64,000 nt of DNA from Gordius sp. MW1 (Eukaryota > Nematomorpha > Gordioida > Gordea > Gordiidae), in assembly GCA_964036665.1 (NCBI GenBank), contig OZ038526.1, positions 6,448,001 through 6,512,000 of the forward strand, in the 5' to 3' direction. The first letter of the stretch is position 1; each line of letters opens with the position of its first letter. This document shows, piece after piece, positions 1-64,000 of the stretch. The position numbers and the translations under genes were made by a program. A model generated the notes under the pieces. The model did not search any database. It worked only from the letters and a program-made list of their open reading frames with translations, and was not told the origin of the DNA.

Positions 1-929
1 ATTTTTATTGACCTTTATTATAATATATCAGTTATAATGTTACAAACAAATGATTTTTGAAATTTTATACTAACTTATCGTTTATCTGATCAGTTAAATA
101 AATAGTTTTAATAAAAATTTTTTAAAATACATTTCATTTGTCTTAAATTTCCTTGCATAAATCTCGTTTAGTCATTCATTTACAAATTAAATTTAATTAC
201 AATTGAATTATACTAATACTATTCACTACACCTAATAGATATAGTATTATTTTTTTAAACGATTTTAAAGCAATCTAGACAAATTTATCAGCTCCATCGC
301 TAACCTAATCATAATTTAGTGAGCAACCAGAAGGCGCTTCAAATCCCATGAGAAAGTCGATATAATAAGAAGTGGTAAACTATTAATTTAATAGCTTTAA
401 ATGGTTTTTTAAAATTAAAGCATTCATTTGAGAATGCTTAAAATGTCAGGCTAAGATGATTGGAAAATAAAAATTGTTTAAGTGGTAAGCACTTTGCAAT
501 TCAAGATGTTTGCAGTCTTTGAAAAAAAATTAGTGAGATTTGAATTGGTAATTTAAAAACATTTACAAATATTTTAAGCTATAAGACCTACACATTTGGA
601 ACACCAAAAACCAAATCTCAAATGTCAATGGCAACGTGATAATATTTGACCAAATTGTTTATACCCATAATCAAGCAATAGAATGTAATAAAATTTGTTA
701 GTGTCGATCGTTAAGTGGAAATTTATCAAAGCGTTCAAGATTTTTTGGCATGTGACAAACATTTAAATGGATGTGACATTTTTAAGCGCACACGTTCAAA
801 ACCAAAAAAGGTGATTGATAGCTATAATTTATGCCATTTATACGGTTATATTTTAATTTAACAATATACAAGCTACTCATTAGTTATCAATTCAAAAATA
901 ATATTAGCAAAATTTCAAATGCTTATAAA
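1..929. other. AT-rich intergenic DNA, no gene seen
   Basis: No open frame with coding character and no recognisable repeat end was found here. Stop codons are dense in all frames and base composition is uniformly AT-rich. Confidence 0.6.
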
Positions 930-1040
930 CATGGGCGTAGCCAGGTTTTGGAGGGGGGGGGGGGCAAAACGTTTAAAAGTTCAATTAGAGAGGGGCAAAA
1001 ACTTTTTTTTCGTAAATTAAGGGGGGGGGCGGATAATTTA
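930..1040 (+). repeat. CATGGGCGTAGCC-type MITE, left end only
   Basis: Starts with CATGGGCGTAGCCAGG followed by a run of G, a GGGGCAAAA segment and a second G run near 1021-1030. The partner end CCTGGCTACGCCCATG is absent, so this copy is truncated or its right end has decayed. The open frame through it is a by-product of the G runs. Confidence 0.75.
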
Positions 1041-1600
1041 ATTATATTCAAAAGTAATTTGGAATTGGTAAAATGTTTACAACGTTTCAAACAGTAAAAA
1101 AAACTATTAATATATAAACTAAAAATATCACTCTATAATTTAAGCCTCTCCTTTAATCAGAAAGCTCTTTTAGGAATTTTGAGAAAGATTTACAGTGTTA
1201 AATATAAATAAATCTTAGTTTATATTGCATAGAATCATATCATTGTTCAAATATTGCGAAGTTTCAAATATATTTAATAGTAAAAAAAGCCAAAAAGGCA
1301 CTATAAAAATCGCCTCTCCTAAATGTTTTTAATGCCAAGATTGCTAAAATATGTCGGAATAAAATAAGCTATTTATGGTCCTCTATCTAAAAGCGTTAAC
1401 AACAGCTACTCCCTAAGTTGGCTTGGCGATATATAAAATATAAACTAATTTATAATTTATTGATAAAATACTTTGCTATGATTTCACAATTACTTTAGGA
1501 TTGAATAAGGTGTGAAGAATAAAGTCATAAAGTTGTATATTATGGACTAAAGATATTGAAATTTACTAATTATTTGCGTAAATGTCTTTACTTTTAAATG
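1041..1600. other. AT-rich intergenic DNA, nothing recognised
   Basis: No coding signal or repeat ends seen between two MITE copies. Confidence 0.55.
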
Positions 1601-1802
1601 CAGTTACCCATGGGCGTAGGCAGCATTGGAATTAGAGGGGGGCAAAATGGTTTAGGGAGGGGCAATAATGATTTAGGGACGGGCAAAATGAGCTTTTTTT
1701 GAAATTTTAATCATAATTTTACTAAATTTGAACAAAATTTTGGATTTAAAGGGGGGCAGCCGCCCCTCCCTGCCCCCCCTTGGCTACGCCCATGCAGTTA
1801 CC
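1601..1802. mobile_element. hAT-type MITE with perfect 8-bp target duplication
   Basis: The element spans 1609-1794. It begins CATGGGCGTAGGCAG and ends CTTGGCTACGCCCATG, an imperfect terminal inverted repeat. The 8-mer CAGTTACC lies directly on both sides, at 1601-1608 and 1795-1802. An 8-bp duplication is characteristic of hAT transposition. There is no coding capacity; the interior has short G runs near the left end and C runs near the right end. Confidence 0.9.
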
Positions 1803-3118
1803 CTGTAGAATAAGTTATAAATTAAAGGCCAAATTTTTTGTCCTAAAACTGACCAATCTTTTTTAAATATTTCTTCATTCATTTTATTAACAATAAATTT
1901 CTTATTAATATTATGTTCGATGTCAATTATTGAAGTTTGACCTATTTTCGGACCAAAACTTTAACCCTTATAAAAAACAAATAATTGACTAGACCATAAA
2001 ATATAGTGTGTAGCATTTGAGATTATGGTATGGAAAAAATAAAAAAGTAAGTTTTCTTGAAAAAAATACACATTAGCTAAAAGTGTGTTTCTAAGTACAA
2101 ATCCCTTATAATTAATTTTGTAGCATCATAACTTTATTAGCTTGATATTGGATCCAATAAGACAACCAATTAATCAATAATATAAATAAAATCTTATTAT
2201 ATGGTTGATCAACTTTTTAATTAAAACGTCTAACAAATTAATTAAAAGATTACAATTACTATAAATCATTACTAAAGACTGCTTGTAAAATTATATAATA
2301 TTTTAGCATAAATGCTTTTTAAAAAAATTTATAGGCTTTTTTTAAATTTATATGTTAAATTATTTTTTATGGAAGCTTTGCTGATAATGTGAAAAAATTA
2401 TTTAACCATAAGCTAATATGTGGGATGAAAAGGAAAAACTTGAACTGGTGCCTTAAGTTAAGGGATGAAGAAGGTTTGGGAAAATACGGAAAACAATTAT
2501 TAATTTATTAATGTATGCTAGACGTTAATTAGAATGATGAAAATATATAATTCAAACTTGCTGCAAAAATCGTTAAAAACTATATTTTTTATCGAAATTT
2601 TGATTTTATAGGCTAAAAAAACCGATTCCGATACTTGAATTATATAATCTAAAAGGGGGAATGTTAAATGACTTGCTAAATTCTATCAGTAAAATTAAAA
2701 ACAAATTGGAATATAATAAGAATAAAATTACTAAAGCAATACATACAAAATTCCGGTAACTTTATTAAATAAAATAGAAACCTCAAATCACGAGGGGGGG
2801 GGGCAATGAAAAAATTAATTTTTCTCTAAATGAACAATTAATAAAATATAAAAAGTTTTAATATATCATTATATAAAATTAATAAAACAATGTTAGTTTT
2901 CTTTTTTGTTTATCTGCGATTTTTATTTAGCTAGGATATAAACCGGAAAATTGTTAATATTGCCAATCCGTTTATTGATATTCTAACGTGACAAACTATT
3001 TCTTATGTAAGGGTTTAGTCTTTTAAGCCTTGAAAAATTGGACTTTTTCGTGCATGTGGGTATAGGTAGAAGACAGGCAACTCTATATGAAGAAATCAGT
3101 TAGATTTTTCCCGCATAG
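1803..3118. other. AT-rich intergenic DNA
   Basis: No gene recognised. A G run near 2795-2805 may be the remnant of a MITE of the type seen at 1609, but no inverted-repeat ends accompany it. Confidence 0.5.
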
Positions 3119-3433
3119 GCTCAAATCCTATCGACCGCGCCAATTTCTCATAAACTCAGGCATAATCCAACAAAGCTTAAAAATAGGTTTATTCAAATTA
3201 TATCAGATGATGAGAATAGTACAATATATTCAACAGGTATACAGAATAAAATTTATTATCAACAACGTGTAAAACACAGAATATGTAACATTCAAAGATC
3301 ACAATTGAAATCGTTAAATCCAACACGATCTCTAAACACGGATCAATGCCATCCGTTTAGTTATAGCGCGTTTTTATGTATTTTTAGTCGTGTATTTAAT
3401 TGTATACTATTTAATAAAGTTATTAATATCTAA
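3119..3433 (+). CDS. Candidate terminal exon, unrecognised protein
   Basis: A frame of 104 codons is open from directly after TTTTTCCCGCATAG, a good pyrimidine-rich splice acceptor, to the stop TAA at 3431-3433. It has no initial ATG, so it would be an internal-to-terminal exon. The predicted peptide is polar and charged at first (a DDENS run, then QQRVKHR), followed by an aromatic and aliphatic stretch near the C-terminus (FSYSAFLCIF) that could be a membrane segment. AATAAA overlaps the end of the frame at about 3412. I do not recognise the family and found no upstream exon. A chance open frame in AT-rich DNA remains possible. Confidence 0.35.
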   Translation, partial: AQILSTAPISHKLRHNPTKLKNRFIQIISDDENSTIYSTGIQNKIYYQQRVKHRICNIQRSQLKSLNPTRSLNTDQCHPFSYSAFLCIFSRVFNCILFNKVINI

Positions 3434-3607
3434 AAAAATTATTATATTTGGCAATGACTTAATTTAAAAGTGAAAAATGTTAAGGCGTCCGTTCATTAGA
3501 ATGCCACACGACTAATGATGTAATGGGCGCTCCGAGAGGTCTGCGGGGTGATATTATTGTTATTTATTTTTTTTAGTTTAAGATGTTCAGAAAATAGTCA
3601 CACTCAC

Positions 3608-4219
3608 ATTGATAGTCTCCTTTGACATTTATGGTGGGTGTGGTGCAAACCGACCTCTTGTATATTCTTTTGTCACAGAGACTCAGGTGTGCCATTATGT
3701 ATATGCCTAGGGGTGTTAGCTGGTTGCTATTGTCAATAACAAGCTTTGTGCTAGGCTCTGCAGTCATGTATTCAATAATAATCAAGGCTTTCCAAATGTT
3801 GCTGGAAAATACGGCACAGTTGGTGGTGCTATAAAATTAACAATGTTTCTGTTCAAACTAAAAGCTGTTCATTTCATAAGCTAATATAAAATGCTTGATG
3901 TCTTGTGGGGTTAGGGTTGTTAGGGCAAGGGTTAGGGTTCTCAATTAGATTTGCTTGGCTTATGAAATGATCAGCTTTTAGTTTGAATAAGAATCATTAA
4001 CAACCCTCGCCCCATAATTATTTTATAGATTTGAAACCATTGCAGGAAATCAGTAATAAAAAAGGTTCCTTTCACTAGGAAAGCGAGCGCACTCACGCTA
4101 GGTTTTTATAATGGTGATGGTGCTATGTCTGTTTACTCTTTAACAGCCCAGGTGACGTGCTGAATAACGACACTAGGAGCTACACGACAGGTCTCTCCAG
4201 TGTGAGCAATGACATATAC
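3608..4219 (-). CDS. Two candidate exons of a cysteine-containing protein
   Basis: Reading the minus strand, one exon runs 4219 to 4137 (acceptor GAAATAG, donor GA|GTAAAC) and a second runs 3828 to 3608 (acceptor TTTTATAG, donor AAT|GTGAGT). The first ends in phase 2 and the second begins with one base, so they join in frame. The second ends in phase 1 inside a Cys codon, in a context (NVKGDYQC) resembling an EGF-like domain, where phase-1 splicing is usual. Spaced Cys residues suggest a secreted or extracellular protein, but I cannot name the family. The 136-bp MITE at 3852-3987 lies in the intron. No exons upstream of 4219 were identified. Confidence 0.35.
3852..3987. mobile_element. 136-bp MITE with TTAGGG-like centre
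   Basis: Near-perfect 30-bp terminal inverted repeats: the left begins TTCAAACTAAAAGCTG, the right ends CAGCTTTTAGTTTGAA. The centre (3909-3939) holds several degenerate TTAGGG units. No clear target duplication was found. It sits within the intron of the two candidate minus-strand exons around it. Confidence 0.8.
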
Positions 4220-5520
4220 CTATTTCAAATTTTTAATTAAGATTTGTGCTCCTTATATCACTTTAGTTATACTCAAAATCAGTAAACTTACTTTTTTTAA
4301 TAGATTGAAAATAAACAAGACCTTTATGAAATGGTTCATTTAGTTGTAAAATAAGAGTTTCAACGGGGTGATTATTAATAATTTATAATATATTTCAACC
4401 AACTCAGTTAAAAGATTTCTACGGAAGCTTTGACTCTGAGCAGACATCAAAATCATATCTCAGCGCGATAATAGAAAAATTTGACGAAATTTTATCAACA
4501 TAGTTTCTCGTGGATATCGTCAGAGATGAGATGCTATCGCTAATCAAAAAATTCACCTGCAATTGTTTGCATAGTAAAGATGTGTAAGTGAAAAGTTTAT
4601 TAAAACACTAGAGAGAATTAATTATATGGATGTTAAAAAGAGATGGGCAACACGCTGCCTCTGGGGCATTATTTTAATCGTCCCACCTCCCACGTCTAAA
4701 TTGGCTAAGCAATGCAGCCAGAAATTCATCTTTGGTAGGAAGGGGGGGGGCAATCAGGCACAAACTTAATCACGTGAGGAGCGGGTAAACGGAGGCTAAA
4801 AATTTTCCTATATCTGTTTGTCAAAATGGTTAATTGCTTTTTCATGTATTTTCTCCTTTGAAACCAAACTTCTACCGACAATTTGCTTGAGCTTGTACTT
4901 TTTAAACCTTTATCAATATTAGGTAAGCAATCAGCTTAGGTTTCCCCACTTTTGTTTAACATCGACATACATACACCTTGATCAGCCAAAAAATATAAAC
5001 ACCGCAGAAACTTTTTCTATATAAAACATGTTCGAAATAACAACGGCAATACGTAATAAAAAAGGAAAATATTAGGGCTAAGATTTAATATGTATATAAT
5101 GTATAATAGGTTTATAACGAGAATTTGCAAAAATGCAAAATTGATAGAATTATACTGTTAATAAAACAAATAAAAACGACGATTTTTAATATAAAGGGTT
5201 GCAACGTGCAAGCCATAACTATAATAAGTGATCTTGAAGCTTTACTTCACGCCCCTAAAGGCAGCATGCTTTTGATTGCATTTTTTGAGCGGCTTTATAT
5301 CAGTAACACCGTGAACAGTTTCAAGAAGATCATTTAAAGGCGAATTTAAATAAAACTATTGGAATACAATATGATCAGATAACAAATCTAAGTTATTATA
5401 TTATTTACGCTTTATCCCCATAATATAAAAAGTTAAACTAATCCTTTGAATGTAACATCACCTGCTTTATTCGATTTTTTAAATTAATCTAAAAAAGGAA
5501 AGGACGTTTTTTAACGCATT
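4220..5520. other. AT-rich DNA with one weak exon-like frame
   Basis: From 4408, just after the acceptor CAACTCAG, a plus-strand frame of 31 codons runs to TAG at 4501-4503. It has a balanced composition (LKDFYGSFDSEQ near its start) and could be a short terminal exon, but I do not recognise it. A 70-codon frame at 5125-5337 is AT-biased and unsupported. Nothing else is seen. Confidence 0.3.
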
Positions 5521-5524
5521 TTGC

Positions 5525-7660
5525 CCAATAGAACAGGCCTGGCCCGAATGGATTTTGAGCAGGGCTCGGACAAAAATTAAAATAATCGTGCTTTGGGTGG
5601 ATCTGATAAGCGAGTCCAACCCAAAGCCGCATGGCCCGAAGTAAACTCAAGCCAACAAACTATGTAAAACACAATTTTTTTTATTAACACCAAAATTTTA
5701 ATCAAATGTTCATGTTATTAAATGAAAACACTCATATCAAATAGGATTATAACTTTAAAAAATTAAATAAACAATTTGAAAAGCTTATTTAATAACTCAC
5801 AATTAACTACAATTATAACATTTATAAAAAATGTTTAAATCTAACAGGTATATTGACATTTATTTGTCATATCTACTTATAGCAGGGATTTTTATCCTAC
5901 ATAGGGAAGACCGGGGCTATCGTAGCCATTAATAATTAAACTGCCTAGACAAAAATTTGAAATCAAAAAAAGAAAATTTTTGCAACAGAGCAATCGATAT
6001 TTCTAACTCCCAAAAATTAAAAAAAACGCATTTTTTAGTAATCAAAAAAATGCCCCAGGCTATATGTCCCATAAGCGGCTAATTTAATTATAAATATAAA
6101 AATTTTATTAAACGGTAATTTGCATTTTAAATTTATTCCGCCATGCAAATTAACATTCCAAAATATAATTTTATTAAGCTAATCTGAAATATAATATGTT
6201 GCCCAAAAAGATGTACAATAACAATACGTTTCTATCAAGGTATTCTTTTATTCCTGAATAATATCAAATATTTATTTTCATCTAAGATTTTTATTCAATA
6301 TTTCTCCACATTTTTTTTAACATTTTATAAATTTTTGGATATCAATCACTTACAAAAGTTATTTATATTTAAAAAATATGGATTTATTACATAACCATTT
6401 AACAATCTTTGTTTAAGTGTTAAAGTTTAGGAAAATTTAGCTAGAAAAATCAATTCCTTTTATTTACCAATGCTACTCAGCTATTGTCGTCTATACTTTA
6501 TGGTGTTTAGTGATTGGAAAAGGCATTAGCGCAGTAAATAGTTTTTAAACATTAATTAAAATAAACGTGACAATTTTTTGGGAGGAAATTTAGGGCTGGG
6601 CGATAGTCTCGCTTCTAGTTCTATTCATCATCATCACATCCATTACACGAATACGATAATTTTTTCTTTATTTTTAAGCAATATATTTGTCCGGTATTTT
6701 TTATTGTATTCACTAATATAAGATTAATTCATCTTTAAATTTTTTTGTAAAGGGAAAAGGTAGGACTATTTATCAATACCAGCTGAAAGTTTGTAAATTT
6801 CTTGGAGTTTCCCGTGTGGGACTAAATATGAGCAATAATATATAAACAATATGCATAATTGAATTGCTGTGCAGTAAAATGGAGGAAAAAATTTAAATTA
6901 GTGACTGGACTCCAGCACAAATATCCGGAATAACCTTAGATATAGTCGATTTATATGCAAAATCGAATAAGACGGAATGAATTAGATACTAATTTATCGA
7001 GATATTCAAAGGACCAAATTAATAAATTCAAATCATAAAGCCTTATATTCACTCTTACATTATGGGTTTATATTAATTTTACCATAATCAGTTTTTTAAT
7101 TAATTATAATAAATATTAAGGCCCTTTAGGGTCAGTTTCAAAAGCTTTAAAATGTCACGGTGTTTCTAATGCAACAGCTCAAAAATTCAACCACTAGCAT
7201 GCCCCTGATAGTTAGTGTTAAGATTAGATATTTTGACTTGTTTTGATGTGGCTAGAAATTATGACGGCTCTACTAACACCTAATATCAACAGTTTTTATA
7301 ACAGTTGCCGGCCCGAGCCCGCCCGCTTCTAAATGTCAGTCGGAGTATGCCCAAATCATTAGAGTCACCTTAACTGACTGCCCAGCCCGAAATAATTATT
7401 TTTTACACTGTAAGTAGTAATTTCCTTAAATATTCCAATTAATTTTTACTTTTTTAAATTTGAAATACGATAATAAATATTATACTTAATCAAATACAAA
7501 AGTTAGACATAGTCCACGAAACAAAATAATAGACGGAAGGATAATAATATACTATCTAAAAAATATCATTGAGCCCGAATCTTAATATGAAGCGATTCCA
7601 GGCCCGCCCGAAAATCCAAATTAAAGAGGTGGGCCGGGTAGACTTTTCGAGTCTCTGTTA
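5525..7660. repeat. Possible hAT relic marked by GGCCCG-rich ends
   Basis: GC-rich blocks with repeated GGCCCG or CCCGCCCG motifs occur at 5525-5650 and 7305-7650, separated by AT-rich DNA with no surviving frame. The same motif marks both ends of the hAT element at 17879-19815. The two blocks may be ends of one dead element or two fragments. No target duplication was identified. Confidence 0.35.
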
Positions 7661-8319
7661 GCCATTAAGTTCAACGGGTGTAAAAAAATTCCAGCAGTCG
7701 TTTACCAAATAAAAGTTGGCCCCCCCCCACAAGGGTATAAAAAACTAGCTACCCCATCGCTTTTTATGTTTATTTAGATATTTTTTGGGAAATTGGATAA
7801 TAGTAACGCTTGTTTACCCGTCCCTTGAGTCGCCTTCGCCTAAATATTTTCCCTTTTAATGTTTTAATATAAGTTAGGATTAGGCGCTTGCTGGAATATA
7901 CCTTATCTGCTAGAAAAAAATCACTCACGCAAGTCACGAAATTGAGTAAAACTTTTATTTAATATGGAGTTATTGAATTTTATAAATTTCTTATTTATTA
8001 TGAAGACAACAATTGAATATAACCAATATTTTTTTTGGCTAAAATCACTTGTTATAATTTGAAACTTTTACATGTACATGATATAAATCAAATATAATTG
8101 AAAAACATATATAATTATAAATAACTCTTCTTCATATTCATTAAAGGACAGGTCAAGTATGGGAAAAAACATGAGGTACTTTGCAATTTAATTTCTACTA
8201 CATAACAAACGAGGTTAATTAAATACGCGGTTGGGGTAGTGAGGAAAATTCCGCCCACCTGAGATTGTCCAAAAACCTCCCCGGATTTTAAAGACATTTT
8301 TTAATAAATAAATTAATAC
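7661..8319. other. AT-rich intergenic DNA, nothing recognised
   Basis: No coding signal or paired repeat ends seen. A short C run lies near 7720. Confidence 0.5.
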
Positions 8320-8327
8320 CTTCTAGA

Positions 8328-8459
8328 CATGGGCATAGCCAGAATTGGATTTAAAGGGGGTCAATAAATATATACTAAAGGTTTTTTGAAATTTTAAAGA
8401 TTTTTTGGATTTATAGGGCTACAGTTGCCCCTCCCTGCCACCTCCTGGCTCCGCCCATA
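8328..8459. mobile_element. CATGGGC-type MITE, diverged
   Basis: Begins CATGGGCATAGCCAG and ends CTGGCTCCGCCCATA. The flanking octamers CTTCTAGA and CATTTAGA agree at six of eight positions, fitting an older insertion of the same family as 1609-1794. Confidence 0.75.
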
Positions 8460-8681
8460 CATTTAGAGACTTTTTAAAAACCCTGCGGGATCAAATTTTA
8501 TAAAAACTTTTATAACAAACGTTTTTGTTGATTTCCCAAACAACATTTGCAATCGACTTTTAAAGTAAAAAGAAGTGTCAGTTATTTTGATACGCTAAAA
8601 CTATAAACAATTCAACTGCCCAATTTATTAAGGCAAATTAAAAAATCCAATAATTTAGCGCATATTAAATTTACTCCAATT

Positions 8682-8843
8682 ACACGGTTCAGCAAGATCA
8701 ATCGACCGTCAAACGGTTTGCAGAATTTGTTGGAGTTTTTCGCGGTGAACACGAATATATTTCTAATATTTACCCTAAACGTCATTCGAAATATTTGCTG
8801 TCAAAGCTGCTAAAATCAGCGATTTGGCATTTCAACCATCAAT
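8682..8843 (+). repeat. Dispersed repeat, copy 1 (see 37441)
   Basis: About 160 bp that matches 37441-37613 along its length: shared blocks include CACGGTT, CGGCGGTGAACACGAA-like sequence, TGTCAAAGCTGCTAAAA and CAGCGATTT. The similarity has no open frame and no inverted-repeat ends, so its class is unknown. Confidence 0.6.
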
Positions 8844-8894
8844 AAAATCTTTAAAATTTAATATATTTATGGCCTCATTAATTAAATTATTATT

Positions 8895-8939
8895 ACCCCC
8901 CCCCCCCCCCTTTTAATTCACATCCTAGCTACGCCCATG
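8895..8939. repeat. MITE right-end fragment
   Basis: A long C run followed by CCTAGCTACGCCCATG, the right terminus of the CATGGGCGTAGCC family without its left end. Confidence 0.65.
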
Positions 8940-9679
8940 TCTTATCTTGTAGTATTAAATTAACACTCGTAATCTCTAAAAATAAGGAATTTAAAATAAG
9001 GTTAAATAACATACTTAAATTAAAAATTTTATTTTTACTGAAATTTGGCTTGTATTAGTACTTTCCTCATCTAATATTTTAGAAAAGTTAGTTTTCAGAG
9101 GAATAATTAAGAATTAAATTTCTATTCATTTTAAAACACGCACTAGGGACTAAACTTTTTCGTTAATTGTATAAATAGTGTGATTGAATTAGTAGATTTT
9201 CATAAAATTAAGTCTCAAATTAATTAATTATTCTTATCAACGAAACTCTAACAGGAGTCCTTTGAGTTTTTCCATATAATTCGAAAAAAATTTAAATGTT
9301 TTGTCAATAGGGGGGGGGGGGGTTCTAGCACCAAACTTTCCCTGCTTTTACCATACTGGGGTTAAACCCCTCCTTTAGCCTATTATTGGGATGAATTTAC
9401 AAAATAAATTAATAATTCATCACAAAATTATATAATTAAAATTATTGCGTACGCTAAACTTTCTAAATACTCAGTTACTTTCACTAAATAAATAAATTCA
9501 ATTTTAAAAATTTTTTTGTTATGAAGATCAGTTTATACGTCAGAACGTTTATAACTTTCCGTTCAAGTTAAGGTAAAACAATTTAGATTTAATACCAATG
9601 ATAAAAGCATTATTAAAAGGCCCTTAAATGATTACAGAGGATCAAAAAATTTTTGAATACAAAAACCCATAAGAAAAAA
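8940..9679. other. AT-rich intergenic DNA
   Basis: No gene seen. A run of about 12 G near 9311 stands alone without recognisable element ends. Confidence 0.5.
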
Positions 9680-9954
9680 TGATTCACCCCCCGCCCCCTA
9701 ATTAGCCAGAGGGGGGCAGACCTCCTGCCCCCCCCCTAATTTGCCAGGGGGGGCAGGGGGTCTGGCTGCCCCCACTGCCTAATTAGGGGAGTTGCGTTTG
9801 CTCTCAGGAAAGTTTGGATTTGGATAGTCGAGACCTTTTTTTCTTTTTTTTTTGCTCTCATGGAAATTTTAGAGGAAAATTTTGGAAATGGATAGTCGGT
9901 CCCTTTTTCTTAATCTGCCCCCCCCCCCTAATTCAAAACCTGGCTACGCTTATG
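9680..9954. repeat. Truncated MITE related to 55906-56113
   Basis: Alternating G-run and C-run blocks (for example GCCAGGGGGGGCAGGGGG) lead to a right end CCTGGCTACGCTTATG. The internal order, with TTTGCTCTCAGG and AATCTGCCCC segments, matches the inverse of the intact copy at 55906-56113. The left terminus is missing. Confidence 0.6.
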
Positions 9955-10499
9955 CAAAGGACACCTAAGTAATAAAAAGCTCAAAAAATAATATTCATAA
10001 TTTACATCATATACAAATTTATGATTAAAAAATAAATTTTATATCTGCCCTATCTGGCACAAGATAAAAATGATAGAAGATGGGTCGGGCTTGATGATTT
10101 AGTCAGACCTCCCACCCCCCCCCCCCCCCCTTTGGTACATTAATCCAAATGCACCTAATTTTTTTAAAAAAAAACATTTAGTAGAGCCTATATAATATAG
10201 TTTTTAAACATTTGCCTCTTTTCGCTATCTAAAATGATTTTTTGCTGAGAGCTATACATTTTTTAGTATAAACCACATATGTTAATTTAAATTTAATTAA
10301 TAAAATAATAATACATAATTTAGAAAGTCTTTTATTTTAGCTATACTAAACCGTTTCAATGTTTAATAAATTTTACAAAGCATTTGGCACACTTCATTCA
10401 TCTAAGTCATTTTTAAACTTGAAATTTCTTTTCTTTAGAAACTAACTGTGCTAATTCTACAGTAGAGTGATGTTAGTTTTTAACTATTAGATGATCATG
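9955..10499. other. AT-rich intergenic DNA
   Basis: No gene seen. A C run of about 18 bases lies at 10110-10130 without flanking element ends. Confidence 0.5.
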
Positions 10500-11060
10500 A
10501 CCAACTTTGAAACATTCCGGTCCACTGACTATAATTTACCTGGGCATGGATGGGATTTTGGTGAAAAATAGTTACGGGCCGGACTTGGACGTTCTTTAAG
10601 GTAAATAAATGGGCGCGACTAGCCCTAGCTATATTGTTTTATGTAGTTTAAAGTTAAACGGCGGGTCACTTGTTGGAAGTAATAAAAGCCCGTTTAAGTG
10701 ATTTTTTAACATGATTATTATTGAACATTTACAAAATATAAATAGATGATGTTTTGATATTGACAAATAATTCAAAAAGCAGCCTAATATAGAAGAGTTC
10801 CTCGTAGAAAGGTTCAGGCTGGGCCCATGCATTGCAAAAAATTAAGGGGCCGGGCTCAAGCCTTAGCTTTGATCTTGACGGGCCCGGGCCGGAACTGGGT
10901 TTTTAAATATTTTGTACTGGTGGGCCAATCAAGCCTAAAAGCCCCGTGCATATTACTAATACAAACATGGCTCTGGTTGTCATTTTCAGAAAAATTGAAA
11001 AGAGCTCTTTGCGGGGGTCTGGAAGAAAGACCACTAACTATTGGGTCCCAAAATTTAAGT
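10500..11060. repeat. GGGCCGG-rich repeat fragment
   Basis: Contains several GGGCC and GGGCCCGGGCCGG motifs (10570-10620, 10815-10900) of the type found at hAT element ends in this window. Overlapping open frames on both strands here are by-products of GC-rich DNA and have no recognisable motifs. No target duplication seen. Confidence 0.4.
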
Positions 11061-11324
11061 TTTTTTAACGTTAATGTTTTTTCAAGTATAAACATAATAC
11101 TGAAGATATTATGAATGCATTTTTTCTCAAAAAAGCCATCATAGATATTAAATATATTTAATTTTAACTAATTTTTTTAATCGCAATTTATTGACACAGA
11201 TTAACCTCCCCCCACCCGCCTTGGGCAATCCTGCCTACGCCACTGATTTACACAATTCTAATAAATTTTTGTTTAATAGTATTATTTTTCAAATTAAACC
11301 CCCCCCCCCCTTTAGAGCATCCTG
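11061..11324. repeat. Older MITE debris
   Basis: Right-end-like sequences CCTGCCTACGCCACTG (about 11230) and CCTGCCTACGCCCATG (about 11322) each follow a C run. They appear to be right ends of older copies, one of which served as the target for the insertion at 11333. Confidence 0.5.
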
Positions 11325-11481
11325 CCTACGCCCATGGGCGTAGCATGACGAAAAATTTTTTTTCCAATGCAAAAACCCTTATATAAAAAAAAATTTGTGT
11401 TTTGCCCCTCCCTAATTTAACTTTTAAACGTTTTGCCCCCCCCCCCATAATCCAAAACCTGGCTACGCCCGTGCCTACGCC
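11325..11481. mobile_element. MITE nested in an older MITE end, 8-bp duplication
   Basis: The element spans 11333-11473, starting CATGGGCGTAGCATG and ending CCTGGCTACGCCCGTG. CCTACGCC lies on both sides (11325-11332 and 11474-11481). That octamer is itself part of the terminal sequence of an older copy, so this is an element-into-element insertion. Confidence 0.85.
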
Positions 11482-11742
11482 AAGGAAATACATGGATAAA
11501 TTATACAGCCATTATAAATATGGAGTCACCCAAAAAATTGAAGCTATTAAATAATTTTGCCTCAAAAAATAAGAATTTTAAATAGTGTTTATTATTAAAC
11601 ATCACTTTCGCCTCAATTTTGATTCATCATTTACGTCATAAAAAAGTTTAGGAACTTCAATGATCAAAATTAAACATAATATCTCATTGCTACCCAATCT
11701 CGAGTGTCGATCGCTAATATATTCTGTAAGCTATAAATTAAA
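11482..11742. other. AT-rich spacer
   Basis: Nothing recognised between the nested MITE and the fold-back element. Confidence 0.5.
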
Positions 11743-12126
11743 CTCGGGCCTTCGGCCCTCGTGGGAAGGGGGAGAAGGGAAGGGGAGTAGGGGAAGGGAA
11801 GAGGGGAAGGGGGAACTCTTCTATACTCCGTATAAACGTAGCATATTTGCTATGCAATTTATGGGCGAGAAAGGTGGGAAGGGGCGAGAATGCCTATAGG
11901 GGGTATTAGATGCAAAATAATTAGTTAATTAGTTATAGGCCCTTGTAGGGGAGGACATAGGGTAATTATCAATGTTAACCAATTCAAAAACGAAAAAAAA
12001 TTTCGATTTATTTGGCCAATGGTCATTTTTTTATTGGTCAGTAGCCAGCGGACGGTCAAAAATTCATATTATCATTGGTATTAACATGAACAAATATTAA
12101 TTTAATTTAAAAAAATTAAAAAAAAA

Positions 12127-12204
12127 AATTTGTCCCCTCCCTGACTTGAACCCCACACCTCCAGTTCACAAGCCTGCGCTATAACCACTATACCATGCTG
12201 GCTT
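12127..12204 (-). repeat. tRNA-like (SINE-type) segment in fold-back arm
   Basis: On the minus strand a segment starts GCCAGCATGGTATAGTGGTT, close to a tRNA D-arm and A box, and about 45 bases later has GGGGTTCAAGTC, close to a B box. The putative anticodon loop reads TTGTGAA but its stem pairs poorly, so this is a tRNA-derived relic, not a working tRNA. Related B-box fragments (GGGATTCGAACCC on the plus strand) occur at about 57338 and 57613 in the third fold-back copy. Confidence 0.5.
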
Positions 12205-12899
12205 TAAAATAGTAGAAGTTATTATGTTATTTATATAGATGATGAAATTAATATGACTTTTTGACCGTCCGCTGGCTACTGACCGACGAAATATATTGAT
12301 TTTCTAAACATAAAACACAACTATTAACAAAAACAAAATATTAATTTAATGTAAAAAAAAAATTAAAAAAAAAGTTTTTTTTAGTTTTAAAAAAGGGCTA
12401 AATTCTTAAACTACCAGCCCGATTCGCTCGAAACTTTACCCGTAGGTGCCCAGGGCGGCCGGGGGTAAAATAACCTTTTCAGATTCCTAAAATACCTTTT
12501 CATTTTAAAAATATCGGACATTTCCCTGCCACACGCGGTGTAATATCTATGACACGTAGAAAAATTTTACTAATTATATAAACTTACGCGCGCCATCTAA
12601 TAAAGTACAATTCGTGTTTGAGTTTAATAGTAGATTCAATTTAATTAGAAATAACGGGCTATGCTTATACCTTTGAAGGAGGTTTCGAATTTTGTGTTAG
12701 TTTCTATCGATATATTTTATCGTAAATTAGAATCTAATACCTATATTATTTTTTTAAATATTACTTTTTAGGTTTTCTATGAAATCACAATCTAATTAAA
12801 TGAAATATATTAACCCAATAAAAAAATATATATGCATTTATAAGGTTAAAAATATATATTACATAGTTGGCTGTCTGTTAGACCATCTATAATAAATTT

Positions 12900-13880
12900 T
12901 TAGGTTATATATAAAATTTGGCCAATGGTCATTTTTTTTCATTGGTAAGCAGCCAGGACACGGTAAAAGTGGTTATAAATTCATAAGTCAAAAAAAAACG
13001 AAAAAAAAAATTTTCGAATCACATTTTGGCCAATGGTCATTTTTTCCATCGGTCAGGAGCCAGCGGACGGCCAAAAAGTCATAATAGCAATGGTAGTAAC
13101 AGGAACAATCATAATAGTCAAAAAAAACGAAAAAATAAACTCGGATTCACATTTTGGCCAATGGTCATTTTTTTCCATTGGTCAGCAGCCAGCACACGGT
13201 AAAAGTGGATATAAATTCACAAGAGTAAAAAAAACGAAAAAAAAATTTTCGAATCACATTTTGGCCAATGGTCATTTTTTTCCATTGGTCAGCAGCCAGC
13301 GGACGGCCAAAAAGTCATAATAGCAATGGTAGGAACAGGAACAATCATAATAGTCAAAAAAAACAAAAAAAATAATTTCGATTCACATTTTGGCCAATGG
13401 TCATTTTTTTCCATCGGTCAGGAGCCAGCGGACGGCCAAAAAGTCATAATAGCAATGGTAGTAACAGGAACAATCATAATAGTCAAAAAAAAAACGAAAA
13501 AATAAACTCGGATTCACATTTTGGCCAATGGTCATTTTTTTCATTGGTCAGCAGCCAACGGACGGCCAAAAAGTCTTATTATCAATGATAGTAACAAGAA
13601 CAATCATAAAAGTCAAAAAAAACTCCGGGATTCTAACCCAAAAACTAGTTAAATTGCATAGCAATTAAAAGTAAACAACTTTTATTTATGTTTATTATAT
13701 AACATTGGTCAGCAGCCAGCGGACGGCCAAAAAGTCATAATAGCAATGGTAGAAACAGGAACAATCATAATAGTCAAAAAAAACGAAAAAAATCATTTCG
13801 ATTCACATTTTGGCCAATGGTCATTTTTTTCATTGGTCAGCAGCCAGCGGACGGCCAAAAATTCTTATTATCAATGATAG
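12900..13880. repeat. Tandem subrepeats of the left fold-back arm
   Basis: Units of roughly 105-130 bp begin with TTGGCCAATGGTCATTTTTT, continue with CATTGGTCAGCAGCCAGCGG and end in a poly-A-rich AACGAAAAAA segment. At least six starts are visible (about 12919, 13029, 13156, 13262, 13393, 13522). Alternate units differ in the middle: some carry ACGGTAAAAGTGG, others ACGGCCAAAAAGTC. The open frame of 95 codons here encodes the repeat and is not a gene. Confidence 0.85.
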
Positions 13881-14370
13881 TAACAAGAACAATCATAAGA
13901 GTCAAAAAAAACTCCGGGATTCCAACCCCAAAACTAGTTAAATTGCATAGCAATTAAAAAGTAAACAACTTTTATTTATGTTTATTTATAACTAGTTAAA
14001 TTGCATAGCATTAAAAGTAAACAACTTTTATCTATATTTATTATATAACCAAAACTAGTTAAATTGCATAGCAATTAAAAGTAAACAACTTTTATTTATG
14101 TTTATTATATAATAGATAATTTAACAAATCTTATATATAACACACCGAGAGAGATAGAGATGAGGGGTGGGGCACCTCTTATGCATTAATTCAAAAAATA
14201 ACACAGCGAGGGAGATAGAGATGAGGGGTGGGGCACCTCTTCCTCATCCATTAAGTTAAAAAAAGCGATAACCTAATATACCCAATGCAAATAGATAGGG
14301 AGGGTAACGGACGGACGACGGACGGACACCAAAAAACGATCCCATAAATTGCATAGCAATTAATTATCAA

Positions 14371-15929
14371 AGGAAAATGCATAATATTTGATTGGCTTCA
14401 TAATATAAATTTTGAACAATATGTATGCAATTTAAGGGGGGAAAGGAGGAATCAAAGTGGGATAGTCTGGTTGGTATGCTTTTGACAAATTAAATTTATG
14501 CTGTGATTTCGTTTGGAATTTGAATTGTAATATAACCTTTGCCGCAAATTTATTCTGACTTTTTTACAAGAGAGTGAATAAAATTAAAATTTCAAAACTT
14601 TCATTTAATAATAGAATTTCCGATATTTATGCTAGTGCACGTAAATTATTATCGAGGAAAATAGATGGTATAAACTCAACATGTGGCATCATAGTTTACA
14701 GATTTCCCATTCAATCAACAATTGCGATCCTAAATTGCGGAATTACAAAACATGAATTTATAGTTTAAATTTAAACAGCTTTTGTTTCGAGTATATTTAC
14801 TTAAAATTTTACTTATTTTAGCGCGTACCAAGTTTAAATTAGGGGACAAAAATTTAATGCTGAATGGTCTTTGCTTATTAAATGAGATTTATAACATTTT
14901 AAGCTTAATACATAACTTGGAAAATCATATCAGGTCTAAATCTAATCAAATGTCAAATACATGATATTTTATAATTCAAGTAGTTTTTGAATACTTTAAT
15001 CGTTATATTAAGTCTCTTTAAACTCGGACATCATTATATTGCTTACAACGTAATACTTAACTAGACCAGCTTATATGAATCATGGTCAAAGTGACAGAAT
15101 GATGAAAAAGTAGCAGAAAAATATTTTTTTTAGATAATCAAGATATTAAAATTAAATCTCAAATGGGGAGGGAATTTCTGATGTATTCCTAACCCTAACC
15201 CTAACCAGAACCCTAACAATCTTGATGAATCCTGACGATATCTGACCAATTTGGCTGCTATTTTTCTGCTACTTTGACCGGTTGCCGCTCATATATAAAG
15301 ATGAATAATGGAGGCTTAAATTACGCAACCTATCGCAAAGCATCTAATATACAAAAAACTTTTTTAAACTTTTCATGTTATATCCAAGCCAAACCAGGGA
15401 ATTTGAGATATTTTAAATATAAATATTCTTAAAAACTGAAGTTTATATCACTTTGTCCCACCCCCGCCACTGATTAAAGTTTAATTAGATTGACAAGGAG
15501 GACAATAGTAGGTAGTTATATCTTACAAGATTGTAAATTACGTTAAGGCTAAAATGGAATTACATCCTGTTAATTCTATCGCTTTTATAATTAAATTTTT
15601 GCATCATTCTCAAATATTTTTAAATCAAATTAAGGTCAAGACGAACCCCAATAATATTGGTTAAATGAAAATGCTTGAACTAAAATTAATTAGGTAGTCT
15701 TTGGATAACAAAGAAGGTATATTAGAACATGCAGTGCAGGCTTGTTACTAACAGATCAGATGGCAAGGAAAACTTTTACCAAACGTAGTTGAAAACTCTA
15801 TATAATTTAGTTCAGACAAAAAACAAATGCAGCACAAAGATTAGGGATTATTTAACTTTTTTCAATAATATAAAAACAACAGCGGGACAAATTAAATGTG
15901 TTTTGTACTCTATATTCAAATTGTATCGC
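14371..15929. other. Spacer of the fold-back element
   Basis: AT-rich DNA with no inverted match across the element. Frames of about 60 codons at 14574-14768 and 14782-14964 have AT-biased composition and no motif, so I do not call them genes. It contains the MITE at 15084-15279. Confidence 0.5.
15084..15279. mobile_element. MITE with TTAGGG-like centre
   Basis: The left end GGTCAAAGTGACAGAA and an inner AAAAAGTAGCAGAAAAATA are inverted at the right end as TATTTTTCTGCTACTTTGACC. The interior at 15188-15217 reads as CCTAACCCTAACCCTAACC plus one more unit, the complement of TTAGGG telomere repeat. It differs in sequence from the MITE at 3852 but has the same plan. Confidence 0.6.
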
Positions 15930-16439
15930 TATTAATTGCTATGCAATTTATGGGCTCGTTTTTGGTTGTCCGTTGTCCTCCCTATCTATTTGCATTGGGT
16001 ATATTAGGTTATCGCTTTTTTAAATTAATGCATGAGAGAGAGGTGCCCCACCCCTCATCTCTATCTCCCTCGCTGTGTTATTTTTTAAATTAATGCATAA
16101 GAGGTGCCCCAAGAGGTGCCCCACCCCTCATCTCTATCTCCCTCGGTGTGTTATATATAAGATTTGTTAAACTATCTATTATATAATAAACATAAATAAA
16201 AGTTGTTTACTTTTAATTGCTATGCAATTTAACTAGTTATATAATAAACATAAATAAAAGTTGTTTACTTTTAATTGCTATGCAATTTAACTAGTTTTTG
16301 TTATATAATAAACATAAATAAAAGTTGTTTACTTTTAATTGCTATGCAATTTAACTAGTTTTGGGGTTAGAATCCCGGAGTTTTTTTGACTCTTATGATT
16401 GTTCTTGTTACTATCATTGATAATAAGAATTTTTGGCCG

Positions 16440-17220
16440 TCCGCTGGCTGCTGACCAATGAAAAAAATGACCATTGGCCAAAATGTGAATCGAAATTATT
16501 TTTTTCGTTTTTTTTTGATTATTATGATTGTTCCTGTTTCTACCATTGCTATTATGACTTTTTGGCCGTCCGCTGGCTGCTGACCAATGTTATATAATAA
16601 ACATAAATAAAAGTTGTTTACTTCTAATTGCTATGCAATTTAATTAGTTTTTGGGTTAGAATCCCGGAGTTTTTTTGACTCTTCTGATTGTTCTTGTTAC
16701 TATCATTGATAATAAGACTTTTTGGCCGTCCGTTGGCTGCTGACCAATGAAAAAAATGACCATTGGCCAAAATGTGAATCGAAATTATTTTTTTCGTTTT
16801 TTTTGACTATTATGATTGTTCCTGTTACTACCATTGCTATTATGACTTTTGGCCGTCCGCTGGCTGCTGACCAATGGAATAAAATGACCATTGGCCAAAA
16901 TGTGATTCGAAAACTTTTTTTTCGTTTTTTTTGACTATTATGAATTTATATCCACTTTTACCGTGTCCTGGCTGCTGACCAATGGAAAAAAATGACCATT
17001 GGCCAAAATGTGATTCGAAAATTTTTTTTTCGTTTTTTTTACTCTTATGAATTTATATCCACTTTTACCGTGTTCTGGCTGCTGACCAATGGAAAAAAAT
17101 GACCATTGGCCAAAGTGAGCATCAAAATTTTTTTTTCCGTTTTTTTTGGAGATCATTGACTTATAGAGTGTCTGTTGGTACTGACCAATAGAGAAAAAGT
17201 GACCATTGGCCAAATTTTTG
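16440..17220. repeat. Tandem subrepeats of the right fold-back arm
   Basis: Inverted counterparts of the left-arm units: AAAATGACCATTGGCCAAA recurs at about 16470, 16757, 16888, 16994, 17100 and 17197, each preceded by GGCTGCTGACCAATG. The long minus-strand frame at 16938-17363 is a translation of these repeats. Confidence 0.85.
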
Positions 17221-17633
17221 ATTTTTTTAATTAAAAATTGTTCAAATTCAACAAAAAATTTCTCCCAACAATTCTGCAAATTCTTAACATTGTGTTGTTT
17301 TATAATATAATGTTTGTTAGACCCATAATCACTAAAGGCCATAAAAACTAATGTAATACGCAACTAGAAGCAAACACTAAATCTAACCCTAACCCTTGCC
17401 TATATTACATTTTGCCTATATTACATTTTGCTTATAATGGAAAATTTGTATAAATAATTAATTAATCATTAGGCATTTAATACCCCCCTATAGGCATTCT
17501 CGCCCCTTCCCACCTTTCTCGCCCATAAATTGCATAGCAAATATGATACATTTATACGAAGTACAGATGAGTCGTCCCCCCTTCCCTTCCCCTCTTCCCT
17601 TCTCCCCCTTCTCACGAGGGCCGAAGGCCCGAG

Positions 17634-17870
17634 TTTTAATTTTTTGTTATTGATATGCTAAGCTTTTGAATTTATTATCAATTATGCACTAAAATGTGTG
17701 TTTTTTTATTTAATTTTCCAATTTTTTGGCAATTTTTGCTAAATTTGTAGTTAGCGAAAATAAGGGTAAGCGGGAAAAACATTTTGCTATGTATGTTTCT
17801 AAGTTAGCAAAAATAAGGGTTGAATAATAATACTTAAACCGGGTTGGGAAACAATCACATCAATACGACT
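17634..17870. other. AT-rich spacer
   Basis: Nothing recognised between the fold-back element and the hAT element. Confidence 0.5.
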
Positions 17871-19823
17871 ATTCCCATTAGAGACCTGCAACGGGCCTGT
17901 TTAGATCGTTAGAAAAATTAAAAAGCCCGGGCCCGGCCCGGGCCCGTAAAAGAAAAGGTTATAGGCCCGGGCCCGTTAATTAATTGCAAAGCCCGTGCCC
18001 GGCCCGGGCCCGTATACAAAAAATTTAGTTTGCTAATTTCTGTTGGATTTTAATTTTTTTATTAAAATATTTAATCAATATGTCTATATATTAGAAATAT
18101 TAATAATAATCATGTTAAAATAATAAATCATCAATTATTTCCGGTCTCAAGCGAGTTCTTCTTTCTTCAGTCAAATACATAAGGCATAGTGGATTTTGCC
18201 TCTAATTGTGTGCTTGCTTCTTTAAATGGCCTCAACAATTGTGGATTTTAGCAAAGGTTTGTTTATATTAACCAACTTAAAAGTTTCATTCTTTTTTGTT
18301 AAAATCTCTTCAATTTCATCTATCATATTATTAACACTTTTCAAAAGATTCAATTTAGAATTCCACCTAACAGCTACATCTTGATATAAACAATGGCTTA
18401 AATTTCTATTTAAGCCACTTTGTTTAAAGTATCGTACAAGAGTTTAAGTGTCATTTATCATGTTCAGCACATCTGGAGCATTTTCCCCCAAAAATAATTC
18501 ATTAAAAAGCCCCTTTAATGATATTATTTATCTGGTGAGCCTTACAATCCAGTCATCTATAATTTTGTAGAGCTTTTATGATAGTGGCCCCTTGATCTGA
18601 AACAAATGTAATTTTAAAAATATCATTTAGAGATAATCCGAATGATGCTAATTTATTTAGGATTTCACTTTTAATATTTTCTGCACTTTTTTTCATGTGG
18701 GAATTGTGCTGTGAACAATATCCTTTTAACAAGTTTATCATTATCTATTGTATACTTAATGTTATATAAGAATTCTTGGTATAGTCATCTGTACACATGT
18801 CTGTGGTTGCCGAACACAATCTCCTTTCCACATGTGATATTACTTCTGGTAAAATTAGCTTTCTTACAGCAATGGCAGACTGCTTGACATGCCTGGCTAC
18901 ATTAGTTGGATGAGGCATTATATCCTCTATCTTTACTTGTCCAACTATTGAATTGAAACACTATCCATCAGAAATTAGCAAAAATTTTAAATCCTTCTTT
19001 GGCTAAAGCTTCAAAGGGTCTTAAATCTTTGACACAAAATTTAATTGCCTCATCTGTTATTTTGGTTTTTAGAATTTTTGCTTTTTTTGTATCCATCACC
19101 GTAACAAATCCATCGTTCCAGACTTTGATTCATTGCTAGAACATTTATGTCTTTTAAGATGAGATGTGGTTTGTAGGCTAAATACTTTTTGCAAGTTTTG
19201 CAGATGCAAATAGTAGCTTGGTTGTCATTTTCATCCAGTAGTATATCAAACTTTTTCCACACTTCACATGGTTTAATTTTATTTTGAGATTATTATAAGG
19301 TCTTTTGTAAGCCATTATTAATTCTTCAGACATGTTAATATGTTATGTACTATTTCCAAAACAATTATTTAATTAAAATATAAAATTTTGTTAGAGTGAA
19401 AATCTCAAATAGTTATATAACAAAGTTTTATAATGAGAATATTCAAAATATTAATCTTGAAATTTCATTAACTTACTCTTAAGTTTGTAACTAGAAGGAT
19501 AATGTAGTTTATTCCTGTATATAGTGGCTAATGAAAACTTATCTATTTGAAATTTGAATTGCGCGGTATTTTTGTAAATGAATGAATAAAGAAGAAAATT
19601 CAATTCATTGTCAATTAGATAAAAAACAATTAAAAAATAATAAAAGAATTTTTATATTTCTAGTATAATAAAAAATTAAACTATTTTGCAACGGGCTTTT
19701 AGCGGGCCTCAGTTTAATCTAGGCCCGGCCCGATCCCGTTAGGGAATTGAACGGCCCATCCAGGCCCGGCCCGTTTATTTTTTTTTAAACTTAAAGCCCG
19801 GCCCGGCCCGGCCCGATTCCCAT
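17871..19823 (-). mobile_element. Decayed hAT transposon
   Basis: Both ends are marked by GGCCCGGGCCCGG-type blocks (17890-18020 and 19690-19815). The left end reads TAGAGACCTGCAACGGGC, like the terminal repeats of the MITE at 39338-39663. ATTCCCAT occurs directly outside both ends (17871-17878 and 19816-19823), fitting the 8-bp hAT duplication. However the right end lacks the expected GTTGCAGGTCTCTA terminus, so the duplication could be partly fortuitous. Minus-strand transposase fragments lie between, in the order expected for hAT: a BED-finger-like piece, then RNase-H-fold pieces. Confidence 0.75.
18553..19262 (-). pseudogene. hAT transposase fragments
   Basis: Reading the minus strand, 19262-19050 encodes a BED-type zinc-finger-like segment (CICKTCKKYLAYK). 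About 18890-18760 encodes a stretch containing ATTDMCTDDYTKNSYIT, closely fitting the first catalytic region of hAT transposases (TTDxWTDxxxxSY). 18741-18553 encodes FKITFVSDQGATIIKAL, fitting the second conserved Asp region. These lie in different frames with stops between them, and the C-terminal dimerisation domain is not recognisable. hAT transposases cut and paste DNA as dimers; this copy cannot make a complete enzyme. The parts point to a real but inactive hAT gene. Confidence 0.8.
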
Positions 19824-21640
19824 AACATTATAATTTGATAAACAAAAATGGTATAGAAAAATTAAAATCAGAAAAAACAAGTTATTTTCTCCCTGCCATT
19901 AAAATTAAAAAAAAATTAAGGAGTTTAATTTGCAAAACAATAAATTCGAGTGTATATAAGATGTTAGCAAAATAATTAACAAATTATATTACATTTTAGA
20001 TATGAAAATTCACATTTAGCATAAACTTAGTTATTTATATTAAAACAATATTTAACCAACAAACTTCATTACTAGCAAAAAAAAACTTGTTTAAAACGAA
20101 CTTAGCACAAAATCTAGCTTTGTTTTGAGGCTAGCGCTAGTATAAAAAACTTAGCGCTTTCAAATAAATTACTTAACTCGTTTAGTATAAAAAACACAGC
20201 GTTGATATTTGGCATTTTTAAATTTTTTACTTAGCATTCAGAAATACTTTAAACATTAGAAAACAAATATTCATTGCCTGTACATTTCTCAAAAATTCAT
20301 AGAACTTACAAGGTCTGGAATAACTATGTAGTTTACATTTAGGCCATTAAATATATACTTGAATATTTTAATAAAATCTAAAAAACCAAAAGACTTATTG
20401 AGTAAAAAATTCTCCAAACTTTTAATAGCCAAAATCTCTTGTCCCCTCTTTATCCAACGATGAATAAGGCCTTGATGCAAAATATAATCATTTTCTGCCA
20501 TTTTTATAATTTTACATTCGTTTGCCAGCAATTTTATAAATTTTTACTTGCAATTTTTGAATTTCAAATATTTAATATTTTTGGTGTTTTAGAAACTAAA
20601 TCAACAAAAATCAGCTTAAAAAGCATCTGATTGTCTTTTACATTTTTGTTTTGAAAGCAGTAAATTATCATTTTAAAAAGATTTTATACAAAAAATTAAT
20701 AAATGTTTATTATTGACAACTTTATATTTAGAAGATTTTCGATAAAAAAATTTTCGATTTGGAAAAGTTTCATCTAAAAAAGGGGGATATTAATATAATT
20801 TAAAGTTTTTGAAATAGTAATTATGCTCAACCTCAATTCCTGGTAATTTGGGTAACTAAAAACAAAGTACAAAAAATGTATTTTAATTTGTAACAATTTG
20901 ATATGATAAAAAAATATTTTGGTGTATATTGCGTATGTATAAATTAATTTTTAATAGACTTAAACTAATTTTAAGCATATTAGTTGTTGGGCCTTAGGCA
21001 AAAACTTAATACCACAAAAGTTATTGATTAACAAAAATTGCATAATAATGAGAAAAATGGTATGTATGCAAAAAGCCATTTGATTGTAAAATTAATTATT
21101 TTAATAAATCACAATCCTACATAAATATTATTTTAAAAAAAATGGAAATCATTATTTATATATCCAGCTTAATTTAGTATCAGAAAATAATATGCTTAGG
21201 AAAAATAAAATACTATGGGTTATCGAAAATGGAATTCGTAGTCCTATACGCCTTTAGGAATCTATATTGTTTATTGAATCTCTACTTAATTTACTCACTA
21301 GTTTATTATTGTTGGCCACATTGCTGACCCGTGTGTGAATAAATTAAGAACTGCGAAATATAATTGATTCACCATTGTTCACATATTAATATTATAGAAA
21401 GTTATAAAATAGTCAATAATCCATCAATAAAATTAATTCTGTTTCATATATAGGATTATGGGTCCAGTCAGTGGGCCTCAAATCCAATTCTTAATTATAT
21501 TTACAAAAATTACGGTTTTAAATTTTATAAAATGCATCATTTTGTGTATTATTAATGTATGAATATTATTTTGGACATGTGCATACTTAAATTAAATGTA
21601 AATTAAGACCGGGTTTTAAATTAAAAAGCAAGGCATGGAA
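19824..21640. other. AT-rich intergenic DNA
   Basis: No gene recognised. An 80-codon minus-strand frame at 20289-20531 has an unremarkable AT-driven composition. A short repeat of AAAAAACTTAGCGCT-like sequence occurs near 20090-20200. Confidence 0.45.
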
Positions 21641-21648
21641 GAGAGTTT

Positions 21649-21921
21649 GTGTTTAAAACGGACAATTCGCTATACCAAATTAATGTAAATGGTAATCATC
21701 TCATTAATATTCAATCTAAACTTCGATTAACTTTTTTAAAAAAGTTTGGGCCAGCAAACTGGGGTTGTGTAAAGTTGGTTGAAAACTCACCAACTATGGC
21801 TAAAGTGGAAGGGACGACTAAAGGTGATATTTTTTTTAATTTTGTAAGAAATACGAATTATTTAAAATTGTATACTCGCCAAATTGAAATTAAACAAAAT
21901 AAATTAATAAAACTAACATAG
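21649..21921 (+). CDS. Unrecognised open frame, possible exon
   Basis: A 90-codon frame ending in TAG. Its middle (FGPANWGCVKLVENSP, then AKVEGTTKGDIFFNF) is less AT-driven than the surroundings and could be coding. The start shown uses a non-ATG codon, so a real exon would begin at a splice acceptor further in. I do not recognise the family. The 200 bp downstream repeats pieces of the frame's end (ACGAATAATTTAAAACT near 22005), suggesting a local duplication. Confidence 0.25.
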   Translation: MFKTDNSLYQINVNGNHLINIQSKLRLTFLKKFGPANWGCVKLVENSPTMAKVEGTTKGDIFFNFVRNTNYLKLYTRQIEIKQNKLIKLT

Positions 21922-22149
21922 CTATTATAAATTTTAGATGATTTTACTTTATAGATGACTGAAAAGCAAAGCACAAAGCTCACCATAGAATTTTTTTAGG
22001 AATACGAATAATTTAAAACTAATACACATTAGTCGCCAAAATAAAATTAAAACAAAACTAGCTTAAATTAATAATTAAGAAAGGTATTGTGGGATGTTTA
22101 CTTTATAGAACATGACTACTGAGCAAAGCAAAGCATAAAACTTACCATA

Positions 22150-22440
22150 TCGGAATATTGTTATTATCATGAGGGTAGACCAAACGGACATCAGATTACG
22201 ACAATGTTACGGGTGATGTAACTTTGGCAAACGGAGATGAGAGCAAAACCCAAATAATCATGATGGGCAGGGGAAAGAAGACGTTAATCCGCTCCAAAAA
22301 GATGCACTGGTGAAAAGTTGACATTTATCACAGGGGAAATTCGTCATGTTTCAAGGGCTATCAAAAGATCAAAATGTGTGCTCCCATTTCATAAGCCGTT
22401 TTAAGCACGTTGCTTGAGTGAGTAGCTTATACAAAATTTT
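22150..22440 (+). pseudogene. Possible decayed exon, unrecognised
   Basis: GC content rises here. One plus-strand frame reads through about 33 codons (GDVTLANGDESK at its start), stops, and a second frame reads on (GKFVMFQGLSKDQNV) up to GCTTGA|GTGAGTAG, a near-consensus splice donor. The pieces look like once-coding sequence with a frame break. No family was recognised, and it may be an old insertion. Confidence 0.2.
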
Positions 22441-25400
22441 GGGGCAAATAAGATGAGCGTCTATACGGTCGCAGAAAAGTCCGATCGGCGTGGCGCCTTC
22501 TTAGCAGGGCCCCATTGGGGGGGGGGAGGTTATGCGAAGGGAAGATGTTGAATTATTAATTAAGCTTCGTTTGTTAGATGATTATCGAAGAGGGAAGGGA
22601 GGCACGAGCAACCCAAAGGGGCAGCTTTTAAATTAGTTGGAAATCGATTCAAAATATGTAATGCGAAAGATGAAATTACTAATAATTGTTTTTTAAATTA
22701 GGATAGCATTGATTGATTAGGATTCACTAATTGGGACTATTCATTATCCTGAAATAGATTTTTCTGATCCAAATTTATAATTTAAAAGTTGCACTTTTTT
22801 ATAATTGCTATACGTGTAAAAATTCGGATAATTCTCCCAATTCTGTATAGAAGTTTCTTCGTGTTAATATAAAAGATGTCTTTTTTTCATAGTTCGGGTT
22901 AAAAATCGCAGAATAGCGTGAGCTTTGAAGTGAATGGAGTTGGCTAAGTCTGTTTAAAGCGTGTGCGGGAACTTCATTAGCGATCTGTAAAATTGGTATA
23001 AACATTAATCATATAATTTATATCCAGATATGATATAACATCATAGGTTGTTTGGGAGGATAGTGTTTCAAATGTCATTTTTCACTATAACTTACTACAT
23101 CATAATTCAAAAGTAAACATTTTTGGGTCATGGCCTATGCATTTTCCTACAGAATTATGTGATATACATTTGATGCTGGATTATTACAAAAAGATATGTC
23201 AGAGCGTTCGTCCCGGAGATTAACTCGGCTAAAAATTACTTCAGTACGGAGAAAAATTTAAGAGTTTAAGTTACAAGTTAGCTTTAATAGGGGCTTTATG
23301 AACGGTGTTGTAAATTTTGAAAAATAATTAATTTGCTAAAACTAATTACATTAGGAATCGAAGAATTAAAAAGCTTATTGTCGAGTTTCCCATTCTCCCA
23401 ATAAGCGGGACATTTTGGTTTTGTTTAAATTCATTCTTTTAATTCCAATCTGGCTTATTTAAAATTGATTTATCTAAGGCACTAATTAGACACGGTAAAA
23501 AATATTGCCTTATGTATAGTTAATTGCAATCACGTATTTTTGAATTTAACCATATTTTAGGTTGAAAATCCAAATATTTCCGTCGTATCAAAAACCTCAC
23601 CCGATGTTTTAAACTTTTTATCATTCACAAATGCTATTTAAATTAAGCTATAAAAATTTAACAACATAATTCTCAAATTCATATGATTAATAATTGTCAC
23701 TCACGTGTCAATTTGGAATGTAAACAACAATAAGATAATGGAACAGTAAGCTAAGTCGTTATCAAATGTCGGAATCCTAGAGTAAGTTTTTAACCCAGGT
23801 GATTAAAGAAAGGGTGCGATGCGAAATAACGGAATCGCACCTAACATGGCGTGGAATCGCGCCAGTTTAATTTGCATTATTCGATCAATGTGAAATTGAG
23901 GTAATAAATAGATACAAATGGAGAGCCTTTAATATGTTAAATATGATTGCACTTAATTAATTATATTAGTTATAACTTCTAAATGGTGGAGGGGGGGGGT
24001 TACTATAAACGTTTTTTTATAAATAGTGAGAAAGGTGGAAGGGAAGAGGGGGCAGGGGCGTGGTGGATGAGATAGTATTTCTAGGTAGAGAAAAGGCAGT
24101 GGGCTCAGAGTTGGATATATCGGATAACCCCTTATTAGATATATATGCTAGGTGAGTTCCAAGCGCGATCCGCATTGCAAATGCTTTAAGCTAATCTCCC
24201 TAGCCAGCTAGCAGCCTCTACGCTAGTTGGGAGGGGGAACAGACACTCCGTATCTGCAATATCTTATCATCTCCTCCGAAATTGTATATCTATTTTATTT
24301 ATCCATTACAATTCTCATCTCTGGAGTTGTGGGAAGAAGTTGAGGCGCTCGCGGTCCTTTGCCTTAGCAATAGCTAATAGGTAGGATCGTTTGGATCAAC
24401 CAACATTGTAATTTGAATAGGTAAGTTGACGGGGCATGGAGAGGGCTGGTCGAAAATGTCCTCAAAAAGTATTGTAGTTGGACATCAAAGCTTTTGATTA
24501 AAAAAGGGGGTTAGGTCGATTGGGGCCAAATTGGGACACAATTTCTGCCACGTCGTGGAATGAATGCCTAATTATCGAGGAGAGATGGAAATTAGATTAT
24601 TCATGGTTCTCCTACCATAATACGTAATATAAACGTCGTACCTTATGCGCGCATATGTCCTATCCCTTGGGTCCTTCTTCTACCCTCCTCCAGGAAAACG
24701 TGATAGCGCGGATCGCGACGCAGGTGTATCGAATTTTATTGTGGACGACCATAGTGTTAAAGCTTGAGCGTGAGATTTTTGGTGGGAGAGGAAATAAATT
24801 ATTGATTTCCTTGCCATGTTCGCCACCATACAAACGTATGATCGCAAATTCTCGGTCGGCCAAAAAGCCATCTCACTTTTACCATATGGTTCACCGTGGT
24901 CCACTAAGATGGGGGGGGGGAGGCAGGCGTGTGAATTTTGCATTTAAATGCACCCATTTTGTGTCAAAAGATGCTTCAAGAGGCAATTAGCTCCTGGTCA
25001 ACCATTATTGCGAATAAAATTATGACATTTAATTTGCGTAGCTAGTGGAAAGGTAAAGCAGCTGCCCCCCCCCTTTTAATAATTTCTTGAACAACCAACA
25101 AAATGTTTAAAATCTAAATAACTATCAACTTTGCTCCCACCCCCACCCATAATAAAAATTCTAGCTACAAGTATGAGGACTTTTAATGAACTAAGATGAA
25201 ATATAATTGTTCTTTGCGACCTTATGTGTTCAGCAGTTTAAGTAATGATTGTAATGATATATTACTAAAAGTGAACTTTTATCAAATAAACAAGGTGCTT
25301 TGCTTTCCCATAGTTTTTTTTAAACTTATACACTTTATGTCATGACAAGATAACAATAATTTCATTAGGAATAAGGAACCTTTGATTTTATAAAGCTTAA

Positions 25401-27150
25401 AATTTAAATAAAATGCGATAAAATTTATAAAGATGGCATCATATTATCATAAAAGACACTTAATCAATAAAAATCAATTTAAAATATTGGAGTTTGCTCG
25501 GCCAGATTATTTCAAATTATATATAAAATGACTATCAAATAGCACTATTCTGGCTAAAATACACAAATAATGGGCAAGTATGTATTCATGTCTAAATTAC
25601 GTTATAAATTTTGACCAAGTAGAAAAGATCTGATTTATGTTTTGTAAATTATTTTTTAAGTTTGATAAATTTGGCAACCCACCCAAAATAAGGAAAATCA
25701 CCAAATCTCATTTAAAACCTCAAATTTTATGCATTAGGCGATCTGTTAAGTGATGTTTTTATATTTTTCGTTTTAATGAATTTTCATCCGGATTAATAAA
25801 TGGCTCATGTAACAATTAATCTTGGTAATAACATAAATATTAATCGATTTTACTGTGATTTTATTATAATTATAATATTTTTTTGCTTAGCGTTTATCTA
25901 CCACATAATTTATATTAAATTTGAACCAACCTCGTTGGATCGACCTAAATTTAATGAAACAGTTACTTTTATGACTTAATAATATCAACTCAATAGGGAC
26001 TCTTTAGGATTAACATTCATATATTTGCTAAGGTGTTTCCAATATTACGGTTTTAATGTAATAATAAAATTGATAAAAAATGTGTTAAGCATGGCGCCAC
26101 GTAAATCAACCACTTTAGAAAAAGCCCTTGGAACATTACGAAAGTTTTGATCGTTAGGTTAACGATAATAATATATAGTTTATCCCGCTTAAATTATTTA
26201 GTTTTAAGTTGGAAGAGGGTGTTATCCATCTCACCTAACCTAACCAAGGAGTGGTATTAAAATACTACCATTAGAACTCATTTAACTTTGTTTATGAGTT
26301 GAGGAGCGAGCGAAATCTTAACTCTTGAGCGCAATTCATCATTGTGCAGAGGCGTTAGTTATTTCAGCGAGTGAAAATAAAATTCAAAATTTATACCTAC
26401 CTAACACCTCATGCCCTCAAAATGTCAGGGTAAGGGGTGGGGCCTGATAGAAGTTGCTTGCGGTTGTAGTGTATTTTATCTTTAAAATCGACGATCTTCT
26501 TCCCATTCATACCACCACTGTTCGGGGTTATTTTAAAATCACTCGCTTTTTTTGTGATCGCTCAGAGCTCGATAGTAGTCAGATCAAAGAAATTAAACGA
26601 AAGCCTCTTTTTGATCAATAAAACTTTTAGACACATCAAACAACCTAATCTCACGTTCGGTGCTTCTTTTAGAAAAATTTGTCGGGGGAAGTTTTGATTT
26701 GGGATACAACGTTTTCATTAAAATTTACAATATAAATGTCAAGTCAATGATCCGGATATTATCCCTAAATCCGGGAAGTGGGGAATATATTGGACAATCG
26801 AGGGGGGGGGGTGTACCAATTTCCCTACCCCTTTTACCTCCCCCCCCCCTAATGGACAAGCTACACGGGTTGCTTTATAAAGAAAATTGCATAATATTTA
26901 AGAATAATTTCTGGCTAATTTTAAGGTTGGCATGCAGGCCCTCTGTCACAAACATCCGACCAAAGGTGAAAGGGAAAACATTTGATCAAGATTCGGCTAT
27001 TCATTTCTGAATTTTAAGCCAAAGTATAGTTTTGGATTAATTTAAAATAGCTTTTGTTCGCCGTAGATGTTGGCCACTTGGAATTTTAACCAAACCTGTA
27101 AATTTAATCAAGCGACGCTCACTTTAATTTTTCATCGACTCTAATTTAGG
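22441..27150. other. Intergenic DNA, no supported gene
   Basis: Mixed AT-rich and moderately GC-rich sequence. Overlapping frames on both strands at 24655-24990 and at 22808-23005 have no motifs and cannot be ranked against each other. G runs occur at about 22515, 23990, 24910 and 26800, and C runs at about 25065 and 26840, without recognisable paired ends except possible MITE debris near 26800-26860. Confidence 0.4.
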
Positions 27151-27166
27151 GAAACGAGGGATATGT

Positions 27167-27750
27167 TTAGTAAACGTGGGATGAGGAAAAGGAGGGGGTA
27201 TAAATATTCATGAAACCGATAGCCAACTGACAAGATGTGTCGTCCATCCGAGAGTGATTTGTTTCAACAAAAGGCAGATCAGTTTGGGAGACGCAAAATC
27301 GATTACTCCCCTGGCCATTCCATTTTTCAATGTCCGCTCGTATATGGGGAAGAACAATTGCTGAGAGACGGATTTCGATGATTGTAAAGCGATACTCATT
27401 GGGCAAGGCTATGCCAAAGGCGAAAGCTTTAGTTGATGTTTATTAATAGATTATTTAGTTTACGAATATTTAATTTATTAGTTAAACACGATGAAAATTG
27501 AATGCAAGGAGTTAATCTTCCCCCCACGCACCCCAAGCTACTTGAAACTTTAAGTATCTTATCTTTCCCAATCCTACCTTCCTTAACCAAACTCTGGCCA
27601 AGCTTCATTAATAGATTGCCTCCATTTTTTAGTATTAAATTGTTATATACATTTATTGGTGCAACCGAAAACGGTGTTAAAAACAAGACCCTGAATGCTA
27701 TAGCACTATTTACTAGTTATTCACAATACAAACGAACGGCAATAAGATGA
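27167..27750. other. Overlapping open frames, coding strand unclear
   Basis: Open frames of 60-85 codons exist on both strands (minus at 27167-27406 and 27429-27686, plus at 27502-27750). Composition is less AT-biased than the neighbourhood, so one may be a real exon, but none shows a motif I recognise or a decisive pair of splice sites. Confidence 0.2.
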
Positions 27751-27850
27751 TTATTATTATCTCCTAACGAATGACAGCATCATTTAATTCATATTCAATA
27801 ACTCCAGCTTTTAATAAACATTTATTAATTAAGATCAATCAGCATCACTG

Positions 27851-28022
27851 CATGGGCGTAGCCAGCATTGGAATTAGAGGGGGACAATTATGATTTAGAG
27901 AGGGACAAAATGATCATTTTTTGATATTCTAGCCATAATTTTAATAAATTTTAACAATTTTTTGGATTTAGAGGGGGAATCCGCCCCTCCCTACCCCCCC
28001 CCCCCCCCTGGCTACGCCCATG
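27851..28022. mobile_element. CATGGGCGTAGCC-type MITE
   Basis: Starts CATGGGCGTAGCCAGC and ends CTGGCTACGCCCATG, with a C run of about 16 bases near the right end. The flanking octamers (CATCACTG and GTTAGCTG) do not match, so the target duplication has decayed or one end was rearranged. Confidence 0.85.
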
Positions 28023-28655
28023 GTTAGCTGTAATGGTCAAGTGCATATGTGTAGGCGGATTTTATATTCCATTAATGACATGTTAACAATTTTATACAAT
28101 TATTTTTTTTGGGGGGGGGGGGAAGTTTCTAGACCAATAGCCCTCTAGCCATTTATAAAAAATGAAGTATATTAATTTATATAAACTATTGAAATCCTGT
28201 ATTAAAATGGAATGCGTAATAAAATTTAAGCTGAAATTTGAAAAATCATTGCTAAAATGGCGTTAACCATATAATAGTTTCAAAGCACCATCATTTTCCA
28301 TTAATAATTAATGCTTCAAATATTATAAATTTGTTTTAAATAGCGTGAGGTTATAATTCATATTTTCAACCAGGAGCCTTTTTTTATATTGAAGCGATTT
28401 CATTTTAAACAAATGATAAATTATTAGAACAAAATAAATCCTTTTCACCATATAAAAACAAACTTTAATTTCATGATAATACATTAAGATTTGTATAAAT
28501 TTATTCGTAGTTGTATATTAAGTTAGTGGTAATTGTAAGAGATAATTCCATGCATGTCCTAATAGTTTACTAATTTGCACAGACTCTTCCTGCTCGCTTC
28601 AGCGCTGCCTTAAAGAACATTTTTAGTTTAATTATTTACGAATAATGCTAATTAG
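28023..28655. other. AT-rich intergenic DNA
   Basis: No gene seen; one G run near 28110. Confidence 0.5.
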
Positions 28656-28811
28656 CATAGGCGTAGCGAAGGGGAGGCAGATAGGGGTGCCTGCCCCTCT
28701 CTAAATCCGGAAAACATTTAAATTTTAAGGCTAATTTATCAAAGAATTATCATTTTGCCCCTCCTTAAATCATTATTGCCCCCTTATAATTCCAATTCTG
28801 GCTACGCTCAA
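28656..28811. mobile_element. CATGGGC-type MITE, diverged
   Basis: Begins CATAGGCGTAGCGAAGGGG and ends TTCTGGCTACGCTCA, with the usual CCTGCCCCTC and TTGCCCCTCC segments inside. Ends are mutated and no exact target duplication is visible. Confidence 0.7.
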
Positions 28812-29171
28812 GTTAATTCGTATCCTGTAATGACTCATTGGATATTGAAATTACCAAGAAAGTTTAGGAAATGTCATAATAGTTCAGAGATCTGTAATAC
28901 AAATCATTTATTTATTAAGAAAATTTCTACATGCTATCGATGAATTAGGAGTTTATATATTAAAAAGTTGATAGAAGATTTATGAATTTTATCATATTCA
29001 TATTTTGCAAATTATATTAAGCAAGTTACCTCAGTAAAAAAGCCTGGCCTGGGGTGCCTAAACTTTCCTTTACTTTATTATTTATTATGTAAAAATCGTC
29101 TATTTTAATGCCCAGTATTTATAATATACAATTGTATTTCAATAATTTATTAGTGGTTTATACTTCTAATA
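28812..29171. other. AT-rich intergenic DNA
   Basis: Nothing recognised. Confidence 0.5.
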
Positions 29172-29325
29172 GTCACATACATGGGCGTAGCCAGACAAAA
29201 AAAAATTTTCAACGCAAAACTCCTTAAAAATTAAAAATTTATATTTTGCCCCCCCCCTTTAATTGAACTTAAAACGTTCCCCCCCCCCCCCCAATCCAAA
29301 ATCTGGCTACTCCCATGGTCACATA
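29172..29325. mobile_element. MITE with perfect 8-bp target duplication
   Basis: The element spans 29180-29317, starting CATGGGCGTAGCCAG and ending CTGGCTACTCCCATG. GTCACATA lies on both sides (29172-29179 and 29318-29325). It has C runs near its middle and right end. Confidence 0.9.
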
Positions 29326-29615
29326 TGTTTATCATTTTAATTGTTCTCACACGCTTAAAATTTAGTCATACTCATATTATAGGGTCCTAAGTTTGACCTT
29401 CATGATTGAAATTAAATACTAAAATCTATGTATATATAAGAAGTTAGCGTTTTTATAAGTTTAAATTTCGATTTCAAACTAGGTAACCAGCCTTTTCTTG
29501 TTTTTAACCGCGGCTGCACTGTAACATCGTTCATTGGCTAAATTCTCGTTTGGGTCTACAAACACTTTTCAACAGATTTGCTTATTTAAAATATCTAATT
29601 TAATTTACTTTTATA

Positions 29616-29781
29616 GACATAATCATGAGTGTAGCCAGGATTGGAAATAGAGGGGGGCAATTATGATTTGAGAAGGGACAAAATAACATTTGTTAAAAAT
29701 TAATGAAAATTTAAAGTATTTATGGATTGAGAGGGGGGCCGCCTTTTCTTGCCTCCCCCGGGCTAAGCCCATGGACATTAT
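29616..29781. mobile_element. MITE with near-perfect 8-bp duplication
   Basis: The element spans 29624-29773, starting CATGAGTGTAGCCAGG and ending CCGGGCTAAGCCCATG. The flanking octamers GACATAAT and GACATTAT differ at one base. Confidence 0.85.
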
Positions 29782-32034
29782 TTTAGCTCAATAACTTTAT
29801 GCTACCTGGCGCATGCCTAAAAATCAAACCACATATATTTAAAGTTTGTATTGATATATGTGAACGAAACGGCAAAAGAATATAGTAGATGCGTCATTTG
29901 TAATGGGGCATCGTTAAAAATTGATGTGGAACTTCTATGAATCCTGATTTACAACAACTTTGACCCATCCGATTCACTAAAAAATTTATAGTAAATTTAG
30001 CTGAGAATTTAATGTCTCTCTGCCATCGTAGAGGATAAGGCTAATAAAATAGTTTATTAAAAAAACACAGTTTTCATACAAATGTGCAATGAGATTTTAA
30101 AATTGTTAACCTTGTATACATTTTAAGTTAGTCGTCAAAAATTTACTAAATAGACCATTTATTAATGTTTCAAATATTTTTATTTTTCTTATTTGTCTAT
30201 TACTTTTATGTTAATTATTATCAATTTAACTATATGATTTCTGAAAAAAATAAGATTTAGTATATAACTCGTCGTTTTACAGTGTGTTAAATTAAAGTTC
30301 ATTATAAGGCTCCAACTTGTGTCATAATTCAGATTTTGTCTAAAATTTGATGGTCATTAATACCCTCCTGTAGTATTTTTCCCCTACATATTTTATTCGA
30401 GAGATCGCCACATGTTAAATAAAATATGTGCTCAGTTGACAATTGCCCCCGCCTATTTCGAAACTTACGAATTCAAATTTTTATGGAAGAAAAATTAATT
30501 AAAATAATGCAAGACATTAAAGTAAATTTATTTCCGAGTAAAAAATGTCAAACACATTTTAGAAAAACGAATTCGAACGAAGGGATATTACTCCCAATTT
30601 GTCTAAACGCCACAATAAAAAAGTATCTTTAATATTTAAATATGTTATGAATTTATAGGCATTGATACATACTAAAGATGAATCCTGTCAAACTTTAGAC
30701 GGTAATCATATCATAGAATATGCATAGTTACTTACTATGCTTAATAATATGTAATCTAATTGACCCAAAGTAATTCATTTTTATTTATATTTTGTTCAAA
30801 GATTATAAATCATATGATCTCACAATTGTATATTAAGATGTCAAACTTTAATATGCTAATTCATCAAAATAATAGGTATATTTTGGTTATAATTTTTTTA
30901 TTTAATTGGAGACCAAAAAAAGCTTAGTAGTTGAGTTGTTCTTATAACCATACTAGTATGTCAAATTAATACAATTTCACATGCAAATTTTGGCATTATA
31001 ATAGGATATATTCACTTTAGTTTATATATATAAAATAATTTTGGATCATATATCTATGTTTACATTTATATCTCTTATTGAACAGACAGAATTGATTTAC
31101 CCGTCAAAAGATGTCAAAATTCAAATGCATTCTATACCATAAAACTCAACACTTTGTCAAAAGTAGTTTTGATAATAATGTGCAATATCCATGCTCTATA
31201 ATTTTTTTCCTGTATTTAATTAACAGATTCAAGAGGGGCCCATAGAACCTAAAAAGTAATCATTATTTTAAACAGTTTTATAAATTTCATAAAAAGTTTG
31301 TGTAGTGTCAAATTATAATTCAACAATTGCATTAGCTAAATGTGCCTAGAATTTGTTAAATTTTTATAAGCGTATTTTCAAAGCCCTAATACATTAACTT
31401 ATGTTAAAAATTGATTTTTAAACTATTTGGCTTTTTTGTTATTTAGGGGAAATAGTAATGTTATGTGACTTAATTTTTACTCAATTAGCAAAAGTAATAC
31501 AATCTTGTTAAAACATTTGGTTAGATAATTTAAGTTAAAGTAATAATTATTTGTCATAATTATTTAAATTTGGTTCTACATTTTTTTTAAGTTTCTGGTT
31601 TTTACATATCCATATAAATTATTTAATCCATGATTTTTAGACCTAATTTAACTCCATGTCATTATTTATGAATTTTAATTTGGAACACCTAATGGATGAA
31701 AACTCTAATAATTCAATATTGGTTAATCACAGTTATATTTATTTAATTTTTTTATTAAGTCTATTTTTTTACCCAGTTATACTGTTATAAATAGGTCCTT
31801 AAAACTATATCTTTGATTTTTTGGATACTTATATTTTTATAGTGTGCAAATATATTTAAGTTCTAAAAAATTTTTTAAGTTTTTGGCTTAACAGATTTTT
31901 TGACTTTTATAAAATTAATAACTTTAATTGTTAAATCATTTATTTAATCTATTATAGGGAAGTAGATATTAGTTAAAAATGTTTTTAAATCCTGCTACAT
32001 AAAATCATTTTCTTGAAGATAAAGAATGGATATT
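29782..32034. other. AT-rich intergenic DNA, 2.2 kb
   Basis: No repeat ends and no coding-like frame. A 68-codon plus-strand frame at 30426-30632 has no motif. This is the longest stretch in the window in which I see nothing. Confidence 0.5.
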
Positions 32035-32217
32035 GTATCTTCCTGGGTGTAGCCAGAATTGGATTTAGAGAGGGGCAATAATAATTTAGGGAGGGGCAAG
32101 ATGATTGTTTTTTAGTAATTTTAGCATAATTATATATTTTGAAAAAAATTTGGATTTAGAGGGGGGTAATTGCTTCTCCCTGCCCGGCCACCTTCTGGCT
32201 ACACCCATGGTATCTTC
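32035..32217. mobile_element. MITE with perfect 8-bp target duplication
   Basis: The element spans 32043-32209, starting CTGGGTGTAGCCAG (one base lost from CATGGG) and ending CTGGCTACACCCATG. GTATCTTC lies on both sides (32035-32042 and 32210-32217). Confidence 0.9.
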
Positions 32218-32309
32218 CCTATCATTTATTTAGTTCTACACTCATGAAAGTTTTTATTAAATTTTTGCACAAGTAAAAGTCATGTCCAGTCAAACTTTTT
32301 ATTCATCTT

Positions 32310-33560
32310 AATTTTATCCACTTGTCTGATAAACGTCACATCTCTTACCCAACACCTCCATGTTTAATAATCTTAAATTTACATCATTGGCATTTGTTCT
32401 TAGTATATGCCCATACCACCTTAGCCGATTTTCCACTATCATGTAAGCCATAAGCTGGATACCCATTTATGCTCTGAAACCTTATCCGTCATATGATCGA
32501 GCTCTGTGTACCCCAAGCTCGTAGCTTGTATATCACTTTTCTTCCTGTCGTATCCGGAGTATTTAAATTCTCCCACCCCCCATGTCACTGCTTACTTATT
32601 CGATTATCTTACACGCTGGAAAACATCTGTGTTTCCTGTAATTATTTAATTCTTGTAATAGTCTCGGATATAAATAAATTAGTTAAAATACCATGTAGTA
32701 AAATCGAATTAAAAGTATATTGTGGCTGGGGGAGTCCTTTACCTTTTTCCGCCTGCCATCCACCCGGCCGTCTGACTATAGTATCCCAACATATGCCCCT
32801 ATCTTTCCTCAATTCTCCCAATCCTCAATTATTACAATAGATTCCTGATGATTCCCCTTCCTTCAAACCTTTTATTATTGTAAATCGTATTCTTTAGGAA
32901 TGCGATATTGGTGTCAGAAGTGGGATCTGAACCCAGTCGTATCCGGAGTATTTAAATTCTCCCACCCCCCATGTCACTGCATACTTATTCGATTATCTTA
33001 CACGCTGGAAAACATCTGGTGGGGGGAAATCCTTAGCTTTTGTATAAGAGGACATGGGGGGTTGGGAGAATTTGAACTACGGATACGACACTTACTTTTG
33101 GCAACTTTTATCGATAGGCCTCAAGTGACAGGCTGCCTGTAATATTCATCTTCTAACTGACTTTTGGGCCATATCAAGCTAGCCGTTTTTACCACGGCAT
33201 ATAAAGTACTTTGTCTCTTCGTATAGTAATATACCATTGGCATATAGTAAACACCAAGGAGATCGTTTTTGTATGTCCCTACGATATATAATAAATTGAA
33301 AAAGGGGCTTATGTAGGAAGGCCCTGCCAATTTCTAATCGAATTGGTTTAGATTTCCCCACTGTAGTCCTAAGCGAAAATTTAAGACTTCATCTATGTTT
33401 TCCTTCAGTCTTAAACATGCATCAGGAATATTTTGTCATCTCAAGAAGCACCATCATTTTTACTTTTCCCCATATTTACTTGTCATATGTCTTAGTGCGA
33501 AGTTTGGGTCCATTGTGGATGATGGTCACATATCCAAACTAATTAACCATGTTCGCTTTG
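32310..33560 (-). pseudogene. RTE-like LINE relic, copy C, interrupted
   Basis: Segments at 32310-32545 and about 33160-33560 match the minus-strand LINEs at 43.8-50 kb. The left part matches the C-terminal region (ATATGCCCATACCACCTTAG, also found in copy B). The right part matches the reverse-transcriptase region, including the site corresponding to the YADD box (TTGGCATATAGTAAACACCA). Stops and frame changes are frequent. The middle is replaced by foreign sequence at about 32546-33155. This is the most decayed of the three copies. Confidence 0.75.
32546..33155. mobile_element. Composite insertion with direct and inverted repeats
   Basis: A block of about 90 bp beginning GTCGTATCCGGAGTATTTAA occurs at about 32546 and again at about 32937 in direct orientation. 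The second copy is followed by its own inverted form ending CTACGGATACGAC at about 33090, giving a 155-bp hairpin-like unit. Just before the second copy (about 32907) is TTGGTGTCAGAAGTGGGATC, which resembles a retrotransposon primer-binding site. Whether this is one LTR element or two nested repeats is not clear. Confidence 0.5.
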
Positions 33561-33900
33561 TTCACCAATCTATAATTTAAAAAATGTAAAGTTACCAAAT
33601 AATGAGATTTTATTGTAATTTATAAACATTTAGACTTTTGCTGAAAACTTTTTTTTATTAATTTATACTAAGATCATCAAGAAATATATTTAAATATAAT
33701 TTATTTAATCAAAGATTGATCAAACCCTTAAACAGATTACAGGATTTTTAGTAAGGTTTAAGAGTAATAAAGCTCAGTCACACTTAATAGTATACAACAA
33801 AACAAAATATTAACTTTATTTAATTGACAGTAGCCGGGACAGAAAATGTGATCAACCCTTCTCTTGTCACGCCCACCAAATTCACGGTATATTTGATATT
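33561..33900. other. Intergenic DNA
   Basis: AT-rich sequence upstream of the six-exon gene. No promoter element can be assigned with confidence. Confidence 0.4.
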
Positions 33901-34021
33901 ATGTTTTTTTGGCGCATTTTTCGGAATATCTTCATTTATCTAGCGTTGACAAAATTTAAAATTACATGGTTATTTTGCACAAGAGGCATTATAAAAGTTA
34001 TCCTTTACCAAAACCTCCTAG

Positions 34022-36019
34022 CACCGTCCGAACAGCTTTTAGCTGGGACGGATAAAATATTGCTGGAACAGATATCGAGCGTGGTTAAAGAAGCGTTAAG
34101 GGAATTTGGCAAACCCGAAAAGGAACCCTTAATAATAGGGGAAACAAAATCCCAAACCCAGCTGTGGGATTGTAAATCGTTGGCCCATTTAGCACTCGAT
34201 CATCAAAAGATATTAGCTCGTCTGGCCGTACTAGAAATGGTAATTTGTTTTTCTTACAATGTCAAGGTATTTAGATATATTTCCCCAAATATATTTCTTC
34301 TATGATCGTTAAAAGAAAATCATAGGCGGCTATATTCCTCATGCCATTAATAATAATTAAACCTTGGGCAATTTAAGCTTTAATCTATATTGTTAACTTC
34401 CTGTTTATTAGGGCTCAGATGCAAAGAAACGAAGCAATCGGATTAGCGATAGTGACAACACTCCAAGTAACAATTCTAAGCTTAAACTGATTTTATACCA
34501 AATTGGTGAAACGTCTTTTTAAATCTTTTCTATAATTATAATTTGATCGTAAAGCATTGACACGGGTGCCTCGCTCTTCTAAACAAGATAATTACCGTGT
34601 ACCGCCCCAACAAAACGTTGCAGGGATAAGGACTCATCTGGGAACTATGTTGGACCGTCTTAAAGATGAAAATATTTTTGCTTTCAACGTGAACAAAAAG
34701 GACAAAATGAGGTCTGTTAAGAAGGATTTTAGCCATATATGTTTAAACTCAGCATCGTATGGTAATCGTATTCGTGGAGTAGCTAATGAGATGCGAATTT
34801 GTGGGCTTTCAAATACATTGATTGAATTGATAAATTAAATAAGGAACAAAATTTGTTAAAATCGATTGCGCTTATAAGCTTCGAAAACGAATTTCTTGTC
34901 ATATTTTTTTATAGAGTGGCCTCACTTGATTTACTTCCCTTTTATGTAAAAATGAAATTAATGTTATTTTATATAATCTGTAGAGAATCACAAAAGCGTA
35001 CTCTTGTCCATGCCAATGTCCAAACCTTTCGCGATAGTGTAGCTCAGACAAGCGATATAGAAACTTACTCACCACCTTTTCCGGCTAGGGATACAAAACA
35101 AACCCAGACCTGTGTTCAGACCAAAACCCTTAAAGAAGCTTTCGCTCCGTTGCGATTCCATAATAATTTTTTCAATTTTTCTGCGGAATTAAGCTCAAAT
35201 AAGAAGCCACTATACGCTTCCACGATCAAGGAACACAGTAGCGGTACTGGCACCCTCACTTCTTTGGATGACCCTGATTTATACGACGGTAAGAACTCAA
35301 TACCTTTTATATAAACTAGTTGATAAGGCTAAGAACAAATTTTGGTAGTAAGAAAAATCAAATTTTGTTCATTGAGTGATAATCTTGCCTATTATTTTTT
35401 GTTAACCTAAGAGCGAGGTGAATTTGTTTATTAAAGCTAGGTTTTCTGGCTAGCTTTTGCGTGAACTGTTTATACAATAGGCTAGCTTTACGATCAAATA
35501 GCCCTATTTAATAATTTTATTTTGGCCTTAGGAGAAAGTGGGATTGGTAATGATATTAATTTGGCGGAAAAGTGTAATAAGTGTGAATCCAAATTCCTAG
35601 CAGCTCAGGTTGATGACTCAAACACCTCCAAATACTCGTCCTCACCCGATGCCAAACAATTTAGTAACCGGTCACGGAGCCTCTTAAATTTAACGTCGAA
35701 CGACGAAAGTAAGCACGGCGCACCCTTCCCCTCCGATTCATCCATGTCCTTGGGGGAAATAGTGTTGCCCCGCGTTATGCTAGGTAGGTTATAACTTCAT
35801 AATTACTGATACATTCATAACTAACACTTTCGTTTTTGAACCGTCGCTTGTGTCGGTGAATGCTTTCTTTTTTCCGTATTGTATATTAGGAGAGGAGTAT
35901 CACTTATTATTTTGTTCGTAGAAAACGATTATACACCGACTTTTCAACGTGCGCGCCAATCGCCTCCACAAGCAAATCTCGAGAAGTCTTATTCGTCCAT
36001 TGTTTCTAACGACTCATAG
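34022..36019 (+). CDS. Six-exon gene, product not recognised
   Basis: Predicted exons: 34022-34239, 34412-34466, 34555-34761, 34986-35288, 35532-35783 and 35922-36019, ending at a TAG. Splice phases agree at every junction (0, 1, 1, 1, 1) and most sites are near consensus (ATG|GTAATT, GACG|GTAAGA, CTAG|GTAGGT). Base composition is clearly less AT-rich than the surroundings. The first exon is open back to an ATG at 33901, but that part is AT-driven, so the true start is uncertain. The protein begins with a helical, charged region (ISSVVKEALREFG), has a basic patch (KKRSNR) and then becomes Ser, Asn and Lys rich with low complexity, suggesting an intracellular, partly disordered protein. The third exon could instead read on to a stop at 34838. 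I do not recognise the family. Confidence 0.6.
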
Positions 36020-36340
36020 TCTTGACGTTGAGACTGGAAAAAGCTCTAGCGTCAACAAAAAGGAAGATTTATTCGTATATGCTCATAAACAAGCAAGTAA
36101 AAATGTATTAGGGATAAAAGTCGTACGAAAGGGCACGCAATGGTGAAATGGAGCCATTGTGCCTTACGGGATAAAACAATGCGTTATTCGTTGGAGGGGA
36201 TTAAGGAAGAAATACAATATCAAATGCAATGCGCGGGAAAAGGATTAATGCCTCGTCGAACGCTAAAAACGGAGACCTCACGGCTCCCAAAAACGCATAT
36301 TAAAAACAACCGTATATCATATAATGCATTTAAGTGATGT
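36020..36340 (+). other. Coding-like tail after the six-exon gene
   Basis: Two further plus-strand frames follow: one reaching a stop at 36144-36146 (containing DVETGKSSSVNKKEDLFVY) and one from ATG at 36140 to a stop at 36337 (MVKWSHCALRDK at its start). Composition is balanced, as in the exons before. They could be an alternative 3' exon, a second small gene or a 3' UTR; no splice pair joins them convincingly. Confidence 0.3.
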
Positions 36341-37043
36341 GTAAATAAGTGTGTGTTGATATATCTATAAAGTTGTTGTTGTATTGGTGTAAAGTGTATT
36401 AATATGAGACGGGCATTCCATCTAAGTCCCTTAGTTTGAATAAGGAATTTTCGTTTTTATTTCCACAATCATTATCTTCACCCTTAACATTTTTACCCGG
36501 GTGTTGCTTGAGGTGGCATGATTTGAAAAATGTGAAAATCTTAATCTGAATCTTAACAAATGACATCGTTTGGCAGTTGAAAAATAGTTGATTTATATTT
36601 AAACCAATGCTCATTAAAAATGTATAACGCAAAGAAATATATGTGGGGAAGTGCAAACGCAAAGATAAAACAACCTCATTGTCTATAGCGCAAGGGTGAA
36701 AAAATATACGCGATAAACTATCCGGTAATACATATCAAATTCGTAATAAACGCGAAAATAAGAATCTCACGATGAATCGGGATCAACCGGGCCCCGTGAT
36801 AAACCGGACCCTTAAATACAATAATACTGGGAGAGGTGTGTAAAAAATCAAAAACTTCGAGGACGACGCAATAAACAGCGAAGTGGATAGGGCGTGGTTA
36901 TTGGAGATTGTGTGTAAGGATGATGAGAGATTAATGAAAGAGAGTTATAGCCCACTCGGTTGAATAAATACGGTGAACAAAGTTGCGTGTTAAGTGACGG
37001 AGCGTTTAAACGTGGTTTCAGTGTGGGAGGAAGGGTGATCAAA
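36341..37043. other. Convergent intergenic region
   Basis: Lies between the 3' ends of the six-exon gene (+) and the HMG20-like gene (-) and probably contains both 3' UTRs. No paired repeat ends seen. Confidence 0.4.
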
Positions 37044-40000
37044 TTACGAGAGGCCTTCCATGTCAAAAATTTTGGAGATGGCCTCTCTGACGGAAGACAG
37101 ACTGCAAGACGTGCTGGAAGAACTGAGGGACGGCAACTCGTTGAGGTTGGGTTCGTGTCCGGCTCGACCGCCGTGCGGAATAGCCCCCGTATCGGGGAGA
37201 GGTGTCCCTTGAGCGGCGGCTCGGCTCAAGTGGTTGAGGTAATGTTCCAAGTTGTCGGAGTTTAGAGGAGCACCGAGCACGTTTCCCGGGCCTATCGATT
37301 GCAGATATTTACCTGGATTAAATGTCAGTGGAAAATAATTATTGTTAGGCGATTTACATATTATAAAACTTTGGGCCTTTAAATGATCGGAAATAACCTT
37401 TTTAGCATCTTAATTTATGCACTGTTTAAATCTTTAAAAACACGGTTTAACAAGAAAAATCGGCCGGCAAACTGTTTGCATAATTTAATAGGCTTGGCGG
37501 TGAACACGAAACAAAAACTAGAGACACATTTACATGTCAAGAATTTTAAATATTGGCTCACAAAGTTGCTAAAAACAGCGATTTTAGCGTTTTCAAACGT
37601 CAATAATTGCAAATAAACGGTAAAAGTTTACCTTTATCTGATTTATAAATAATGGAAAGAGGTAGTATCCCTTAAATCATTGTTAATTCAATGCACATCA
37701 AACATAATTAGAAATTGAAACATAAAAGCCAACTTTATTTTAACTATAAAACACAAATAAAAATCCAAAGGTGCAGTGTCATCAATTTGATATTTTTAAT
37801 CCTTTCATAAACAATGTTAACATGGTCGATAAAAAGTCTAACTATTAAAATTCTCAAGAATAAACAACAACGCGCACTTAATACCCAATGTTGAAGGGAA
37901 GAGAGATCAACCTAAAGTCTGGGGCAATTTGTCAATTTAAAAAGATAGGGATAAGTTAATTTATTTACCAACTTTGACAGCATTCAAAAACTTGACGTAT
38001 AGAAACTAAAAATATATTTGTATTCGCATTAAAAAAACTCTACCATTAACAAACATTTGCCGGTTGATTTTATAAGTTCATTATTTGTTGATTAGTGTAA
38101 TTTTATTGACTATCAATGCTAAATTTGCATTTGTTTAAAAGTGTATATGCCCCAAATAGACATAATATTAGTATTACCCTATAGCCTTTAGTGACAAAAA
38201 ATATTTTGAGGCTACATATAGTCAGTATTTTGAAATATCATTTATGATGTATTGTAATATTAAGAGAAACATTTATTATCCCTTAAAAACTATTTTCACC
38301 TCTGTATGCATTACATTATTTTGAAACACTATTCTGACACAAAGTGAAAATTACATAGCATCAAGTCAAGTTCATTGCCTTAAACTTCAAACTATATATC
38401 TTTCAAACCCACTTTTAATAAATGGTTTAAAATGTATGTGAGGCAGGATTAAAAACCCTAAAGCTTGCTTTGGGTTGGAGAAGTTTCAAAAAAATCCACC
38501 AAACAAAATATCTTAGTTTTTATATAAAAACTTGCAAGATGCAGGAAGGTCCTGAAAGAACTCTGCTCTACCTAGCTAAACAATTCCCACACAACTCAAT
38601 TGTCACAAACACACCACACCTGATAAATGGGAAGAAACGTCGGGGGGAACGTTGGCACCGACAAACGCCTCAACCACCCTGGCTTTGAAGGGGTCCACTT
38701 CCCGTTGCAACCGAGACACTTGCACCGTGGTTCGAGCTTTGTCGTGCCCGTACCGAGTTATATCGTCACCCAAAAATTCGACCGTCTTAGAGAGCGTGGC
38801 CGCCTCGATCTCTTTCCCCTTCAAACGATCCCGCAATTCTTGCGCCTGCATTTCTCTCCCTGATATTATTAGCACGGCAAATTTAAAGCCAATGAGAATT
38901 GCAATATGGGATAATTAATTGGCTCAAAGAGATTGCGAGTTGCATTAAACGATAATTGACATTCACGCATAGAAGTATATGCCATTTACCGTTGAGCGAC
39001 TAGGTGTAAAAATAGGTAGCGATGTTAGGAAATCGCGCAGATTTGTAAGTCCAAGCGTTTTGATATGACCACTTATTAAAACACAACGCTAAGTGAAATC
39101 CTAATTATGGGTGTAGTACATTTTTCAAAAGCAACGTCAGGCGCCTTATAACTCGTCTCAAGCATTTAGTTGGGACCAACATTGGCTCATTTATACATAA
39201 CCTATTGTTAAAAAGTGTCATAATATAGCATAATTGATTTTGAAAAACACAAAGTTGCTCGAAAGCGGCACTTTATAGTTGTGAAAACTTTTATATCAAA
39301 ATATCAGCAAGAGAAACACATTTATTAGACACATCACTAGAGCCTTGCAAAATGAAATTTCATTGGCCCAAGCCCGGCCCGACACTTATTAAATTTTGCC
39401 CCAGCCGAGCCCAAACTTTTTTTTCAAGCCCGATTCAACTTTTTTGAAAAGTAAATATGTAAAGAATTTTATTCAAATTACCACCCTCACCTTTCATTAA
39501 AATAAAAATATTTTACCTCCTCTAAATAGCCTACTCAAGAATTAGTGAAAAGTTTTAAACATTCTATTGTCTTGGGCCGGGCTTGACCCATCAGGCCTGA
39601 CCTGAGCCCGAGGCCCAATTAAATTTTAATTTTGGCCAACCCAGCCCAACTTGCAGGGCTCTACACATCACAGGGCAGAAATAATTTAAGCATAATTTAA
39701 TAATTTGGGATGTGGGTTGCAAATATTATAAGAATTTATAAGGAGCCAATAAAAAATTGAATCAACAAGGTTTTAATGCTAGTTGGCATGTGCAGAGTAT
39801 TTTATTGAGAGAGGGGCAAGGTTTTTAAATCCCTCTCTCTAAAAATTATAAGTGTATGTACATATTACCAATCTAGTGGTGAGGTGTGCTTTATAAATGA
39901 GGATGAGATAATTTTAAATTATTCGACAACCATATGGAATAAAAAAATTAAGCTTATTAAGTTTGCAAAAACATCTCAATATAAAATTAGAGCTTTCATG

Positions 40001-40963
40001 ATGCCCATAACTACCAAAGTCAATGTTTAACCCAATAAATAGATTGATAATTAACTCAAAAATTATCAAATGTTTGAGAGAGATCTAAATAATTAATGCT
40101 TTTGCTCTATAAAATAATGTGTAAATCACTTTTGTTGTAGTCCATGAACTCCGATGTAAATATAGGGAAGTCAAAATGTGATTGATTGTTGGTGGGATTG
40201 AGTTTGTGTTTTTTACCCATATCTCTGTGCCCATTCAGTTGTTTAATTTTGTGTACACGTGATGATTCATTTTTTTTCTACACAAATTTATATAAAATGA
40301 CTTTTATGTATGGTCAATTAATTTACTTTGGTATGCTTTCCATTTGGCAAAGAGGGTGAAGTTTTTATGCTTGAAAACTTGTCTATATCAAAAAATATAT
40401 TTAGTTCATATATAAATACCAGGTAGATAAGGTTTGGAAGTTTCTTTCTGTTCCTTGAGTAGGATCTGGTAATTTTTATAGGCTTCTGTTTTTTGATATG
40501 CCTCAAACTCTTTGACATATTTTTCATTTTCTTCCTTGGCCTCATTAAAGTATTTCTAATTAAATAATATCTTAAATTAAATCACACAAAAAATATAGAA
40601 ATATTTGGAATAAAAATGTTGAATAACAAACTCAATTTGACCTTCCTAAATAAAAACTCTAACGATTATACAGTAATTAAATTATTCATAACAGATATAT
40701 TGAAAACATACCTTTTGTTAGAATATTTTTAATTAAAACTAAGAATTAATATATATCATTAATAAAACGCAGATAAAACTGTTAACCTCTTTTTTCTCTG
40801 GAGGCAGAGCATTCCAATTACTACTCATAATTTTTAATAAATCCCTGCTAGGTAAGTTAGGGTGACGTTGTTTTGCCTCTTCTCGATAATCATTAAGATA
40901 ACGCAAATAACCAGTCAAGGGCTTTACAGGAGCGTTGATATCTTTAGGAACCTTTCCCTTTGG
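37044..40963 (-). CDS. HMG20: HMG20A/HMG20B-like HMG-box protein, 5' end missing
   Basis: Four minus-strand exons join in phase: 40963-40787, 40555-40420, 38859-38620 and 37312-37044 (stop TAA). The first encodes most of an HMG box (APVKPLTGYLRYLNDYREE, then SSNWNALPPEKK). The second completes it and gives FEAYQKTEAYKNY, close to the EQYQKTEAYKVF signature of HMG20A and HMG20B. The third is a charged coiled coil (REMQAQELRDRLKGKEIE). The fourth has NLEHYLNHL and SVREAISKI, matching the conserved C-terminus. In other animals these proteins bind DNA with the HMG box and join the LSD1-CoREST chromatin complex through the coiled coil. About 35 residues before the coiled coil are missing, so an exon may be unseen in the 1560-bp intron. 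The last exon could instead start at 37291. A possible upstream exon ends at 41711 (KETKQKF, phase 0). Confidence 0.85.
37441..37613 (+). repeat. Dispersed repeat, copy 2 (see 8682)
   Basis: Matches 8682-8843 over about 165 bp with small gaps (CACGGTT, GGCAAAC-GTTTGCA, GCGGTGAACACGAA, TTGCTAAAA-CAGCGATTT). It lies in the last intron of the HMG20-like gene. Open frames on both strands here simply reflect the repeat. Confidence 0.6.
39330..39671. mobile_element. 326-bp hAT MITE with perfect 8-bp duplication
   Basis: The element spans 39338-39663. The left end TAGAGCCTTGCAA and right end TTGCAGGGCTCTA form inverted repeats, and CACATCAC flanks both sides (39330-39337 and 39664-39671). Subterminal GCCCGGCCCG motifs and the TAGAGCC-TGCAA terminus resemble the left end of the hAT element at 17879, which may be of the same family. 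It lies in the long intron of the HMG20-like gene and encodes nothing. Confidence 0.9.
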
Positions 40964-42044
40964 CTAATAATATAATAAATTAATATTTAAGTTGCAAAAC
41001 CTGGAGATTAGCAATCCCTTTGCCATCGGTCATCCTAAGTTGAATGAATGTTAAAATAAAATCGGGCCATAACCTAGTTCTTTTCGGTACTGAAAGACTG
41101 GCATCTAATGTCGCTATGTGTTTTCAATGACTGACTTTAAATTGGCTCAGTATTAATAAAACCTTAATGAACTGAAACATGTTCGTTAAGCTAGGTTTTT
41201 ACCTCGTTCATTTATTCATTAGGAAGACAATTAAATTTTTTTTTAAACGGAAAATTATTAAATTATTTGTTACTGCAAAATTCATTATATGACCTCTATA
41301 CTTTGTTGGGCGACTACAAGTAATTAGTAGCCGATATATATGTATCATTAATCATTCTCAGTGAAGAAAAAATTAGTTTTAGTGTTTGTACATTTTTATA
41401 ACTTATACTCACAAAAATTTATGCGAAAATTAATGAAGTTAATTAATTAATCTATTAGCTAGTGTACGATAATTTTTTGAGTGAAACTTAAGCTATGGGT
41501 TTTGTATAATCAAGCAGCTAGTCTTAGTCTTAAGAAACTAGGTAGTAACATAAAATATACGTTTTAAAGATATCTCCTGGAGACCATTAATAGCATTTTT
41601 CATAAAAATGAATAAAAACTCTGTTACTATATTTTAAAAACAATGATTTATCACATGATTCTATTAATTCAATCTCGTTTTCAAATTAAAAATTAAGTTA
41701 TGGCTTATACAAATTTCTGTTTCGTCTCTTTTAGAGGATCTATAGTAAGATCATCCTTTATTATTATAAATGGCAAGAGTTGATATGCTTGACAAATTTC
41801 GTATCTTTTTCATTAAATTAAAAAAGTTAATAGACTTCGTCTTATAAATATTTAGTTACAATGTCATTAAAGTTGTTAGATAGATGTGGGGCGGGAGTGT
41901 AAGAGATGAAGAATGGGAGAGAGAGATGTGTTAGTAATAAGCGCGTGTGTAGTATGAACTCTAATGTATTCCGTTTCCCAGAAATAGTGGGACAAATTTT
42001 GATAAGGGGAAGGTGTTCACAAAAACGCGAAATATTAATTATAG
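40964..42044. other. Upstream region of the HMG20-like gene
   Basis: Expected to hold its 5' exon(s). A minus-strand stretch ending at 41711 before GTATAAG encodes DDLTIDPLKETKQKF and joins in phase with the HMG-box exon, but it is short and its acceptor is not certain. No promoter motif is assigned. Confidence 0.3.
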
Positions 42045-42049
42045 AGTTG

Positions 42050-43791
42050 TGTGGTGTTCCACGTTGGTTTTATTAGCTGATTTGTTATTCGTTATTTGTT
42101 CCCCCCCCCGCTTACTTGTTTTAATATCTTTTCGATTGGCTTTTACCACTAGGATAAATATAGATTTTATTACCCATCTCGAGCGAGCGATTTTAATTAT
42201 CATCTCGTTATGGTTGATTATTATATTGAATTAAGATCGTTATTTTATTAACATGATTTAGAAAATATATATGATTACCTCGATATCGCTCGTAGAAAAA
42301 TGATTATTATATTTTTGGTGTGTCGATAATAATAAAGGAAGGAAAAATGTAGAAAACTTATTTTCGTGTATTTTTTTGTCGTCGCGTCTTTAGATTAGAA
42401 TTAATAAATAAGACGATAGATCGTTAATAATCCCTTCGTATTCATGGGATAACAAATTGGCACCGGAAATGTTGGAAATCGAACCACTTCGCCGGATTAA
42501 AAAGCAATCGACCCACGTACTAAAACAATCGAACCACTCCATAATTCGGAAATATTGGGAGACGGAGGAAGAAAACAATTCCTTCGAACAATACCGCAAA
42601 CATAATTCAGTAGAAATTTCAATAAGTCTGAGAACAGATGGCAGAATTCTTCGAACGAATGAAAATCCCGAAACTGATTTAAATCAAGAAATCAATTATG
42701 CAGAATCATCCTTAACTAATTCTCAAGGCCTAAATTCTTAATGTGCCGCTAAAATGTTATTGTAAGACAGAATTATGCACTTGATTTATTTACATATATT
42801 AATTATATGACGATTATCTTGTTAACCAATATTAAAACAACCCCCCTCGCGTTTTCTTTGATTATTACTTGGCAGTCTGCGTATTTTGCTTAAAATTAGA
42901 AAAGGGTGGCGAGAGATGATTATTTTGATTATTTAAAGATGGCAATTTATAGTTTAGGTATTAAATAAAAGTAAAACGGTACAGCCTTTGTGAATTTAGT
43001 ATTGATTAATTATACTTTTGGTTGCGACTGTTGCTCGGTGCGTTACAGAGCTGGGACAGAAAGTCCGCTAGCCATGACGTACCCTTTTTATCGCTGAGTC
43101 GATCCGAGGGCAAAGGTCATAAACTGGCACTAGATGTCAGACGATAAATTATATTAATGGGCTAAATTTCAGAAAATGTTTGGAAATTATGTTGGTTATA
43201 CTTATACCTATAGTTTGTTTGAACTTTGTTTAAAAGAATAAGGTAAATCGCCACCTCGACCTAATTCCGCCTCAGTCTTTAAATGGTTTTTAACAACACT
43301 GAAACCCCTATACCTTTATCGGAACGGCAGGACTTTAAGTCTTTGACTTCTCGATAAAGGGGGAGGTGTGGTGTTCCACGTTGGTTTTATTAGCTGATTT
43401 GTTTTTCGTTATTTGTTCCCCCCCCCGCTTACTTGTTTTAATTATCTTTTCGATTGGCTTTTATAGGATAAATATAGATTTTATTACCCATCTCGAGCGA
43501 GCGATTTTAATTATCATCGCGTTATGGTTGATTATTATGTTGAATTAAGATCGTTATTTTATTAACATGATTTAGAAAATATATTTGATTACCTCGATAT
43601 CGCTCGTAGAAAAATGATTATTATATTTTTGGTGTGTCGATAATAATAAAAGAAGGAAAAATGTAGAAAACTATATATATCTCTAAACTTAATTTCGTGT
43701 ATATTTTTTTCTCGTCGCGTCTTTAGATTAGAATTAATAAATAAGACGATAGTTCATTAATAATCCCTTCATATATCAATGGGATTACAAA
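42050..43791 (+). mobile_element. Short LTR retrotransposon, non-autonomous
   Basis: Two direct LTRs, 42050-42456 and 43367-43791, start TGTGGTGTTCCACGTTGG and share most of their length. The right LTR has extra sequence near 43670-43695. After the left LTR comes TTGGCACCGG, a primer-binding-like site, and before the right LTR comes the polypurine tract AAAGGGGGAGG at 43356-43366. AGTTG at 42045-42049 and again at 43792-43796 fits a 5-bp target duplication if the LTR ends in ACAAA. The interior is only about 900 bp and has no reverse transcriptase, so the element depended on another element's enzymes or has lost its middle. Confidence 0.85.
42457..42741 (+). CDS. Short open frame inside LTR element
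   Basis: A frame of 94 codons starts at the primer-binding site and ends with TAA at 42739. It lacks a convincing ATG near its start. The peptide is charged (KKQSTHVLKQSNHS) and may be the first part of a gag-like frame left by internal deletion. No conserved gag motif, such as a zinc knuckle, is visible. Confidence 0.35.
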   Translation: MAPEMLEIEPLRRIKKQSTHVLKQSNHSIIRKYWETEEENNSFEQYRKHNSVEISISLRTDGRILRTNENPETDLNQEINYAESSLTNSQGLNS

Positions 43792-46546
43792 AGTTGTCTT
43801 CTTCTTCTTTATCAATTCGTATGTCCCACATTCGTGGGTTTTTTTTATCAGTTTCTTCCATCTAGCTCGTGTTAGAGCCATATTGGGATCGATCTTCTTA
43901 TTGAGCATAACTTTGTCCACTTGCCCTTTCCAGGTACCACGAGGTCGACCTCTTCCTCTTTTTCCCGGCACTTCCATGTCTAGTACTATTCGATTGACGT
44001 CACTTGCATTTCTTCTCAAGATATGCCCATACCATCTTAGCCGATTTTTGTTAATATAGTCGGCTATTGGCTGAATACCCATTTTTTCTCTAAGACTTTC
44101 ATTCGTCATATGGTCCAACTTTGTGTATCCCAAGCTCCAGCGTATCATTCTCATTTCCGTCGCTTGTAATAGTTTTTCTTGGGTCGCATTCAAGGCCCAT
44201 GTTTCACTTCCGTAGAGTAAAACCGGTCTTACGATAGATTTGTAAGCTTTACTCTTCAACCATATTGGCATCTTCTTGTCACACATTACACCGGATACGC
44301 TACGCCATTTTAACCATCCCTTCTGAATTCTTGCATTAACTTCTTTCGCACAACCTCCCTCTTGATGTAGCATCGAGCCGAGGTACGTAAACTTGTCAAC
44401 TCTTGGGAATTCAATTGTTCATTCATCGATTGTGTGCCTTCTGCGTTCATCTCCATGTATACCGTCTTTCGGTCATTGACTTTGAGCCCATATCTAGCCA
44501 AACGTTTCGACCACTTATCGGCTTCTTCAAATACGATATCCTTCTTTTCCTCGCATAATACTATATCATCGGCATATAGCATACACCAAGGGGATGGCTT
44601 CTGTAAGTCCCTCGTTATCGTGTCTATAATAACGTTAAATAGAAACGGACTTAGGGCAGAACCTTGGTGTAAACCAATATTGACCTGAAAGGGCTTAGAC
44701 TCTCCAACTGTCGTTCGAACGCACGATGTTGAGGCTTCATAGATGTTTTCGATTAGCCGTACATATGCATCCGAGATGCTCTGTCTTCTCAAGCACCACC
44801 AAATCAATTCGCGGGGAACCGTGTCATATGCTTTCTCCAAGTCTATGAAGACCATGTGTAGATTCCTTCTTTTTTCTCCATACTTGTCCATAACTTGTCT
44901 TAGGGCGAAGATCGGGTCGATTGTGGATTTACCGGCCACAAAACCAAATTGGTTAGTCGATATGTCCACCTCCGTCTTCAACCTTGCTACTAAGATTCTT
45001 TCCATCAGTTTCAAGGAGTGGCATGTCAGCTTGATGCCTCTGTAATTACTACAATCTTGAGGGTCTCCTTTCCCTTTGAATATGGGTATGATCGTGCACC
45101 CCGACGTCACGACCCTTGGCCAATTTGTACATAAGCTTGTCACCCCCTCTTTGATCGAGTTTGTTGGCCATCTCTGTGTAAGCCGTATTTTTCGCTATGG
45201 CAACCGCCTTCTTCGCAGATCTTTTTGCCTCCTTATAATCTTGATAATCCTCCGACTTTTTTGATATATGCCACCGCTTATATAGCGCTTTCTTGGTTTC
45301 GATGATGTTTCTAACGGATTGGTCCCACCACCATAGTTCTCTATTCAGAGCTTTGCCCCCTTTGGTCTGCCCTAACACCTGGATGGCCGTTTCTTTTAGA
45401 TGAGCGGTGATCATTGTCCAATTGTCGTTCACGTTCCGTTCCATAGTCTTGGCATTAAACAGCGTAGAGGCTTTCTGATGGTATTTTTCGTTTGTTGTCG
45501 TATCCTTAAGCCTTTCGTACCTAATTCGGGGCTCATAAACTTTTCTCCTTTCGGGGAATATTCTTCTTTCAAGATTCATGACCAGTGGCCGATGTTGCCT
45601 GGCGATTTTTTCTCCCGGTATTACTTTGCAGTCCTTAATCGTCCATAAATCTCTTCGTCGTATAAGCAGATAATCAATTTGACTATAATGCTTACCACTT
45701 CTGTACGTCACGATATGTTCTTCACGTTTCTGAAAATAAGTGTTAACGATCGCCATGTCATATGCTTGGGAAACTTGTAAAAGTCTATCCCCTTCCTTGT
45801 TCTTCATGCCATGCCCATGTCCTCCATGATTTCTTTCGTAATTTTGACGATCTTTTCCCACGTGGGCGTTGAAGTCTGCCCCAATAATTAGCCTCTCCTC
45901 CTGTCGTATTCCTTGTATTTCTTTTTCCAATGATTCGAAGAAGGTGTCTTTTATGGATTCCAAACACCCAATTTGTGGTGCGTAGCCACAAATAACGGTT
46001 AAGAGGCCACCTTGATCTGCGATCTTAACCCACATCAACCTATCTGAGCATCTTTTGACTTCAACAACCTTGTCCTTGAAGAATTCGCTGAGAACGATAC
46101 CGACCCCGTTTCGACCGGTGACCCGCTATAAAATAGCTTGTAACCCTCTCCTAGCTCTCGTGCCTTCGTTCCGTTCCATCTCGTTTCCTGTAGGCAAGCG
46201 ATGTGTATCTTTCTTCTTTTGAGCATCTGTGCGACCTCAATGCTTTTCCCCGTCAGCGTGCCCACGTTCCAGCTTGCTACCCGTAATTTGTCCACAACTA
46301 GATTCCTTAACCGCCTTCGTTGTGAGTCAGGCGGTAACCCTTGTAAATTTTTCGCATTGCACGGGCGGATGATGCACTGCGCGTCGTTTGGAGAGAACGC
46401 CCTAGCTTTCTTTTGTTGCACTTTATTAGAAACTGTCATAATTTGGAAAAGGTTTTTTTAAAGCCGGTTTCCCACCTGACGCCAACCCTCCACTTTTTGC
46501 ACACGGACTTGGGACCGTCGTTGGTAGTGTTGATTACAAAAGTTGT
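43783..46546 (-). mobile_element. RTE-like LINE, copy A, with 15-bp target duplication
   Basis: The element spans 43798-46531 on the minus strand. GATTACAAAAGTTGT occurs at 43783-43797 and 46532-46546, a perfect 15-bp duplication typical of LINE insertion. The 3' end on the minus strand is a short AAGAAGAAGAAG tail rather than poly-A, as in RTE-clade elements. It inserted at the 3' edge of the right LTR of the neighbouring element, so it is younger than that element. Confidence 0.9.
43800..46500 (-). pseudogene. LINE copy A endonuclease-reverse transcriptase, frameshifted
   Basis: From the minus-strand 5' end: an APE-type endonuclease (WNVGTLTGKS, CLQETRWNG, GADFNAHVGKD, SQIDYLL), a linker, then the reverse transcriptase (NYRGIKL, FIDLEKAYDTVPRE, GLHQGSALSPFLFN, MLYADDIVL). 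The C-terminal region has LLYGSETWAL and GKRGRGRPRGTWK. The two Asp residues of the YADD box are intact. The frame changes at about 46040, 45100 and 44340. Compared with copy B about 320 bp is missing between linker and reverse transcriptase (B positions of about 48218-48535), which removes the early reverse-transcriptase region. The encoded enzyme would nick the target and copy LINE RNA in place; this copy cannot make it whole. Related elements fall in the RTE clade. Confidence 0.85.
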
Positions 46547-46944
46547 AACAAAAACAAATAAATGTACCTAAAGATGAAACTTTAACCTACAAAATATATA
46601 ACTATTTTACTAAATATTAAAAATGCCGTGGCAATATAGTCTCAAAAAAACTTAAAATGGGCATCTTTGACACCTTCAACCTAGTTTGTCTAAAAATAAG
46701 TAATTGTGGAAAAAAACAAAAAATAGATTATTTTCCAGCGCAAAATTCTTTATCAAATTTATTCATCTGATTGCAGGATGTAATCACCAAGTCAATATTT
46801 GTAGAGCTGTGTTATTTTATACTTTTTAACCCACAGTTTTATTTAATTTAAATGATATAAAAGTTTGTGACGTTATTAAATGAATATTTAAACTATTATT
46901 GATTTTCCTAGATTGAATTTGATACAACAATTGATTTGAAAAAC
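46547..46944. other. Spacer between LINE copies
   Basis: About 400 bp of AT-rich DNA separating two same-strand LINEs; nothing recognised. Confidence 0.5.
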
Positions 46945-49900
46945 TTCTTTTTCTTCTTTATCAGTTATTTGGTCCCACAGTCGTGGGTTTTTTTTTGATG
47001 AGTTCTTCCATCTTGACCGGGTGAGTGTCATATCTTGACTAATTTTATTTTCATTACTTTATCGACTTGCCCTTTCCACGTGACACGGGGTCGTCCTCTT
47101 CCTCTCTTGCCCGGTACCTCCATGTCCAGTACTTTTCGATTTAAGTCATTCGTGTCTCTTCTTAGTATATGCCCATACCACCTTAGCCAATTTTCGTTAA
47201 TCATGTCCGCCATAGGTTAAATACCCATTTGTCATGAGAAAGTCATTCCTCATATGGTCGAGCTTAGTATACCGCAAGGTCCACCGTATCATTCTCATCT
47301 CTGTGGCTTGTAATAGCTTTCCTTCCGTGGTGTTTAATGCCCATGTTTCACTTCCATAGAGTAACACCGGTCTTACGATGGATTTGTAAGCTTTGCTTTT
47401 CAACCATACTGGCATTTTCTTGTCGCACATTACACCGGATATTCCTTTTTGGATGCGGGCATTGACCTCCGTTGCGCAACCTCTCTCTTGATGTAGCATC
47501 GAGCCGAGGTATGTAAACCTGTCTACTTTTGGGTACTTTAGAGGGTCATCCAGCGATGGGCTGCTTGTACCGTTCATTTCCATGTTTACCGTTTTTCAAT
47601 CGTGGACCTTTAACCCATATCCAGCTAAGCGCTTTGACCACTTTTCGGTTTCTTCGAATACTTTCTCCCTTGTTTCCTCGCATAGTACTATATCATCGGC
47701 ATATAGCATACATCATGGCGATGGCTTTTGAATGTCCCTTACTATCGTGTCTATAATTCTATTAAATAAAAAGGGACTTAAAGCAGATCCTTGATGTAAT
47801 CCAATTTTAACCCGAAGAGATTTAGAGTCTACAACTGTCGTCCTAACGCAAGAGTTTGAGTCTTCATAAATATTTTTCACAAGCCGTATATATGCGTCAG
47901 GGATATTTTGTTTTCTCAGGCACCACCATATTAAATCGCGGGGAACCGTGTCATAAGCTTTCTCCAAGTCGATAAAGATCATATGTAGGTCTTTCCTCTT
48001 TTCACGATTATCCATCATTTGCCTTAGTGCGAAGATTGGGGTCGATTGTGGATTTGTCGGCCACAAATCCGAATTGGTTAACCGATATTTCCACATCGTT
48101 TTTCAGCCTTGTTACTAAGATCCTTTCCATCAGTGTCAAGGAGTGGCAAGTTAGCATGATACCTCTGTAATTGTAACAGTCTTGAGGGTCTTTTTTGCTT
48201 TTAAATAAGGGTATAATCGTGCTTGCTCTCCGTTGATTAGGAATTCGCTCTTCTACCAATATCTTGTTAAGAAGGTTCGTCATGGTGGTGACTTCTTCTT
48301 CACGACATCCGGCGGTATTCCATCTGGGCCATTTGCTTTTCCTTTTTGCATCTTGTTCATTTGTGCCCTAACTTCATCCTCCTGAAAGAGTTCGACCATA
48401 CTTATATTAGGCTCAATTCCGGGAAGGGAATCCTTGCCATTTGCAATATTCATAAGGTTCTTAAAATAGCCTTTCCATCACTTCCTTCGGCTTGAATAAG
48501 GTTTGACCCTTCTCGTCTTTGACTATTTCAAGAACTCCGACATCGCGGCTTTTCTTCTTCCATCTTGGCCAATTTGTACATAAGCCTATCGCCCCCTTTA
48601 TGATCCAGTTTGTATGCCCTCTCGGTATAGGCGGCATTCTTCGCTATTGCAACGGCCTTTTTTGCGGCCCTCTTTGCGTCCCTATACTCTTGATAATCCT
48701 CCGACTTCTTTGATTTATGCCACCGTCTATATAGATTTTTCTTTCTTTCGATGAATCCCTAACCGATTGATCCCCCCACCATAGTTCCCTATTCATAGCT
48801 TTGCCTCCTTTGGTCTGTCCTAGAATACGAATCGCTGTTTCCTTTATGTCCTTAGATAGCGTCTTCCAGTCGTCGTCTACGTCCCTTTGCAACTTCCTTG
48901 CACCCAAGAGTGAGGAGGGTTTTTGATGGTATTTTTCGTTTGTCGACGTATCCTTTCCTTTCGTATCGAATTCGAGGCTCATAGACCTTTCTTCTTTCGG
49001 GAAATACTCTTCTGAGATCCATAACAAGGGGACGATGTTGCATGGCGATTTCTTCTTCCGGTATTACTTTGCACCTTGATGCTCCATAAATCTTTTCGCC
49101 GTATAAGCAAATAGTCAATTTGACTAAAATGCTTCCCACTTCTATAGGTCACAATATGATCTTCGCGCTTTTGAAAATAGGTGTTAACGATCGCCATGTC
49201 ATATGCTTGAGATACTTGGAGAAGTTTTTCCCCTTCTTTGTTCTTCAGACCATGCCCATAGCCTCCATGATTGCGTTCATACCCTGGGCGATCTTTTCCT
49301 ACGTGAGCGTTGAAATCGGCCCCAAATATTAGCCTTTATTCCTATCGGATTCCTTGTATTTCCTTCTCCAATGAATCGAAGAATAGGTCTTTCTCTGATT
49401 CCATACACCCAATTTGGTGAGCATATGCGCACATAACTAGGAGGCCCCCTTGATCTGCAATCTTCACCCACATTAGCCTGTCGGAACAACGCTTGACTTC
49501 CACGACCTTGTCCTTGAACGATTCGCTGAGAACGATACCGACCCCGTTTCTACGATTTGGTGACCCACTGTTAAAAAGCTTGTATCCATCTCCTAATTCC
49601 CGAGCTTTCGTTCCGTTCCACCTCGTCTCTTGTAGGCAGGCGATGTGTACCTTTCTTCTTTTTAGCATTTGTGCGACCTCGATGCTCTTTCCCGTCAGCG
49701 TTCCCACATTCCAGCACGTTATTCGCATTCTTTCAACAACTAATTTCCTTAACCGCCTTCGTTGTGAGTTGGGCAGTAACCCTAGTGTATTTTTCACATT
49801 GCACGGGCGGGGTATGCAGTGCGCGTCGTTTGTGGAGGACGCCCTAGCCTTTTCTTGTAAAATCTTGTTTGAAACTATCATAATATTGGAGTTGGTTTTT

Positions 49901-49962
49901 ATAGCCGGTTTCCGACCTGACGCCAAACTTTTTGCACACGGACTTGGGACCGTCGTAGGTAA
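46945..49962 (-). pseudogene. RTE-like LINE, copy B, many frame breaks
   Basis: Same strand and order as copy A. The endonuclease begins near 49926 (WNVGTLTGKS, CLQETRWNG) and reads to 49342; further pieces lie at 49197-48979 and 49027-48644. The reverse transcriptase region lies at 48283-47713 (FIDLEKAYDTVPRD, GLHQGSALSPFLFN) and the C-terminal region at 47583-47028 (LLYGSETWAL, GKRGRGRPRVTWK). It keeps the linker segment that copy A lost but has more stops and frame changes. Its 5' end ends near ACTTGGGACCGTCG, as does that of copy A, so both are full length at the 5' end. No clear target duplication was seen, which fits a greater age. Confidence 0.85.
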
Positions 49963-50138
49963 ATTATATCAGTTTATAAATTATGGTAGTTTCTTTCGTT
50001 TAATTATCTAAAATTTTATTTGATCCTAATAAAAAAGGTGTAAGAAGTCTATAGACCACAAGAAGAAGCGCGTTTTTAATGTAATTTATTATTATATATC
50101 ACAGCCAACACTCCACTCATATCACATAGGGTATATGC

Positions 50139-50350
50139 TTATATATGCATATGAACCAATGGGATAGGGAAGGAAGGGACCCCAAGCTTGGGGCAATTGT
50201 GTGATATTACATATAGAGAGAGTAAGTGAGATTTGAGGAAAATAGGAACAGTGGCATAGCTAGGGGCCCGGCCCCCCCCCCCCCCCCAAGAACAAACACC
50301 GGGCCCCATGCCCCCCCCCCCAAAGGAAAAATCTTGGGCCACTGGGCCCC
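50139..50350. repeat. CAGTGGCATAGCTAGG-type hAT end
   Basis: At about 50249 CAGTGGCATAGCTAGGGG is followed by C runs and GGGCCCCATGCCCC. The inverse end CCCCTAGCTACGCCACTG is at about 54155-54172. They may be ends of the element that carried the hAT fragment at 50424-50975, or of separate MITEs. The minus-strand frame here comes from the C runs. Confidence 0.5.
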
Positions 50351-50423
50351 TTAAGCCATTTATTTTATTTTATTTTATTAATAATTAATACTAATTTAAA
50401 ACCCGAGTTTTTTATACTCTTTT

Positions 50424-50975
50424 GAATCTACTAATTCATTAATTGATTTCAATATTGATTTATATTATCCTATCATTGATAGAATAATAGCAGAACTAAT
50501 CATAAGATTTTATGAAATTAATTGTAATTTGTATAAGTCCTTAGAAGGTTTAAACCCTTCATCCCCTTTCATTGCGATAAATCTCTTTTATAAGAAGTAA
50601 TTAACCATTGAATTAAAACTGGAAGATGCCGAAATAAAAATGGCAAAATTTTCATTCTTTATTTTCGAATAAAATAAAATGCAATGAAATTTTTCCCTTA
50701 TTAAAATTTTGCCCTCAACAGTGTTTCCAAATTTTATTATTTTTATTAAAATATTTTTAATTATCCCATTAACTTCGTGTTCATGCGAAAGATCGTTCTC
50801 ATTGCTAAAACAAATTAAAACTTATCTTCGTTCCACAATTGGACAAGATAGGTTATCTTCCTTACCTTTATTAAGCTTTGAACATGACTTTATAAATATT
50901 ATTCCCTTGGATGATATTATAAATTCGTTTGCAACATCGAGTAAAAGACGTAACGAACTACTATTAAAAGACTAA
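50424..50975 (+). pseudogene. hAT transposase C-terminal relic
   Basis: One frame with three internal stops. Its first part (YYPIIDRIIAELIIRFYEIN, then SLEGLNPSSP) matches the region before the dimerisation domain in ZMYM1-like hAT transposases. The last 88 codons (50709-50975) are open and contain PLTSCSCERSFSLLKQIKTY and STIGQDRLSSLPLLSFEHD, the hallmark hAT C-terminal dimerisation motif. The rest of the transposase is absent. This is a different hAT lineage from that at 17879-19815. Confidence 0.85.
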
Positions 50976-51327
50976 TTTTAATATTTAATGAAAAATTATC
51001 TGGGCAACTTGTTTTAAACTTTTAAACACATTTAAAATATATTAAAATATTATTAAATGTACGAAAGTTCCATCCTGGATTCAATTTAATTGTCCATCTC
51101 ACATGCTTATTGTTTAACATATCTTGCATATTTTTATGTACCACATGCACATTTATAAAGCCAATAGTTTTCCAAAAATAGTTTGTACACCATTTTTCCC
51201 CCCTTTTTATACCAAGCTATATTCATGTTAGTTTTAGATATTTATTAATTAATATATAAATGATATACAGGTACAAAATAATAAATAGAATTACAATGAT
51301 TTAAATATATTTACAAAACAAATTTTA
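50976..51327. other. AT-rich spacer
   Basis: Nothing recognised between two transposase relics. Confidence 0.5.
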
Positions 51328-52874
51328 TCAGACAAAGGCATGTACATACATAAACATTGATTGATATCTTTTATGGTATCGACATTCTGCTAGAATGGAC
51401 ATATTCAATTGAGTAGTTGAAAAATTAAGTTTACATTGGACATGATAAGGATCTGCCTTGATAATTCTTAGGGATTTTATTTTAGTGAAAGGTATATTTG
51501 AGAATTTATAGCTTTCACTTGCCAACTGATAATTGTAGAAATCATTTAACTGCAATGTAGTAAACGAATTCTTCTTGTTTGTGTTATTTAATAGGCTTAT
51601 CAGTCCATTAGGACTATATAATCTCAATATTTTTAAATTTTATTTTAATTTGGGTATGGAGGCAATCCACTTCTTGAATAGAAGAGTTCCCAGGGGTGGA
51701 ATATTTAATCTGTATACTTTTTAAGTTGGTAAAAGTTGTGGTTTGTAGAAAATGAATTATTCCAGAAAGGATGATAGAGTTTTTATTTTGGGCAACACAA
51801 GAGTCAGCCCATAATACGATTCTTTCTTATTCAGGAAAATCTGTAAGTATTGCTTTTACAAGAGCTATTATGCTACAAGCTATATCATTTCCAGATCTTC
51901 CCGTTAACCCTGGATGTCACAAGGCACAGCATCCTTTTCTATTCAATGAACAGTGTGCTGTCGCATTGTAAAATTTCAATTTTCTTTTATAATAAAAATT
52001 AGAGACCTGCGCTCTTGGTAGTGTAATATATTTTGAAGATCAACGCAAATATATAATAATTATTAATGGATATAACTCTATCAACTTTCCGTATGAGTTG
52101 ATAGTTTATGATTTAGGTGATTATTAAAGACATTCAAATTTTCTACGTTCATGATATTTTTGTTAAATTTATAAACTTCCCATTTATCGCATCTATCTTT
52201 ATATGGTTTAATACAGGAAATATTAAATTCTTGCTTATATAATTATATATAAAAATGTTTTTTAATTGGAATTTCATCGAATTCAACACAATGACTAGTA
52301 TACAACTCGTATAATATTTTTTGATTTAATGCAGCTTCAAAGTATTCTTTATCTGTATTGCTTCTATTGTAATGAGATTTAACTCTGGGAATAGAATTAA
52401 TGTGTTGCTTGGCATAATTTCTATCATCGAGAGTTATAAATTTCTTTATATTTTTTCCTTTTTTTGGTGATAAACATATTCCAGTATTTTGGTATTTATA
52501 TTTAAAAAAATACGAGATTTTTTTGTTGCTTATATCCATAGTTTGTAAAAAATAAGATTTGCAAACTATTATTCTGACATTTTTTAGTTCAAAACAATAT
52601 TGGAATGTATTTGATTTCCGGAAAACTAATTGCCTTCTTTGGCTAGGCAGACATAATATAAATTTGCTATAAAACAAGCCTTTTTTTGAATCAGGCATCT
52701 CCCAGAAACTTTTATGAATTCCCATCTTTTCTTGATCATTTATTTTTTGCGAGCATAAAAATCTGCAATTTTTACAATCCTTGATTTTCTGAACACTTCT
52801 TATTTTCATTAACTTTCCTTTAATGTTCACATATTCTTTTCCTTTTTCCCTTAAAATTTTCTTTTTCGAGCCAT
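51328..52874 (-). pseudogene. Broken DDE-like transposase gene
   Basis: On the minus strand the gene probably starts at the ATG at 52874 (MARKRK), but the frame shifts at once into the long frame ending at 52243. That frame has paired cysteines (CKNCRFLCSQKIND), KSYFLQTMDISNKKISYFF and IPRVKSHYNRSNTDKEYF. These match a transposase-like protein found in many copies in arthropod and cnidarian genomes (SHYSR and KxFFLxTLxIS motifs). Further on, about 51840-51660 encodes IVLWADSCVAQNKNS and IQEVDCIHTQI, fitting the D-CxGQNKN catalytic region. 51627-51328 encodes the C-terminal region (YSPNGLISLL, PFTKIKSLRIIKADPYHVQ). At least one stop and two frame changes make it inactive. I cannot name the superfamily. 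Confidence 0.7.
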
Positions 52875-53170
52875 GGTTTTGTGGTGTGCGCCGAAGGAAA
52901 AAGGGAAAAAAGGAAAACAACAAGAATCGTTGGGCAATAGCACCGATTACCCACTCCTACCCTTTGCGGGAAGAAGACGTATTGATGGCTTGACTTGTGG
53001 ACAGCAAGTCTTTGACTTCTCGTTAAAGGGGGAGGTGTGGTGTTCCACCCTTTCTCAACGTTTTTTTATTACCCCTATTATACTCATAAGTTAAAAAGAA
53101 TTTTTATTTCGCTGGTACTCTGGTTTGTGCCGAGTAACCCTTGTATTTTTGTTTTTAGATATCGCGAGTT
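52875..53170 (+). mobile_element. Polypurine tract and LTR start of a second LTR element
   Basis: AGTCTTTGACTTCTCG-TAAA followed by the purine tract AAAGGGGGAGG at 53025-53035 is nearly identical to 43336-43366. Next, at 53036, comes TGTGGTGTTCCAC, the same first 13 bases as the LTRs at 42050 and 43367. After that the sequence differs (CCTTTCTCAACG). The upstream frame (52873-53094) may include the end of a retroelement frame. No partner LTR, primer site or reverse transcriptase was found, so this is a fragment. Confidence 0.6.
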
Positions 53171-53737
53171 AAACTCACACATTAAAAGCTATTAAAAGGC
53201 TAAATTAAGAAATAAAACAATCATCTACGAACCATAGTTATTTTAATCTTTTTAAAAAGCGCATTCATTCCTTCTCATTTTTATTGTGCAAAATTACGAG
53301 ATCGTTTTTGTTCAGAAAAAAATTCATTCTTTTAAATTATTAAATTAAGACCCATTCACTATAAGAATCCAATGCCTAAAATTTGTGTAAGTAGGACTCA
53401 AAAAAGGCGCAAAGGCGTATATTTAGGGGTCGCATGTACAATGTTTTTAAAACGAATTTACTTTGGGCAGCTTTAGGAGATCAGTATTTTTTCATTTCAA
53501 ACATATTAGGAAAAGTTAATGTAACAAATTATTCTATAAATCAAAATACAAATTAATGCAAATGAACACTTTGAAATACCACGAGGAAAAATAAACATGT
53601 TAAAATCTGAGTTTAAGTATCTGAAATAAAAGGAAATGTTTAGAAAAAATTTCTTTACAAATAGGTTAAGAATAATGGTTTATGATATAAATTTCAAAAA
53701 AAATATTGAAATTTTTTTTTCGTTTTATATTGTGGAA
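53171..53737. other. AT-rich intergenic DNA
   Basis: Nothing recognised; it may include the rest of the LTR begun at 53036. Confidence 0.45.
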
Positions 53738-53929
53738 GGTGGGGTCCTGGAAGACCCCGGGCATCTAAAACACGCTGTATCTTAAAAACTATTTGATAAA
53801 AACAAGCCAAATTTTGCAGAGATATTCTAGGATAAATATTCTTAAGCTACTGAAAAAATTAAATTATAACAATTACTAACTTAATTTGTAAAACATTTAT
53901 AAACCGCTTGGGGTCCTCATGACCCCACC
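53738..53929. repeat. 192-bp unit with GGGGTC palindromic ends
   Basis: GGTGGGGTCCTGGAAGACCC lies at the left edge and GGGGTCCTCATGACCCCACC at the right. Each is itself nearly palindromic and together they are inverted repeats. The GACCCC ends recall piggyBac-type MITEs, but no flanking TTAA pair was found. Confidence 0.45.
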
Positions 53930-54777
53930 TAGCCAACGGAATGTTAAGAGGTAATTTAAGATATTGAACATAGAAATCCTTTTGTGTTTAAAACATTAGA
54001 ATTATAAATTGAGGGCATTCGTAATTAAGTTCAATAGCTTTAAAATAGCTTATTTATTCATAAGGGGCCAAGGGGCCGAAGATTTTTCCCTTGGGGGGGG
54101 GGGCCATGGGGCCAAGTTTTTGCTCTTGGGAGGGGGGCGGCCCCCACGCTATCCCCTAGCTACGCCACTGCTTGGAAAATTTGTGGGTTTGGACTGTTTA
54201 GAGTTGTCTGATTATGTCTTTAAACCGATTTTTAGGCATACCATTGAAAATTATTTTGTTGAAGAATAGGACTTCTTATGTATTCAAAACATTTAGACAT
54301 TATTGAGAGACTTATACCAGTTAAAAAAATTGTAATATAATTTTCAAATTTGTTGATCGTTAATTTTAAATTATGTGTTTTTTTGCTTATAAATTAAAGG
54401 TCTGAAGCAAAATAATTAAATTTTCTCAATATTTAAATGGGAGTAACGACAGTCAAAATTCTATTTTTAATTTTTAACTTTTTATAAGGCCAGATTGCAA
54501 CAAACCTGAAAATGGGACTAAGTTTTAAGAAGTCCACCATCTACGAGTAAAATCATTGGAAAATTCTATAAAAATTTAAAAAAATCAGAATGAATTAAAG
54601 ATATGTAGACTTCTATCTAAAGCCGCTTCAAAATCATCAATGAAATTAATTTTAGCCGTATTTGGCATATTAGGAGATCATGAATATTATTTATCCGCCC
54701 CATTTCCTATCCAAAAATCAGAGAAAATGAGAATATCGTTTTATCAAGACTTTTTATAGCTTAAAAACGCAACTCAC
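53930..54777. other. AT-rich DNA with a MITE fragment
   Basis: At 54060-54172 GGGGCCAAGGGGCCGAAG and G runs lead to CCCCTAGCTACGCCACTG, a right end of the CAGTGGC-TAGCTAGG repeat type. Otherwise AT-rich. The DIP2 C-terminal exon expected downstream of 54778 was not found. Confidence 0.5.
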
Positions 54778-55367
54778 CGCGAGTGTTAATTGAAATTACG
54801 CCAGGGTCAACAATCACTACAATGCCCGTTATTAAATGATGATGTTCTAAAACGGCATTGGTGATGGAAGGAATTAAATCGAGTGCTTTAAGTTCATGTC
54901 CCTGCTGTTCTATGATCGCTACCAGTAAGGTATCAGTCCAAGTGAAAACAGTACTATTTTAAAGAAAAATCATTTAAAATCTTAAATTCAAATAATAGCT
55001 TAATTTGTGAATGGCTAAAATCGATTGTTTATATTTCATATAAATGTTATACCGTTCAATCGCCTTTTTGTGACTACGCAATATAGTGTGCTTTACATGG
55101 GCGTAGCCAGCTTTGGAATTAGAGGGGGGCAATAAGATTTAGGGATGATTAGGGAGGGGCAAAATGAACATTTTATAAAATTTTAGCCATAATATTAATG
55201 AATTTGAACAATTTTTTGGATTTAGAGGGGGGCAGCCGCCCCTTCCTGCCCCCCCCCCTTGGCTACGCCCATGGTGCTTTATATCAATGGGATGAAAACG
55301 CATGCCTCGAAGTATCATTGTTTCTTTCAGAGAGCCCACGACATGACAAACAGGGCAGCATTATATT
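54778..55367 (-). pseudogene. DIP2: DIP2-like C-terminal exons, one split by a MITE
   Basis: Two minus-strand exons. The first (55367-55053 including the insertion) encodes SLKETMILRGMRFHPIDIK, then after the MITE ILRSHKKAIER. The second (54953-54778) encodes TVFTWTDTLLVAIIEQQGHE, NAVLEHHHLI and VVIVDPGVISINTRG. These match the end of disco-interacting protein 2, whose C-terminal AMP-binding-like domain contains RGMRYHPIDIE, AVFTWTNLLVVVVEL and VVIVDPGVIPINSRGE. The junction is phase 2 and in frame (CG|T), with a good acceptor and a consensus donor CGCG|GTGAGT. DIP2 proteins act in lipid and neuronal regulation. A MITE (55096-55273) breaks the first exon, and a 5-bp duplication near 55340 shifts the frame before it. 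This copy is probably a broken gene or gene fragment; upstream exons were not found. Confidence 0.8.
55088..55281. mobile_element. MITE inserted in a DIP2 coding exon
   Basis: The element spans 55096-55273, starting CATGGGCGTAGCCAGC and ending CTTGGCTACGCCCATG. GTGCTTTA flanks both sides exactly (55088-55095 and 55274-55281). Removing the element and one octamer restores a continuous DIP2 reading frame across the site. Element plus duplication is 186 bp, a multiple of three, but a stop codon inside it (55139-55141, minus strand) would end translation. Confidence 0.92.
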
Positions 55368-55897
55368 CTTATACAATTTTAAAACATAGATTAGTTGATA
55401 ATTATAGAATATCTGAAATGTTCCTTTGGGACTTTATACTATTATTAAAATTCAAAGCACAACTTAATTTTTAGGGAGCCTCTTAGTAAATGGTACATGA
55501 AATATAATACCCAATCATTGAAAAAATCTTATCCGAAGGAAAATAGTGTATTGACTTCATTATAATAGATATTTTGTTATAAAACCGAGATTTTTTGAAA
55601 AAGGAGTAAAATTAGTTAGTTAAAATCTCATAAATATGAGGTTTTAAATTATTAATGGTCTAATGGGATAAGCAAGATTCGTTGAATATTACAATAATCT
55701 AAGTAATTTGCTATAACTCTAACATATATTAATGAGTTGAAGCTGGTTAGATCGGGGTAGCACATTTGTTTGCATATGATTTAGCCATTAGAATATATTT
55801 ACTAATTAAAGGCTTATAAGAATTAAAATTTATCAATGGCAATGGTTGTTTAAGGTAAAAATGATATCTTATATATAAAAATGAAACTATGTGTGTG
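55368..55897. other. AT-rich DNA, expected site of upstream DIP2 exons
   Basis: No further DIP2 motif could be read here. A GT microsatellite adjoins the next MITE. Confidence 0.4.
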
Positions 55898-56121
55898 TGT
55901 GTGTACATGGGCGTACGCAGGTTTTGGAATAGGGGGGGGGGGCAGATTAAAATTTTTCTGCGACCAAAAAAAAATCCAAAAATTTTCCTGAGAGCAAAAA
56001 AAAGGTCTCGAGTAAAAATTAGGGGGGGGGGGGGCAGCCCAGCCCCCTGTCCCCCCTGGCTAATTAGAGGGGGACAGCCGAGCCCCCTGCCCCCCCCCCT
56101 GCGTACGCCTATGTGTGTGTA
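55898..56121. mobile_element. CATGGGCGTACGC-type MITE in a GT repeat
   Basis: The element spans 55906-56113, starting CATGGGCGTACGCAGG and ending CCTGCGTACGCCTATG, with several G and C runs. TGTGTGTA lies on both sides, but the target is a GT repeat, so this duplication is weak evidence. Its inside matches the truncated copy at 9680-9954. Confidence 0.8.
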
Positions 56122-56660
56122 TATGTGTATGCCGCCACCAATTTTGGAAAACTACCAGACCAGTTTGCCTCAAAATTTCACAGTTTATTCCTGCTACTCC
56201 GGAGCATGTTTTAATATTTGTTTGAGCCAAATCGGTCCAGTAGTTTTTGATCGAGTTTGTTTTATACCTTTTGACGTTTAATAAAATTTTAATCAAACGC
56301 AACCTCATGACGTACAGCGTATCTATCGTTTGTTTGTTGTGTGATAAATGTAGGCATGTGCTGCGGAAAATGCGAAACTTTTTACCATTTAACACATTAA
56401 ATCAAAGTCATTTTTTTGCTTATTTTTCACGTCAATTATTTTATTATTATAGGACGGTCGTGTCCCCCCCCCCTACGTGCCTAAATAAATTAAAAATCTA
56501 ATTTTGTCATTTTTTGCGCGTTAAATAAGGAGAAAATGCTTTTAACAAAGTGCCAATAAATGTTGATATATCAGTTCTTCGGACATTATTAAGTTAAGAA
56601 TTAAAAGTTTTATTCAGAAACAAATCATTATAATTATGATATTGTTTCTTAATTACAAAA
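56122..56660. other. AT-rich intergenic DNA
   Basis: Open frames on both strands around 56060-56500 conflict and show no motif. Confidence 0.4.
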
Positions 56661-56664
56661 AAAA

Positions 56665-56760
56665 AAAATGGAAGGGCCAGGGGGCCAAAGATTTTTTACT
56701 GGGGGGGGGCATGGGGCCAGGTTTTCTCTCTTGGGTGGGCCAGTGCCTTAGACCCTCTTT
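56665..56760. repeat. GGGGCCA-rich repeat fragment
   Basis: AGGGCCAGGGGGCCAAAGATTT, a G run, then GGGGCCAGGTTTT resembles the inside of the repeat at 54060-54172. Ends are not preserved. Confidence 0.5.
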
Positions 56761-56934
56761 AACTATTTGTTTAAGATTTTTTGCATAATAAACACTTCCC
56801 AATTATATTTGATATATTCTTAATCTATTGAAATTTATCTATAAGATGATATATATTCTGCTAATATACCCGGGTAAATGGCAAAACAACGTTTGCCGGG
56901 TTCATTTAGTATATTATAAAAGCGTAAAAAGGTA

Positions 56935-58222
56935 CTCGGGCCTTCGGCCCTCGTGGGAAGGGGAAGAGGGGAATGGGAATAGGGAAAGGGAAGGGGGCAA
57001 GGGAAGGGGGAACTCTTCTATACTCCGTATAAACGTAGCATATTTGCTAAGCAATTTATGGGCGAGAAAGGTGGGAAGGGGCGAGAATGCCTATAGGGGG
57101 GTATTAAATGCAAAATAATTAGTTAATTAGTTATAGGCCCTTGTAGGAAAGGGCATAGGGTAATTATCAATGTTAACCAATTTAAAAACGAAAAAAAAAA
57201 ATCGATTTATTTGGCCAATGGTCATTTTTTCCATTGGTCAGTAGCCTGCGGACGATCAAAAAGTCATATTATCAATGGTATTAACAAGAACAAAATATTA
57301 ATTTAATTTAAAAAAAATAAAAATTTTGCCCTCTCCGGGATTCGAACCCACATCAGTAGAGGCATAGGCCTTTTGTAGGGGCACAGGGACCCATATCAGT
57401 AGAGGCAAAGGCCCTTGTAGGGGAGGGCATAGGGTAATTATCAATGTTAACCAATTCAAAACGGAAAAAAAAAGTTCGATTTATTTGGACAATGGTCATT
57501 TTTTTCATTGGTCAGTAGCCAGCGGACGGCCAAAAAGTCATATCATCAATGTTATTAACAAGAACAATATATTAATTTAATTTAAAAAAAAATAAAAATT
57601 TTGCCCTCTCCGGGATTCGAACCCACATCAATAAAGGCATTTGTTCAAACCCCACCGATATTATTAAAAAAATACACAATAATGGAATGGATTGAATATA
57701 CAATATATAATATTAAGCTTGAGCCTTTAGCTAAAACAGGAGAGATCAATGATAAGAAGTCGAAAGGATTTCTAAAAGAAGTTTATTTCATAATTATAAA
57801 TAAAAATATAGAGTATAACACGGTTCATGCATATAATAATATCAAAAATAAACATATAAATTTTTTTTCAATGAGCTGGTTTTACGGATCACCACACATT
57901 CCATTGCCTTGACGGATTTTGTGCATACCATGCTGGTTTTAAAATAGTAGAAGTTTTTATGTTATTTATATAGATAATGAAATAATACCATAAATTGCAT
58001 AGCAATTAAAAGTTGTGTTTTATGTTTAGAAAATCAATATATTTCATCGGTCAGTAGCCAGCGGACGGTCAAAAAGTCATATCATCAATAGTATTAACAA
58101 GAACAAAATATTAATTTAATTTAAAAAAAAAATCATTAAAAAACAGTGAAGGGTAATGGACAACGGACAACGGACAATTAAAAATCAAAAACGAGCCCAT
58201 AAATTGCATAGCAATTAATACC
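56935..58222 (+). mobile_element. Partial copy of the fold-back element
   Basis: Starts with the fold-back terminus CTCGGGCCTTCGGCCCTCGT and follows the left arm: TTTATGGGCGAGAAAGGTGG, GGCCAATGGTCATTTTTT units at about 57212 and 57490, and B-box-like GGGATTCGAACCC at about 57338 and 57613. The pair ACCATGCTGG and CAGTAGCCAGCGGACGG follows, and the copy ends near CCCATAAATTGCATAGCAAT at 58198-58217. The inverted partner arm is absent. A frame at 57601-57912 lies in its interior and has no motif. Confidence 0.8.
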
Positions 58223-58312
58223 AACTACAAACATTTTTTAGTGGATGGATCTTAAATTTAGATTTTATAAAGCGTTAAGTCAAATATAAGCTGGATTTTC
58301 AGGCGAGTTAGG

Positions 58313-58462
58313 TTAATTGGAAAAATTGCTTAGCATGACTTTATTGAGATTGTTTAAAGTGTTGCTTAAAATATGATCATATTTGTAACATAAAACGCTA
58401 TAATGTTGCAGGAGGCTATATAGCTTGAGATGTTCCCGCTCATTTTTTAGAACCTTCCAGAT
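58313..58462 (-). other. Coding-like frame beside a MITE, unrecognised
   Basis: Minus-strand codons from the MITE boundary to TAA at 58313 read IWKVLKNEREHLKLYSLLQ and on, with balanced composition. It may be an exon cut off by the MITE at 58463-58625. No family recognised. Confidence 0.25.
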
Positions 58463-58625
58463 CATGGGCATAGCCAGGGGGGGAGCAGGCCCCCTCCCTA
58501 AATAAAAACATGTTTTCAATACAAAAATCTTTAAAAATTAATGTTTTGCCCCCCCCCCGCCCCCTAATTTAACTTAAAACCTGTTCGCCCCCCCCCCCCT
58601 AATTCAAATCCTGGCTACGCCCATG
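58463..58625. mobile_element. CATGGGC-type MITE
   Basis: Begins CATGGGCATAGCCAGG and ends CCTGGCTACGCCCATG, with C runs inside. The flanking octamers TTCCAGAT and TTAACGGG do not match. Confidence 0.85.
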
Positions 58626-58637
58626 TTAACGGGTCTA

Positions 58638-58883
58638 CTAATACTGCATTAAATAATATAATATATATAGTGCAGTTGAAACGCTCACAATGGTCGCGCT
58701 TGCATTGTGTTTTACCCTGGTAGTAGCATACATCTCGCCTCGCCCCATTCCCATCAAGCATAATGCGCACATGCTAATTAATAACCCGGTCAAAAGCACT
58801 GCCAGATTAAAGCAGCTTAATTGCTGGTTGAGTGCGATATAAACTAACCTGGCATTGAGCAGAGTGGCTTGAAACAAACCTAG
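58638..58883 (-). CDS. Candidate exon of a small membrane protein
   Basis: Minus strand, after the acceptor CGTTACTAG at about 58884, a frame of about 79 codons ends at TAG. It holds one clear hydrophobic segment (NLAVLLTGLLISMCALCLM), a short polar loop and a second hydrophobic stretch (ATIVSVSTALYILYYLM). The layout loosely recalls DRAM and TMEM150 membrane proteins, but no diagnostic motif is present. An alternative donor at AGG|GTAAAA would end the exon before the second stretch. The nearby MITE may have cut the gene. Confidence 0.3.
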   Translation of the reverse strand, partial: LGLFQATLLNARLVYIALNQQLSCFNLAVLLTGLLISMCALCLMGMGRGEMYATTRVKHNASATIVSVSTALYILYYLMQY

Positions 58884-59821
58884 TAACGAGCAGTTCGGAC
58901 AGTTTTAGTAAATTGGGCATTGCCGGGCGGAATCTTAAAAGGGTTTGGGCGGGCCCTGGCGGGCAATTTTATTATCAAATCATGATAAGTTCCCGCAGAA
59001 AAATTTAGACAAATATGATCAATGCCGAAGATATTCTGTGTATAGAATGTGGAACGTTATAATAAATAGTCATTTGATTTTTCATTTGTTCAGCAATTGT
59101 CATTTTGAGATTTCACCTGTAGTAGGAGCATTACCTTTGATTTGTTAATATTGTCAATTCATTCCATCCATGTCTTAATATCCTTTTTTGAATAAGCTTC
59201 TAATCTCTTGAGTATGGTAAAACTACGACAATTGATGCATGTAGTGTTGGGAAAACGTGTGTTCATTTGCCAAAAATTTAATTCAAAAATAAAAGGTGTA
59301 ATAGGCTTTAAGGTATTTAGAAGTGTCGTCTTTTATCCGACTATAAATATTTCCAATTAATTTTTTATTTAAATAATTTTTTTTTGAGTTTTTCTCAAGG
59401 GAGGGGGAGGGGAAGGGCTTGCCTACGCCAATGATTTATATCATTGTTAATAATTATAGGTGAGACCTCTACACCATTGGGCAAATTCAGGGTATCATCT
59501 AGAGATTTTTAATCAGATAGCTTAAAATTTTTAGTATATATAAGATAGGATAGATTAACATAAATGATTTTTATATCGATAGTTGTAGCTGTCATAGTCC
59601 CTATAAATATTCATAAATATATTAAATATTCTAATAGACAAGGAATAAGTACAGACAAACAACATATTTTATTATAACCAAAAAATGGAATGAGTATTTT
59701 TCGCTATGAATTCGTGTTTATATACACTTAGAGGCTATTAAAATGAATAACATCGGTAAATTGTATGGTATTCAATTATCTAAAATTCAATGTCTGATGT
59801 GTATTCAAAGTATAATGAGGG
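58884..59821. other. Intergenic DNA with a GGGCGGG fragment
   Basis: GGGCATTGCCGGGCGGAATC and GGGCGGGCCCTGGCGGGC at 58915-58970 resemble the inside of the hAT MITE at 59830-60815. The rest is AT-rich with no supported gene. Confidence 0.45.
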
Positions 59822-60823
59822 GTGTGAATCAGAGGTCAGATTTGTTTGGAATTTTCTGCCCGAACCTGGCCCGATTAAATTTTTTTACTTCATTGCCCGC
59901 CCGGGCCCGCCCGAATCGTTAAAGCTGCCCGAATTGCCCGGTCCGAAACATTAAATTTGCCCGTTAATCCCGAATTTATGCAATCCCAAACAGAGGTTAT
60001 ATCTGTTAAAATTTTTCTGTCCGAACCCGGCTCGGTCCAAATTTTTAAACAAATTGCCCGCCTGAACCTTTCTAGGTGTCCGCTCGGCCATGCCCGAACC
60101 ATTAGAGCTGCCCCGCCCAATTAATTAAATTTACCCGTTAGACCCAAATTTATGCAATCCCAAAATCTTTCAACCACTATTATACAATGGTCACACAATT
60201 TTAAAAGATATTAATTGCTAAAGCATTTAGGTTAATAAAAAATTATTTCAATTAGTAATACTTACTTTGTTGTGTAATATAGTGGAGAAATTATTTATTT
60301 GAAGCAAAAAAGGAATGGTTGTGAACTAATTATGTATTATAAAAAAAGTAATAGCGTAGATAAGGGAATATAAATGACAAAAGAAATGGGGCAAAAATAG
60401 AATGATATGGAAATTAATTAGAAATTCTAAACAATTGATAGCGTAGATTAGGGAATAAAAAAGGCGAATATTAAATTTTATTTGTTAAAAAATTATGGCA
60501 TGATTCCTTTTATTTAAGTTTAGACCGCACACATGTGTATTGCGAACAATAAAATGGCTACATTTATATAAATATTTCCATCCTTTCCAAAAACGTAGCT
60601 AAGAAATGGAGTCGGACAAAGATTTAACTTGGGGGGGGGCAGCATTCCCGATATACAATCTAATAACAAAGTAAGATAATATGATTTTAATTTAACTATG
60701 CCCGAATTGCCCGAATCTTATCAACGTGCCCGCCCGGGCCCACCCAAAAATTAAAATTTAAGACAGTTGGCCCGCCAGGCCCACAGTGGGCCGGGCCGGG
60801 CAAATCTGGTCTCTGGTGTGAAT
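59822..60823. mobile_element. 986-bp hAT-type element with 8-bp duplication
   Basis: The element spans 59830-60815. The left end CAGAGGTCAGATTTG and right end CAAATCTGGTCTCTG are inverted repeats with one mismatch, starting with the CAGAG typical of many hAT elements. GTGTGAAT lies on both sides (59822-59829 and 60816-60823). Repeated GCCCG blocks lie inside each end. There is no transposase frame; the 76-codon minus-strand frame is translated repeat. Confidence 0.9.
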
Positions 60824-61462
60824 AGAGAAATACCATATATTTAAATTGTATAATAAGGGATATTCACAAAAGTACCATATAATATTCTAATCGTGTAATT
60901 AGAGATGTGAATAAAGTGGCACTATATAGGCAATGCTAAATTAGGTTTGGATATGCATATTTTTTATCTATATATGCACAGGTAACAACTTAGAAAAAAA
61001 TTATAATATTTATAACAATTGAAATATATATGAAATTAATTACTATACTGAACATAATCGCTAAGTTAGCCAATTACGAGCAATGGGGGGGATCTGGCGA
61101 TTTTACGAATGCACAATCATTATCGGAAATATTATAATAGTGGGGTATAAGCTCTTTTTCGATAATTTAAATAGAATTGAATGTGAATATTAACTTTTCA
61201 GGTGTTTACAAGTTTCTTAAAATCTTTATGCAACTACACGACAATAATTTTAAGCATTAAATTTATTAAATAATCAAAAAAAAATTCAAATTTTGGCCAA
61301 GTGGAGGGATTTCTCCGTCCCCCTCCCCTTTTCTACAAGCTTGTTTGGGAGTTATACAAATTATAAAATTTTTCGTTTGGATAAAATCGGTACTAAATTG
61401 CCTGCCCTTAGCTGTCGCCTTCTCCACGCGAATCCTCGCAATCGAAAATAGTTTTTAAAGGC
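60824..61462. other. Upstream region of the QSOX gene
   Basis: AT-rich. The last 100 bp before the QSOX start rise slightly in GC and probably hold the 5' UTR. No promoter motif assigned. Confidence 0.4.
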
Positions 61463-62034
61463 ATGCCAAATTATTTGTTGTATATTTTGTCGTTTGTTTG
61501 CATTTCTATTATAACCTGCCAGGAATCTCCGTCTCTTTATTATAATGACGAAACAGTTGTTGATATTACATTGGATAATTATAAACATGTTCTTTACAAC
61601 CAAAACAATGTTTGGATTGTAAAATTTTATCTTCATTGGTGTGGCCATTGCAGAACCTATTCCAAACTTTGGAAGGAATTCGGGAAAGATGTACAAAGTA
61701 TTGTAGATTTATTACTATGATTATATAAATCATAGGCTGGAATAAATTTTTAAAAGTTGGTGCTGTAAATTGTGGAGATCGCAAAAATGATTATTTATGC
61801 AACAAATACAATCTTATTAAGTATCCCCAATTATTGGTAACCTGTTTTTGATTTTGCTAAATTATTTTGTTAGTTATTTCCACCTTATTCAGAAAGTACA
61901 ACAAGATTTACTGAGATCCCATTAATGTATGATCTGCAAGAACTCAAGGATTATACACTCAAACAACTAGCCTTTATATCATCATTGCCAGTTTCTAGAG
62001 ACTGGCCTAATCTTTTGCCTTTTAGAGGTGACAG
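61463..62034 (+). CDS. QSOX: Quiescin sulfhydryl oxidase, first three exons
   Basis: Exons 61463-61697, 61736-61836 and 61874-62034 join in frame (phases 1, 0) and the third ends in phase 2. The ATG starts a signal peptide (PNYLLYILSFVCISII). Next comes a thioredoxin domain with the active site WCGHC in KFYLHWCGHCRTYSKLWKEF. Then SWNKFLKVGAVNCGDRKND matches the W-x(n)-NCxDxxN block of QSOX, followed by KYPQLL and LFPPYSES. QSOX enzymes make disulfide bonds in secretory proteins, passing electrons from thioredoxin Cys pairs to an FAD-bound Erv domain and oxygen. The Erv part and later exons are not seen and would lie downstream or beyond the window. The first intron is only 38 bp. A thioredoxin-like protein of another family, such as ERdj5, is less likely. 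Confidence 0.8.
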
Positions 62035-62712
62035 GTATATTATTCTTTGAAATTTTACTTTATTGGTTTTTTTTAAGTATTCTTGCCAAAGGCTTAAGAT
62101 ATAAATGCAATAATTAGATTTTTATTGATTAGTACTAAGTTTTAAAAAAAATATAGCTGCAAATTTTTTTAATGTAGGTGGGTATTTGTAGCAAATTACA
62201 ATAATAAGTCCCTTATAATTTTTGAAATTTTTGGCATGTATCACCTGTATCATGACCTATTTTAAATGTTAAATTTAACATCCTACAAATTTGTACCAAT
62301 TTATATAAATTACTTTGGCTTCAGTATATTTTAGGCAATAAATAGCATGTATGAGATTAATTTTAGACAAGTGGTTCCCAATTTTTTTTAGCCATTGCTA
62401 TCTTAATGATAAATAAATATAGTATCACCCCCCCCCCCCTTTATGAATCAATAAAAGTAGATCTTTTGGCTAGTAAATTTATTTTATATAATATTGTAGC
62501 TTATAAAAAAATATCAGGCACTTTTAATGCCTTAATAGTATAGAAAAATTTTTTGTTGCCGGGTTAAGCTTTGGTTGAGGTTAAATATTAGCAAATTTTC
62601 ACTTAAAATTTTCTTGATGCCCAATTTATACCTTGCTAAGTCCCATACAGTTGGGGAAATCTTATTTTCTTCATATTTGTTTTTAATACTATCAATCTTA
62701 CTCAATCGACAT
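62035..62712. other. Probable QSOX intron
   Basis: AT-rich. A C run at 62430 is without element ends. No exon in the required phase was recognised. Confidence 0.45.
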
Positions 62713-63130
62713 CAGAGACCAGAAATGCTTGTCCCACTGCCCAAACTTGCCCACCCGGCTCACGGGCCGGGCAACTGTCGTAAATTTCAACTTTTAGGCG
62801 GGCCCGGGCGGGCACCATAACAAGTTTCGGGCAATTCGGGCTCAATGTTGTTTTTAAAAGAATGTATTATTTTGTTTTTGCATATAATTTGTCACTTTTT
62901 AATTTAATTTTTTAATGTTTGTTAATCCTAGTTTTCATCCCTAAAAAAATTAAAAATTAAGATAAATTTATTAAAAATATTATTATATTAGTGCAAAAAT
63001 TTTTAAAACACGCCATTTCGGGCGGGCAGTTTGGGCATTGCCGGGTGAACACATAAAAGGGTTCGGGCGGGCAGATCAAAAATAGGATGGGGCTGGGTTC
63101 GGGCAGAAAATTTTCAAAATCTTACATTAT
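62713..63130. mobile_element. hAT MITE related to 59830-60815, right end decayed
   Basis: Starts CAGAGACCAGAAATGCTTG and contains GGGCGGGCCCGGGCGGGCA-type blocks. The right side has GGGTTCGGGCAGAAAATTTT, the inverse of AATTTTCTGCCCGAAC near the left end of the element at 59830, and stops near CAAAATCTTAC. The last bases of the right terminus and the target duplication are not recognisable. It lies downstream of QSOX exon 3. Confidence 0.65.
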
Positions 63131-63451
63131 GGATCCCCAAAATAAAATTGACAATCATTCTGCGTTTTTGAGTGTTACAACAAAATGTCCTAAAACCTTT
63201 ATAATAAAGTTTTGATGCGAGGCATCCCGATAATCCCTAATCCCCTTTAACGAAAGTCAAAACATTTTAACAATCAGGCTATGATGAAAAACTTGATTCT
63301 TGACTTCTAAAATTTATTAAACTAGGGATCAGGCTCTTATTTTTAGGCATGGCTTGTGCATTATTTGATTAATATATCTATCTAGTTAAAATTATTTGCA
63401 CCAACATAATAATTTTGCTTATAAAATGATCGTTACAACTTGGGTAATTTT
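63131..63451. other. AT-rich DNA, nothing recognised
   Basis: No exon or repeat end seen. Confidence 0.45.
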
Positions 63452-63552
63452 CATGGGCGTAGCCAGGTTTTGGATTGGGGGGGGGGAATTTCAAAAGTTC
63501 AATCGGGGGGGGGGGGGTCAAAACATATATTTTTTGAAATTGGCTACGTTAA
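63452..63552 (+). repeat. CATGGGCGTAGCC-type MITE, truncated
   Basis: Begins CATGGGCGTAGCCAGG, has two G runs, and ends near TTGGCTACG without the final CCCATG. Confidence 0.7.
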
Positions 63553-63741
63553 ACTTTAGTTGCTTTTAAAGTTTTAAAATGTAAAGTGTACGAATTTATT
63601 TTAGTTTTTAGTGCGTTTTTAATATGACTGAATTGATTTAATTTTGAAGCAACTTTTTATTTACGTAATACATGCCCACCTAAGAACAATGGGTTTTGTA
63701 ACCTAAGGGCCAACATTTAATGATGTAATTTGTTTTTAGTA

Positions 63742-63984
63742 TATTACACCACCTTCTTATGCGATGCTATATCACTTTGTTCTAGTTTTGATCCTGAATT
63801 AGTCATCCGTTTTTTAAAGCAAAACGAACAACTTTTCGCGAAAAATTTACGACTACCACGTCATTCCCAATATTATTGGGCTCAAGGCGTTGCTCTAATG
63901 CTTGCTGCCTATGATTTCTCAACAACTTTTATCGGAATTAGTTGGTGTTGCTTCAGTAAATTGCGAAAAATCTGTGTTTTTTAA
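63742..63984 (+). CDS. Candidate exon at the window edge
   Basis: After the acceptor TTTGTTTTTAG a frame of about 70 codons is open, with balanced composition (DAISLCSSFDPELVIRFL, then NEQLFAKNLRLPRHSQYYW). Further on a neighbouring frame reads LLSELVGVASVNCEKSVFFN, which looks like a thioredoxin-fold strand with its Cys. The two readings are one base apart, so either a short intron or a frame shift lies near 63910-63930. The acceptor needs a phase-1 partner while QSOX exon 3 ends in phase 2, so an exon is missing if both belong to one gene. I do not recognise the first part; it may continue the upstream gene or belong to another thioredoxin-like gene. Confidence 0.45.
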   Translation, partial: YYTTFLCDAISLCSSFDPELVIRFLKQNEQLFAKNLRLPRHSQYYWAQGVALMLAAYDFSTTFIGISWCCFSKLRKICVF

Positions 63985-64000
63985 TTGATAATTTTTAACT

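Follow-up and report, generated by a model that had tools for sequence, protein, structure and literature searches.

The window, by which we mean the whole stretch of 64,000 nucleotides that was analysed, is located on contig C8 of a genome of 212 Mb in 12 contigs. Near its 3' end lies a truncated piece of a DIP2 gene, and one exon of this piece is split by a MITE, a non-autonomous DNA transposon (Table 1). A thioredoxin-domain ORF on the plus strand (61463-61714; Pfam 8.9e-9), which perhaps belongs to a sulfhydryl oxidase or disulfide isomerase gene, starts approximately 3 kb upstream of the DIP2 fragment. The MITE is short and non-coding, its inverted ends (CATGGGCGTAGCCA/TGGCTACGCCCATG) are complementary at 14 of 14 positions, and both flanking copies of GTGCTTTA were recovered, confirming the 178-bp element with an exact 8-bp duplication that had been reported at these coordinates in a preliminary description of the locus. 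Only one structure in the window combines perfectly inverted 14-bp ends with an exact 8-bp duplication at a total length of 100-400 bp, and 50 dinucleotide shuffles yielded none; with 11-bp ends the count rises to two (0/50 shuffles), and a chance origin of the structure was therefore rejected. The second of these occurrences, at 1609-1794, is a member of the same family with an exact CAGTTACC duplication and approximately 84% identity to the family consensus.

Table 1. Features of the DIP2-derived region and its insertions (window coordinates).
Feature	Position	Strand	Remarks
Whole DIP2 fragment	54773..58467	-	BLASTN match, in pieces, to C3:17157478-17158868; broken up by the MITE and by ~2.4 kb of other sequence at 55880-58252
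DIP2-derived last exon, truncated	54773..54953	-	homology to C3 ends 24 codons short of the normal stop
DIP2-derived exon split by the MITE (penultimate exon of the C3 gene)	55053..55367	-	splice dinucleotides kept
Target-site duplication, left copy	55088..55095	.	GTGCTTTA, exact
178-bp MITE, non-autonomous DNA transposon	55096..55273	.	14-bp perfect terminal inverted repeats
Target-site duplication, right copy	55274..55281	.	GTGCTTTA, exact
5-bp insertion relative to C3	55340..55344	-	shifts the frame on the 5' side (gene sense) of the MITE
Second MITE-like element	58463..58625	.	upstream edge of the DIP2 homology; no matching 8-bp duplication

When the element and one octamer are removed, the minus-strand frame of the split exon is continuous (...MRFHPIDIKHTILRSHKKAIE...; in the fuller reading, HPIDIKHTILRSHKKAIE), reproducing what had been proposed from the sequence. 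The phase-2 junction with the next exon was likewise recovered, the donor (exon end 55053) and the following acceptor (exon start 54953) being kept around a 99-bp intron, and the acceptor of the split exon itself is also kept. With the MITE in place, the reading frame runs into the element and ends at a stop after 44 codons, in agreement with the approximately 45 codons estimated earlier. The joined peptide of 95 aa matches Pfam PF23024 (AMP-dom_DIP2-like) with an E value of 1.4e-15, and thus the flanking peptides do carry the DIP2 similarity whose absence, according to the preliminary description, would have spoken against its reading; no match to the joined peptide was obtained in the PDB at E 0.001.

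Searches at the protein level and with PF23024 detected sequence of the DIP2 C-terminus at two loci only, the window and C3:17158238-17158916. The genome search for a second DIP2, which had been suggested as a check, thus revealed a full-looking gene on another contig of chromosome size, C3. The corresponding exon in this gene is uninterrupted and reads YHDALFVVGSLEETMILRGMRFHPIDIEHTILRSHQKAIE; beyond the intron the sequence continues with CAVFTWTNN...INSRGEKQRMHLRDSFLNDELDPIYVAYNM and ends in a stop. The C-terminal end of the gene is GEKQRMHLRDSFLNDELDPIYVAYNM-stop, and its last two exons, when joined, match PF23024 with an E value of 2.3e-22. Open stretches upstream begin at approximately 17134500. 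From the plus-strand ORFs, 28 pieces were picked by eye, with inexact exon ends, possibly wrong frames and some exon stretches omitted; strung together, these pieces match AMP-binding (5.6e-30), the DIP2-like AMP domain (1.4e-23) and Mug62 (1.5e-9), and the match to DMAP_binding falls below its cut-off. Because the exon boundaries are approximate, we refer to the C3 gene as full-looking and not as proven intact. The domain description in PMC9342972 gives DIP2 a DMAP1-binding domain and two AMP-binding-like domains, and a passage of the same paper places the duplication of DIP2 into several paralogues in vertebrates. Two further features were observed on C3: an extra stretch of approximately 240 bp in a DIP2 intron (C3:17158372-17158610), mostly similar to window 15085-15286 at 79%, and ORFs resembling those of LTR retroelements, which lie between two of the DIP2 exon pieces (C3:17150508-17156550).

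The window copy corresponds to approximately 1.4 kb of the 3' part of the C3 gene, with one exon complete and the last one incomplete. When the 28 ORF pieces and the last 25 residues of the C3 protein were compared with the window using tblastn, convincing matches were limited to the two 3' exons, and none of the 26 pieces searched for upstream exons gave one; five other pieces gave single window hits with E values of 0.15 to 0.96, which were taken as chance. A functional DIP2 would be expected to contain the DMAP1-binding domain, two AMP-binding-like domains and an intact C-terminus, and the copy in the window consists of part of PF23024 only. A 605-bp probe of exon and intron, in a search that omits very common words, matched the genome only at the C8 locus itself and on C3 (74%), which rules out an origin of the fragment as a member of a repeat family. 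The introns are shared by the C8 copy and C3, showing that the piece was copied as DNA, and a processed (retro) copy is ruled out for the same reason. With a full-looking parent elsewhere, retained introns, a truncation and a frameshift, the C8 copy resembles duplicated (non-processed) pseudogene fragments in general and differs from them in nothing notable, other than that it also bears several transposon insertions. One of these is an inverted-end element at 55906-56113 (CATGGGCGTACGCAGG) with an exact TGTGTGTA duplication, located in a GT repeat and forming part of the interruption of approximately 2.4 kb. The element at the upstream edge of the homology is of the same kind as the MITE in the exon, and its flanks differ (TTCCAGAT vs TTAACGGG), perhaps marking a rearrangement.

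The MITE belongs to a uniform and abundant family. At least 41 genome matches were listed, 40 of them, including the element itself, at 92-100% identity and one at 74%; among these best 40 of 3187 candidates, which were the ones scored, the copies are 175-185 bp in length. An exact 8-bp duplication is present in 22 of the 40 copies, the one in the DIP2-derived exon included, and six more have a single mismatch, giving 28 with at most one, as against 12 with two or more. The 8-bp duplications, which are the target-site length of hAT transposons, are consistent with hAT (or P) transposition. P elements likewise produce 8-bp duplications. Dimerisation domains of hAT transposases are abundant in the genome (at least 150 matches, 150 having been scored of 3413 candidates), and P-type transposase domains are also present (76 matches). 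Among 30 of the 150 hAT loci and 30 of the 76 P-type loci, inspected with 1.5-kb flanks, no transposase was bracketed by MITE-like ends; sites resembling the MITE ends were detected at 3/30 hAT and 2/30 P-type loci, but in no case did they flank the transposase match on both sides. In its short length, non-coding sequence, inverted ends and many near-identical copies the element resembles known hAT-type MITEs with 8-bp duplications, and it differs from them in that no transposase could be matched to the family in the 60 loci examined and that P-type transposases are present too. The element was probably mobilised in trans by a transposase of the hAT type.

The order of duplication and insertion can be read from the parental locus. 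At the paralogous site on C3, CCCATTGATATAGAGCATACTATATTGCG, there is one octamer-length stretch and no element, and therefore the MITE arrived after the duplication. The divergence values are in keeping with this order. Relative to the consensus of the 39 other listed copies, the MITE has substitutions at 7 of 178 sites (3.9%) and a 1-base gap, a rough measure of age, since the consensus was made from copies picked for similarity to this element; the upstream intron of C8 and C3 shows 101 mismatches in 667 ungapped aligned columns, an estimated 8.0% per branch, which is higher than the value for the MITE (P 0.023, equal rates assumed). The frameshift and the truncation may each have arisen before or after the MITE. 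In the exons, 26 of 276 compared bases differ, and the 92 codons compared contain 13 amino-acid changes and 9 silent ones (pS 0.19, pN 0.064, dN/dS 0.30); one more replacement, outside the 13, lies in the codon that the intron divides (TGT in C3, CGT in C8). If both copies had been constrained (assumed dN/dS 0.05), 1.8-2.3 nonsynonymous changes would be expected, far fewer than the 13 observed. If the C8 copy had been free from the start, the expectation would be 16.8 replacements using the introns (P 0.21) or 21.6 using the exon dS (P 0.033), and the observed number (approximately 13; 13.5 by path counting) is similar to or somewhat below these values.

These results very probably reflect a non-functional 3' fragment of DIP2 that was copied from C3 to C8 with its introns and decayed there, in part through the insertion of a MITE. 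We propose the following course of events. First, a DNA copy of a 3' piece of the C3 gene, approximately 1.4 kb long and with its introns, would have reached C8. Second, without upstream exons and the last 24 codons, this piece would have been non-functional on arrival or soon after. Third, it would have decayed through substitutions, the 5-bp frameshift and transposon insertions, among them that of the MITE into the former exon, with its 8-bp target duplication and probably through a hAT-type transposase acting in trans. The preliminary description had left three options for the insertion, of which the second, that a copy already dead was hit, agrees best with the truncation, the frameshift and the full-looking gene on C3. 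Its broader characterization as a young MITE in a conserved DIP2 coding exon holds in part: the MITE does lie in a DIP2-derived exon and is younger than its host copy, but the exon is conserved by descent only, as it belongs to a truncated and frameshifted duplicate.

Against a copy that was dead from the start weigh the dN/dS of 0.30, the somewhat small number of nonsynonymous changes and the retained splice dinucleotides. Since nonsynonymous changes are fewer than expected, a phase under constraint within a larger copy could be accommodated, and the fragment would then be what is left of a second DIP2, larger or complete, that worked for some time, a history compatible with its dead state now. 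In addition to the slight nonsynonymous deficit (P 0.033 or 0.21, depending on the expectation), a rearrangement is suggested by the MITE at the upstream edge, which has no duplication. However, a 357-aa probe made from three upstream ORF pieces of the C3 gene matched the genome three times, each time on C3, the 26 upstream pieces found no convincing counterpart in the window, and the thioredoxin-domain ORF begins approximately 3 kb upstream of the fragment. We therefore consider this history unlikely. Because a MITE without a target duplication sits right at the upstream edge of the fragment, it can also be asked whether transposon activity moved the fragment to C8, with related elements carrying or rearranging the gene piece and striking it again later; we regard such carriage as quite improbable.

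The first option of the preliminary description, that the MITE recently knocked out a working DIP2 copy and may be polymorphic, would account for the intact duplication, the frame that is continuous once the element is removed, the retained splice dinucleotides and the dN/dS of 0.30, but the C8 copy lacks its last 24 codons, carries an independent frameshift and has no upstream DIP2 exon in the window among the 26 pieces searched, and the three upstream pieces searched genome-wide are on C3 only; this option is thus unsupported and very improbable. A knock-out of the genome's DIP2 as such is ruled out, as C8 carries only a fragment and C3 has a full-looking gene. That the MITE is spliced out, or that the region is part of a chimeric or non-coding transcript on C8, would agree with the retained splice dinucleotides of the host intron but is hardly credible, as the upstream frameshift and the truncation persist even without the MITE.

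The MITE in a truncated, frameshifted DIP2 duplicate is real and fairly young, and represents ordinary genome decay, with little importance beyond annotation. For annotation, the locus is a warning that gene predictors may report a false second DIP2 on C8. The filled site on C8 and the empty site on C3 also form a clean pair illustrating MITE insertion, in which the 8-bp duplication is exact and the insertion can be dated against its host copy. Regarding the contig itself, C8 is 37.4 Mb in length, contigs C1-C7 range from 28.2 down to 21.1 Mb, and C8 may be a sex chromosome listed last.
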